In this document: piece by piece, positions 1 through 64,000 of the stretch
How positions within the stretch are numbered: the stretch's first letter is position 1
Layout: the number at the start of each line of letters is the position of its first letter
DNA from: Enchytraeus crypticus
Taxonomy: Eukaryota; Annelida; Clitellata; Enchytraeida; Enchytraeidae
Assembly: GCA_905160935.1 (NCBI GenBank)
Contig: CAJHZI010000885.1
Span: forward strand, 238,501 to 302,500
Reading direction: 5' to 3'
DNA length: 64,000 bases
Program-made: the position numbers and the translations under genes
Notes under the pieces: model-generated
Told to the model about the DNA's origin: nothing
Databases searched by the model: none
The model's input: only the letters and a program-made list of their open reading frames with translations

Positions 1-569
1 TCATACAAGTTAACAGAGGAATATCAAATACCACAGAATGGAACCCGGATCTGTGTGAATGATAAAACAATAGTTCTAGACCCACTTAATGACTCTTGTT
101 CTACAATTACAACAGTTACAACATGATTGATAGTGACATAATTATGAACGGAACAATATTTAACATTCGCTGAAGCTCTCGTATGTCTGTGTTTACGCTC
201 AGGTCCTAGGTTCTGCATGCATTCATAATTGTGTGGTACGCATTTGACGTCGTGATAATTCAGGATGCAGTGGCGCAATGACAATATATAGGACAAGAGA
301 CAGGTGAAGATCACGTGACGGTCAAAAATCTAAATTACTTTATTTATATTACTTTGTTCCTTTACTAGCTGGAGCCAGTAGCGAAGTCGGTAAGATACTC
401 GACCGCGGATCAGTAGGTGCGGGGTTCAAATCCTGGGCTCGCCAGTCACTGACATCGCTTTCTAGTGAGGAAACTGACGTTAACCTTAGCTTTACCAGCT
501 TTTTAAAACAACATCACGTTTTTTTAACCATTAATTACATTGCAACATTCTCTATAAACGAAGACTCAC
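1..569. other. Next intron of the neuregulin-like gene, with a SINE
   Basis: No coding signal for the second half of the Ig domain was found here; the intron runs past position 1. One SINE-A copy lies at 368-505. Confidence 0.5.
368..505 (+). mobile_element. SINE-A (tRNA-derived)
   Basis: Reference copy: 5' head CTGGAGCCAGT, tRNA-like part with B box GGTTCAAATCC, then a core CGCTTTCTAGTGAGGAAACT and GACGTTAACCTTAGC. The name SINE-A is mine; the same unit recurs through the window. Confidence 0.85.
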
Positions 570-744
570 TCCGTGTTCTTGACTATGAATCTTTTGTCAC
601 TGACGTCCATGACGTCTCCGTTAAGTATCCATTCCACTTCCGGTGAAGGATTCCCCATAGTGCGACAATTCAGTTCCAGTTTCTCTTTCAGTTCCACTGC
701 CATCGAAAATACATCAGGCTGTAGCAGTGCTGATGGCTTGCGTC
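570..744 (-). CDS. Neuregulin/vein-like ligand, Ig-domain exon
   Basis: Internal exon of the gene that starts at 4236. The acceptor is ATCGTAG at 745-746 and the donor is A|GTGAGT at 569. It opens with two bases that complete the glycine codon begun in the first exon, so the two exons join in frame across an intron of about 2.9 kb. The peptide carries an I-set immunoglobulin signature: KLELNCRTMGNPSPEVEW followed by ILNGDVM, giving the first disulphide Cys, the G-N-P motif and the core Trp. The second Ig cysteine is absent, so the domain is split over a further exon beyond position 1. The order signal peptide, CxxC, Ig matches neuregulins. Ig domains are very common, so the family call relies on the phase match and on the upstream exon. 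Confidence 0.7.
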
Positions 745-764
745 CTACGATCAATCAATCAATT

Positions 765-1060
765 AACCTACAGACAACTCAATCAATCAATCAATCTATC
801 AGTCAGTCAATAAATCAATCTATAGATCACTTAATCACTCACTCAATCAATCAAGCAATCAATCAATCTATAGATCACTTAATCACTCAATCAATCAACC
901 TACAGATGACTCAATCAGTCAACCTATAGGTCAGTAAATTAACGAATAAATAAATATAAGAGCAAAAAATAAAGAAAGTGATAATTAAATCAATCAGTCA
1001 AAAATTCAACTAATAAATCATTAAATCAGTCAATCAATCAATCAATCAAGAAACGCTTAA
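765..1060. repeat. AATC tetranucleotide repeat region
   Basis: Degenerate CAATCAATCAAT with 60-bp higher-order copies (CTATAGATCACTTAATCACT occurs twice). Gives a false Ser/Ile/Asn-rich ORF. Confidence 0.85.
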
Positions 1061-1194
1061 AACAACGTTGAAATAATCGCTTCATTAAAATCCAATAATT
1101 GGCAGAGCTTCCTTCAACTTGAGATCAGTTTTTAACACGGAGACTTTTTAGAGATACTGTCGAACCTTTTTCAGTTAAATTTTATCCTATTTTT

Positions 1195-1441
1195 ACCAAT
1201 ATACTGTATTTATACGGGAAACCATCTCAGAGGCCATACTTTTCCAAAGCTATAGCTACATAAGGTATGGACATTGACTTTGTGAAGGGATTAACTTATT
1301 TATCAATGGAGTGCTCTTATGGAGCGGGAAAGCAGACTTTTAGTATGAAAATTTACCTTGAACCTGCCACTTGGCAGTGAACTGAAAAGAGAGAGAGACA
1401 GAGAGAAAGAAAGAAAGAGAGTGAGAGAGGGAGAGAGAGAG
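1195..1441 (+). mobile_element. rep-E short interspersed repeat with GA tail
   Basis: GGAAACCATCTCAGAGGCCA, TGGAGTGCTCTTATGGAGCG, ending CCTGCCACTTGGCAGTG and then GA repeat. The terminal hairpin resembles the LINE end at 45.9 kb. Confidence 0.75.
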
Positions 1442-1737
1442 AGAGACTGAATATAACGACCTATCATGAAGCTATTTTTAGAGGCTTACATCCGATATAT
1501 TCTACTATTAGAAAGATCTACTACGGGGCAAAGATCAGGAAGTCAACAATGTGTTGTACTTTGGTTTAGTTGCGTGGCTACGGTGACTAACCACTAGTAA
1601 CCAGGTCCAAGGTTCAAATCTCTCAACATTCCCCGGATGTTAACCGATGAGTCATGACGTTATTTCGAGGCTGATTTATAAGCGTAGGTCACGTGCCAGT
1701 TCTGAATGAGAGACGTTTGAAGCTGTGATACTGATGA

Positions 1738-2200
1738 ATTAATGAATGAATGAATAAATAAATGAATGAATAAATAAATGAGCAATTAAATGGAGGATAA
1801 AATGAAGGATTGAATAATTAAGAGAGAGAGAGAGATATGTGTTTATTTCAGCATCAATACCAATTCATTGACAATTACAGATTACAAACACAGATTCAAA
1901 ATAGTGTAGACCATAATAACACAAAACTATAAAAAGTGCAGTTAAAATAAACACAGGTGTGCAGATGTGCTCAAGAACGATCAAAATAAATCAATGATTA
2001 TACAGAAGTTATAATCGAATGATTAAATGAAAGAATGAATAAATAAATTTCAGAATAAATAAATATTTTAATTAATGAATAAATAAATAAAGGAATCAAT
2101 AAATGAATGAATGAATAAAGAAATGAAAGAAAGAATGAATATATAAATAAACGAATGGTTAAATGAATGAGTAAGTAAATGATTGTATTCAAATGACTGA
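1738..2200. repeat. AATG/AATA microsatellites
   Basis: Two blocks (1738-1800, 1990-2200) of mixed GAATGAATAAATAAAT separated by unique DNA. Confidence 0.8.
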
Positions 2201-3104
2201 AAAAGAAAAGAGATTTGGCGTATTTCTTATTCAGTGCTCTTATAATACACTATACATTATAGAATTATAATAATTATAAGTAGAATATTATATTGGCATA
2301 GGTCCCAAGGTCGCCGCTTTAAAGAAGTGCATATAAAATAAATAAACGCCTATATCTCACTGTTTATGGTACAGAACTAGAGACAGAATAGAAAAGTGAG
2401 CATAGAGCTTTAAGTTAATGTTAGAATTGATCGAGATATGCGGAATTCCACCAAATCTCTACATTCTGTACACTTTTTAGATTGGAAAAATTAAAGAAAA
2501 TTGAAAATTATTTAAATTTTGACAGAATTAACGTATAAATAAATATTTGTTACAAGTTTAATGAAACTGTTCAAGTCTGCACTCATCATTCCTAGCATAC
2601 CGACAGCCAAAGCGTCATAGGTTTAATGAATTGAAGATTTCATTAATAAATGCCTATAGGCTACATCCCACAATGACATTTTATCACAAGTATTCTAATA
2701 TATAACTATACAGGCTCAGATTTGTTACAAAATATTTCAATATCGCTCTCTCAGGTGCAAAAGCACTTTTTTCAAATCGTTTGGGTGAATCGATATATAG
2801 TGATGTGTGATTTGGGGACATCCCTAACATCATCCTTGTATGAGGAAGCGGACGTTAAACCTTTATTATTGTTCTTTCTTATTGTTCAATGTCGTCGCCA
2901 ATAAAATTGACGAATTTTGTGTTAGACGGGGTAAAATTAAAGGACAGATCCAGTCTATTTACGAAAAAAATCAAACACGAGATGATGCGAACCAGAAACC
3001 TCTTCAGTAGCAGACAAGTGCGCTCTCAACAAGACCATCCAACTTAATCTAATTATTAACAAATTACGACAGGAATAAAATATAACTTAACATTAAGAAT
3101 TTAT

Positions 3105-3200
3105 GCAACATTGATAACTTGATTGATTAATTGATTGATTGATGCAACATTGATAACTTGATTGATTAATTGATTGATTGATGCAACATTGATAACATAG
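3105..3200. repeat. 39-bp tandem repeat
   Basis: ATGCAACATTGATAACTTGA plus TTGATTAATTGATTGATTG, two and a half copies. Confidence 0.85.
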
Positions 3201-3674
3201 GACAGGAATAAAATGCAACTTAACATTTAGAGTTTTTAGAGCTCGCTGAACAAGAGAATATTGTTCACAGAGCTAACGCCAAACTTAAAGCCAGATTAAT
3301 GTCAATTTCCCGCTCGATAGCATGTCAGTGACGACGAGAGCACTGAATCTGTACCCTGTACCTACTGCTCTGCTATTGAACAACTTACCAACAAGCCACC
3401 GGCTCAGCCCAGGTATAGTATTGCCTAACTGCCATTACAATAATAATAATAATGATAATAATAATAATAATAATAACAATAATAATAATAATGGTTTAAC
3501 GTCCTCATCCAAGGATGATGTCAGGGACGTCCCCACAGCACACCTCACTACAGATCAATTCATGCAGACCAATATGCAAAAGAAATGTGCTGAGGAGAAG
3601 TAAGGTCTTAAACGAAAGCCAATATATCTTATATTATACGAAGTACAATATTTCTCAACAATAACATCACTCAC

Positions 3675-4236
3675 CACATTTAGCGCAGGAATATTTCCTG
3701 GCATCCCTCAGTCCAGCCTTACTGCTCGGGACCACAGGACTAATCGATATCAAGTCCAGGATTGAACTCGTACCTGCCTGATTCACACTCGCTGACCGAA
3801 CCAAAAACACCAAATATTTCTTCTTAGGACCGTCTTTAAATATCATCTCTGCACAGTTGTTCGAAATGCTCTCTCCCTCTTTCCCTACTAAAGTTGTGTT
3901 CACATCTTCCACGCAGAATCCTACTCGCAAGCGTTGAGGTAGTTTTCCAGTGGCGGAAGCTGATGATTGATTGAACACAGAAAGAGAGTCTTTGAAGATT
4001 TTCTGAACACCTAGAGTCACGTGACATAGGCCGCTGATGTAGGTCGATGACGTCACGATGGGCTTGGCCTGAATGACGATTGATGACGTCAGAGAGAGGG
4101 ACGCTACGTCACGATGTCTCGAGGCTTCACGTGGACACTGGAATGTACTTCCGGTTGGAATGTATGTCGATAGTAGAATCGCTAAGATGAAAAAATAAAA
4201 GTTTCTAAAGTCAATATTGATGCGAGGTTGCTGCAT
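3675..4236 (-). CDS. Neuregulin/vein-like secreted or membrane ligand, exon 1 (signal peptide and N-terminal domain)
   Basis: First coding exon of a minus-strand gene, 187 codons plus one base (phase 1). The reading frame is open further upstream, but the first true ATG is at 4236; it is followed by a hydrophobic signal segment (about residues 8-30, FYFFILAILLSTYIPTG). The mature part has spaced cysteines (FQCP, GLCHV, FCVED, NNCAEM) and ends with a CAKCG motif at a consensus donor (G|GTGAGT). In neuregulins and Drosophila Vein an N-terminal domain likewise ends in a C-x-x-C motif directly before the Ig domain. Here the next exon (570-744) encodes an Ig domain in matching phase, which supports the assignment. 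These family members are EGF-type ligands for ErbB/EGFR receptors; the EGF exon would lie beyond the left edge. The alternative is another secreted NTR- or TIMP-like domain protein with Ig domains. The signal peptide and exon are solid; the family name is inference. Confidence 0.66.
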
Positions 4237-4739
4237 TTTGTTACTGGTTAAATTGAGATTCTCAAGAAATAATGCCACGATAAAGGTAGACTTTTCTTAC
4301 TAGTTACCTGTAGAAACACAATAATTATTTGTTAATTATTTTAAATAATTTGATGTAGGACAGAGAGGATTTGAGACAGTATATTCGTATCCCGACCCTA
4401 ATTAAACTGGGATTCAAGTGAAGATGATGTTGAATTGTTTTAACTATTTACATTAGAAGTCGGTAACTGTACATAAACTCGAACGTTGAATTTAAAAAAT
4501 TCTATTGAGTTTCATGAACCGATCGATGATTATCCATCAATAAATCAAAACGATTCTCTGGTTCAAAGCAATCAATCGTCTACTTGATTGATCAATACTC
4601 CTGATAGATCTCTAAGGCAAAATAACTCCATGAATTGTAGACTCATAGATAAATCATGAGGCATAGAACTCTTATATACTTGAATACACCCTGCAGAGTT
4701 TATCATTTTAAAATGTATTTCATACTTACTACTGTGTAA

Positions 4740-5200
4740 TACTAGTATGCAATAATATTACTTAATATTACATGTATGTAATACTATTACTATACTCAGT
4801 CATAATATTACTTACTACTGTGTAATACTATTATGTAATACTGTTATCTACTATATACTCTGTAATATTATTACTACTATGCAATAATATTACCTGTATG
4901 ATATAATATTACATGTATGTATACTACATGTATGTAATACTACATGTATGTAATACTACATGTATGTAATACTACATGTATGTAATACTACATGTATGTA
5001 ATACTACATGTATTACTAGACTCAGTAATAATACTACTAGTATGTAATAGTTACTACTATGCAATAATATTACATACTACTATGTAATACTGTTACTTGC
5101 CATAGTCAGTAATACTATTACTTACTTCTACGTAATACTATTAGTACTTGGTACTTGGTAGTATTTATTACTCTAGAATCGAGATAACCTACGACAAGAT
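4740..5200. repeat. TACATGTATGTAATAC tandem array
   Basis: 16-bp ACATGTATGTAATACT units and related TACTATTAC blocks. The last 230 bp recur almost exactly at 14100-14330. Confidence 0.85.
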
Positions 5201-5992
5201 GGCAGACCGTATAGAAGCGCTTAAACATGGAGATTTGTAACAGTATAGCGTGCTACATGATAAGCCACATCTCATTTATATACGCGGTAACCCGATACTA
5301 TTAACAGCAGCATTACATAAAGATGAGTGTGTCAGTGTAATTATAGAATAAGTAAAGTTGTGGGCTCCCATTATAGAACAATACCGGTACATTAACATGA
5401 GTGCATGTAGGTCAAATCCACTGATTGTATCAGTCAGTAGATGACAATCATTCCATTAGTGCATTCCTCTCTTTGTATCGCTCGTGTACTCTGTCAAGTG
5501 ATAGGTTCAAGGCAGAAATTAGCACTAGTTCTATTTCGATTAATGCATGAATGCTTCACTAACTCGCTCATAATTAGCACACACTGGATAAATCAATCAA
5601 TCAAATATAGGTAAGCATAAGACTAAGAGCGTCTACTCAAAGAGATCCGAGAAATAAAATTATAAATCGATGACGTTTACATTGATTTTTGACGGATATA
5701 CATGGGCACTATACGCCGCACTAATATGAGCACCACTACATGGGCACTATACGCCGCACTAATATGAAAACCACATTGTAACATTGCAGACGTAGGTGTT
5801 GCAGGCACCCGTGGTGTTAACATATGAAAAGGCACAACAACAACAACAACATAATTAGAGTGCTATTGTCGTCCACGACACCACTGAGCACTATGGTACC
5901 AAATCCAATCCGATGACCAGAATGAGCGGTCCATAACGGTGCAAGCCAAAATCCGCGAAGTCAGTCCGAAGAAGGGTACTACTGGGATGGAA

Positions 5993-6050
5993 GTTAGGGT
6001 TAGGGTTAGAGTTAGAGTTAGGGTTAGGGTTAGGGTTAGGTAGGTTAGTA
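5993..6050 (+). repeat. Interstitial telomeric (TTAGGG)n block
   Basis: About eight TTAGGG units, two altered to TTAGAG. The canonical metazoan telomere repeat inside a chromosome arm. Confidence 0.9.
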
Positions 6051-6717
6051 GTACTAGTGGTAATTGTGGGCCCTGAGCTCATTTTGAGTTCAAGCATAGC
6101 CCAGCCTATAGACATCGCTCATTTCTATTTTTAACCATGTTGTAGGCACAACGTTGTAGGCAAAAATCGTGTAGGCACAAATTTTGCAAGCACACATGTT
6201 ACCGATTAAGTTCTTTTGTTGACAACCAGAACAGTATTTCCTAGGCCTCGCAATGTAATTCTATAGTTACATCTGTCCCATTGATTAACTCAACCTAAGG
6301 AACAGACTCCAGCCACATTGGGATATTAACGGAAAAGTCCTAAACAGGTTGAATTCATGATTATATTACAATATTTTAGTAATAGTACCCAGCATACAAT
6401 ACACTAGAGAAGAGCTTGATTAATTCTCCTATTATTAGTCAATATAATGCTGTATTAAGGAATGCCCGATATTAACTTCAACAAATTATATTCTAATATA
6501 CATACATGTAGAAGTTATTAACTCCAGATGTTATATTATCATTGCTGGTTAAGTACATCGCACAAGTACGAAATACTTGAATTATTTACGTCTAAACTGA
6601 ATTCCTCTCATGAATTCCTCTGATGATATTTGCTATTTAATCTTCTTCAAACAATTCTATTAGCACAGGATGTTTGTATTTCAACATATATACTATTAGG
6701 AACTTAAATGTATTAAA

Positions 6718-6763
6718 TTACGTCCCTGACATCATCCTTCTATGAAGAAACGGACGCTAAACC

Positions 6764-6815
<52 letters not shown>
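6718..6815 (+). mobile_element. ACGTTAAA tail module with ATT microsatellite
   Basis: CGTCCCTGACATCATCCTTC, ATGAAGAAACGGACGCTAAA and ATT repeats. Such 3' modules without tRNA heads recur at 2810-2870, 3438-3530, 16505-16570, 19865-19925, 26545-26605, 37255-37315, 38100-38175, 39585-39650 and 41485-41560, each next to a different short tandem repeat. Confidence 0.65.
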
Positions 6816-6816
<1 letters not shown>

Positions 6817-6882
6817 ATAATTCTGAGAGAAATCTCAGAACGCTTTGCTTTATATGTTCAACTACAATATTACTAACAATTT

Positions 6883-6980
6883 AACAAATCGCTAACAGCT
6901 TAACAATTCACTAACAGCTTAACATCTCGTTAACAGCTAAACATATCACTAACAGCTTAACATTTCATTAACAGCTTAGG
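6883..6980. repeat. About 20-bp tandem repeat
   Basis: Five imperfect copies of CACTAACAGCTTAACAATT. Confidence 0.75.
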
Positions 6981-7254
6981 GCAAACATTCTGTAGCCCCT
7001 ATGGAAACAACGCCGAGGGTCACTAGCAGCTTAACGTGGTAGTCAATACTGACTTGAGATACGAAATAATTTAATACTTACATAAAATTGTATTTTTAAA
7101 ATAAATTGTTAGAAAGTCTCAAACTCAAGCCATGCAGCTCCTCTAATATTTTGTAAAAAGCTAATTATTTAATATTAACTTGAATATTGATAATTATTAT
7201 GAATTATACGTCGTCAACCAAAGTCAAAAGCTTAGTTTAAAGTCAATTACAATG

Positions 7255-7350
7255 ATTTGAAAACACATCAGCGACGAGAGCTGGATTTGAACCCCGCACT
7301 GCCGTTCAGCAGCAGACGCCTAACCGGCATGCTACTGGCAGTTCAACGAG
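7255..7350 (-). mobile_element. tRNA-like SINE fragment
   Basis: GGATTTGAACCCCGCACTGC and GCATGCTACTGGCAG: a tRNA-related head different enough from SINE-A to be another subfamily. Similar tRNA-like pieces occur at 1565-1640, 3310-3420, 9135-9210 and 30245-30345. Confidence 0.55.
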
Positions 7351-8254
7351 GCAGTACAGAACAGATAATTTAGCGTCCGGTGCATCACCTGAATGAGGCA
7401 ATATATAACAGAGCTAAATATCATTTAACGTCCGGTGAATCACTTGCAGACCATGTCAGGAATGTCTTGAACGCCACGTTAACATGCCTGCCAAATGTAA
7501 AGCACATTCGCTAACCACTTCACCATAAAACTCCTTTAAAACACCCAGATTACAACGTCCGGTCTAGAACACTTCTACGACAGAAATATTTACACGTTTG
7601 CAGATAAGTGGAGAGTAAACACGCCGGTGCTTGAGATGGTGGCGACTACTTCATATATGCGTCACTTAAGTCCAGTCAGTCACGTGCAGTCTCGTTGGGT
7701 TTGCGTCATAAATATAGAAGATAAAAAACCCTCATATTTCACTAGAGCTCTTGTAGTATATCATATAATAGTAACATAATTATAATAATAGTGATACATA
7801 GTAATAATAATAGAGGTGACAATCATAATTAATCATAATTACTACGCGTTATGAGAGAGACACGTGTTTATTTGTTTACATATCACACAGCACAGCAGTC
7901 AGCATATTTCTAATAACATAAAGGTACTTAAGCAAAACCAAAAGACAGGCACTCTAATACATGCAAAACCAGGCCATCAATGAGGGAGCATAACATTCTA
8001 TCTAGTTGACCACCTAGATACCAAATGATGATCCAAATTATGATCCAACTGTAATGAAATATACAACTCATCAAATCCAGTCGATGCTTTTCATTGAGGA
8101 AGATCCAAGGTTTATTTTCTCACAAATTTACGACCTCGTTCACACAAGAGCACAGCATTGATCAACCCAAGAAGTTGAACTCACCGAATTGGAATTTGTA
8201 TCGACTTTGAATATCAAATCAATCAATCAAATCATTTATTAAGTGCTTTAGCCA

Positions 8255-8450
8255 GTATCGTCATGAAATTTTAAATGGCTGTTCCTGTAGTCCTGGGATC
8301 GATTCCCGGTAGAACTAATCAGAATAAAATCTCGGACATTCACAGAACCGGCAACATGGATGACTATCTAAATAGCCTAATTGTTAAGCATGTGCTATAA
8401 AAAGTGAGAGAAATCATCACGGATGATCATTTCACTATAATGTTTGCTGA
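8255..8450 (+). mobile_element. SINE-B older copy
   Basis: GGGATCGATTCCCGGTAGAA, AAAATCTCGGACATTCACAG, TTGTTAAGCATGTGCTAT; diverged from the other two. Confidence 0.65.
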
Positions 8451-9604
8451 ACTTTTGTTAATTTAGCCTACGTTTATTATAGAATGACGATCGTTTGTTA
8501 TACACTGCCCACTTCCTTCAGCGTTAAGCTAAACAGCGTGCAGTGAGCATCGGAGAGGATTTTTATAGCTTTTACATTACGAACGTTTACGAAAATCTGC
8601 GAATACAATCGGATTCTAAAGACGTATTATGCTAATTATAAACATAGATAATTTCATGAACATTATATTACTCTGTATACATTTTTACAATGATAAAATT
8701 AGCCTTTAACACTATTATCTGTAGCCTACAGTTTAATTGGTTAAAATACCTCTAGTCGTTTTACAACCTCAAATAACTATTCAAAGCCTTTAGCCTACAA
8801 GGCTTCATTCATTGCCTTTGACATGCTGTAGCCTGTAGGCTAGGTTTATTCTGCGTCCTTTAAAGCCTTAGTTTTCTCACCTGTAGTATAAGTAATAGTG
8901 GCGAGTCCAAAAATTTTAACTTAGAGGAGGAAGAGATGTCATAGCATGTGACAGAGTTAATGAAACAGTTTTGTTTAAAGCAGGTCATGTGTGTAACAAA
9001 ATAGGCAAATAATTAATTATAGCTTAATAGCTCTTATTACATCTTAATATATATTATATTATATATTAGTATACCTAAATATTAAACCTTAGTAGCATTT
9101 ATTGTAGCTCTTAGCACTGGCTGATATATTCTTATATTAGTGGCCGAGTTGATAACAAGCTGTCTTGCTAATCAGAGGGTGCAGGGTTCGAATTGCGCTC
9201 CGCCCTACTGTTCCTGACTATAGACTTGAGTGGACTTACGGTAGCTAACATAAGAAATTAGCTTTATAGAGTTTTAAGCCAGACCCGGGACAGTGGATGA
9301 GTGAGAGAAAGTGTTGGTTTTTCGTTTTGTCTTTTCCTATCCACCAAATGTCCATCAACTGAGCCCAGCACGTAAGTTTCCATTCCTCAAGCACCCTTCC
9401 TTGGACTGACTACTCGGCTTTTGGCTTGCAACTTTTATGAACTCCTCACTCTACTCATAGGTGGTTTTGATTTGATTCTACGGTCCTCAATGATGGCATG
9501 GATAACAGCAGCACTCTAATCTTATTGTTGTTGTTGTTGTTGTTGTTAGCCATAACAGGCTCCAGCTCCGGTTGTTGTTGTTAGTCACAACAACAACAAC
9601 CGGA

Positions 9605-9745
9605 GCTGGAGCCAGTGGCGACGTCGGTAAGACATTCGTCCGCGGATCAGTATGTGCGAGGTTCAAATACAGGGCTCGCCCGTCACTGACATCGCTTTCG
9701 AGTGATGAAACTGACTTTAACATTAGCATTAGCATTACAGACATC
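9605..9745 (+). mobile_element. SINE-A copy
   Basis: Complete head, B box GGTTCAAATAC, core and GACTTTAACATTAG tail. Its head is mirrored by an inverted copy at 9558-9580. Confidence 0.85.
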
Positions 9746-10041
9746 AGAGTTAATCGCATGACATACGATTGCTAGGGTTTAGTGACCCACCCCTCTAACC
9801 CTGTCTATCCTCACCAAGCCGGGTTCACATAGTTTTCTAGCGGTGTGCCTCAGGCTGTATAAATAAGGAAGGCCTAACTGACGTATTCAACCCACACAGG
9901 ATCCCACATGTACTGTAGAAATAGGACTGATTCAGGGTGGGGGTGAATAACAGACTTTTTATAATACGTCTCAACTATTCGAATCAAGTTCATACCCATC
10001 TTCATAAAATGTAAACTTAATCATTCTAATCCCCCCACCTC

Positions 10042-10403
<362 letters not shown>

Positions 10404-10649
10404 TCGGTCTCGTTGTTAATTTTTTAAAATCTACAGCTATATCGCGGGGATGGGGGGATGACGCTGTGTAAACTAGTTAACGAGGACTTCCTCTTTAGTA
10501 TTTTATATTTTTATTCTTATTGCTACTTGATACATGTTTAAACATAAAAACTATTCAACAAGCCTATCTTAACACTCAGGATATTTAATAATTAATTGGG
10601 CTAACTTTCTTTAATTATTTTTAACCTTTTATGTTGCTCCACTTTATTT

Positions 10650-10815
10650 TTGTAAAAATTCGATTTCATTCTTGTGTAATTCGATTTCATTTTTGTGTAA
10701 TTCGATTTATTTTTTGTAATTCTACTTAATTTTTGGTAATTCCATTTATTTTTGGGAAAATTCAGCTTTATTTTCGTATAATTCTGGTTCATTTTATTGT
10801 AATTCTGTTCGTTTT
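10650..10815. repeat. Degenerate 21-bp repeat
   Basis: ATTCGATTTCATTTTTGTGTA and variants, about eight units. Confidence 0.7.
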
Positions 10816-12334
10816 AGTACATTTTACGAAAGCGCTATTCAAGTAGCAACAGTAAACAACGGAACTGAAGCACGTGTCTCTAGGTATTCATATAAACAAT
10901 TGAACAACAATCACAGTGCCACTGTCGTAATGACAGCATCGAGCCCTAATGAATGCCGGATATGAATGATCGACATCTCTGATAACTTGTTCAGACACAT
11001 GACATCTCGCTATCCTCTTGAATGCATTATCTACACACACACCCACACACACACACACAACTTCTTCTCTGATAACTATAAGCTATTAATGACTATAAGC
11101 TATTAGCTGTTAGGTTCTACGACGTTACTTTCTTTTCAATCCAGAAGAATCGGGTCACAATGACTAAAGAAAAGTTGAGTCATTTTAAAACATTCCAGAT
11201 TTTAATATGCTAGATAATTTTTCATTGCCTTCAGTTGTGTCCGGTTGAAATCTTGGTGAGTTATCTTTGCGGTTATTTATTGCTACTGTTAGGTATCACC
11301 TCTCCTGTGTAAATGCAGTCCAGCTCAAGCGTTACGCATTACATGATTATATTGTGCAATGTTGTATGACTGTAGATGCATTCATGCAACATTAATGCGG
11401 TGATGCGACAATAGGAACGACATCAACAACAATGGTTGCTTTGAGTATACTACAATAGTGCAATACAGAGATAATTAGTTAGTCACTGTATGATAAATAA
11501 AGAAAAAATTATAAATTGTTCCTTAAATTGACATTTATATTGGTATTTACCCCGTACCTGATGATTACATCCGGATGCAAAGCATATTACCATTTCCTAT
11601 CTTCTGATAAGAAAGAAACACATTGAAAACGATTATTTGTGCTTCTAAGATTAAACTGCTAGGATCGACAATACAAAAACAGCATATGTATGTCAACAAA
11701 CTGCGTCCGACCTTCACCTTCTAGTGTTTGTTTACTTATTTCGTATTGGCTATATCGTTCAACCTTGGCAATGAATCGTCACACTTTTACGAGAAATAAA
11801 CTGTACATGTTATTGCTTAGACCTCTCTCATTGCGCTATAGAACTTTGTTTTTCAAATTCCGCCGATTCTGTCTCTCAGGTTCAATCCTTTCAGGCGAAC
11901 ACTGGTCTCTAGCGGTGTTCCTTTTTGCTTGACCTGTCCATCCCGAAATATATAGTTTATTTTGAAGTCTTTTAAAATCTTTGTCATGAACTAAAGATAT
12001 TGTCCGTCAATATACTGTATTGACGCCAATGGTTAACTGATTAAACGCTTTGTATGCATTTAGTTTAGTTTTATAAGCTTCTGTCGTGACAGGGGATTTT
12101 AGACTATAGTTAATCGATGGGGTGCTCTTCATAGAGATAATGAAAGCTGACAGCGAATGAGAATGAGTGCCACAGACCAGCTGCCTGATAGAAAAGTAGA
12201 GAGAGAGAGAAGGAGAAAGAGAGAGGGAGAGAGAAGGAAAAAGAAAGAAAGAGAGAGAGAGAGACAAGGAGAGAGAAAGAGAGAGACAGAGAGAGAGAGA
12301 GAATTTATTTAGTTTTTTTTTCATTTACTTCGAG

Positions 12335-12545
12335 CTATATATATATTCCAACGCCAGAAAGGGCATTCGGTTGGTGAGCGACTAGGCTCCAGAAATTGAT
12401 AGAAAAATTTAAAAGAATGGAAAAGTCTCAAATAGAGGATTGACTGATGATATGATGTAGGACAGAGAGGCTTTGAGACACAGTCCATTCATATCCCGAC
12501 CCTTGTTAAACTGGGGTTCAAGGGAAGTTGATGATGATGACTTCG
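12335..12545 (+). mobile_element. rep-F interspersed repeat with GAT tail
   Basis: AAAGGGCATTCGGTTGGTGA, GCTCCAGAAATTGATAG, ATATCCCGACCCTTGTTAAA, ending in GATGATGATGA. A 3' fragment is at 4350-4435. Confidence 0.72.
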
Positions 12546-13261
12546 AGCTATGTTGTTTAGAAATTATAAATTAATGTCGATTAAACAACTCGCCAGATGT
12601 CGTGATTACCATAACGCTTCATTCCTGTGCTGCGCTCTGGTGAAGCAGTGAAAAGCTTTCATCTCTAATTCTCATTTATGATTGAATTTAAGCTTGTGTA
12701 CAATCCAGCAATTTCTATTACAATATATTAATTATTGTAGATATAATTACTCTGAATATTTGTCATATTTAAAAATTCTAAGTATATTCATAATTATAAT
12801 CATAAATTGTATACTGCTGAAATAGTTCTTGTAAGGAATATCGGGTTAAATCGTAAAATTTAAAATGATCAATTCAGTTGAATCAAATAACTTGCTAAAG
12901 GTGTAATTAAGCAGCCATTTATGTTGGGATTCTAACTCAACACTTAAAATACTCTTAATGCAAACAAGTTCATTGGGTAACGAGATTGAATTCTATAATG
13001 AATTTCTATTCGTTTAAATTCAAGACTGAATAATTTTTAAAAAATAGTTGAAATATTGTGGCTTAGGTGGGCAGGATTGAAGTAAAAGATTGGGGTGGGG
13101 TGGTTGTATAAACTACTTGTAGAAATGGTGATTTTTATAATAAAACAGAAGCGACTCAGTGAAGCAACAATAACGCTTTGTTGTTCATGTGTAACATGAG
13201 ATGAGAGAATTAAGGAAGAGTTCTCAGGACAAATAAAAATAATAAGAGTTCACTATATTTA

Positions 13262-13490
13262 CCTGTCTACCTGTCTAAATCTGTTTCTGTCTATATGTGT
13301 AAGTCTATGTCTGTTTATCTGCCTAATTCTATTTCTATCTATCTATGTATGTCTATATCTGTCTAAGTCTATTTCTGTCTAATTGGCTAAGTCTATTTCT
13401 GACTATCTGCGTAAATCTATTTCTGTCTATCTGTGTAAGTCTATGTCTATCTATCTGTCTAAATCTATGTCTATCTATTTCTTTGAACTA
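13262..13490. repeat. CTAT/CTGT-rich repeat with 24-bp period
   Basis: TCTATTTCTGTCTATCTGTG variants, about nine units. Confidence 0.75.
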
Positions 13491-13532
13491 TAATAAACAT
13501 ACAGGTATATAGGCCTACTTTGAACAACAAAT

Positions 13533-13655
13533 GGGCTGAGCGGTGGCTCGTTGGAAGGTTGGTCGACAGCGGATCAGTAGGTGCAGGGTTCAATTCCAAT
13601 GTTCATTTCGTCACTGACATGCTATCTAACAGAAAACTGACGTTAAATTTGGCTA
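13533..13655 (+). mobile_element. SINE-A divergent copy
   Basis: GGTCGACAGCGGATCAGTAG, GGTTCAATTCC and CTGACGTTAAATTTGG; a diverged subfamily with TGACATGCTATC in the core. Confidence 0.75.
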
Positions 13656-13964
13656 TATACTTGACTCTACTAACTCGAAGTTATGTAAAAATCAAATAAA
13701 ATTTACAAACATATTTTTAACCAATATCGTTATTTTCATCTATAACCTCTGACACCTTAATGTAGTTAACTGTTAATTAATGAGAAAATTTTCGCTTGAT
13801 AGATAACGGGGGTAGATAAAAATCCGTTAGACGACAAGACCCATTTTGGCCGTAAATTAGATGCTTGTGTGACATTGTGAGCAGCGCAAACAGGGTTGAA
13901 CCTGTGACGTGAAAGAGGTTTACTCATGCTGTGAAATCTACAGGGTGAGGCGCTTTACAGCACG

Positions 13965-14030
13965 TGTGTGTGTATGTGTATGTGTGTGTGTGTGTACGTG
14001 TGTGTGTGCATATATGAGTGTGCATACATG
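13965..14030. repeat. TG microsatellite
   Basis: Interrupted (TG)n; a second, purer TG tract is at 14527-14580. Confidence 0.85.
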
Positions 14031-14063
14031 AGTGTGCAGGTATTAAACATATAGATAAAAGCT

Positions 14064-14389
14064 AAAAGACAAAAAGCTATTGTTAACGTCAGGTTCCTCG
14101 CTACATGTATGTAATACTACATGTATGTAATACTACATGTATTACTAGACTCAGTAATAATACTACTAGTATGTAATAGTTACTACTATGCAATAATATT
14201 ACATACTACTATGTAATACTGTTACTTGCCATAGTCAGTAATACTATTACTTACTTCTACGTAATACTATTATTACTTGGTACTTGATAGTATTTATTAC
14301 TCTAGAATCGAGATGATAACCTACGACAACTATTATTGTCGTAGGTTATCAAAAGACAAAAAGCTATTGTTAACGTCAGGTTCCTCGCT
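14064..14389. repeat. 39-bp direct repeats flanking a copied segment
   Basis: The 39 bp at 14064-14102 (AAAAGACAAAAAGCTATTGT through TTCCTCGCT) recur exactly at 14351-14389. The 248 bp between are a near copy of 4960-5195 plus a short hairpin made of its own end (ATAACCTACGACAA/TTGTCGTAGGTTAT). Confidence 0.92.
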
Positions 14390-14480
14390 CGAATGCGATG
14401 TCAGTGACGGGCAAGCCCAGGATTTGAACCCCGCACATACTGATCAGCGGTCGAGTATCTTACCGACTTCGCCACTGGTT
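14352..14480 (-). mobile_element. SINE-A copy
   Basis: Minus-strand copy, GTTAACGTCAGGTTCCTCGC tail end first, GGATTTGAACCCC B box. Its 3' end is also present at 14064-14102, separated by an inserted segment. Confidence 0.85.
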
Positions 14481-14529
14481 GGACAGTGTATACTGGATGG
14501 GTAATTTTATACTATATAGATAAAGTGTA

Positions 14530-14574
<45 letters not shown>

Positions 14575-14942
14575 GCGTGCGTGTGGGTGAATATATTTGA
14601 AGTTCGTAGATATTATGAACATAAATTAATATCGTCAAAATGACTTATTTGATTAGAGTCCTTCAATTTCAATAGATTTTGTTGTATACAGGTGTATCAA
14701 ATCAGTTTCTAGCTTTCACACAGCACACATCAATCTGTCAAAACTCATCAGATCTTTCAAAGCTATTAAGTATAAATTTTCAGTGAGTTTTAAATAATAG
14801 TAGACTAGCAAAATCACTGTTGCGTTCATTTAAAGTCATTTATTTTTCAACTTAGATTTTTAACATTTACAAATCTACAAACAGAGTTTATTCACACAGC
14901 TTGAATGAAACTTTGAGCGTGGTTTCCTGTTTACTTTAAATG

Positions 14943-15437
14943 TTATTTCTTAGATATTATTTATTATTTATTAGATATTATTTATTATTTATTAGATATT
15001 ATTTATTATTTATTAGATATTATTTATTATTTATTAGATATTATTTATTATTTATTAGATATTATTTATTATTTATTTGATATTATTTATTATTTATTAG
15101 ATATTATTTATTATTTATTAGATATTATTTATTATTTATTAGATATTATTTATTATTTATTAGATATTATTTATTATTTATTAGATATTATTTATTATTT
15201 ATTAGATATTATTTATTATTTATTAGATATTATTTATTATTTATTAGATATTATTTATTATTTATTTGATATTATTTATTATTTATTAGATATTATTTAT
15301 TATTTATTAGATATTATTTATTATTTATTAGATATTATTTATTATTTATTAGATATTATTTATTATTTATTAGATATTATTTATTATTTATTAGATATTA
15401 TTTATTATTTATTAGATATTATTTGTTATTTATTATC
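14943..15437. repeat. 21-bp minisatellite
   Basis: About 23 copies of GATATTATTTATTATTTATTA; two copies share the same TTTGATATT variant, suggesting block duplication. Confidence 0.95.
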
Positions 15438-16235
15438 ATGTTTACCATTTTCAGTTTTAAATTCCTGCTAGCAAACTCTTCGCATCGTGATGTCCATTCG
15501 CCTCATTTTATTAATGAACTATTCATAGAACCAAGGCATGACGTTAAGAGGTGGGTTTATAGGCCCCAAGTAGTCTAAACTTTATTTTTAGTCTCTCACT
15601 GAAGCCTTTTATACTGCTTAAACTCCACCTTTAAGTTTTCCGCAAAGAATGTTGTCAAATTGTAATGATTTACTAGAGGTAAGTCTTCAGAAATTTGTGT
15701 ATAATTTATAATGAGAGGGAGGCATTTATTCTAGGGTTTCTCTTATTGTGTAGATAATCACTTGTGTGACGCCAGAAATTAATAACACGAAATATAAACA
15801 GCTGCTGCATGCAATACTAAATACGGCAACGTTCAGAGTTCGATTTTAAAGTCGACATCGATGTTGATATTACTTTTCATCGAATTTCCGGATTTTAACT
15901 AAATAATTCTATTTCTGTAGGCAAGTGGCTGTAGATGGAAGAGTTGGCAGCAAGTTTTCTTGATAAAGAGGATGTAGTGGATTCTAAACGACGCATATAG
16001 TCTCTAGCACTTGATCTCCTGCGATAAAAATATTAAATCCCTTCCCCACTCCCGAGCCTAATATTATTTAATATTATTAGACATAATGCTAGATATAGAG
16101 CTCTCTTTCTATTTCAAATTTGCGCAAATCTGGTATAAATCTAGATTATAAAGAAGTCTCAATTTGTAAGTAGCAGTTAGAATTGTAAAACCGTAAAATA
16201 TAGTCTATCTCATTGCATGACACTAAATGATGGCG

Positions 16236-16350
16236 TGGCCTGTAGGCCTATAGGCGTGGCCTGTAGGTCTATAGGCGTGGCCTGTAGGCCTATAGGCGTG
16301 GCCTGTAGGCATATAGGCGGGGCCTGTAGGCATATAGGCGGGGCCTGTAT
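16236..16350. repeat. 21-bp minisatellite
   Basis: About five copies of GCCTGTAGGCCTATAGGCGTG with drift to CATATAGGCGGG. Confidence 0.9.
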
Positions 16351-16710
16351 TACTATAGGGAAGACGACTTTAGGCTGCGCATTGTTGCAAGCCGTTATAA
16401 CTGATCTATTTTTTGGAAGAGAAGGGATTTGACGAATAACGAAGACAACGCACCTGCAAATATGTTTTAAACACTGTAACAAGTCTAATAGGTTTGTAGT
16501 GTCAGATGATGTAGGGACGACCCTGATATCAGTACTGAATGTGAAAGCGAACGTTAAACCTTCATAACTGTTAGAAATATCTGTTACGAAGGTTTCGCTG
16601 CTGTAGTGGGAACCTAATAAGCTTAACAGTCTTACTATACAATTAGCAATTTTTCTCATTCTATTCCTACAAAGTAGGCCTACCAATTTTATTATGTAAT
16701 GTCTCATAAT

Positions 16711-16840
16711 AGGCTGGAGGCCATGGCGATGTCGGTAAGATATTCGACCGCGGATAAGTATGTGCAGAGTTCAAATCCTGGGCTCGTCCGTCACTGTCAT
16801 CGCTTTTGAGTAAGGAAACTGCCGTTAGCATTAACTTTTA
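16711..16840 (+). mobile_element. SINE-A copy
   Basis: GGCTGGAGGCCATGGCGATG head, GTTCAAATCCTGGGCTCG, GAAACTGCCGTTAGC. Confidence 0.85.
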
Positions 16841-17614
16841 CTTTTTTGCCTAATACTTTTACTTTATTGAAAAAATAATTTGATGGAATTGTCTCTGCAC
16901 AACAAAGCATCGGTAAATCTTCCCTTAATAATAAACTGAATTCAGCGCCGCCTGGTGAGTGTAGCATTTGCACTACGATTGTCTTAGTGGGGGAGTTTTA
17001 TTTCTATTTTGTATAAAGGAGAAAAATAAGAAAACGTGAAACCATCGAAGCGTGGCCAATGCGTGAGTATACAACAACAACAACAGCCACACAACAAAAC
17101 ACAACGGCTTGTGCATGAGCAGGAGTAATTTAGTTTTGTAATACATTGTAACGATTCGTGCGTTACATAGCCTATAGTAAGTCATAAACGTTTATTGTGT
17201 TATACTGTATATACTACGAGTAATTTATTAATATTTACGAAAAACTTATAAGCGGTAGTTGATATATAGTTGACGCAAAACTAATATTAAATATGTCGCT
17301 CGTGATCAAGGAAGGTTTAAACTTTAAACTACGTAAATCAACGCTGTAAACTAAAAGTCTGTAGCATACCTGATACATGTAGCAAACGGTCATACATGCA
17401 TAAAGCTAATAGGAATATTGCTTGAAAAAATATACATTATAATTAGTAAGACATTACTACAAAGCAAACTGAGAAAGATTTCTATTTATTCCTATCGGTC
17501 AAACCTTTACGTTGAGCAGATTATCGTAATACTGCTGTTTATGGAAGAGGCACTAAAGAATTGAACGATAACTGTACTTGTCGTAAGAGGAGGCTAAGCA
17601 TGAACTAAGGAATA

Positions 17615-17801
17615 CAACGGGAAAGCACCTCAGAAGCCTTATTTTTCTCAAGCTATATGCTACATGCAGGATGGGTGAAGCATAATCTTTGTGAGGGGGT
17701 TAACTTGTTGATCGGTGGAGTGCGCTTGATGGAAGCAGACTTTTGGAATAAATATACACATTGGACCTACCATACACTTGGCTGACACTGAGAGAGATAG
17801 A

Positions 17802-17835
<34 letters not shown>
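17615..17835 (+). mobile_element. rep-E copy
   Basis: GCACCTCAGAAGCCTTATTT, GGGGGTTAACTTGTTGATCG, then GGACCTACCATACACTTGGC and GA repeat. The 17660-17848 ORF is an antisense artefact of it. Confidence 0.75.
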
Positions 17836-18249
17836 AAGAAAATTTCACTACGAGATAGGTTAACCACTAACTAGGAAGTCTCTTTCGTATTAGCAGATAG
17901 GATTGAAGAGGGTTAGTCGAGTTGTAAGCTTCGTGACTACAGCCTACCAGGATACAAACTCAATAAATCGCTAAAATGTTAAAGAAGAAGAAAGAAAGGC
18001 GAACTATTTCAGTATACTACATATTCGAATCGCATTGCAGTACTTGGCTAATTTGAATTAATTCTTTTTATTAATTAATTATAGCTAATTAATTGTATTA
18101 TAATTAATTATTATTAATAAAAATTTATATTAATATTAATACAATTAATATTAATATAATTTTGGTTGATTATATAATTTAACCGTCGTAAGCACCATCA
18201 TCGTCAAAACGAAAGTTGAGATAAAATCATCGGACTACTTCACCAGAGT

Positions 18250-18838
18250 TTGGTCAAGAGGATTATGTGAGAGGATTATGTGAGAGGATTATGTGAGAGG
18301 ATTATGTGAGAGGATTATGTGAGAGGATTATGTGAGAGGATTATGTGAGAGGATTATGTGAGAGGATTATGTGAGAGGATTATGTGAGAGGATTATGTGA
18401 GAGGATTATGTGAGAGGATTGTGAGAGGATTATGTGAGAGGATTATGTGAGAGGATCATGGGAGAGGACTATGTGAGAGGATTATGTGAGAGGATTATGT
18501 GAGAGGATTATGTGAGAGGATTGTGAGAGGATTATGTGAGAGGATTATGGGAGAGGATTATGTGAGAGGATTATGTGAAAGGATTATTGGAGAGGATTAT
18601 GTGAGTGGATTATGTGAGAGGATTATGTGAGAGGATTATGTGAGAGGATTGTGAGAGGATTATGTGAGAGGATTATGGGAGAGGATTATGTGAGAGGATT
18701 ATGTGAAAGGATTATGGGAGAGGATTATGTGAGTGGATTATGTGAGAGGATTATGTGAGAGGATTATGGGAGAGGATTATGTGAGAGGATTATGGGAGAG
18801 GATTATGTGAGAGGATTATGTGAGAGGATTATGTTTAC
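18250..18838. repeat. 13-bp minisatellite
   Basis: About 45 copies of GAGGATTATGTGA. A variant series (GGATTGTGA, GATTATGGGA) recurs as a longer block. Confidence 0.95.
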
Positions 18839-19503
18839 CTATTTCTACAAAATTCAAATGTAGAGAATCCACCAACAGTCGGCTACGTACTGGCAAATCT
18901 ATCTCGGCTTATTGGAGATAATTAGTGGCTATGCCGAATACCCAAATATCGCCATTCGTCTAAATACGAGTATTATAGCGTGGTTGGAATACTGAAGCAC
19001 GAATATTGTATATAGGCCTAAGATTGAAGGTTTTTCTATTGGACAGAATATAAACTAGATATGTTCGATAATTAATTAATTATAAGTAATAATTAATTAA
19101 TGATATGATAATTAATTAATTTAATTAACATTAATTGCATAAGAATTAACAACCCCAGTGCTTATTGTGCGAATTTGTGCATTGACAATTCAACAGTCAG
19201 AAAGCGGAGTAGATGATGATAAACAAGTTTCTGAGTTGTTTAGAATAAACAAGCAACTGATTCAACGGTGTATTTTTAACCTCGCCACAAGCATGCCTTT
19301 GGTTATAAATCATTAAATCGTGTTGCCATTGATGTAACAGAATTTCTACAAAAGAAAAGCTGTCGTAGAATCGTTTTAGTTCTTTAATAGTCGTGTATAT
19401 GGAGTGATAAAGAACGTTACTATTGAATTGTAAGTAGTACAAAAGTTCTACGTCAACAGACTTTAGGGGAGAAAAGCGGTAACTGGGAAACTGTTAGATA
19501 AAC

Positions 19504-19585
19504 ATGTCAGATTTGAGGTTTTCACTGCATGGCCTCACTGTCGTACTTCTAGTCTTGTCGTCTACAATATATCAAGCTGATGCAG
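19504..19585 (+). CDS. Lectin receptor exon 1: signal peptide
   Basis: ATG followed by 26 further codons (MSDLRFSLHGLTVVLLVLSS and on to QADA), a classic signal peptide with a hydrophobic LTVVLLVL core. It ends in phase 1 at G|GTAAGA. The exon is missed by simple ORF searches because of its length; the phase match to the acceptor at 20845 supports it. Confidence 0.78.
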
Positions 19586-20171
19586 GTAAGAAAATGCCAT
19601 TCTTACTAATTGCCGATTTGAAAGTCTTATAATAAACTTCCTACTGGCAGGTCCATGGTATATAACGCCTCCACTCTTCTCAGCGGAAGACAGAGTAGAG
19701 TGGAGGCGTTATATAGGCCTACCATGGACCTGCCAGTAGGCAGCGCACTAAAAGAGAGAGAGAGAGAGAGTAAAAAACTTTATTCTAAACGTGTTGCGTC
19801 CCGGTTGCTGAAGAATTGACCAACCGTTAACTGCACGTGCCGAAACGACTAAGCAAGAACTAATACTAATAATAATAAAAGTTAAACGTCCGTTTCCTCA
19901 TACAAGAATGACGTCAGGGACGTCAATATTTATAGAATAATCAATTATTATAGAACTGAGGAAGGTAAAGGGTAAATGCTTCACCAAACCATATTTTCCC
20001 AAGCTATACGCTACATAAAGTATGGATAAGGCATGGCCTTTCGTTAAGGGATTAACTTGTTGATTTCTGGAGTGCTCTTTATGGGGCGCGAAAGCAGACT
20101 CTGAGAATAAGTATGCAGAACTCATAGTATGTATCTTGGACCTTCAATTTGGCAGATAACAAAAGAGAGCC

Positions 20172-20205
<34 letters not shown>

Positions 20206-22965
20206 AGAGAGAGAGAAAGAGAGAATGAGAGAGAAAATATACTTTATGTGTTTTTCAAAAAATTAATTTGCACTTTACTGGGAAGACGAATAAAACATAA
20301 TCGAGCCTGATGCAGCGAAGACTATACTAGACAGAGATCTACAGTATGAAACTGTAATCTGAGAAATATGCTTTTGCAGCAATGCGAAAGGCTAAGTGGC
20401 AATACTTTTAGACACTTACATCCATGTCTCGCATAATATATATGTAAGTTTTTAAATCTTTTATTAAATAAGTTTTTAAATATTTTTTTACTGCGATTAT
20501 AATAACTTATAATTGTTTGTATTGATTTTAAATTGATAATATTTCTACAGTTTGTTACTGTTACTCAGCATAACAGGCAGCGTCTTCCTATTTTAAGCAC
20601 TAATTATTTTGAATCTTACTTTAATAAGTATTAATATATATATATATTATTTACACGTTTCGTCATTTGTTTCATTCGTACTTCTTCACAGTATTCTAAT
20701 CAATATTAATAACTTTAGTTAATTTAATAATTGCTAACTAACTAATATAATTAATTTTTAATTGATTAATTGTTAATCAATTATTTAAATTTCATAAAGC
20801 AGTGAATAACAATTAAGTTAACTATTTGTTATTCTAATCAATCAGTCGTTCAGACGAGCTGCTACTGCCCCAGTCAGCCGGGCATCATGACGTACACAGG
20901 GGCGTGCCCAGGCAGCAACGACATGATGGTTGTCAAGCGCACGCTCGTTGCCATGACGCCTGACCGGTCTCAACCGGATTTCTGCTCGCGAGCTGTCAGC
21001 TTCGACACTCGCCATTGCGTCATAACAGACTCGGTCAGTGATTGGTTTGTGAGGAGTCAGTGTAACTCTAGAAGCGGGAACTGCGAGGTGGGTTTTTCCA
21101 TCATATCTTACTTTTATATGAATGCTTGAATTATATAGTTTTGACTTTATCAGTCATATTGAGTGTTAGCAAGTTAAATGTATTATTTTTCTATATATAT
21201 TTATTTTGGCAATGTAAATAGTCCACAGATACGGCAATATAAATAAATATGGTTTGAATTAGTTAGGTCTATTAATTAAAAGCTAAAGAAACGATCTCGT
21301 AGAAAGTAAACCTACGGCATAATTAATAGCATTCAGGCAGTGCAAAAAATTGGTAGAATTAGGTCTTTTTAACAACTAATTCGCTTTGAAAATAGCCAAA
21401 AGCTATACTGATAGCTACTGAAATACTGATGGCTATCAGTAGTCTATTTATAACACTGATAGCTACCGGTAAACTACTGGTGGCTACCGATAGCTATTGA
21501 TAGCTACCAATAAGCTACTTCTAGCTACTAATAGCTATCAGAAAGCTCTTGATACTACTACAGTAGAAGAAACAATGTTTCTACAACTTTCATTAAGTAG
21601 CCTGCAATTGCTCTATTCTATTTTAGGTAAGCTTTAATCTTCCAGACGGCACTTTTTCGACGTGCCCATCTCAGAACGGCTGGATATACGCATGCCTGGA
21701 ATACGACTGTACTAACAGTAAGTAATTTAATCATGCAATCAATCAACTAATCATCTATGTAAATTAATAAAAAATAACTTAGTAAATCAACTGGTTGGTC
21801 TATCAATCGATCAATTAATCAATAAGCTATTAATCAATCAAAATCATGAATTCAATCAGTCAATTAGTATATATCTTTATTTCGCCACTTGAGCAAATAA
21901 CGCGCATTCATTGCACTGAGAAGCAAAATCAAAGAAACAAAATTCAAACACATTAATATTAATCACTCATTTAGTGTGGATGTATATTCATTTGACTACT
22001 GGTTCAATCCAAAAATCAATCAGGCAAAACAAATAATCAATCGACTTGCTTTGATTAATAAAGAGCTAGACTGACTTATTGATTGAATGCTTTATTTACG
22101 TATATATTTAATCACTTACTGATTAAGTGATTGCACCATTGACTGATTGATTGACTGATTGATTATTTGATTGATTGATATCTTACGCAGGGAGTAATGC
22201 TCAAAACGTCGAGAATAACGTCATATTTCTTTCCTCTTCCAGTCAGAGATCATACACAGTAACGTCACGATTCCATCTGATGACGTCATACTATCCCGGC
22301 GCCGCGAGTGGCTCAATCAATCAGTGCAGTGTGATAGTACCTGCCACAGCCAACGCCATACTGAGGGTAGGCTATAATCATTCATTTATATCAATCAATC
22401 AATCAATCAGTCAACCAATTAATCAGTTAATCAGTTAATTATTCAATATGAACTTTTTAAGACGCAGTTTGGATAATATTTCTTGAATCTATAAGAAGAA
22501 TTTAAGGACAAGAATGCATAAGAATGCATAAGTAATTTATTACATGTAATGTATTAGATATAATACACTTGATGTAGGAAGCGAGTTAAGCCTGATGTTA
22601 AATCTGTAAGTATGAAATAAAGTCACGTGACATCTTTAAAAACTTGTGCTAAGTTCATGGATTGTGCCGGACCTCCGCGACCACCAGGATCACGTTTTGC
22701 TGATTGACTTATTCCAGATTTGGGATTTACGGAGTCGGTTCATCGGACCAGTACCGGACGCGCGCGCCTGTCCTTACCACCTGTATATCGCCACTGGAGT
22801 TGATTACAGGTCATGGTGCGCCCAGTTCAACTGGAACTACGCTGAGATGTTCGTATCACCGAGTGGAAGCTCCGGTAACAGAAGTATAGATGTTGTCTAC
22901 AACACCCAGTACTCTGAGCTACTCAGAGAGGGCGCCACGTGGCTCACTGTGGAGGGTTTGTCTTG

Positions 22966-23000
<35 letters not shown>

Positions 23001-25524
23001 CATCATCATCATCATCATCATTATTATCATTATTATTATTATTTTTTATCCCGGTGTAAAGAACCTGATGTTTGATAAAAACGATTCAAGAAATACGTGC
23101 TGAATCGCCGCCCGGCTACTGGAGGTCATCAATCGGCTTAAAAGAATTGTTGAAGCAGACTGCATTAAATCTCTGCAAAGTCATGGAAAGCCTTTGCCAA
23201 AGAAAAGATGTCTCTCGCTTATCGCGGGTTTATTATCTCTAATTATCTCAACTTTATATTATCTATAATATCGGATGTTTCATTGACTACTCGGTGTCAA
23301 CGAATTTATTGCAATAAAATTCTTGATCGTAATTGTATTCATTTCCAGTACTCACTTTAATACCTAAATCAAATGATTATACAGCTTTAACAACTTTGCA
23401 GTTAATACCGTTATTTGTTTAAATAATTAGCATTAAACTGAAACTTTCTACCATTGTACAACTAATTCTTGCAATGTATAAGAATGCAGATTTTGAGGAT
23501 TAAATTAGTCTGTTACTTTTATTAAATATTTTAAAATATTTTTTTAAATTTGTTAGCAACTTGGCATATATTGCTCGAAAGAACTTTCCTTCTTGTTCCA
23601 TCTTTTAGTCATAAAACGATGTAGTTACAGGCAGATTATTTACGAGTGATTGTTTTAATATCATTATTAATTATTTATTAATTATTAATTTATTAATTTT
23701 TCATTATTATTAATTATTTATAAATTATTAATTTAGTAATTATTCATTAGTATTTATTTATTAATTATTAATTTCTTAATTATTCATTATTATTAAATAT
23801 TTATTAATATCGTGATTTTTTTTTTGTATTTGTGCACAGCAAGCACTGCCTCTATCGTAGTGCTGTGCGGGGACAACATCCCCCTACACAGTGTTCCCCC
23901 TCCTACAGGTACCAGGACTGTGCCAACAACAACAACAGTGGCTCAGGGGGTGACAACAACAACAAGGTCAGGAAACCCTGGTGACGCTTCCACCAGTCAG
24001 TCGTCAACAACAACAACAACAGCAACAACAACAACAACAACAGCAGCCACAACAACAACAACGAGGCAACCAGTAGGACCACCAGGACAACCGTCCACTA
24101 GTATAGGACAAGGACAACAATCTAGTACAACAACTAGACAACCAGTAGGACCACCTGGGCTAGAGACAACAGCAACATCAGGACCACAACCTGGGCAACC
24201 ATCCAGTAGTACAACTACAACAGTACAACAAGGACCAACATCAAGTACAACAACCAGGCAACCTATAGGACCACCTGGACCCACAACAACAGTACAACAA
24301 GGACCAACATCAAGTACAACAACCAGGCAACCTATAGGACCACCTGGACCCACAACAACAGTACAACAAGGACCAACATCAAGTACAACAACCAGGCAAC
24401 CTATAGGACCACCTGGACCCACAACAACAGTACAACAAGGACCAACATCAAGTACAACAACGAGACAACCGGTAGGACCACCTGGTCAGACTTCTACCAC
24501 CACTAACATAGGACAATCTAGTACAACGAAGGCCAGTGGTCCTGTAGGACCGCCAGTAGGGTCCCCGGTCAGCGGTCCGTCTACGCTGACCCCGGGCCCG
24601 GTGGCGGGAAGCACGACGTCCCTGGGTGCCCAGGGTAGCTACAGGTCAGGGACGCCTGGGGTGCCTACCCCCGGGGTGCCAGAGAGGATTGAGGTGGCTC
24701 AGAGTAGTGGACCGGGCTGGAACGTGAGGACTGGTAAGACCATGGGAGATTCTTTTGAAGCTTTTTCTATCTACTTTTTAGTTTTAATTTTTAAATTTTT
24801 TTAAATTTATATTATATTAAATTTTACCTACGTGCATGTGAACGCATTTGAATGTATGTGTGCTTTTGTCTATGTATGTATAAGTAATTATGTATATACA
24901 TGTGAATATATGTGTGTGCATGTGTGCATGTATGTGTGTATGTATGTGTACATGACAGTGGCTATCACAGTGGCTGTCATAGTGGGTGGACTGATACTCA
25001 TAGTCGCTCTTATTATGGCTCTCTACTGGTTCTGCTCCATGAGACACAAAGATGGCGGCGGGTCAGTGACTTTAAAGTCTAATTAATTAACTGAGTTATT
25101 GATCGATTGTGTCAATAAGTATTTATATCACTCATAGTATTACTCTGAATTCCGATCAGTTGGTGTCAGGATTGATTGATTGATAATTGATCAGAAAATT
25201 TCTTTAGTGATCTAAAGAATTGATTGAATTGAATTTTAATCGATAGCATAGTATTACATAATAATAATAATAATAAAATAATATTATAGATAATCAGATA
25301 TTAATACAGTCATATTTTAATATTAATAATAAAATATTAATATTTGTAAGATAGTAATTTATAAATATATCAAGATACTGATATATTAATTTATACGTTT
25401 TTTCACTACACTTGCCTAATCCATTATTTAATCTTATGAACAATCATTGCTTATATTGAAATATATTATTTCTATTTGATTATTTGTATTTAATTTATAT
25501 TTCTATTCAATGTATTAAATTTTT

Positions 25525-25565
<41 letters not shown>

Positions 25566-25641
25566 CCATTTAATGTATGATTTCTATTTGCTATGTTGAA
25601 GGTATAGAGGGGGCTCGGGCTACAGAGCTACAATAGAATGA
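19504..25641 (+). CDS. Type I membrane protein: SUEL lectin domain, CUB-like region, mucin stalk, TM (8 exons)
   Basis: Model: join(19504-19585, 20846-21087, 21627-21717, 22191-22366, 22718-22955, 23840-24733, 24959-25061, 25602-25641). All junctions are GT-AG, phases agree, and the total is 1866 nt (621 residues plus TGA). Domains by residue: 1-27 signal peptide; about 31-138 galactose-binding (SUEL/rhamnose-binding) lectin fold, six or more Cys, ending ACLEYDC; about 139-295 a CUB-like stretch (CSVIVPA, SWCAQFNW, IVVLCGDN); about 300-574 Thr/Pro/Gln mucin-like stalk with a 23-residue repeat; about 576-600 membrane helix; then a 20-residue basic, Tyr-containing tail. It would sit at the cell surface and bind carbohydrate; SUEL domains also occur in latrophilin-type receptors and egg lectins. 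The ligand is unknown. The CUB-like label is tentative and exon 8 is the weakest exon (poor polypyrimidine tract). Intron 1 holds LINE-tail and rep-E insertions. Confidence 0.8.
19640..19770. mobile_element. Short inverted LINE 3' tails with GA repeat
   Basis: CTACTGGCAGGTCCATGG reads as the LINE 3' end on the minus strand. It is followed within a few bases by the same end on the plus strand, leading into CAGCGCACTAAAAGAGAGAG. The two arms form a stem of over 35 bp with one 6-base bulge (GGCCTA). Located in intron 1 of the lectin receptor gene. Confidence 0.8.
19950..20230 (+). mobile_element. rep-E copy in lectin receptor intron 1
   Basis: GGGATTAACTTGTTGATTTC, TGGAGTGCTCTTTATGGGGC, GGACCTTCAATTTGGCAG, then a long GA repeat. 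Confidence 0.75.
20846..21087 (+). CDS. Lectin receptor exon 2: first part of SUEL domain
   Basis: Acceptor AATCAATCAG gives the right phase (phase 1 in, phase 0 out); the closer CAG at 20853 would break the frame. It encodes TSCYCPSQPGIMTYTGACPG and on to SGNCE. Cysteine spacing and the closing motif match the central part of a galactose-binding lectin domain. Confidence 0.8.
21390..21550. repeat. GATAGCTACTG-like repeat in lectin receptor intron 2
   Basis: About ten imperfect 11-16-bp units such as CTGATAGCTACCGG, ending about 75 bp before exon 3. Confidence 0.75.
21627..21717 (+). CDS. Lectin receptor exon 3: end of SUEL domain
   Basis: Acceptor TTTTAG, donor ACA|GTAAGT. It encodes VSFNLPDGTFSTCPSQNGW then IYACLEYDCTN. 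This aligns with the C-terminal SUEL pattern (C-S/N-V...F-x-D/T-x-C-P-x-x-x-K/W-Y-L-x-V-x-Y-x-C). The exon is only 91 nt and was found by phase. Confidence 0.78.
22191..22366 (+). CDS. Lectin receptor exon 4: start of CUB-like region
   Basis: Acceptor TTACGCAG, donor AGG|GTAGGC; phase 1 in, phase 0 out. It encodes a Ser-rich beta-strand-like segment and CSVIVPATANAILR, which resembles the CUB motif C-x-W/V-x-I-x-A/P at the domain start. Confidence 0.72.
22718..22955 (+). CDS. Lectin receptor exon 5: CUB-like region
   Basis: Acceptor TTATTCCAG, donor GAGG|GTTTGT; phase 0 in, phase 1 out. It encodes IWDLRSRFIGPVPDARACPY through GATWLTVE. Upstream codons in the same frame are intronic. GC content and codon use differ from the AT-rich flanks, as expected for coding sequence. 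Confidence 0.75.
23045..23215 (+). mobile_element. rep-C interspersed repeat
   Basis: CCCGGTGTAAAGAACCTGAT, AAAACGATTCAAGAAATACG and CGCCGCCCGGCTACTGGAGG. The same sequence occurs inverted at 32500-32640. Preceded by an ATT/ATC microsatellite. Class unknown. Confidence 0.65.
23840..24733 (+). CDS. Lectin receptor exon 6: mucin-like Thr/Pro stalk
   Basis: Acceptor GTGCACAG, donor CTG|GTAAGA; phase 1 in and out. Begins ASTASIVVLCGDNIPLHSVP, then about 270 residues of Thr runs and repeated RQPxGPPGP blocks, likely heavily O-glycosylated. A near-perfect 69-bp coding repeat lies in the middle. The antisense frame is also open; that is a shadow of the repeat. Confidence 0.8.
24213..24487 (+). repeat. 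69-bp in-frame coding minisatellite in the mucin stalk
   Basis: Nearly four copies of a 69-bp (23-residue) unit, TTTVQQGPTSSTTTRQPIGP followed by PGP. The first three are almost identical at the DNA level; the last changes Ile to Val. Homogeneity suggests recent expansion, so stalk length may vary between alleles. Confidence 0.9.
24959..25061 (+). CDS. Lectin receptor exon 7: transmembrane helix
   Basis: Acceptor CATGACAG, donor CGG|GTCAGT, phase 1 in and phase 2 out. It encodes VAITVAVIVGGLILIVALIM and ALYWFCSMRHKDGG: about 25 hydrophobic residues followed by a Cys and basic residues, a type I stop-transfer. If the donor is not used, the frame ends at a TAA at 25084-25086 after SVTLKSN. Confidence 0.78.
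25602..25641 (+). CDS. Lectin receptor exon 8: C-terminal tail
   Basis: Terminal exon fitting phase 2: GYRGGSGYRATIE and stop TGA at 25639-25641. The Gly/Tyr composition continues that of exon 7. The acceptor GTTGAAG has a weak polypyrimidine tract. A read-through end at 25086 is the alternative. No clear AATAAA was seen within about 400 bp. Confidence 0.55.
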
Positions 25642-27699
25642 CCATCAAGTGACCTGCCACTTGTCTTACATTAACAGTAAATCCCATTTAACCAATTTTC
25701 ACTTAATACATTGTATTGCACTGTTTCTCTAATTTATTTATATTTTGTGTTGTGTTCATAACAGTGGTTGTCTTTTAAAGTAAGGCCTCTAGATTTATTG
25801 CAGAAAATTTATTTTTCAGCCAGAAAAGTATCATTAATATTTGTTAAAATTATATTTTCTTCGTTTCAACCCAGTAAACCTGATTTACTGTATAGTGTAA
25901 AACAGAAAATATGACCCTCCTCTTTTAAATGTTAGACTTAATAACTAGCTTGTCAATCAATAGAAAAAGTCAGGTACAACTATAATGAATTAATTATTTT
26001 GTAATTTTTGATTTCGGGATGAGGAATTTGATTAAAAGAGTTGTTTAATCATGATTGAGGGTGCTGCTCTGAATTCAATCAAAGCATAAAGACATTTATC
26101 ATGTTCTCGCACTAGTTCTCGTTATATTTTCCTGCCACTCTTGTCATTATAACCATCATGCTTAGAATTGTATTAGAATTTAAAAATTTGTCTGAAAGTT
26201 TGCTAACAGCTCTCTAAGTCTCTAAGTTATTTATCGGATACGGGTGTATGATACGGAAAACATTCCAGGTCAGTGTTCATCTATATAGTTCTAGATATTG
26301 TTGTGGATGTATGAACCGGCATCAGGGACTCACTTTTCTCTATGCTTTTGCTTTCGTAAAGCTGATTTGGCGTAACATTGTTTCTGGTGACGTCATTGAT
26401 GTCTTGTTTAGATGTTGACACTTACGTTAAATCAGATTTATTAGAGAATTATTTCTCAGACCTGAGGTGTTTAAGTTTACTTGTGTAACTACGTATTACA
26501 TTTTCTAGCCGCCTTATCGTTCATATTATATCAGATGCTGACAAATACATTACTGATGTCATCTCTATAGGATGAAACTGACGTTAAATCTTCATCATGA
26601 TAATACTCGCAGAATCTGACCTGACTTTGTGAGTCAATTTGTGATTGATTAATGATTGACTGATTATATTTTTGATTTATTGATAGATTGATTTAATATT
26701 GTCCGTGAATTGTTTAGCATTTATCACTTTTCATCTAAAATCCGTTAATGACGCCTTTGTGTGCTGAAATGGACTCTAAACGTGATGGAAACTTGTTTCC
26801 CATACGTAACACTAGTACATCAAATGAATTAATGTCGACATGAATTTATAATCAAATGTTCGCAGTAGGCTTGACTTTATTTCTGTTTAATACAATTCCA
26901 TCGAATGACCGATTGCGTGATTCCATGCTATACGAATAGCTGAAGCAACTGTTTGAGGAACTTTTATTTCGTCATAAGCTCAGACCATCTGTCAAAATTG
27001 GTAAATTCCTTATCATATTTATTACTGTTTTTACAAAAATATTTACAGGGTGAACCAATTTTCGATATTAATGGCCAACCCCATCCCCGATGATGACGTC
27101 ACTACTGGATGACTTAAATGTCAATAGTGGATCTATTTTAATCTTCTACACTATTAACATACTAAAATGTTGCTATGCTATAATATTGCTATGCTAAAAT
27201 ATTGTTATACTAGCATATAGCTAATGAATAATGGTTAATCTTGTATCGGAGCTTGCTGCCGATTGGCACTATCAATAGCAAAGTTATGATTGACCATTGA
27301 AAGGATTAATAATAACCTGTCAGGAACCTGTAAAGCGGTCTCGAAGACCGGACACCGGCCGTGACATCGTATAGAAATTGTCGGAGGTTATTATTATTTT
27401 ATGGTATTAGTACTTGTAGGTGATCTAATAGCTTTGTATGATTATATAGGCTACAGAAATTGTGCTGCGAATCAGTATTCTAAATTCTAAATTTGTTTTT
27501 GGCATTGCCCTTTATTTCTAGTGTCTGTAAGTTTAAAATTATCATCATCACTAATTGATTTTGATGTTTTTAATTTCATAGTATTCTAATAACTCTTTTG
27601 CAGAAATTTTTCTGTCTACCGGTGCATGCTTTTTATATTATTAGTGTCACCAGTGCGTAATGTACTCTTTAAAGACATATGCTGTCGTTCGTTTCGTTT

Positions 27700-27805
27700 A
27701 ATAATAATAATAATAATAATAACAATAATAACAATTATTACAATAATAGTAAAAACAATAATAATAATAATAATAGTAATAATAATAATTATTATTATTA
27801 TAGAC

Positions 27806-27843
<38 letters not shown>

Positions 27844-27882
27844 TTACTACTACTACTACTAATAATAATAATAATAATAATA

Positions 27883-27921
<39 letters not shown>

Positions 27922-27960
27922 GACTAATAATAATAATAGTAGTAGTAGTAATAATAATAA
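27700..27960. repeat. AAT/ATT microsatellite block
   Basis: Alternating AAT and ATT runs able to fold back; a further (AAT)n follows at 28120-28178. Confidence 0.9.
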
Positions 27961-27967
27961 TAATTCC

Positions 27968-28087
27968 TGGAGCTGAGGAAATCGGAGGAAAACGATAGAA
28001 AGAACAAGGAGGAAGAGTTCAAGAGGTTATTGGAGGAGACAGTGCAATCTACTACCCCTCCCACTTTATATAGGCTCCTCCTGTGAC
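27968..28087 (+). other. Short charged ORF between AAT microsatellites (possible exon remnant)
   Basis: LELRKSEENDRKNKEEEFKR then LLEETVQSTTPPTLYRLLL and TGA. Coiled-coil-like composition, unlike the flanking AAT repeats. No good acceptor was found and an in-frame TAA is just upstream. It may be a last-exon remnant or chance. Confidence 0.2.
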
Positions 28088-28118
28088 TGAAACTCAGAAA
28101 ACCACTCATATTGTGCAC

Positions 28119-28180
<62 letters not shown>

Positions 28181-29130
28181 CACTCACTTAGTGTTAAAGG
28201 TTCATAGTCTCTCATCGGATCAAGTGCACTGTAATGAACCGTGACAGGAGCTGAGCTGTTCTTAACTCTCGAGTCTTGAAAGAAATGCTTTGTAGAAAAT
28301 CGTCGAGTCACTGTGATTGCCAGCAAATCAATGATCAACACTAGTCAATATTGATCAATAGTTCTCAGTGGTTGTAAAGTGCAGCATCACCTGGCGACGA
28401 ACTTCTTAACTTCAAGACTCGTATAAATTGATCAGAACAAGAGTTTTGTGTTATATATAGTGCAAGGCTTAAGCGTCGAGTGAGTAGTGATCATTGGCTA
28501 GAGTCCTACTTATTATACAGTAGGTACGTTAGTAGCTAGGCACCGTAAGTGCTGAGTATAGCTGTATAACTAATGTGATCAATTTAATTACACTTAGTAA
28601 TTGTAGTAGCATTGATTATTAATAAACTAAATATTATTAATAATTATATTATAATATTAATAACATATAAAATAATATTAGATTGTAATATCAATAATGA
28701 TAAAATAAATATTATTAATAAAATAAATAATATGATATTACTAATAACAATAATTACTAATAATACTTTAATAAATTTAGCTAGCTTGATTTAAAACCAG
28801 CAAATAAAATGACTTTTTTCTGATCAGACTGTCTTAGCTATAGAGTGCCAGTTGTTATCTCGGATGAAAGCCGTCCCTGACTTGACTACGTTATCGCATG
28901 CCATAGCTATTTCATGCTCTGTTCCTACTGCCATGCATTTTGGTGAATAAAGATCAGATATAGCAACGAGTAACTGAAGCCATTCTTTAATTAAATTTAC
29001 TCTTACTCATCGATGTACATTTATTAATTAAGCTGTTCAAAACAGATTTAGTTCCATAAAATACCAAAAACTAAAGCTTATAAGCTACTTACTGAACGGA
29101 CATCTCTTACTCACTGCTAGATGGCGCATA

Positions 29131-29211
29131 GAAACAAACAGCGACGAACAGCGACGAACAGCGACGAACAGCGACGAACAGCGACGAACAGCGACGAACA
29201 GCGACGAACAG
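29131..29211. repeat. 10-bp minisatellite
   Basis: Eight copies of ACAGCGACGA. Confidence 0.92.
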
Positions 29212-29664
29212 CTTTATTTCATTCAATAAATACAACAGTCCAACTACACTACCTACAGATAGGTATCACGTGACCACTATCCGTATCTGGTATTACTCGC
29301 TTAATTAAAGCGGATACAGATTCGGGTGTTTTTGATGGATCAATGGCGACTGAAGATCTACTCGTTCTGCCATCTGTTTTGCGTAGAACAGACGTTACAT
29401 TTTCTCTTCAAATCCACATACAACAATACAAGTAGAGAAAATCACAATATAGTTGATTAATGTACTATTGAAATAGGCACTCTTATTGGCCTATACTTAA
29501 TTACAATAGTAAGTATAAACAAAAATTGGTTATTTTTATTTCTTTCATTCTTTCCAGAAGTCAATAGAAAACACTTGATATAGTCCTGTATCACTAGCCA
29601 CATAGTGAGGAAGTTAAAGAAGGATTTATCTCGTATCTCTTGTGGTTACTATAGACCTCAAGCT

Positions 29665-29832
29665 ATGGGCAGTGGATCCAGTCAACCCGCCCATCCCCCC
29701 ACTCTCTACTCATTTCCGCTCAGTCCCCCCTGTAGAGCTGTGCTGATGACGTCAGAGCTGGCTAGAATCAGCCTCAGCGTCAAGAACATAGACATCACGA
29801 AACAAGAACAGAACAGCGAGACTTTCACAGCC
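29665..29832 (+). CDS. GST copy 1 exon 1
   Basis: 56 codons from ATG to FTA, donor GCC|GTCAGT in phase 0, aligned with the exon 1 end of copy 2. A possible 5' UTR acceptor (CTTTCCAG) lies about 100 bases upstream near 29560. It encodes the first beta strand, catalytic Ser loop and first helix. Confidence 0.85.
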
Positions 29833-30650
29833 GTCAGTACTCCACTTCTTCTTCTTGTTTATCCTAAAGTAAACAATTTAGGTTAAATTGTTAAAAATCT
29901 TCATCTTGTTTAACCTAAATTATGATTTAACTCAATGCAATATATAGTTCACGTTTGACTAATATCAAAATTGCTGACATAGTTCATATTGAGTTCATCA
30001 GTACTCCACTTCTTGTTCTTGTTTTACCTAAATTAAACAATTTAGGTTAAATTGTTAAAAATGTTCATCTTGTTCAACCTAAATTATGATTTAAATTAAT
30101 GTCATGCATAGTTAACGTTTGACTGATAAGGAAATTACTGTTATGGTTTAAATCGAGAAGACTGTAGGCGAAATATACATGGACCAGCCAGAAGGCAGTA
30201 CACTAAGAGAGTTCACTAACCATTGAATTAATAGTTTCGTTGTTAACTCACTTGTCCTCTATGCAGGTAACCGTAGGTTCGATTCTTCGAGGGTCCCGTT
30301 TTTGAGAAGATCTTAATGAATCTGAAACTGCCGTTAAATCAAATTAATTGATTTTTAATTAAATTACCTATTAATTTAAGTATTTAAAGTTTAAATGAAT
30401 TGTAGCTTTCAGTTAACGTTTAAATTTTTAACTTCACTTTCTTGCAAAATAAAATATAATAATAATAATAATAATACTAATAGTAATAATAATAATAATA
30501 ATAATAATATTAATAATTACTATCAGTATAATAATAATAATAATAATAATAATTATTATTATTATTATTATGATTATTGATATTATTATTATTACTATTA
30601 GTATTATTATTATTATTATTATTAATACGAAAGTTAAACATTGTTGATCG

Positions 30651-30725
<75 letters not shown>

Positions 30726-31961
30726 TATTATTATTTTTACTATTATTGTTATTATTTATTATTATTATATTTTACACTAAACTAGTGCTGCTGTTTGAAC
30801 AGATAAATCCAGATCACACGGTACCCACACTGGTGGACGGGTCTCTAACGCTGTGGGAGAGGTGAGTCCACTGTAGGTTCTCTACTTTAATTCTAACTTC
30901 TACATGTATATATCAATGTACGAAAATCTTCTTCACTCCTGCACTTCTGTACGTACCTCTGCACTTCTGCACTGTTGCAGTCTGGCACTATTACACTTCT
31001 TTACTGTCGCACTCATACACTTCTGCACTTGGCACTTGTACACAACTGCACTTCTATGCTATTGAATGATTAATGATTACTTGATTGATTGATTGAATGA
31101 ATAATGATTACTCGATTGATTGATTGAATGAATAATGATTACTTGATTGATTGATTGAATGAATAATGATTACTTGATTGATTGATTGGTGATTACTTGA
31201 TTGATTGATTGATTTAAATCATTAATTGATTGATGAGACACTCGAGCTATCCTACAGTACTTGCTGGACCGCTATGCACCTAACCACTTGATTGATTGAT
31301 TGGTGATTGATTGATTGATTAATTTAGAACATTTATTGATTGATGAGACAGTCATGCTATCCTACAGTATCTACTGGACCGCTATGCACCTAATCACTTG
31401 ATTGATTGACTGGTAAGTGATTGATTGATTGATTTAAATCATTAATTGATTGATGACACAGTCGAGCTATCCTACAGTACTTGCTGGACCGGTACACACC
31501 TAACCACTTGACTGATTGATAGATTGATTGATTGATTGATTGATTGATAACATAGTCGAGCTATCCTGCAGTACTTGCTCGACCGCTATGCACCTAACCA
31601 CAGCCTGTATCCACGTGATCCTGTGAAGAGAGCCTATGTGGATAGGATGTTGCAGTATGACATTGCTAACATCTCTCCCGTCATCCTGCAATTCGCTGTA
31701 AGTCTTACCTTTTATATACTACCTACCTAATATAATTATATTTTCCCCCTCCTGTGAAATAGTCTCGAAGACCGAGTTCAGCCATGACTCTTCTATATAA
31801 GTTTTCGTTGTTATTGATAATAATAATAATAATAGTAATAATAATAATAATAAGATAAAAGAGAGACTTTATTTAATTAAAAGAAAGATGAAAAATATTT
31901 AAAATAGTTCCTCTACGCTCTGGGAGGCCGCATTCGCCAATGTGCCACGAACGCATACAGC

Positions 31962-32011
<50 letters not shown>

Positions 32012-35000
32012 GTGCTGAATCTAGCGGCGATTCAGCACGTATTGCTTGAATCGTTTTTTTCAGACCCCAGGTAAAATAATATTAATAATAATAATAATTG
32101 TTGGCCTCAGGGCAGGCTGAGGCGGAGAGGCAGAGCTCATCGGGTTTTACAAATCAGAGCTCTAATCAAGCGGATACTCGCTTCCAAAATTCTCTAGGAA
32201 CAGCTATCCAGATTTCAGGGTCGATGACTTCTAAAAGCGGTTCTCCCAGCAGAGTTCTCACAACTGCCTCATAAACGCCTGTTCAGGGGAGTCACCGTCG
32301 TCGTGGATCGATAACAGATGAAGTGGAGACGGGCGCTGCTGGAGCCAAAGGTTGTGGATTCGGGGCGGTGTCACCCGCTGCTGCGACCAGCAACATTTAA
32401 TAATAGCAATAATAATTTTTTAAATTATAAAATACAAATTAACAAAACATTAATAATTGCAAAAAAATAATTGTAATAATATTAATAATAATAATAATAA
32501 TAAATATTTAATGTAGTCTGCTTCAACAATTCTTTAAATCAGTTAGATGGCCTTGAGTAGCCGGGCGGCGAATCAGCACGTATTGCTCGAATCGTTTTTA
32601 TCAAACCTCGGGTTCTTTACACCACGGGGTAAATAAAGTAATAATAATTCGACTGACTTGGGACTTATACTATATCTGAACAATTTTTGTGAGGTTTTCT
32701 GGTTTTTGGATTATTTCACTGTTTTTGACACTCTTTTAGTTTGTGCCAGTCGGCTTGTGGTAGGTTTGATAGTGTCTGATGTTATCATTAACAACAGTTA
32801 CCTTGCCGCTGCTGTTATTGAGATCAGTATCATCATCATCATCATCATCAGAATCATCATCATCAGAATCATCATCATCATCATCAGAATCATCAGCATC
32901 AGAATCATCATCATCAGAATCATCATCATCATCATCAGAATCATCATCATCATCATCAGAATCATCATCATCAGAATCATCATCAGAATCATCATCATCA
33001 GAATCATCATCATCAGAATCATCATCATCAGAACCATCATCATCTGAATCATCATCATCAGAATCATCATCATCATCAGAATCATCATCATCAGAATCAT
33101 CATCATCAGAATCATCATCATCATCATCATCATCAGAATCATCATCATCAGAATCATCATCATCAGAATCATCATCATCAGAATCATCATCATCATCATC
33201 ATCAGAATCATCATCATCAGATCATCATCATCATCAGAATCATCATCATCAGAATCATCATCATCAGAATCATCATCATCAGAATCATCATCATCAGAAT
33301 CATCATCATCAGAATCATCATCATCAGAATCATCATCATCAGAATCATCATCATCATCAGAATCATCATCATCAGAATCATCATCATCAGAATCATCATC
33401 ATCAGAATCATCATCATCAGAATCATCATCATCAGAATCATCATCATCAGAATCATCATCATCAGAATCATCATTTTATTTCATACATTTAAACAGTTCG
33501 TATGCATACATCAGAAAAAATTATTTTAAAAGATTTTTAAAGATTATTTATTGTAGAGACCACAGCTGTTGTTTATTTATTGTGGAGACCACAGCTGTTG
33601 TTTATTATAGAGATCACAGCTGTTGTTTATTGTAGAGATCACAGCTGTTGTTTATTTATTGTAGAGATCACAGCTGTTGTTTATTTATTGTAGAGACCAC
33701 AGCTGTTGTTTATTTGTTGTAGCGACCGCAGCTGTTGTTTATTTGCTGTAGAGACCACAGCTGTTGTTTATTTGTTGTAGAGACCGCAGCTGTTGCTTAT
33801 TGTAGAGACCACAGCTGTTGTTTATTTATTGTAGAGACCACAGCTGTTGCTTATTTATTGTAGAGACCACTGCTGTTGTTTATTTGTTGCAGAGACCGCA
33901 GCTGTTATTTCAACAAGCAGCTGATGCAGAAAAGCAGAAGAACATGGAGAAATCTCTGGACTATTTAGAAAACACACTCAGGGTTGGCCATCATTTCTTT
34001 ATTCATCATCCGGTTTTTAGGTTTAAGCCAAATATTCCCTCAGCTAACTAACTATCTTTATATAGAGCACACCATTGATCAATCCAAGAAGTCTGTTCTT
34101 CACATTGACCTCACCTCTCGTGATTCACCTCTTTGTGACTGCGGTCAACCTCAAAACATGAAACATATCGTTGAAACACACTCTCTAACCTGCCTACCGG
34201 GTAGACTGTCTACGTGAAACTGTCCTACAAGTGAAGCTGCTTCCTGGATTAACGTATACGTTAAATATACATGTATATGTGTAAATGAGATCTACTAGAT
34301 CGGGGATTGTTTCGTTTTGTACTATTCACATAACTACTCTCACACATACATACATGCACACACATGCACACACAGACACACACACACACACACAGGCACA
34401 CACACGCGCATATGCACACACAGGCACACACACGAACAATCACATATACACACACAGGCAAAAATATGCATAGGCACACATGCGCACACAGGCATATACA
34501 CGTATAGGCACACATATGCATAAACACGAATACACACATAGTCACACACAGGCATACACGCACACACAGGCACACACGCACACAGAGGCACAAACAAGCA
34601 TAGGCACACATACGCGAAAATACAGGCATATACAGGCACAACCAGGCATATGCACTCATATTCACACAAGCATAGGCACACAGGCACACACGCACAGGCA
34701 CATCCACTGCGCACGAGTGCCACCAAGCATCTAACTGCCAGTACATCCGTTGTATTCCAGAGCATATTCTTGATGTAAATTAAATTCAATAATATTATGC
34801 AATTTTACGAAACATTTAACTTTATGATACGTATAATACGAGTATTTTTTTCTGCGCACTATATACACTCTACACACACTCGCAGAAGACGAAGTATCTA
34901 GCTGGCGACCAGCTGTCCATTGCAGACCTGAGCGTGGTGGCTCACGTCAATTTACTGGAGCTGTTGAAATGGGACTTCAGTCGATGGCCCAGGATTCAGG

Positions 35001-35089
35001 AGTGGTTGAGGTCAATGCAGGGTCAGGCCTGGTACAACAAGGTCAACAAACCCCTGGAAGATCTTAAAAACAAGAAACCTCAGGAATAA
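29665..35089 (+). CDS. Delta-class glutathione S-transferase, copy 1 (5 exons)
   Basis: Model: join(29665-29832, 30803-30861, 31556-31697, 33893-33982, 34886-35089); 663 nt, 220 residues plus TAA. Cytosolic-type GST that conjugates glutathione to electrophiles. The N-terminal thioredoxin-like domain has TLYSFPLSPPCRAVLM, where the Ser before PPCR is at the delta/epsilon catalytic Ser position, then NPDHTVPTLVDG with the cis-Pro, and LWESRAI, the glutathione-binding E-S-R motif, rebuilt exactly across the exon 2/3 junction. The C-terminal helical domain contains LAGDQLSIADLSVV (N-capping box) and W-rich SRWPRIQEW. Exon phases and sizes match the second GST at 39101. The start MGSGSSQ is unusual for a GST and fits an N-myristoylation motif. 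Introns 2 and 3 contain repeats derived from the adjacent exons. AATAAA sequences lie at 35197 and 35204. Confidence 0.9.
29835..30150. repeat. 164-bp tandem duplication starting at the GST copy 1 exon 1 donor
   Basis: CAGTACTCCACTTCTT at 29835 (part of the exon 1 donor GTCAGT) and again at 29999. The two units are about 90 percent alike by eye, with TTTAGGTTAAATTGTTAAAA in both. Confidence 0.85.
30455..30770. repeat. AAT/ATT microsatellites in GST copy 1 intron 1
   Basis: AAT then ATT runs; ends about 30 bp before exon 2. Confidence 0.9.
30803..30861 (+). CDS. GST copy 1 exon 2
   Basis: 59 nt, acceptor TTGAACAG, donor AG|GTGAGT, phase 2. Encodes INPDHTVPTLVDGSLTLWE and the first two bases of Ser: the glutathione-site cis-Pro (TVPT) and the start of the ESRAI motif. 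Confidence 0.88.
31242..31506 (+). repeat. Three truncated copies of GST copy 1 exon 3 start
   Basis: At 31242, 31352 and 31462 the first 45 bases of exon 3 (CTACAGTACTTGCTGGACCG region) are repeated within ATTG tetranucleotides at 110-bp spacing. The second and third keep the AG acceptor. Confidence 0.92.
31556..31697 (+). CDS. GST copy 1 exon 3
   Basis: 142 nt, acceptor AACATAG, donor GCT|GTAAGT. Encodes SRAILQYLLDRYAPNHSLYP through VILQFA: end of the thioredoxin domain, linker and first helices of the C-terminal domain. The 5' part is copied three times just upstream. Confidence 0.88.
32003..32640 (-). mobile_element. rep-C composite in GST copy 1 intron 3
   Basis: Two direct copies of the rep-C end (ATTCAGCACGTATTGC, at 32025 and 32571) flank about 400 bp that includes a GC-richer block at 32100-32395. 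It could be one element with terminal direct repeats or two insertions. No intact protein frame seen. Confidence 0.5.
32838..33474. repeat. ATC/AGA compound microsatellite in GST copy 1 intron 3
   Basis: Repeats of TCATCATCATCAGAA for about 640 bp. Reads as Ser/Glu, His or Met/Ile in different frames; not a gene. Confidence 0.93.
33547..33892 (+). repeat. 12-copy minisatellite of the GST copy 1 exon 4 acceptor
   Basis: Units of 25-31 bp, TATTGTAGAGACCACAGCTG then TTGTTTATT. Each copies the acceptor AG and the first 12-15 exon bases; the thirteenth copy is the real junction. Confidence 0.93.
33893..33982 (+). CDS. GST copy 1 exon 4
   Basis: 90 nt (30 codons), the same length as exon 4 of copy 2. 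RPQLLFQQAADAEKQKNMEK then SLDYLENTLR. The acceptor TTGTTGCAG and first bases are the template-like end of a 12-copy array upstream. The donor AGG|GTTGGC is weak. Confidence 0.82.
34330..34720. repeat. CA-rich compound microsatellite in GST copy 1 intron 4
   Basis: CACACA with interspersed GGCACA and GGCATA; ORFs on both strands are artefacts. Confidence 0.9.
34886..35089 (+). CDS. GST copy 1 exon 5
   Basis: 204 nt with stop, same length as in copy 2. Acceptor CTCGCAG. KTKYLAGDQLSIADLSVVAH carries the S-x-A-D N-capping box typical of GST C-terminal domains. The TAA overlaps an AATAAA at 35084. Confidence 0.9.
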   Translation, partial: KTKYLAGDQLSIADLSVVAHVNLLELLKWDFSRWPRIQEWLRSMQGQAWYNKVNKPLEDLKNKKPQE

Positions 35090-35091
<2 letters not shown>

Positions 35092-35120
<29 letters not shown>

Positions 35121-35129
35121 GAGAGACAT

Positions 35130-35166
<37 letters not shown>

Positions 35167-35176
35167 GAGAGAGAGT
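35092..35176. repeat. GA microsatellite
   Basis: Begins just after the GST copy 1 stop codon. Confidence 0.9.
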
Positions 35177-35196
35177 GTGTGTGTGACTGTGGGAAT

Positions 35197-35209
35197 AATA
35201 AATAATAAA
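35197..35209 (+). terminator. Poly(A) signals for GST copy 1
   Basis: Two adjacent AATAAA hexamers about 110 bases past the stop, after a GA microsatellite. Confidence 0.45.
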
Positions 35210-35669
35210 TTAAGAAGAAGAAGAAGATAGATACGTTACAGAAGATAGACCATTAAATAAATCTGTCTACAGTAATTGCTTGAATAGAATATTAATAATA
35301 TTACCTGGTGTATGTTTTAATAAGACCATTTTAGAAGATGGATAATTAATCTATAAAGCCAGAATTAAATGTTCCTGTAAAAGCATAGCATTACAACTTG
35401 CGCGTTTAATAGACTTGTACATGCGTATTGACTATTGAGCCCCATGAAATTAACAATGGTTAATGAGTAATTGATATGATAAAACTTGAAACGTAAGACT
35501 CCGTTTTAGCAACAAAATAAAATGTTTATAAACTTAAGTTTAACTTCAGTTTCATCTCTCAAAAGATCATCGGCCACATGCGAGCCCTGATCCCACACAG
35601 CTTATAAACTGATCCGTGCTAAAACACTTAACCTATGTACCCCTGGATAAACAATGATCATACTATATA

Positions 35670-35671
<2 letters not shown>

Positions 35672-35708
<37 letters not shown>

Positions 35709-35930
35709 CTCTCTGTCTCTCTATCTCTCTCTCTCTCTCTGTCTCTCTATCTCTCTCTGTTTCTCTCTCTCTGTCTCTCTATCTCTCTCCGTTTCTCTCT
35801 CTCGATCTCTGACCCTCTCTGTTACTCTCTCCTTCACGCTCGATCTCTCTATTTCTCTATCTCGCGCTTTGTCACTTTCTCCCTCTATCTCTCTCTCTCT
35901 CAGTCTCTCTCTTTCTCTTTCTCTCTAGTG
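35672..35930. repeat. CT microsatellite
   Basis: Interrupted (CT)n; the tail of the adjacent minus-strand rep-E. Confidence 0.88.
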
Positions 35931-36130
35931 TTCTCTCAAGTGTCCAGTACAAGGTACATAGTTTTATTCACAGTCGGCTGCCACGATCCATAAAGAGCAC
36001 TCCATAGATCAACAAGTTAACCCATTCACAAAAGTCTATAGGTCATATCAACACTTTAATGTAGCCTATATAGCCTGGGAATAGTGGGCTCTGAAGTAGT
36101 GTCCTGTTGCCTTCCTCTGTTCTTCCTTAT
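35930..36130 (-). mobile_element. rep-E copy
   Basis: CT repeat on the left (its GA tail), then GAGCACTCCATAGATCAACA and AGTTAACCCATTCACAAAAG. Confidence 0.72.
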
Positions 36131-36717
36131 TATCCTTTTTCGAATTTCACTTTTACGGTTGGGCTTTCCATAAACATCCAAGTATAAAGTAACATTAATT
36201 TTAACTGTCAGACGACATAGCTCTGTGAGGAAGACACTCTATTTGGTTAAAATCGCGTTTTAAGAGAGAACCATGGTCTTCTATTTGTAACTGTAACCGT
36301 AATTAATTTGTAGCTGAATTAAAATATACACAAAACGCAGACAACTAAACAGAATACAAATAAAACGGCCTTCAGAAAGAGCGCAGTTGAGCTCTATCTA
36401 GCTGACTACCGGAAACACGGAAACATAGTAACATAGCAACTTAAGATAGTAGAAAATTGGAGGCAATAAACATAAATAATGACTGTACTATTGAACTGTG
36501 AAAAGCAAAACATTACGGACTAACTAAAGCAGAAAGTAAGGATCTAAGGGCCTCGAGTTTACCTCCAAACACTCCACCTCTCATGAGAGAAATGTTTAAA
36601 GGCTTCACTTAGGTCCTACTTCACGTATAAGGCCACATAACATTATACTCATCCTTTATTGAGGACTCGATGTAGTTCAGATTTTCATATCTCGGGTAAC
36701 TTGTCCTCCTTATAAGC

Positions 36718-36855
36718 TGGATTCAGTGACGATGTCGATAAGATATCCGATCGCGGATCGGTATGTGCTGGGTTCAAATTCTGGGCTTGCCAATCACTGA
36801 TATTTATGTCGAGAGATGAAACTGACGTTAACATCGGCTTTTTTACAGTTTTAAT
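36718..36855 (+). mobile_element. SINE-A copy
   Basis: GATGTCGATAAGATATCCGA, GGGTTCAAATTCTGGGCTTG and GAAACTGACGTTAACATCGG. Confidence 0.85.
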
Positions 36856-37069
36856 AAAAAGTAACCCTGAAATGGATAACTTTACAACAAGTCCATCCAA
36901 GCACAGAAAGTCGATCAATCTTCTTGAATCCTTATATTGATTTGGTAATTTTGCAGACCCTGAGAGCTGCAATAGTTCCTGCAATTTCATCTCATTCACA
37001 TACGTTAACCACTTAACTATCTCGTTGAGGCAATACTACACTGCTAGAATAATTCTATTTAAAGCTGTA

Positions 37070-37152
37070 AAAAGCTAAAGCTAACGTTAACGTCAGTTTC
37101 CTCACTCGAAAGCGATGTCAGTGGCGGTCAAGCCCAGGATTTGAACCCACGA
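37070..37152 (-). mobile_element. SINE-A partial copy
   Basis: GTTAACGTCAGTTTCCTCAC core to GGATTTGAACCC; the 5' head is missing. Confidence 0.8.
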
Positions 37153-37408
37153 TTTGATTTGACATCGATTTTTATAAAGGTTTTGGTGTCATTCGTGAGA
37201 TATTAATGTAAGAAATACAGTAATATATTTCTAGTTTCGTTACACTGTTTTTATCGCCCCTGACATTCCTCTAGGCGAGGAACCGGACGTTAAATTCTTA
37301 TTGATTGAATGTTAATACGATAAGATCCCATAGCGCTGATGTCTGAAGCTGTTGAACTAAGCGACACCTCTCGTAGACTTCAAGAAGCCCTTCTAGGACA
37401 GAGGTACA

Positions 37409-37617
37409 AGCAGGCGGTCATCTAGAAGTACCTAGAAATAAAACCAGGCTGTCATCTAGAAGTACCTAGAAGTACAACCAGGCGGTCATCTAGAAGTACC
37501 TAGAAGTACAACCAAGCGGTCATCCAGAAGTACCTAGAAGTACAACCAGGTGGTCATCTAGAAGTACCTAGAAGTACAACAAGGCGGTCATCTGGCAGTG
37601 CCTAGAAGTACAACTAG
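37409..37617. repeat. 34-bp minisatellite
   Basis: About six copies of CAGGCGGTCATCTAGAAGTA followed by CCTAGAAGTACAAC. Confidence 0.92.
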
Positions 37618-37892
37618 CCTGAACCAGTCGTAAAGTACTCTGATTAATAAACGTGTGATGTATTATGTTAGCGAGCAATTGCTAAACCATGGTAACGCTA
37701 TCTTAGAGCTCAAAGATTGTCCCGAGAATATTCGAGTAATATCATTGCGGGGGGAGGGTAGGGGGTGTTTAAATGATTGCAATTAAATTCTCAAATCAAT
37801 ACAAGCTGCACTAAATAAAATCATTCTTTAAAAGTAAACTAACTAGAACGCCGTTTTTGTATTATCTAAATACTACACCCAGAATATATCGC

Positions 37893-38036
37893 ATAGTAAA
37901 AGCTGACAAAGCTAATGTTAATGTCAGTTTCCTCACTCGAAAGCGATGTCAGTGACGGGCGAGCCCAGGATTTGAACCCGCATCAACTGATCCGCGGTCG
38001 AGTGTCTTACCGACTTCGCTACTGGCTCCAGCCAGC
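37893..38036 (-). mobile_element. SINE-A copy
   Basis: Full-length minus copy, from TTAATGTCAGTTTCCTCACT to the head GCTACTGGCTCCAGCC. Confidence 0.87.
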
Positions 38037-38821
38037 TAGTATGGTGATTAATTGTTTTATTACTTAATTAATTATAGAATTACTGGATTGATTGCTAGCT
38101 ATATAATAATAATAATAGTAATAAAGTTCTAAAGTCCGCTTCCTCATTCAAGGATGATGTCAGAGACGTCCCCTGACATCATTTATATTGAACGATGAGT
38201 GGCTTTAATTTAATTGCAAGATATGATAGATTGATTAGTTAATTGATCGAATAGTTAATTGATTGATTAGCTAATTGATTAATAAGATGAGAGAGCAACT
38301 AACGACAGAAGTAATTAGGGGAAATGCGCCCGATTGCTTCATTAAATTCTGACCTGAATGTTTTCTCGATAGCGCAATGATCTCTCACTCAATTAACACC
38401 ATAGAGCCCATTGATTAACACTTAATGCTCCTATCAATCTGATCTACATAGTGGTAGCTATGTAACCTGCACTCTCTTACCTAAGTTTTGTTTATTATAA
38501 AATAGAACCAAATATCTCACAGCTTTGACAGTACGTAAACATATATGTACGTGTATATTCGTAAATGAATCCACACAGATAAACTACGCTCTAGTTAAAT
38601 GTAGACAATAGGCCTGAGAATAGTTGTAGAGTAGTTTGCAAATTTATATTTATTTATTGTTACTATCAATAGTTTATTTATAATCATTTCAAATTTTAGG
38701 AGTATAACTGGGAGTATTTTGAAAAACACTACATGTAATTTCTGCGGGAAATGAACTGAATATATTTTCGGATTGGATACATTGCCAGTAGGCTAATAAC
38801 GTGTAATTGGAATTAAATATA

Positions 38822-39040
38822 TACATCATCATCTTCATCATCTTCCCTTAAATTCCAGTCAAACCAAGGTCGGGATACGAATAGACTTTCTATTATCCAT
38901 TCGTTTAAGTTTTGCAGCAATTACTGGAGCCTAGGCGCTCACCAACCGAATGCCCTTTCTGACGTTGGTATGGATTTTAGTGCTTTAGTAGCCTTCTACA
39001 ACACGTGCAGTCACCGGTTGGTCAAATTCTTCAAATTAAA
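38822..39040 (-). mobile_element. rep-F copy upstream of GST copy 2
   Basis: CATCATCATCTTCATCATCT (tail), GGTCGGGATACGAATAGACT, GGCGCTCACCAACCGAATGC. It ends about 50 bp before the 5' UTR acceptor of GST copy 2. Confidence 0.75.
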
Positions 39041-39100
39041 TGTATACATGTAGGTATATTTTTATTTTTATTTTTATATTTTTAGACATAACTTTTGAAC

Positions 39101-39298
39101 ATGGGCAGCTCGGCCAGCACAACATCTAGCACTGAAAGCAGGACCAGTGGGGAGCAGAAGCCCCCCACTCTCTACTACCACCCGTTTAGCGCCCCTTGTA
39201 GAGCCGTTCTCATGGCTGCGGGGGCGGCTAACATTAAACTGAGGCTGAAAAAGGTCGATATGCTGAAGGGAGAGCACAAGCAAGAAGAGTTCCTCAAG
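39101..39298 (+). CDS. GST copy 2 exon 1
   Basis: 66 codons, ending AAG|GTTTTT in phase 0. Encodes the Ser/Thr-rich leader, the SAPCR catalytic loop and KVDMLKGEHKQEEFLK, a motif very typical of delta GSTs. Confidence 0.9.
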
Positions 39299-40409
39299 GT
39301 TTTTATTTATTTATTTCTTTCTTTTAAACACGAAAATACATCAAACTAATGCGTAATAAAGCTGGTGTAAAGCTAAGGTTAACGTCAGTTTCCTCACTCG
39401 AAAGCGATATCAGTGACGGGCGAGCACAGGATTTGAACCCCGCACCTACTGCTCCGCGGTCGAGTGTCTTACCGTCTTCGCCAATGGCTTCAGCCAGTAA
39501 TCTCCACAGTCTTTCTGAGGTGATTCCAGATGGCGGACCTAGGGATATATTTCTACTTTTTCTCTCAAGCTGTGAATCAATCAATCAATCGATAACAATT
39601 TAACGTCCGGTTCCTCGCCATAAGGCCATGTCACGGAAGTCGAAGAAGTGATCCCCCAATCGATGAAATTGTTAATCGGAATGTTCATATCCATGTATAT
39701 CTCTCTCTCACTCTCTCTCTCTTAGTGCACTACTTATTGGCAGGTCCATGGCACACAATTCATCCACATATTTCTATGATCTGCCTTTCTCTTCATATCA
39801 ACAAATGAATTGGTTATTTAATTATCCAGCATTCCAATTCTCGGTCTTCCTCAAACCTTTCTTCCTTCCATTCTTCACTCAATTACCTCTTTTAGCTAAA
39901 CCTTTCCCTCTCGGTACATGACCCATCGAGTTATTCTTTCTATTTCTTATGATATCCAAGCACGGACAGTCGATCAATCTTCCTGAATCCTGAATCATTT
40001 ATTTGTCTTGCTTGCCTGTGAGCTGCAACAGTTTCACATGTGTTACATTATCACATAGATGTGTGTCACATGCGTCACATTATCACATATATGTGTGTTA
40101 CGTGTGTCACATTACCACATAGATGTGTGTAACATGTGTTATAGATCAATCCCGACCATACTGTGCCCACTCTAGTGGACGAGTCCTTCAAGCTCTGGGA
40201 GAGGTTCACTGTCTGTCTGTCTGTCTATCTGTCTGTCTGTCTGTCTGTCCCCTTCTCTCTCTCTCTCTCTCTCTCCTTCACTCTCACTCTCTCTATCTCT
40301 GACTGTCCGTCTGTCTCTCTCTCTCTCAATCTATCTATCTACATGTGTATATCTCTCTCTCTCGTTCTCTCTCGCACTCTGTCACTCTCTATCTTTCTTA
40401 TTCACTCTG

Positions 40410-40476
<67 letters not shown>

Positions 40477-41518
40477 CTTACACACACTCTCTCAATGTCT
40501 GATATGTAGCGCATATAGCTTCTCTACGAAGTCTTAGCATTAACCTTTACTTTAAATAGTAAGCACTAATAACTAGCTATCATAAATATCTAACATAAAA
40601 GCCTTGGCAATGACTTGGTAATTGTAATTAGAGAAGTGGCTTGCTACTTATGCTATTGAGATATATCAAACATTTGAATCGATTTTATCAATTAATTGAC
40701 CTATTAACTTAATTCATTTCTTCATTAAGTCAATCGCTTAATCAATTACTCCTTAACTATTGATCGATCTATTGATTGACTGATTGAATAATTCACTGAT
40801 AATTTGATTGGTTTATTTATAGATGGATTGATTGATAGATTGATTGATCGAATATGTTTTATTGATTTCTTAATTAATTGATGGAGTGATTAATCGATGG
40901 ATTGATTACCGATCATTTTATTTAGTCATTTTACTGATTGATTGATTGATTGATTACTGATATGATGACAGTCGAGCTATAATGCAGTACCTACTGAACC
41001 GCTATGGTTCAGATCAGAACACGCTGTACCCACGCGACGCTGTACGCAGGGCTACAATTGATCGACTGCTACAGTATGATCAGGGTACAGCGTACAGAAG
41101 CATCAGTGAATACATCGTGCGTATTCTGCAATACACTACAATACATTAACTGTAATACGTTACAAGTATGTGACAGTAGTGTGTTCATAAAATAGCTAAT
41201 GTTAACGTCAGTTTCCTCACTCGAAAGCGATGTCATTGACGGACGAGCCTTGGATTTGAACCCCGAAAAAACTGATCAGCGTTCGAGTATCTTACCGACG
41301 TCGCCACTGGTTCCAGCCAGTGGCGACCTTTTGAATATTTCGTAGTACAATTAAGTACAAAACACTAGGACATTGTCAGTATTAGAGGGTTATATCGAGT
41401 AGAAATGCAGTGTAATAATACGCTCATTTACTGAATATTGAAGAGCAAATATGGTAATGTAGAGCATTAATTAACGTTCCTGATATTGCCTAATGGCAAG
41501 GAACCGGACGTTAAATTC

Positions 41519-41551
<33 letters not shown>

Positions 41552-43212
41552 TACCCTATTAATTAACACTGTCTAATTCTTATCATTCGAATCCCGGCCG
41601 CGCTGATCTGAGAGTAAAATCTCGGACATTCACTGGACTGGTTATACGGAAAATGGTCTAAATTGCCTAACGGATTAAACATGTGGTTTTAAAAGTGATA
41701 GACATCAACACAGTTGATTATAATGCGTGTTTACTTTTTTTGGAAACCATGTATGTATTGCAATATGATTTCGATTAGTGTCTACTAACATAAATCGACG
41801 TGTATAGAATTGAGCCAGTTGAGGGAATTATTCGATTTACTTAATTATATACCATGGACGTGCCAGCTCTCTGTCCATCTGTGCCAACTCTCTCCAGGAA
41901 GTCCTGGAGAGAGTTGGCACAGATAGACAGTTAATAAATGTAATAAGAAATAGGAAGAAGAGATGGATAGGACACATTCTGAGGGGGGAAGGTCTATTAA
42001 AAGAGGTCATAGAAGGTAGAATGGAAGGAAAAAGAGGCAGGGGCAGGCCGAGATTAGGTATGTTAGATGATTTAAAGACCCACTCATATGTGGAAATGAA
42101 GAGGAAGGCGGAAGACAGAGAAGAGTGGAGGCGTTATGTACCATGGACCTGCCAGTAGGCAGTGCACTAAGAAAGAGAGAGAGAGAGAGATACCATGGAC
42201 CTGCCGTTTAACAGAACATTGAGCAACGCAGAAAGAACGGTGATTGCACCGTCGAATTAATGGCAGTTAACATTTTATTATTTGATTGATTAGAATGAAA
42301 TCAGCTGCAGCAAAAAGAGGAGCTTTTCATCCTAATTCGACATAAAATTTTAGCTTATATGTACTTTATTTTTCAAATTTCCAGTATCCTCAGCTCTTCC
42401 AGTCTTTGGAAGCAGATCCGGAGAAAGCCAAGGAAGTGGAGAAAGTTCTGGATTACCTGGAAAACATTCTCAAGGTCAGTGTGTTTGATAAGTCAAATAA
42501 CATAACATATCCGATCAATCACATAAACTTGTACTGGTATGTTAATTACTGTTTGAATGAAAGTTAAACACACATTTTACATGATTAAAAAAACTTGATT
42601 CTATTCTATTCTATTACATTCTGTTCTATTCTATTCTATTCTCTTCTATTCTATTCTATTCTATTCTGTTGTGTTCTATTATACTCTATTCTATTCCATT
42701 CTATTCCAATTCCATTCTATTCTATTCTATTCTATTCTATTTTTTAATTTGATAGCACATCTCCGTCTTGATCGCTGAATTTAATTTTAGGAGATGCGTA
42801 TTTCTTGATTCTATCTTGATCGATCGCATAACTGATATAATCAATCAATCAATATATCGAAATTATTCATTTAAACTTGCTATATTTACATGCATGATTA
42901 CATTGGATTAAAATTGTCAAGTTTTTGGTCTATCGCTTATCAAAGATGACTAACTCATATTTTTAAAATGCAGTAAAATAGCTAAATGGTTGCGTTGATT
43001 GGTTTTAGACGCAGAGCTACGTGGCCGGTTCTCACCTCACTCTGGCTGATCTCAGTCTAACCGCAGGGCTCAGCCTGCTAGAAATTAAAAACTGGTCATT
43101 CGACAGGTGGCCTGCAATCGCCATCTGGCGAGAAACAATAAAGAAAGAAGACTGGTACGAGAAAGCCAATGAAGGCCTGGCTAGGTTTAAAGAGAGTGGA
43201 TTGGCACTGTAA
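39101..43212 (+). CDS. Delta-class glutathione S-transferase, copy 2 (5 exons)
   Basis: Model: join(39101-39298, 40145-40203, 40972-41116, 42385-42474, 43009-43212); 696 nt, 231 residues plus TAA. Domain content matches copy 1: TLYYHPFSAPCRAVLMAAG with the delta-type catalytic Ser in SAPCR; EEFLKINPDHTVPTLVDES; LWESRAIMQYLLNRYG; YPQLFQSLEADPEKAKEVE; and YVAGSHLTLADLSL, the N-capping box. Compared with copy 1 it has a longer Ser/Thr-rich N-terminus (MGSSASTTSSTESRTS) and one extra codon in exon 3. Head-to-tail tandem duplicate, about 4 kb downstream. A TTTTTAG acceptor about 15 bases before the ATG suggests a separate 5' UTR exon. MGSSAS is again a candidate myristoylation motif. Introns 1 and 3 contain SINE-A copies. 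A 41-bp minisatellite grows out of the final codons. Confidence 0.92.
39357..39497 (-). mobile_element. SINE-A copy in GST copy 2 intron 1
   Basis: Full-length: GTTAACGTCAGTTTCCTCAC, GGATTTGAACCCCGCACC, ATGGCTTCAGCCAG. Confidence 0.87.
39685..39760 (-). mobile_element. LINE 3' tail fragment
   Basis: CT repeat followed by TTAGTGCACTACTTATTGGC and AGGTCCATGG: the LINE 3' terminus in minus orientation with its GA tail, in intron 1 of GST copy 2. Another short tail-like piece is at 30178-30215 in intron 1 of GST copy 1. Confidence 0.7.
40025..40144. repeat. 32-bp repeat ending at the GST copy 2 exon 2 acceptor
   Basis: Three and a half copies of CACATGTGTTACATTATCAC then ATAGATGTGTGT. The last partial copy, ACATGTGTTATAG, is the acceptor itself. 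Confidence 0.85.
40145..40203 (+). CDS. GST copy 2 exon 2
   Basis: 59 nt, acceptor GTTATAG, donor AG|GTTCAC (weak after position +2), phase 2; INPDHTVPTLVDESFKLWE. Same length and phase as copy 1. Confidence 0.88.
40207..40475. repeat. CTGT and CT microsatellites in GST copy 2 intron 2
   Basis: Begins four bases after the exon 2 donor; a long pure CT run at 40405-40472. Confidence 0.9.
40972..41116 (+). CDS. GST copy 2 exon 3
   Basis: 145 nt, acceptor GATGACAG, donor ATC|GTGCGT. SRAIMQYLLNRYGSDQNTLY to SISEYI. Preceded by the same ATTG tetranucleotide tract as copy 1 exon 3, so that tract predates the gene duplication. Confidence 0.88.
41193..41325 (-). mobile_element. SINE-A copy in GST copy 2 intron 3
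   Basis: GTTAACGTCAGTTTCCTCAC to CACTGGTTCCAGCCAG, directly followed by a second short SINE head (AGTGGCGACC). Confidence 0.87.
41580..41760 (+). mobile_element. SINE-B copy
   Basis: TTCGAATCCCGGCCGCGCTG, AAATCTCGGACATTCACTGG, GCCTAACGGATTAAACATGT; close to the copy at 51330. Confidence 0.75.
41855..42190 (+). mobile_element. LINE 3'-end fragment with 5' inversion
   Basis: 41896-42175 is near identical to the last 290 bases of the LINE at 44.7-45.9 kb, with an uninterrupted frame (GRPRLGMLDDLKTHSYVEMK). The first 40 bases are an inverted copy of the start of the fragment (CTCTCTCCAGG facing CCTGGAGAGAG), the usual result of twin priming. The 3' end has the CCTGCC hairpin and a GA tail. A second tail-like piece (CCATGGACCTGCC) follows. 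Confidence 0.88.
42385..42474 (+). CDS. GST copy 2 exon 4
   Basis: 90 nt, acceptor ATTTCCAG, donor AAG|GTCAGT; YPQLFQSLEADPEKAKEVEK then VLDYLENILK. Confidence 0.9.
42595..42745. repeat. TTCTA pentanucleotide repeat in GST copy 2 intron 4
   Basis: About 30 units of CTATT with variants. Confidence 0.9.
43009..43212 (+). CDS. GST copy 2 exon 5
   Basis: 204 nt with stop, acceptor GGTTTTAG. TQSYVAGSHLTLADLSLTAG to FKESGLAL. The last 18 coding bases and stop begin a tandem array that continues into the 3' flank. Confidence 0.92.
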   Translation, partial: TQSYVAGSHLTLADLSLTAGLSLLEIKNWSFDRWPAIAIWRETIKKEDWYEKANEGLARFKESGLAL

Positions 43213-43470
43213 TGGTATATTAGCAGTGGATGGAGAGTGGATTGGCACCGGGATAGCAGTGAATTGAGAGTGGATTGGCACTGGAATAGCATGGTAGCAG
43301 TGGATGGAGAGTGGATTGGCACTGGAATAACATGGTAGCAGTGGATGAGATTGGATTGGCACTGGAATAGCATGGTAGCAGTGGATGGAGAGTGAATTGG
43401 CACTGGAATAGCATGGTAGCAGTGGATGGACAGTGGATTGTCACTGGAATAGCATGGTAGCAGTGGATGA
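43192..43470 (+). repeat. 41-bp minisatellite grown from the GST copy 2 C-terminal codons
   Basis: Seven copies starting with coding GAGAGTGGATTGGCACTG (ESGLAL) and stop; later units continue GAATAGCATGGTAGCAGTGG. Confidence 0.94.
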
Positions 43471-44526
43471 TTATTGTCAACCAGTGACAACATTGCTGAC
43501 TGGTCTCGTAGTTTACTTGCTGGTACAGTACGCACGAGTTTGATACTTGATCGCGCCTCTATATGAGGAAAGTCTGTGATCAGGAAGAGATGCTTAAATA
43601 AGCTTTTGTTTAAAAGCTGATTAAAGAAAACAACAATGAGATTATTCCTTATAACTATTATGTAGCTCTATCAACTATGCATTGTAAGCCTACAGTCTTA
43701 TGTTTAATAGGCCTAGTACTCTAATGGGCCTAGTTTGGTTCTCCAAAGCAATATTTAAAATTGATATCGCAAATTTTAGAAATACCATCAATGGCTTGAT
43801 TCTATGTCTATGATAGACTATTCTAAGTTTTTAAAATAGGCTAGCTATACCTCCAATCATGGAGACATTAGTACACCCTTTTAAAATGATCCGTTTTAAG
43901 AGTAACAAAATAATGCTATTTAATATAATTTAATTTTGATGGGTAACCTGGTTATTAAAACCACACGCACCGCATCTCAACTGTGAAACCTCTATGACTC
44001 TGTCTTTGATCTTAACTTACTTCATGAATTCCTTAGTTGACTATAACAGCAAACAGAGACTTTGTTTACAAGATAACTTAAATATATGTAGGCAATATGT
44101 AATATTCAGTATGTAGGCCTAGACCTAATATTCAATATGTAATATTCCTATAGTTTATATCTGATTATACGACTGTGGAGTGTGTTTTGTATGCGTTGTG
44201 TGGGCCTTGCTGCCTGACTTCTAATTATAAATGAAAATAAAATAAAAGATAAATACGTATACAATTAAAAATTAAGGGACTGTGATATGATAGTGAATTT
44301 GCTCGGACTTTGATATTTAAATGCTATAATAGATATATCCATTTATGCTATGTTATTGCTATTAAATGCTATGTTATTGCTAATTTTATCAATTAATTAA
44401 TTATCTGTTACAATTCTGCTGGTAACTCTTCAGCCAAGTCTTACACTAGGCCTAGGCCTACTTGTATTGTAATTTGTTAGCTGTTGTCAGGTTTTAATGA
44501 AACAATTGAAAGGATTTATAAGCAGT

Positions 44527-44606
<80 letters not shown>

Positions 44607-44660
44607 ATATATATATATATATGCATATATATAGGCACAGATAATATAATATATATATAA
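44527..44660. repeat. TA microsatellite left of the LINE
   Basis: (TA)n with interruptions; resumes at 45948-46018 right of the LINE. Confidence 0.9.
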
Positions 44661-44679
44661 TAATATAAATATATAATAG

Positions 44680-45948
44680 GGATTACAGAGCAGAACAATC
44701 AGCTTAATACATCATGCATCGAAGATCTTATTAAAGATAGTAAATAATCGCATTCAGTCGAAAGTAGAGATGATACTGAGCAAGACACAATTTGGTTTTA
44801 GGAAAGGGTGCGGCACAAGAGAAGCAATAAGGGTAATGCGGGTTCTTTGCGAAAGAAGCTTAGAATATGGTAATGACGTTTGTGTATGCTTTGTAGACTT
44901 CGAGAAGGCCTTTGACAGGATTGATTGGATAACGATGATGAATATCTTAAAAAGACTAGGAATTGACTGGAGAGATAGAAGACTAATTTTGAACTTGTAC
45001 ATGAATCAAAGAGCAGTAACCAAAATCCAACAAGAATACTCAGAAGAAGGTGAAATAGGACATGGGGTAAGACAAGGTTGTAGCATTTCGCTGCTGCTGT
45101 TTAACATTTACGCTGAGGCAATGATGGAGGAAGCCATGGAAGACATGGAAGAAGGAATAAATGTAGGAGGGAATTTGTTACAAGATGTACGATTTGCAGA
45201 TGACCAAGGAATGGTAGCGGGCAGCGAGATTGGATTGCAGAAGATAATGGATAGGCTGAATGATACGGCATTGAGATATGGCATGAAGATTAATATAAAA
45301 AAGACCAAGGTTATGAGAGTGTCCAATAATAAAGGTGAAGTTAATATCACAATAAATGGTACGAAATTGGAACAGGTAAGGAGTTTCAAATATTTGGGTC
45401 ATACTATAACCGATGATGGGAAATGTGAGACAGAAATATGTAGTAGGATTGCACAAGCAAAAGCGGCCTTTGGTAGTAGAAAAGAAGTATTAACAAAAAG
45501 TCTAAAGAAAGACACAAAGATAAAGATAGTGAAAACTTTGGTTTGGACCACACTATTATATGGATGTGAAACATGGACCTTAAGAAAGGAAGATATTAGG
45601 AAACTGGAGGCATTGGAAATGTGGATTTGGAGAAGAATGGAGAGGATTAGCTGGACTCAAAAGGTTACAAATGAGGAAGTCCTGGAGAGAGTTGGCACAG
45701 ATAGACAGTTGATAAATGTATTAAGAAAGAGGAAGAAGAGATGGATAGGACACATTCTAAGGGGGAAGGTATATTAAAAGAGGTCATAGAAGGTAGAATG
45801 GACGGAAAAAGAGACAGGGGCAGGCCGAGATTAGGTATGTTAGATGATTTAAAGACCCACTCATATGTGGAAATGAAGAGGAAGGCGGAAGACAGAGAAG
45901 AGTGGAGGCGTTATGTACCATGGACCTGCCAGTAGGCAGTGCACTAAG
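44680..45948 (+). mobile_element. LINE (non-LTR retrotransposon), 5'-truncated reverse transcriptase with a frameshift
   Basis: Open from 44680 ([20 protein letters not shown]) through Q-F-G-F-R-K-G, the RT motif A FVDFEKAFDRI, GVRQGCSISLLLFN, the catalytic FADDQG, KTKVMRVS and FKYLGHTI. The C-terminal region has YGCETWTLRKEDIRKLEALE and RKKRWIGHILRG. A one-base loss in a G run at about 45762 ends this frame at 45777; the rest (GRPRLGMLDDLKTHSYVEMK to PWTCQ) continues in another frame to 45935. The endonuclease and the start of the RT are missing. The 3' end is a CCTGCC-N4-GGCAGTG hairpin. The copy lies inside a TA microsatellite. LINE assignment is secure; I do not assign a clade. Confidence 0.93.
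44770..45777 (+). pseudogene. LINE reverse transcriptase fragment
   Basis: 335-codon part of the element described at 44680-45948, counted from an internal Met. It lacks the 5' RT motifs and endonuclease and stops early by frameshift, so it is not a functional gene. The 41.9-kb fragment keeps six G at the site where this copy has five, and reads through. Confidence 0.9.
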
Positions 45949-45965
45949 ATATATATATATACATG

Positions 45966-46018
<53 letters not shown>
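45948..46018. repeat. TA microsatellite right of the LINE
   Basis: Starts at the LINE 3' end GTGCACTAAG. Confidence 0.9.
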
Positions 46019-46019
<1 letters not shown>

Positions 46020-46084
46020 CTGCATATATACATGTATAGTTTCGATATGAAATTAATTATTTAGTTAATTACTGACAATTATCT

Positions 46085-46245
46085 TCGGACTGTTTTCCTG
46101 GATTTTGAATTTTTTATATGTTTTTGTGAATTTTTTGACTATATTTTGAACCGCCGGCTTGGATTTATCTCAATAGTGCTCGATGTTGCCATAGACGGTA
46201 CGTAAAGTAGCACACTATAATTGTTGTTATGTTGTGTTAAAATAC
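46085..46245 (+). mobile_element. rep-D interspersed repeat
   Basis: CCGGCTTGGATTTATCTCAA, TAGTGCTCGATGTTGCCAT and AATTGTTGTTATGTTGTGTT. Confidence 0.65.
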
Positions 46246-46720
46246 GTTAATTGTTTATGCATAGCAATTTATCAAGGCGTGTATTCTTTCCTTTACAATT
46301 TTTGTATTTTGAGGCAAGAAATTACGACTAGACTGGTACTAAAACTTGCAAGTCTTCACGAAATAAATAAGTATGGTAATTAATTACGTTAAGGATACCC
46401 TATAAATAAGAAAAAAAGTTGGTTTGCAGGATTTTCCGAAACGCGGCTTTTCCGAAAAGCGAAGAGTGGTCTTATTTTGTTTGCCTCTTTCATAAAGTTC
46501 GGACATTTGCGTTATGATTTCCTAAATTAAGATATGTTGGGACTTTGTCTACAGAAATTTGGGTCAGAAATTTGTGGACAGAAATTTGACGGAATTTTTG
46601 GGACAGAAATTTGTCTGGTTGCGTCACATGTCTCGAAGAAGGCGGGGCGTAAACAAAAAAATGTACTCTAAAAAATAAATTTTGGGCCCCCCCTTAAAAA
46701 ATTTCTGGATCCGCCCCTGA

Positions 46721-47040
46721 CAGTATCTGTGGTAGGATTACAATATCTGTGGTAGGATTACAATATCTGTGGTAGGATTACAATATCTGTGGTAGGATTA
46801 CAATATCTGTGGTAGGATTACAGTATCTGTGGTAGGATTACAATATCTGTGGTAGGATTACAATATCTGTGGTAGGATTACAATATCTGTGGTAGGATTA
46901 CAATATCTGTGGTAGGATTACAATATCTGTGGTAGGATTACAATATCTGTGGTAGGATTACAATATCTGTGGTAGGATTACAATATCTGTGGTAGGATTA
47001 CAATATCTGTGGTAGGATTACAATATCTGTGGTAGGATTA
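46721..47040. repeat. 20-bp minisatellite, 16 copies
   Basis: CAATATCTGTGGTAGGATTA, almost invariant over exactly 320 bp; two units start CAGTATC instead. Confidence 0.96.
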
Positions 47041-47529
47041 GGGTATCTTCTCACGATTTCGGTGTCGTAATTTTATTCTACAGCCACATTGAATAGAAAC
47101 ATCTGAACGTTATATGAAACACCAGGCACTATACAACCCGGCGGTAGTAGGGTCGATATTAGACGTCTAGGCTAAATAATATAAGAAGTTTACCTCTATT
47201 CTTATATCATATTCATCTTCAATTAACTTTTTCTATTAAAATCTTTAATTTTTGCTTTCATATAATTTACGCGAAGGTAACTGGTACAGTATTTGGCTAA
47301 GGATACTAATTTAGATGTAGTGCTCAAATTCATGGAGCTCATCCCGTCACTGACATGCTATCGAGCAAGAAGCTGACGTTAAATTTGGCTTTATCCTTAG
47401 CTTTAACTTTATAACAAGTAGTGTATACAGTTGTAACAAAACATGTCAACAGTTATGCAACAAGTAGGCCTAATGTAAACAGGTAGGCCTACAGGTACAG
47501 ACAAGTTGTAAACAACTCAAGAAATGAAC

Positions 47530-47665
47530 TAAGCCAGTGGCCTGTTAGCCAAGTTGTTCGACAGCGGATCAGTAGTTGAAGAGGCTCAAATCCAGTGCTC
47601 TACCCGACCCTGACATGCTAGTAAACATGAAACTGACGTTAAACTCGGCTTTGGCTTTTAGCTTT
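47530..47665 (+). mobile_element. SINE-A divergent copy
   Basis: TTCGACAGCGGATCAGTAGT, GGCTCAAATCC and GAAACTGACGTTAAACTCGG. A related 3' half is at 47335-47405. Confidence 0.75.
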
Positions 47666-49489
47666 AAATTTAAGCGTAGATGTATAGCTAGACGAACAGC
47701 TATATATAGTTTACGAAGCTAAAGAGCGGCTAATTTTTATGACGAGACGAAGTGAACATTGATCTTATGTCAATCGACGCAAACACTGTCAGTGGGAAAA
47801 TACAGAGGACTGGGAAATATCCCTGAAAATTTCCGAATTGTTTGTTTATGCAAGGAAAATTTGATGTCATTATAAACAATCGATGCATCATTACGCTAAG
47901 ATCCTGAATTATTTGATGATGATGATGCTGAGATAGTGTATCTACGATTTTATTTACGTGAGCTTTCAGTGGGGATACTTCAGATACCTGCACAATTACG
48001 CATAAAGTATTATTTATGAAAACTATTTTTACACCGTATCTCGCTGTCAGTCGTTGAGATTTGTACTCGGCCTATAATAAGAGATCTGTCGCGTAATTAG
48101 CTTAGTCTATTTGACTGTGCACTGAGAGCTAGTTCGCATATCAGATACTACTAATAGGCCTACTCTTTACAATAGTAGCCTAGCTGTAGGCCTATAGTTT
48201 TGAATGATTTGTTGTTTCTTAGACAAACTACAAAAATCGTAGCCAAGCCCCATTCAGACCTAATCCTTTCGATAACCCTAATCCATCCATATCCTCATCG
48301 TATCATCAATCGCAGTATTTAGCAATCCTATTCAAGCTAGTTTAGGTGATGATTATATTTTGCCTAGACCTTTACTGCCTTGCTCAAGTCAGGACACAGC
48401 TAGCCATGGGGCATTGGAGGGTAGAGGGCTAAATCCCCTTCACTATGTCTGTTAAAAAATAATAGAGAGCTAAAATAAACTGTAATGTCGTAAGACTATT
48501 ATGTTGGGATTAATAGTAAACATCTGATGAAGATGTTCATCATCGTAAGATAATCTCAAATTGCATTACTAAATGTGTCAAAAGAGTCATTATTATTGTT
48601 AGTATTATTATTATTATTATTATTGTTATTAGTAGTATTACCACTATTATTGTTATTATTAGCAATCTTACAACCAATCACAATCCGGCACGTGATCATA
48701 ATAAGTCAGTTCTGATGTGGGATTTAGCCTGTGGTACAAGATGCAGTGTGTTGCTGTGTATACAGTGCAGACTCATTCAATCAGCTGACAGCGCGTAACT
48801 CACAGGTAGGCCTGCAGTAGCTACGTGATACATCAGTTTATTCTTATCTCTGTTTACATGTTGTATTAGATAGACGCCAGATCAAATTATAGAAGTTATT
48901 TAATTAAGTTTAGTTAAGGATTATATTTAGGGTTAAGGTTTAATTTGAATGGAATTTGGGTTATATTAATGGAAATAGGGTTAGATTGGATGACATATAG
49001 AAAGTAAACAATACTATTTGTGTCATTGAGCTAATGTATAGCGTTGTAATGGGATCTCAACGTGTTGCAGTCCTCATGTTAGATACGTGCCTAATACGTG
49101 TATAATGCATTATATTAGTTCTTTAATAACTTAGCTTATTTGTCTATCATCTCGTCAAAGGACCGGCACCGTTTAGGATCTACTTTTCGACGCATTTTTC
49201 ACAGCGTTAAAACGAATCGGATTGTTGCGACTTATGCAAACATAGCAAGTAAGAGGGTACTGAGATAGTTTGCCATTCATTGATTGATCCTCGCAGCTGT
49301 CTACAGGGTACGGGCCACCCAGTGCACACCTCCCCCCCCCCCCCAACCCCCTCAATCCTTGGCTCATTGACTCGTGGGCTTTATATATAGCTGTATCGTC
49401 TTACTTAAATGTATTGATCTTGCTTTCGTTTGATTAGCGCACTGAATGTACATTGGTACCAATTTATATTGGTTATCTAACTTTTCCTG

Positions 49490-49645
49490 AATTCAGGTGT
49501 GCATTCTTTTGACAATTTTTTTGTTTTTTTTTATTTGCACCATTTTTGGACCTTCTTTTCGATGACCGGCTTTGATTTGTCTCAATAGTGCTCGATGCTG
49601 TCATGGACGACAGTAGCACTCTAATTGTTACTATGTTATGTTACG
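49490..49645 (+). mobile_element. rep-D copy
   Basis: TTTGGACCTTCTTTTCGATG, CTCAATAGTGCTCGATGCTG, GTAGCACTCTAATTGTTACT. Confidence 0.7.
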
Positions 49646-49714
49646 TTCAATGTGAATGGAGATAACTGAAGGCTATTCGAGCATCTAAAGTCGATGTCTT
49701 GGGTGATTACTTAC

Positions 49715-49855
49715 TTAATTAATTGTTTATTTAATTAATTGGTTAGGATTTGTCCGCTGAAAGTTAAACGATAATTAATTTAATTAATTAATTAACTTTC
49801 AGCGTTTAACTTTCAGCGTACAAATCTTACTCAATTAATTAATTAATCATTTAAT
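49715..49855. repeat. Large imperfect palindrome
   Basis: ATTTGTCCGCTGAAAGTTAA on the left faces TTTAACTTTCAGCGTACAAAT on the right, with AATTAATT runs outside and between. About 80 bp before the start codon of the questin-oxidase-like gene. Confidence 0.8.
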
Positions 49856-49934
49856 TAAAGACTAAACTACTATTTTACACGCTTACTTACATGTATATTT
49901 CATAGGTAAGTAACAAGAAGTGCTCGATATTAAG

Positions 49935-50419
49935 ATGGATACGCAACGCCTGCACGAGATCATAGATGAGTTCTCCACTGAGAAGTACTTCATAGAGTTT
50001 GGCGGATACCTCAGCAACCATCTTCCTCACGCTCTCGTCGCCTTCCACAGACTGGGCGCCGATGAGACTCGAGTCAGGGAGTTCATCAGATGGTATATCC
50101 CACGTCTGGAATCTTACGAACAACATTCCCATGAACGGGAAATTCCCATTACTACGGGAAATACTTCGGAGAATGGAAAATCCGACTTGCTTATAAATAC
50201 TAGAGGTATTTCCGATGACGTAATGGTTTCTTTGATAGGGAAACGCTGTTGTTACTACGCCATCTTGGATTGGTATGAGAGGCAGTTGAAGGAAGAGTGT
50301 TGTGGAACTGTGGACGCCTTGATAAGGAAGAGGTTTCCATCTCTGGTGGCTGGATTCGCTGGTTCCGCCCTTCATGGACTCATCCACCTCGGATATGGAT
50401 ACGCTGCCAATAGTCCGAG
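49935..50419 (+). CDS. Questin-oxidase-like exon 1
   Basis: 161 codons plus two bases, donor GAG|GTATCA. Holds the HALVAFHRLGAD and H-x-x-x-H-L-G-Y-G motifs. The antisense frame is also open but low-complexity at its 5' end; it is a shadow. Confidence 0.86.
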
Positions 50420-52504
50420 GTATCACTACAATACAATTAGATACGATACGATATGATACAATACAATGAAATACAATACAATACACAATACAATGCAATA
50501 AAATACAATACGATACCATACAATATAATACACAATACAATGCTATACAATACAATGCTATACAATACAATGCAGAAAAATACAATACGATATGATACAA
50601 TACCAAGCGATATGATACGATGCAAGACAATACAATACAATACACAATACAATACGGTAAGATACAATACAATACGATATGATACAATACATTACGATAT
50701 GATGCGATACGATATGATGCTATATGATGCAATAAAATACAAAAACAACAACAGGCTATGTGTTTCTCATGACAACAACAACATCATGAAACCAAAATCA
50801 AGCCGTAGGATAAAAAGTAAGGTCCAGTGAGCGATGCGTTCATATCCTTGGACTGACTTTCTGGATTTTAGAATTTGCACCTTTTTTGGATCTTCTTTTT
50901 GCTCACCGGCTTGATATTGTCTCAATAGTGCTCGATGTTGTCGTTGATTACTGTAGCCCTCTAATTGTTGCTATGTCGTTATGTTATGTTATGGAAGTCA
51001 GGAAAATCATAACAGGGACACGCATAGTAGCAGTAAATACCATTCTCTCTGTGTTGTCTATTGTCAGAGTCTATGTTCTCATTCTCTCGTAGCTTGAAAG
51101 CAGACTGTTACGATACCTTCTTAAATTCCTAAAGAGCACTTTATCGATTAACGATTTGATTCAGTCGTCAATTGACACTAGCTGGAGCCAGTGTCAATAT
51201 CGGTAAGATACCCGACAGCTGAGCGGTATGTGTGGGTTCGAATCCTGGACTCGCCCGTTTCTGATATCTCACTAGCGAAGTGAAACTGATGTTAACATCG
51301 GCTTTGCCGCTTATAATACGGGTTGTATAGCCGAACGGATGCCATGTTTGTTGTTTTGAATGTCTTAATAGAGTAGGGGTAACGTCATGAAGTTTTAAAT
51401 GACAGATCCTGAGGTGAATTGAACCCTCTTGGGTTCGAATCCCAGCCGCGCTGATCTGAGAGTAAAATCTCGAACATTCACTGGACTGGTTACACGGAAT
51501 ATGGACTAAATTGCCTAACGGATTAAACATGTGGTATTAAAAGTGATAGATATCAACATGGTTGATCATTTCATTACAATGTGTGTTTACTTTTTCAATG
51601 AGAAGTGGGAAGAAGGTCATCGACTGAATTTCTAGTACGACCATCTCTGGCAATACCCATTGTGATAAGGAAACTGATGTTAAACTCATTTGAAAGCTTT
51701 AATATTAAATTAAGGCTCTATATGTTTGTATACAGGTTGATATGCGAAGGTCTGGCCTACATGCATCACTCGTATCTCCCTTTCAAATCTGCTGAATCAT
51801 CCAGCGAACACTTTCTTCGATCACTCGGAAGTGATACTCTCGACATAACTCAAGTCCTCGCTCTCATTCATGATAACATCGAGCTGCGCAGGTTTATTGC
51901 GGAGGCACCGAGTGATAAGAGCCTACAGGCACTGGATACGAGTGATTTTCAGAGGAAAATGAGAGCCCTCTTCACGCACAGAGCCGATGTCATCATGAAC
52001 TACGCTCGACGAATCAGATTCCCGCCTCACATTGACCTGGCGCTACCTGACGAGCAACACAAGATCGCTCTGTTCAAGTGGCTGCTCGACTGCGCTGTTA
52101 CCACTTACGCGCTCTCCGAGCGCTACAACGACTTTTTTCTCATTCACGGGGTAACGGCGTCGTTCTCAATGCGCAACGTTGTGACGTCATTCGATGTTTA
52201 CGATCCGGCAGACAAAGTCGCCATTTTGAATTCTGCCGTCGCTTTAATATATACCTTCCTAGCGGCCTATATCACACAGGGTGCAGGAAAACTCATTCCA
52301 TTCGAGGAGGGTGAGGTGGGAAGATTGGAGAACTCATCGTGGGAGGAGATAGTGAAGGAATGTTTGGACGGAGAGAGGGATGAGCATGTGTATAAGCTCG
52401 TCCAGGTCTGTTCGGAACTGGAGAGAGAAACGAGTGATGTGGAGCTGAAGCGAATCTATAAAAGAGCAGCATCGCGTTGCCTAGAACATCCTCTTCTGTT
52501 CTAG
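49935..52504 (+). CDS. Questin-oxidase-like protein (DUF4243), 2 exons
   Basis: Model: join(49935-50419, 51736-52504); 1254 nt, 417 residues plus TAG. Family features: N-terminal YLSNHLPHALVAFHRLGADE, the hallmark HGLIHLGYGYAANSPR at about residues 147-162 with two His, continuing across the junction as LICEGLAYMHHSYLPF; later DEQHKIALFKWLLDCAVTTY and DFFLIHGVTASFSMRNVV. In fungi questin oxidase opens the anthraquinone questin in geodin-type pathways (Baeyer-Villiger-like). Animal members of the family have no role known to me, so the substrate is open. The length is normal for the family. The ATG is the first in frame after a stop; the junction phase (2) matches. AATAAA at 52933 is a good poly(A) signal. 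The intron starts with an AATAC microsatellite and also carries rep-D, SINE-A and SINE-B copies. Confidence 0.87.
50425..50740. repeat. AATAC pentanucleotide repeat
   Basis: ATACAATACAAT with GATAC variants, starting directly after the exon 1 donor of the questin-oxidase-like gene. Confidence 0.9.
50845..51000 (+). mobile_element. rep-D copy in questin-oxidase-like intron
   Basis: TTTGGATCTTCTTTTTGCTC, TCTCAATAGTGCTCGATGTT, GCCCTCTAATTGTTGCTATG. Confidence 0.7.
51180..51310 (+). mobile_element. SINE-A copy in questin-oxidase-like intron
   Basis: AGCTGGAGCCAGTGTCAATA, GGGTTCGAATCCTGGACTCG, GAAACTGATGTTAACATCGG. Confidence 0.85.
51330..51600 (+). mobile_element. SINE-B (second tRNA-like family)
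   Basis: GGGTTCGAATCCCAGCCGCG B box, then GAGAGTAAAATCTCGAACAT, CACTGGACTGGTTACACGG and a tail ending GTGTGTTTACTTTTT. It provides the spurious open frame before exon 2 of the questin-oxidase-like gene. Confidence 0.75.
51736..52504 (+). CDS. Questin-oxidase-like exon 2
   Basis: Acceptor GTATACAG; one base completes the Arg codon, then 255 codons to TAG. Frame-open sequence upstream of the acceptor is SINE-B derived and is not part of the protein. Confidence 0.87.
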
Positions 52505-52509
52505 TGTCA

Positions 52510-52745
52510 CCTGGTGAACAGCCTAGTTAATTCATCCTGCATCACGTGACCTGCTCTATCGTAGTCTATTGGTAGCTTAGTCGGCAAGCTAGTTAATTCA
52601 TCACGTGACCTATCTTTCGTAGTCTATTGGTAGCTTAGTCAGCAAGCTAGTTAATCCATCACTTGACCTATTATCTCATAGCCTATTGGTAGCTTAGTCA
52701 ACAAGCTGTTAATCCATCACGTGACCTATCCTCTTGCTTTTCATT
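52510..52745 (+). repeat. 60-bp tandem repeat in questin-oxidase-like 3' UTR
   Basis: About four units with TCACGTGACC, CTATTGGTAGCTTAGTC and AGCTAGTTAATTCATC. Confidence 0.88.
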
Positions 52746-52932
52746 GGTCACTTAACTAGCAAACTTATTAATTCATATTTCCATACCTATTTTTCACATA
52801 TTTTGCACATTTTTACACACATATTTTACACAGATTTTAAACACATATATGTTTCACAAACAAATTTAATGTGTCTTTTTATCTAAGTCTACCTTATAAT
52901 GTTTATTTAATTTGGCTAACATTTTGAAGTGC

Positions 52933-52938
52933 AATAAA
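52933..52938 (+). terminator. Poly(A) signal for questin-oxidase-like gene
   Basis: AATAAA in GTGCAATAAACT, 430 bases past the stop and after a tandem-repeat 3' region. Confidence 0.5.
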
Positions 52939-53149
52939 CTATATTGATATTATACTATGTTTATTTGTAACTCTGAACAAGTCGCCGTAATTATTGCGCT
53001 CCTATAAGAGCGGCATAGCCTGTATCAATTGTCAGCGAGCTATATAATTATTGCACGGCAGGCAATATTGGTCTAAGAATCTTTGACTTGAGCCTTCAAG
53101 TAGAAAGAGAATTTAACTAAGCAGATATGATCAAGTCTAAGTTAACTTA

Positions 53150-53422
53150 AGTAATTAATTAATAAGTAATTAATAAGTAATTAATAATTAATTATTATAA
53201 ATTAATTAATTAATAATAATTAATTATAATTAATAATTAATTATTATTAATAAGTAATTAGTAATTAATAAGTAAGTAATTAATCTGTACGTAATTATGT
53301 AGAGAAATGCAATACAAAGATGTACTGAATTCTTAGAATTCATAATATATATAATAATTAATATATAATTAATATTATATATTATATTATATTATATATA
53401 TATATATATATATCTATATATA

Positions 53423-53466
<44 letters not shown>
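53150..53466. repeat. AATTAATT and TA low-complexity DNA
   Basis: Short TAATTAAT palindromes then (TA)n to 53466. Confidence 0.85.
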
Positions 53467-53470
<4 letters not shown>

Positions 53471-53502
53471 CATTCTGCTAACTAATGTTAGCAGAATGTT
53501 AA
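53467..53502. repeat. Perfect 16-bp hairpin
   Basis: TTAACATTCTGCTAAC, loop TAAT, GTTAGCAGAATGTTAA. Confidence 0.93.
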
Positions 53503-53920
53503 TGAAAAAAATTCAGAAATTCTGTCGAATTCATACTATCGAAATTTTTTTTAAAATTAAATAATAATTTTAAATTTATAGCAACGATCCTTGGAAAAGC
53601 AACCAGGTGGAAGATAATAGCAGCATCTTAAGAAATTCAAAATACAGAAAATTCATTAAAATCATTGTCGTAATGCCGAAAACTTCTACGTTTTCGACTT
53701 CGTTCTATGCTCAAATATTAATTCAACATAAATAGCGTTCGTAGGCCGCTATTAGCAACAGTCTCATATTGCAGGTATTAACGATTTGTAGAAATAACAA
53801 TATATTGAATAGTTTGAATATCGATATTTATCGCCCCGTATGGGCCCAATACCACCACCCTAGCATAGGCGCCAGAGTTGATGCATGACTAGTCAACCGT
53901 GTAAAGCACATAATTATGTA

Positions 53921-53926
53921 TTTATT
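53921..53926 (-). terminator. Possible poly(A) signal for GCNT gene
   Basis: TTTATT on the plus strand (AATAAA on the minus), about 145 bases past the GCNT stop, with an imperfect palindrome between them. Confidence 0.35.
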
Positions 53927-53939
53927 TTCCTATTTCTCT

Positions 53940-54042
53940 ATGAAGTTTCATTTCATTTTAAACCTTCGCTTAAAACTTAGCTATACTTACTTTTACAGCG
54001 AAGGTTTAAAATGACATGAAATGAAAGAACGAACTTCATCAG
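53940..54042. repeat. Imperfect inverted repeat beside the GCNT stop
   Basis: TTTTAAACCTTCGCT and AGCGAAGGTTTAAAA, extended outward by ATGAAGTTTCATTTCAT and its near complement. Lies in the predicted 3' UTR of the minus-strand GCNT gene. Confidence 0.85.
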
Positions 54043-54071
54043 GAGGAAATAGAAATGAATCTCCTTCCCAG

Positions 54072-55646
54072 TTATAAATGATTCCTGGTAAATTCAAACT
54101 GTGTGTAGTAGGAGATGTTAACTGATCTTCTTCCACTCAGTTCTTCCAGTGTCCTGTTACACATCAGTTCTTCCATGCACGCATACGCCACCGGATCATA
54201 ATCCCGATTAAACTTGTTCACGAACAACTCCATTCTGCTGGAAATAAACTTGAGGTCGCCCACACCTACAATACATATTGTGCGCACATACCTACCGCGG
54301 CAAGGATATTCCCCAGCCCAATTTTTATACCGAGCTAAAAACGGGTACTGAGGTTGCTTTGAAATAGGGTCGCCTAAATAGGAGCCAGGAACCCCGAGCT
54401 TTGGACTATGATTCAAAGATGAAAAGTACGTTTCATCTGGTATGCCGGTAGGTTTAACCCATTTGAGGAATTTAAGCGCAGTTTTATTTGTAATGACGTA
54501 TTCAACATAGGCCCGTTTGGTGATGATATGCACAGAACCTTTAGTTAGAACCAAACCCGTTATGTTGAGCGGTCCACCAGGTACGTATCTGCTCTGACTG
54601 TGGTGTTTAAGCAGTCCCTCCACTACATTGGACCCGTTAAACGCCTTGATTATCTTCACCAGACCTGTGGAGGTCTGAAGTGGAAATTCCTGTCCAGTTA
54701 GATTGATGAAATACTTCCACTTTTTGTACTTGAGAAGTTCTCGCATACAAACCAGTTCAGCCTCTAGAACGGAGAAATAGGAATGCACAACGTCGATGAG
54801 TTTTCTGGGTATGAAGACGTTGCTGAAGCATTTGACTATAGCTCGCACTGACGCGTGTATCACTTCATCTGAAGACTCGTCGATATGAACGCAGTAGACA
54901 TTCTGTGGCCGGTAGATTGCTCTTAGCAGCCGTTCAAATAACTCCACCTCCGTGTGTACCATGATGGAATAAGCGATGGGAAAGTCGGCTTCTTCTTGCG
55001 TCAGAGGCTGCAGGATATAACGCCTCTTCGATATATAGTCCGAACAGTATTCTTGATTCTCATACGATGATTCCAAGAATCTCGTTAGATTGAGGTTGTA
55101 TCGAGGAAGTTTACGAAGCAGGTCCTTGTTCCACTGGTACTCCTCTAGATCTCCTCTGAAAATATCTCTACAACTGACCTCTCTCACTGTTGGACAGACT
55201 AGATCCACCTTCTTGATGGATGTCTTGATGTTAGGTGATGAAGGGATACGTGGACTGGAGCTCAGCGGTTCCACAGGACGACTACTGACGCTTTTAGGAC
55301 TCGTCATCTGCGAGGATGGAATTCCCTCGTCACTGCTTCCAGGTTCCTTGAATGCTTCGCTGATTTCATTGTTTGTGGAATCTGAGGTTAGGACTGAGAG
55401 GTTAGGATTAGAGAGCTGAAGAGGTTCACTACTCTGAGAAACCACATGAGATTCTATAGAGCTGTTGGTGCTATGGTCCCTCAATGATGACTTTTCCTCT
55501 AACACATGGTTCGCTGTTGTAGCATCATTTTTATCACCCGAGGAGAGGGAGTGGTTGAACTCAAAGAAGAAGATGTTGATTACTATGAGTAATACTAACA
55601 GGACGACACAAATTAATTTTTTAATATGCGCAAATTTACGAATCAT
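54072..55646 (-). CDS. Core-2-type beta-1,6-N-acetylglucosaminyltransferase (GT14 family), intronless
   Basis: 524 residues from the Met at 55646. Type II Golgi protein: short basic cytoplasmic end (MIRKFAHIKK), membrane anchor LICVVLLVLLIVINIFFFEF, a Ser/Pro-rich stem of about 120 residues, then the catalytic domain. Hallmarks: FPIAYSIMVHTEVELFERLL, YCVHIDESSDEV, YFINLTGQEFPLQT, RPQNVYCVHID, the GIPDETYFSSL motif with the likely catalytic Glu, and RDYDPVAYACMEELMC near the end. The enzyme would add GlcNAc in beta-1,6 linkage to GalNAc or Gal on mucin-type O-glycans. One coding exon is usual for GCNT genes. A further in-frame ATG lies at 55709, but starting there would put about 20 extra residues before the anchor. 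The stem is longer than in vertebrate GCNT1. A second, very similar gene lies upstream at 63804. Confidence 0.92.
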   Translation of the reverse strand: MIRKFAHIKKLICVVLLVLLIVINIFFFEFNHSLSSGDKNDATTANHVLEEKSSLRDHSTNSSIESHVVSQSSEPLQLSNPNLSVLTSDSTNNEISEAFKEPGSSDEGIPSSQMTSPKSVSSRPVEPLSSSPRIPSSPNIKTSIKKVDLVCPTVREVSCRDIFRGDLEEYQWNKDLLRKLPRYNLNLTRFLESSYENQEYCSDYISKRRYILQPLTQEEADFPIAYSIMVHTEVELFERLLRAIYRPQNVYCVHIDESSDEVIHASVRAIVKCFSNVFIPRKLIDVVHSYFSVLEAELVCMRELLKYKKWKYFINLTGQEFPLQTSTGLVKIIKAFNGSNVVEGLLKHHSQSRYVPGGPLNITGLVLTKGSVHIITKRAYVEYVITNKTALKFLKWVKPTGIPDETYFSSLNHSPKLGVPGSYLGDPISKQPQYPFLARYKNWAGEYPCRGRYVRTICIVGVGDLKFISSRMELFVNKFNRDYDPVAYACMEELMCNRTLEELSGRRSVNISYYTQFEFTRNHL

Positions 55647-57610
55647 AATTATTAGTTCTTGTCTCGTCCGTTGACTCAATCTAGAAGGTAATGATACATA
55701 GGCTAACATACCCGTAGCCCATATAGGCGGTTTAAAAATCAACTTGATATATTTATTTCAAAGGCGAATTTTTGTTAGTTTCAAAGATTTATCTTATTAT
55801 GAAGCAGTACATTCAAAAGTCTCCTACAGTTAAACAGACACAAGCACTAAACTGTTAATTGCACGATTTGTTTTAGATCTCAGATTTCCGTCTCTATAAA
55901 TTACATTGTAAAATCAGGGGCGTCCACACAATGTAACAACGACGCATGCTGCATTGTTGACAAATAAGGGAAGTGGAAAAAGGTACGAGTTGTAAAAAAG
56001 AGGGAGGGAGTGAAATAATTGCGTCATTAGTTAGGCTAAAAGGGTTATATGCGAGCATGCGTCGCTATTTTGGAGGATGGGGGACGCCCCTGTGTAAAAT
56101 TAACAATATGGGCAAAGCTGTTTAAAACAGAATGAGGTTTTTAAGTAGTACAAATTTCATTAGCTGTTCCTGATTTTAACCGTGAGATGAGTCCTCGATC
56201 ACGCTAACTGATAATCATAAGCAAGGATATGGAATAGGAAGATACGACATCTAAGTTTTTATAGTGGGAAAAATCATTAACGTTAGCGAAGACTTGTCCA
56301 AGTTCTTGTTGTATATTTTGGTGAGGAAGCAAAGTGTCTTTGTTACTATAATAGGCCTGTATCTTAATTTGTTCTGATATATTCACAATTTGAAATTCTG
56401 AAAATCAAATAAAAAGTTTTGACTTACAATTAGCTTTATTAATTTCGTTGCATTCTAAAAACTATAATCAACTGACAATTGCAGTTAGGGGAGTTAATTG
56501 GTCTACATGTATAGACCCCTATATTCTCTTGGGTATCCTGTACACAAAACTTCACATGCATGGTGGCAGATATATAAATGGCCCAAAAACGGTGTAAAAT
56601 CTAATCCAACGATAGAAAATTAAAGAATCGGCAGTTTACGAGTGGGTGGCAATTCATCAACAATGATTAAATAAAATATAATATTGTAGTTCTTTAACGA
56701 TTTTTGTACAAAGTGATCAGTTGTAGCATACATATACAGTAATTGCTAGTTGTATATAACAGAAAAGTACGTTTAGAAGACTTCCCACATTTTACAGTAA
56801 AAGGATTGCGTTGCTTAGATATATTTTGCTTTCGTTTATTAGGCATTGAATTAGCCATCAGTTGATCATTGTTTACTCACTTGGATTGTCATTGGTGATT
56901 AAAAAACGAAATTAGTTTCTGGTAACACTAGAATTTTATACTGCCATTCTTTACAATGGCCGAGATAGGGCATGCCGTTTCTAATAATTCTTTATTCTAT
57001 GATCATAAGTGAAACGTTTAGTAACAGCATTGTGCACAAGGACTTGAATCATGAAGAATGCAGATGGGTTGGATTACTATTAGCAACACACCCCTGCAGA
57101 CATGCTGTACTTTGAAGACATGCTGTACATTGAAGTGCATGCCGTGTCTTGTTGCAGGCACAAAGATGCGTATAATTATTAGACGTACTGCATTAAGACA
57201 TGTGCTGTATACATCTAGCCTGACCTTACGGTTGAGTGCTCTTATTGGGCGCTTGCATCATATATTCTATGACACATGCTTGTGTGCTATGTGAAAGTAT
57301 GCAATGCTTCAGCGGCACTGCTAAACACCTGTCAACAGCTATACCGGGGAACGCTTGGTTAGAGTTTGGACTACGTGAGTGTTAGAGAATATCACAGAGA
57401 ATACGTGCGTAATAGGCATGAAAAAATCTTTAAATATATTGAAGAAATCAAGTAGATGTTGAACTCTCAATAATTAAAGGGCAATTCGGGGACCCGTCAG
57501 TGCCTTCGGGCTTTTGATTCTTATTTCACATTCTCTACATGTATTTCTTGCTCAGGACAGCAGGGCTACATGAAGCGAAATATAAAATCTGACTCAAATT
57601 ACACACTAAA

Positions 57611-57980
57611 TGCAGCAGTTCTCTAGTGCACCAGTTCGCTAGTGCACCAGTTCTCTAGTGCACCAGTTCTCTAGTTCACCAGTTCTTTAGTTTAGTGCAC
57701 CAGTTCTCTAGTGCATCAGTTCTCTAGTGCACCAGTTCTCTAGAGCACCAGTTCTCTAGTGCACCAGTTCTCTAATGCAACAGTTCTCCAGAGCATCAGT
57801 TCTCTAGTGCACCAGTTCTCTAGTGCACCAGTTCTCTAATTCACCAGTTCTTTACTTTAGTGCACCAGTTATCTAGTGCACCAGTTCTCTAATGCAACAG
57901 TTCTCCAGAGCACCAGTTCTCTAGTGCATCAGTTCTCTAGTGCACCAGTTCTCTAGTGCACCAGTTAACCACTGCACCAG
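57611..57980. repeat. 16-bp minisatellite
   Basis: About 22 copies of CTCTAGTGCACCAGTT, with a shared TTTAGTTTAGTG variant in two blocks. Confidence 0.93.
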
Positions 57981-58109
57981 TTTTCTACAGCTGAGGACAA
58001 CAGTCTTTATCTGTCATGCGAGAGCTCACAGGTTCGATACTCGGCCCGTTCGTCTCTAGGCATCTTTCTAGCTTTAGGAAGATAGTTACTATACCGTAGA
58101 CTAATTAAT

Positions 58110-58268
58110 AGTAGTAGTAGTAATAATAATAATAATAATAATATTAATAATAATAATAATAATAATAATTTCGAGGGAAGAAATTTCAACACATAACCTG
58201 TAAATTTGGTGACATAGTAGTTACTAATATGAGCGCATCTTGAAATAATAATAATAATAATAATAATA

Positions 58269-58316
<48 letters not shown>

Positions 58317-58318
58317 AA
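58110..58318. repeat. AAT and ATT microsatellites
   Basis: (AAT)n at 58120-58168 and complementary (AAT)/(ATT) at 58244-58315. Confidence 0.9.
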
Positions 58319-58434
58319 AATAATAGTATATTTCATTGCTTCAGTTTTTAGCTTTTAATTAAATAAAATCTGTTTTTATCTAATTTTTTACCCAGGGCCC
58401 TATATAGCACATGGCATTAAGAAGTAATGATAAT

Positions 58435-58560
58435 AATAGCAATTATAGCGCTTCCGTTGACTCTGAAAACATCGATGATTATTGAGACAAATCCAAGCCG
58501 GTCAGCAAAAAGAAGGTCCGAAATAGTGCAAATACCAAAATCTAGAAAATAAGTCAAAAG
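58435..58560 (-). mobile_element. rep-D copy
   Basis: Minus strand: GAGACAAATCCAAGCCGGTC and AAAGAAGGTCCGAAATAGTG. Terminal pieces of the same family are at 5850-5890 (minus) and 9485-9545 (plus, with a TTG tail). Confidence 0.65.
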
Positions 58561-58664
58561 ATATGATAAAAACCTTAGATACTAAACTTAGACTTATATA
58601 CCTCAGTTTTAAAATCTTAAAATCTAGTTATAAATCTTAATTTTAACTTCTTCTTCTTCAATGA

Positions 58665-58860
58665 ACCGCCAAGTGGCAGGTTCAAGGTACATATTCATAC
58701 TCAAAGTCAGTTTTCTCACTCCATAAGAGCACTCCTTAGAACAACAAGTTAATCCCTTCACAAAGTCTATGCCTTATCCATACCTTATGTAGCCTATAGC
58801 TTGGGAAAAATATGACTTCTCAGGTGGTTTCCCGTTGCTTTCCTCAATTAGGTGGATTAA
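58665..58860 (-). mobile_element. rep-E copy
   Basis: AACCGCCAAGTGGCAGGTTC (tail hairpin), AAGAGCACTCCTTAGAACAA, GGTTTCCCGTTGCTTTCCTC. A degraded relative is at 12085-12300. Confidence 0.75.
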
Positions 58861-59804
58861 TTATCACTTAATCCTGATAATTTAATTTAACTAAATTAAT
58901 ATTATTATGCAGAATACTATTATGTACAAACTTATTTTCTGTTTCCCTTTTATCCGTAGCTCAAGCAATTATTATGTACGGCTCAAAAGTTCTTATTTTT
59001 ATCCATTCGCCGAGTAATTCCGCAGATATAGTGAAGAAAGAAAAGCAAAAGTTAATAATAACCGACTATTTACTAGTAACAATAATAATTTTATTTCATA
59101 ATACTTATTTATAAATTAATGTTTAGACTTAGCAAGGTTTAGTTAGATACAAACTTATACAAACAAACAAACTTATTAAGTTAGCTATAAACTTAGGTTT
59201 AGTTAGCTAGTGAACTTGTCGAACTGATACGCACGCCGTGTTATAGCAATGCGCTATTGGGTGGAACGTTAGCCTCCAGGGCTACAATGCAAAACTCTTC
59301 ATCACTCTTGCATTAAGAAATACAACAGGGCTTCCATGAGCTAGCTCAAATACAACAATGTTAAAACTCTTTTCATCGCCTCATCGTCTGTAGACGGCTA
59401 GATAGTCACTTATTTGGACAGAACTATTTGCATCATAGCGGGATCTTTTTTTTGAAGTTTTCACTAAATTTATTAGTTTCTTAGGAATATGTTTACCGTT
59501 AGGGTAAAGGGTAGGTGTTAGGGTTAGGGATAGTTTAAAAAGTTAAATTAAAATTACAAATTCCCGCGATGACGTAAACAAGAACCCGCGATGAAGCAAA
59601 TAGTTCTGTCTAATTAAGTGACCACCTAACCGCAAGTCTAATCATCCTGCTTTATGAAGAGTAGTAGGGCTTCGGTTAACTGACAAAATTTAGACTCTGA
59701 CATCTGGCGAAATATTGCGGCTTCACACTCACGTACTGGTTCTAGAATTTAATCAAGATAATGCGAAGATTTACAGAATAATTATGGTTATTTTATAATT
59801 GAAA

Positions 59805-59905
59805 TCGGCAAAGGCACAAGTTTAACGTCAGTTTCGTGTTCGGTGGCATATCAGTGACGTGGAAAGTGCTGAATTTGAACCCTGCACCTACTGATCGAAT
59901 GATTA
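59805..59905 (-). mobile_element. SINE-A degraded copy
   Basis: TTTAACGTCAGTTTCGTG, then GAATTTGAACCCTGCACCTA; the head is lost. Confidence 0.65.
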
Positions 59906-60374
59906 ATATGTTTAATACCCTATATCATGCATGAAAGCTAAGATAAATTATTTATCTTACAACATGGTAGCCCACTTTATGAAATTATTTATTAATACAT
60001 AATACGTATTATCTCAAGAGCTCTCGAGTAAAGTTTAACGTTTTGTGAATGGTTGATAAGGCTATCTTGGAGTGCACTTTACACAGATTTTCTTTCTGTG
60101 TTAGACCCAGTTTATGCTATCTGTGCAGTCATGACCATAACCAATGGGGAAGAAATTGGTGAGGATGGGTGGGGAAGGGTGTGATGAGGTGGGAATGTGG
60201 TGGAGGTATATGGAAGGGTGGAGAGGGTGGGGACTCCTGGAGAAGGGGTGGGGAATAAATCCTCCCATTGATTTGTTAAATACAATATCGCTCATCATGA
60301 TGATGATGATGATCATCATCATCATGATGATCATCATCATCATCATCATCGTCATCGTCATAGTCATTGTCATC

Positions 60375-60600
60375 ATCATCATCATCGTCATTATCATTCC
60401 TTAAATTTTAGTTTAACTAGTCGGAATACGAATAGACATTTTTTTAAAGTTTCTTCATTCGTTTAAATTTTGTAGCAATTTCTGCAGCCTAGGCGCCTAC
60501 CAACTGTATGCCCTTTCTGCAGTTGATTTGGATCTTGTTTTTATGTCGCCTTCTACCACACGTGAATATTTACACGGTTGGTCTATTTTTCAAAATAACC
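60375..60600 (-). mobile_element. rep-F copy
   Basis: CGGAATACGAATAGACAT, CTAGGCGCCTACCAACTGTA, ACACGTGAATATTTACACGG. Preceded by an ATC/ATG microsatellite that is its tail. Confidence 0.75.
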
Positions 60601-60704
60601 GGTACACATCACGGAGAATACTATATCGCTCTTAATGTTTAAAATTTAAAGAAATAAGAATTGTATCTTCATGAAAACTCCTGACCGTAATTTTCAGCTA
60701 AAGG

Positions 60705-60815
60705 CCTATATCACTGGCGCAATCACCTTCTACGCTGGTGCAATCATCTCTACACTGGCGCAATTATCCTCTACATTGGCGCAATTATCTTCTACACTGG
60801 CGCAATCATCTTCTA
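60705..60815. repeat. 21-bp minisatellite
   Basis: About five copies of CTACACTGGCGCAATCATCTT. Confidence 0.88.
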
Positions 60816-61681
60816 TTCGACGTTTCTGTTGTGCGCAGAGCATAAGGTATAGGAGTGCACGTGCGCTCACAGGATATAATTAAACTTACTGAAACTTCAG
60901 TAGCAGCCATGCATCGCTGACTTTGTGGAATTACCTCCATTGAGAATTTAAACGACTGCGAGGTAAAATGCTATTTATGAAATCTGAAGTATCACTGCAT
61001 CAGAAGTATATAGGCCTACCTAGAGATATGACGGTCCCATGAATAGAGCGAGATTGTAAATGTGGCCTGCACAATTTGAAGACAGCAAAAGTAAAACTGA
61101 AATTTAGCTGAAATATTTGTAAGATCGTCATCGTTGAAGCTGTTAACCGTTCATCGTGTTACAACGAACTGTCAGGGAAATGGTCGTGGGACTAGAATTG
61201 CAGCCTTTAGCAAGCGGCAATCAGTACGAACAATAGATCTGTTCGGTAATTGAAAACATATTTTGTTGTATGGTAACACTGGTTTGTTTATGTTGACATA
61301 TGATACATATATTTACATGTAAATGTAATGGGTCTATATTATAACTTCGTTATAATGCATGCACACCGTTATAATGGGTGAAAGAGTTAAACTGTAAGTG
61401 TTAAGTTATTCTTTAATTAATATCCGTATAGTAGATTGTAATGTAAATAACATTTCTAAAGAAAACTTGTATTAGAAATTGTATGAGGAACCAGTACATT
61501 TCAATGGTATTCTATGCAGTGTTTACATTTTCTAGTCCACTGTTTATATTTGGTGTACTCGATGTTCTATTTATAACTATTACCGAAAAGATCTATTCAT
61601 TTACAAAGATAAATTCTTGACCATCTTCAACTAACTTTGATTAAAACAAATAAGGAGTTATTGAATCGATTACTACTTAGG

Positions 61682-61682
<1 letters not shown>

Positions 61683-61741
<59 letters not shown>

Positions 61742-61758
61742 TGTAGATATATATATAG

Positions 61759-61813
<55 letters not shown>

Positions 61814-61889
61814 TATATATAATATATATATATATATATACACATGTATATATAAATATATATACATGTTTATATATATGTGTGTGTAT

Positions 61890-61936
<47 letters not shown>

Positions 61937-61980
61937 CCTATAGGCATAAATAATTTATATATATATATGTATATATATAC

Positions 61981-62025
<45 letters not shown>
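61683..62025. repeat. TA microsatellite cluster
   Basis: Several (TA)n runs with ACATGTATATA links; all ORFs here are Tyr/Ile artefacts. A similar cluster is at 62845-63090. Confidence 0.93.
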
Positions 62026-62404
62026 CTCTATTAAAATACTTATGATCTCCACTCTGTACTTAGAACATGCTCGATGCTTAATTATTTACTTCATCAAATC
62101 CGCCCCTCTATATCTTGTCCGTGATAATTATAGGCCTGATTATAAATGTGATATTCTCAATTTCAATGAAATAACATGCAGAAATTGAATATTCCGTTAT
62201 TGCAATAGATATCTACTGTAGACCTCTGTATAGAGTTACACTTTTCACAAGCAATGCGGCATATGGCGCATTGAGGCATAACTGGTAAATACGTGCACAA
62301 CAAGCTTATACGCTCTTTACATCATCTTTATATTCGCTGGCCCATAGAGCAGTTGGGCGTCCTTTAGTTTCGTCGTCAGCTCTTTTAACATTCGACTCGA
62401 AGCC

Positions 62405-62690
62405 AAATCTCTATTGGTAGAAGTGCCTCAATATTGATAAAGTACCATTTCTTTGGTAGAAGTGCCTCGATATTGATAAAGTACCATTTCTTTGGTAGAA
62501 GTACCTCTAAATTGATAAACGTACCAATCCATTGGTAGAAGTACCTCTAAATTGATAAACGTACCAATCCATTGGTAGAAGTGCCTCTAAATTGATAAAC
62601 GTACCATTTCTTTGGTAGAAGTGCCTCCATATTGATAAAGTACCATTTCTTTGGTAGAAGTGTCTCTATATTGGTAGATGTGCATCTACA
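62405..62690. repeat. About 40-bp minisatellite
   Basis: Seven copies of TTGGTAGAAGTGCCTCTATA then TTGATAAAGTACCATTTC. Confidence 0.92.
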
Positions 62691-62955
62691 GCGCATTGAT
62701 GGTAGATGTATCTTTTATTAATAGAAGTACGTTTATATTGAAGAAGTAACTTTACGTTGGACTATGCAGCATACCTTCCTGTAGTACATACATGTAGGTC
62801 TATGTACATGAACACAAACTAGCGGACAGAAGTCAACCTCTTTTAAGTTATATATACAGTAAATATATATACATGTAAGTTATATATACATGTATATATA
62901 TATATATATACAGTATATGTATATATATATACATGTATATATATTTAGACTAAGT

Positions 62956-63040
<85 letters not shown>

Positions 63041-63264
63041 TGTATATATATAGGCCTATATATATAAATTATATATATATATATATGTATGTATACATGT
63101 ATACACACGCACGTGTATGCATGTACAATCAAATTGATACAATACATTGCCGAGTCAATGAATTCACTGCAAGAATGTCGCAGCTGTCTATATAAAGGCA
63201 CAAGTCATTCGAGAGATAAACAGGCCATAGTTAAATAGTTTCTAATGAATAGACGTCGTCGTGA

Positions 63265-63400
63265 TAAAAGCCGCAAAGCCGAAGTAAACGTCAGTTTCAT
63301 CTAACGAAAGGGGGTTCAATGGCCGGCGCACCCATGATTTGAACCCACACATACTGATCTGCGGTCTGATATCTTATCGACACCGACACTGGCTCCATCA
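63265..63400 (-). mobile_element. SINE-A copy
   Basis: GTAAACGTCAGTTTCATC, GATTTGAACCCACACATACT and head CACTGGCTCCATCAG. Confidence 0.8.
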
Positions 63401-63803
63401 GTTGTCTCGAATCGTCACTGGTTACAGCCAGATATTTATTTACATTCATGTTAGAAGCGAGAGAAGGAGTAGATCATTGGGACCCTGTGAGTACATTGAG
63501 ATCTCTTTTGGTAACTCTTCCATTCACAGCAGTTTAATCTGCTAAAGACGGTGACGGAATTTAAAAAATTCGGTTCGCTAAAGACGATAAAGGCGCTAAA
63601 ATTCGCTAAAGAGGAATTTTAAAAATTCTGCAAAGCCGTAATGAAATGAGAGCAACAAGGAATGCATCGCATGTAATCTAAATTAGGTAGAGAACTGGAT
63701 GTCTCTATCATCTGTTGGAAAATCTCAGGCATCGATTCTCCACAAAGTCCGCTCCTTTGACTAGACATTATCATCATGAACATCGCTGAATAAATATGCA
63801 GAA

Positions 63804-64000
63804 TCAGTTGTGATTCCAGGTGAATTCAAACTGCGTGTAGTATGAGATGTTAACAGATCTTCTTCCACTCACTTCTTCCAGTGTCCTGTTACACATCAGC
63901 TCTTCCATGCACGCATACGCCACCGGATCATAATCCCTATTAAACTTGTTCACGAACAACTCCATTCTGCTTGAGAGCAGCTTCAGGTCACCTGCGGCAA
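63804..64000 (-). CDS. Core-2-type GCNT paralog, C-terminal fragment (continues beyond window)
   Basis: 65 codons ending FEFTWNHN and TGA at 63804. AGDLKLLSSRMELFVNKFNR and DYDPVAYACMEELMCNRTLE are almost identical to the last residues of the gene at 54072; a handful of substitutions are seen (for example EEV for EEL, TWNHN for TRNHL). Same strand, so this is a head-to-tail tandem pair. No break is visible in the part present. Confidence 0.9.
   Translation of the reverse strand, partial: AAGDLKLLSSRMELFVNKFNRDYDPVAYACMEELMCNRTLEEVSGRRSVNISYYTQFEFTWNHN

Follow-up and report, generated by a model that had tools for sequence, protein, structure and literature searches.

On the plus strand of the window analysed here, a 64,000-nucleotide stretch of the Enchytraeus crypticus genome, the exon 4 acceptor of a GST gene (copy 1) is preceded by an array of twelve further units built from its own intron-exon boundary. 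We consider this array, with a probability of about 0.78, to be a minisatellite of the "mirage" type that arose by ordinary repeat instability and is tolerated by the host gene, with splicing occurring mostly at position 33892 and with no dedicated function for the repeats. Its origin would lie in a tandem duplication of the last ~11 bases of intron 3 together with the first ~18 bases of exon 4, followed by expansion of the duplicated boundary to 12 extra copies through the same instability. The array would be tolerated because its most downstream copy retains the true acceptor and the whole exon. Directly visible in the DNA are the anatomy of the units, the open reading frame of the host gene and the way in which the true exon 4 site differs from its decoys.

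The host gene and its paralogue

GST copy 1 (29665..35089, plus strand) comprises five coding exons, at 29665-29832, 30803-30861, 31556-31697, 33893-33982 and 34886-35086, which on joining yield an open protein of 220 residues ending at a TAA stop codon (35087-35089). The protein matches the Pfam families GST_N_3 (2.5e-14) and GST_C (7e-11), and in a search of solved structures, run with a query of exons 1, 4 and 5 only, the two best chains are named GST delta. Judging from these matches, copy 1 is probably a cytosolic, delta-like GST with GST_N and GST_C domains, and the host gene is probably a detoxification gene. Downstream lies copy 2 (39101..43212, plus strand), a 231-residue paralogue that also matches Pfam GST domains and is encoded by five exons at 39101-39298, 40145-40203, 40972-41116, 42385-42474 and 43009-43209, with its TAA stop codon at 43210-43212. 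Identity between the two proteins is 49%, and pN is 0.35 against pS 0.77 over 220 aligned codons (pS being beyond correction); copy 1 is therefore unlike a pseudogene, and purifying selection on the two copies is likely.

Exon 4 of copy 1 (33893..33982, plus strand; RPQLLFQQAADAEKQKNMEKSLDYLENTLR) is homologous to exon 4 of copy 2, whose acceptor reads TTTCCAG/TATCCTCAG and whose start corresponds to AGACCGCAG in copy 1. The junction named in the original prediction, with exon 4 starting at 33893, is supported: the preceding intron is in phase 0 and identically placed in both copies, both give open five-exon models, and in the three structure alignments shown the GST chains align across the exon start, RPQL with YPQ(L/V).

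Several other features of these genes were observed. Exon 5 of copy 1 has a tandem acceptor, CAGAAG (34883-34888), the first AG of which aligns with the start of exon 5 in copy 2. Intron 1 of copy 1 contains a tandem duplication (29834-30160; 163 bases compared, spacing 164, 83% identity) that starts one base inside the donor, and despite this adjoining duplication the 25-base segment at the donor has no match at 80% identity. A 646-bp repeat of ATC/AGA type occupies 32829-33474 in intron 3 of copy 1, ending 69 bp before the exon 4 array begins. In copy 2, a period-41 array of 7.0 copies (43192-43469) runs from the last 18 coding bases through the stop codon into the 3' flank.

Boundary arrays at exons 4 and 3

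The exon 4 array (33544..33910, plus strand) consists of twelve decoy units and the true boundary, with a unit of 29 bp and variants of 25 bp; TRF reports it with period 29, 13.1 copies, 86% matches and a score of 524, and its presence, far beyond chance, is confirmed. Given as the last base before the exon-like part, the decoy boundaries lie at 33556, 33585, 33610, 33635, 33664, 33693, 33722, 33751, 33780, 33805, 33834 and 33863, and the true boundary at 33892, neighbours being spaced by 29 or 25 bp. The common unit reads ATTTATTGTAG, then AGACCACAGCTGTTGTTT, whereas the true unit reads ATTTGTTGCAG, then AGACCGCAGCTGTTATTT, and then continues into unique exon sequence. Each unit thus joins ~11 intron bases to ~18 exon bases, so that the earlier view of the array as made from the intron-exon boundary itself is correct. 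Over 29 positions, identity between units ranges from 0.76 to 1.00, and units also differ by 4-bp length steps. Mean identity is lowest for the true unit (0.84, against 0.86-0.93 for the other twelve), and the unit at the 5' edge, with 0.93, is among the highest, so that lower likeness at an edge is found at the 3' edge only.

All twelve units that had been described as sharing one acceptor are present, but they are not uniform: the boundary AG is kept in 11, the exception being 33585 (TGG), the boundary at 33722 is followed by CGACC, and none of the twelve carries the CAG of the true site. Similarly, the earlier count of up to 13 similar AG sites captured the boundary AGs and was incomplete. 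Most units present a boundary TAG, a GAG two bases on and a CAG nine bases on, and the decoys together hold 33 AGs (11 TAG, 11 GAG, 11 CAG), which, with an AAG just before them and with CAG 33892, GAG 33894 and CAG 33901, bring the AGs of 33541-33910 to 37.

Besides these inner AGs, the earlier reading of the gene had omitted a second array, at exon 3 of copy 1 (31556..31697, plus strand; true acceptor ACATAG/TCGAGC). This array (31172..31545, plus strand), found by TRF with period 110 and 3.4 copies and by alignment, contains three upstream units, each formed by a TTGA-rich intron end and about 45 bases of exon 3. Their boundaries lie at 31241 (CAC, the AG being lost), 31351 (CAG) and 31461 (CAG), and the true site at 31555 (TAG), with successive spacings of 110, 110 and 94 nt, the last reaching the true boundary. 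The idea that donors within the arrays create new exons was set aside; apart from the exon 3 donor, the only GTRAGT in 31101-33900 is a donor-like GTAAGT at 31413, inside this array.

As predicted, exon 4 of copy 2 lacks an array, a second copy of its boundary being absent at 80% identity within 2.5 kb, and by the same measure copies are absent for all eight splice boundaries of copy 2 and for the six other boundaries of copy 1. A candidate at exon 2 of copy 2 was rejected, for its array, of period 32, stops at 40139, five bases short of the exon, and a boundary copy is absent at 80% identity.

Tandem arrays are abundant in the window, where TRF arrays cover 20.7% of the sequence (14.3% for periods of 10 or more). 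Two of 18 splice boundaries from three genes, 16 in the two GST copies and two in a questin-oxidase-like gene, have an 80% copy within 2.5 kb, and a nearby copy was found for 65 of 1127 complex random 25-mers and for 320 of 2000 25-mers of all kinds. Enrichment of arrays at splice boundaries of the window is accordingly not shown (P for at least 2 of 18, 0.28 against complex and 0.81 against all 25-mers), in a test that is weak with only 18 boundaries. With no clear excess to account for, a repeat-prone genome is cause enough for the arrays.

Other elements were noted in the same window. The questin-oxidase-like gene (49914-52504) is split by an intron, one exon ending at 50419 and the next starting at 51736; from base 8 of this intron there is a TACAA repeat. 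A long open frame on the minus strand (54072-55757) matches the Core-2/I-branching enzyme family (Pfam 1.1e-37). A reverse transcriptase open frame (44680-45777; Pfam RVT_1, 8.9e-30) comes, in our judgement, from a LINE-like element, and a 69-bp repeat of 3.9 copies with 98% matches (24217-24485) lies in a Thr/Pro-rich open frame that we judge to be mucin-like.

Choice among the acceptors

The true exon 4 acceptor (AG at 33891..33892, plus strand; CAG/AGACCG) carries the sole boundary CAG among the 13 units and is preceded by an AG-free stretch of 25 nt, against 12-18 nt for the twelve decoys, both differences having been found post hoc and resting on one or two base changes. The longer stretch is due to the last decoy, the only one to have lost an inner CAG: its exon-like part (33864..33881, plus strand) has CACTG in place of the CACAG or CGCAG of the other 11. 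A general rule of CAG at true sites and TAG at decoys was discarded, since exon 3 breaks it, having TAG at the true site and CAG at two of the three decoys. There, decoy 31461 combines CAG with 42 AG-free nt, 94 nt upstream of a true site, 31555, that has TAG and 31 AG-free nt; the true exon 3 site is without an advantage of the exon 4 kind over its decoys.

A framework for the choice among many AGs is offered by the AG exclusion zone and scanning from the branch point as presented by Gooding et al. 2006 (PMC1431707), the rules given there having been derived from human exons, chiefly ones whose branch points are distant. We scanned 33480-33885 for yUnAy motifs, finding 19, with human-derived branch rules and a minimum distance of 12 or 15 nt. 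Only the motifs at 33853 and 33857, both in the last decoy, reach 33892, which they do at both distances; 16 of the 19 lead to upstream AGs, and one (33882) leads to 33901. As yUnAy is a loose motif and the pattern was recognised only in hindsight, the scan serves as a consistency argument. Under the scanning model, 33892 would be the site mostly used, because it is 35 and 39 nt downstream of the branch-like motifs of the last decoy, with the intervening AGs falling in the bypassed near zone; the other units would be mostly silent, or a source of frame-shifted RNA. Use of CAG 33901, nine bases into the exon, would drop three residues in frame.

If decoys were used, 11 of the 12 boundary positions (33585, without AG, included) would lead to an early stop, decoy 33805 being the only open one, with 29 additional residues. 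Across 33541-33910, the frame is open at 5 of 37 AGs (33805, 33814, 33865, 33892 and 33901), and use of any of the three exon 3 decoy positions would end the product after residue 94. Whether RNA with an early stop is degraded is usually judged by a 50-nt rule on the position of the stop relative to the last exon junction, and 10 of the 11 exon 4 stops, lying 58-372 nt before that junction, fit the rule. The nearest decoy, 33863, lies 29 nt upstream of the true boundary and shifts the frame, as had been predicted; translation would stop after residue 157, just 14 nt short of the last junction, and this product might therefore escape decay.

These consequences are what would be expected if decoy acceptors lowered or tuned GST output, with frequent splicing into array AGs, degradation of the early-stop RNA and a loss set by copy number, as the original prediction had in part suggested. 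A precedent for such tuning is the human ABCA7 intron 18 VNTR, for which exon 19 skipping is described as rising with repeat length (PMC5954066). Like the GST array, it is a short repeat (25 bp) that adjoins a splice boundary and supplies a splice site in its units; the ABCA7 unit, however, lies within the intron and has a donor site at its start, whereas the GST unit copies an acceptor and exon start. Because VNTR length changes splicing in ABCA7, tuning of GST output by array copy number is kept as a possible, minority reading. We regard it as unlikely, since amphioxus arrays with AG-bearing units are reported, in the accounts cited below, to splice regularly, since the true exon 4 site has both the CAG and the longest AG-free stretch, and since the stop of the nearest decoy may evade decay.

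A selective version of this idea strikes us as quite improbable. In it, the two arrays of one GST gene would form a copy-number dial, with most decoy AGs giving early-stop RNA, and selection would have kept both the CAG of the true site and the last decoy's loss of its inner CAG because they let a scanning spliceosome reach the true exon 4 acceptor.

Hairpins between neighbouring units could, in principle, mask the decoy AGs and leave the true one exposed. The common unit contains a palindrome, ACAGCTGT, and in a local fold the true AG is, of the 13 positions, the likeliest to be unpaired (probability 0.50, the others 0.09-0.41). It also leads in one wider fold (0.66, the next 0.64), but in another it falls behind decoy 33834 (0.48 against 0.53) and is equalled by 33780. 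The fold of the array with exon 4 appears stable by comparison with shuffled sequence (z = -2.27; 3 of 100 shuffles as stable), yet its stability is ordinary once the controls are tandem repeats of a shuffled unit (z -1.5, with 16 of 200 as stable), and on this non-significant result hairpin hiding, which we hold to be very improbable, was set aside. An assembly artefact, or a wrong copy number, is a highly improbable account of the array as well, for while assemblies are error-prone at tandem arrays and one amphioxus mirage is described as aberrantly assembled in a draft (PMC3087553), the substitutions between units (identity 0.76-1.00) and their 4-bp length steps are unlike the joining of identical reads.

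Relation to mirage minisatellites

The reading as a tolerated minisatellite draws on an established repeat type. "Mirage" minisatellites of amphioxus are described in the globin genes BflGb6 and BflGb9, Adh, troponin C and PGBD5 (PMC3087553, PMC3902484), the Adh case going back to Canestro et al. 2002, as cited in both papers. For these boundary arrays, the two accounts report or infer undisturbed splicing: in PMC3902484, troponin C and Adh are cited as being without aberrant mRNAs and the same is inferred for lancelet PGBD5, which has repeats of 60 and 108 bp at splice sites.

Like the amphioxus mirages as described there, the GST arrays are tandem repeats across an intron-exon boundary whose units bear AGs and whose copies have diverged. 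In BflGb6, as in the GST exon 4 array, an intron's 3' end is repeated together with the beginning of an exon, the BflGb6 units being described as homogenised inside and less alike at the edges, and PGBD5, like GST copy 1, has more than one boundary repeat in a single gene. The dimensions differ, with 12 extra units of 29 bp in GST, 6 or 3 units of 150-160 bp in BflGb6, units of 157 bp in BflGb9 and of 10-72 bp in Adh3, as given in those accounts. The mirage cases compared are all cephalochordate and in other genes, the GST arrays are known from DNA, in one sequence, and the two are linked by likeness only. The defining feature of a mirage, units that span the boundary, is present at exon 4 and, in 110-bp units, at exon 3, and the host is an open GST gene of 220 residues with its authentic boundary at the array edge. 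By these sequence features, the GST arrays are a further case of a repeat type already published.

The exon 4 array lends itself, as a natural test case, to studying how the spliceosome chooses one AG among many near-identical ones. The GST arrays add to the view that boundary repeats are tolerated and can feed intron gain, as proposed in PMC3087553, and such repeats might also vary gene output between individuals.
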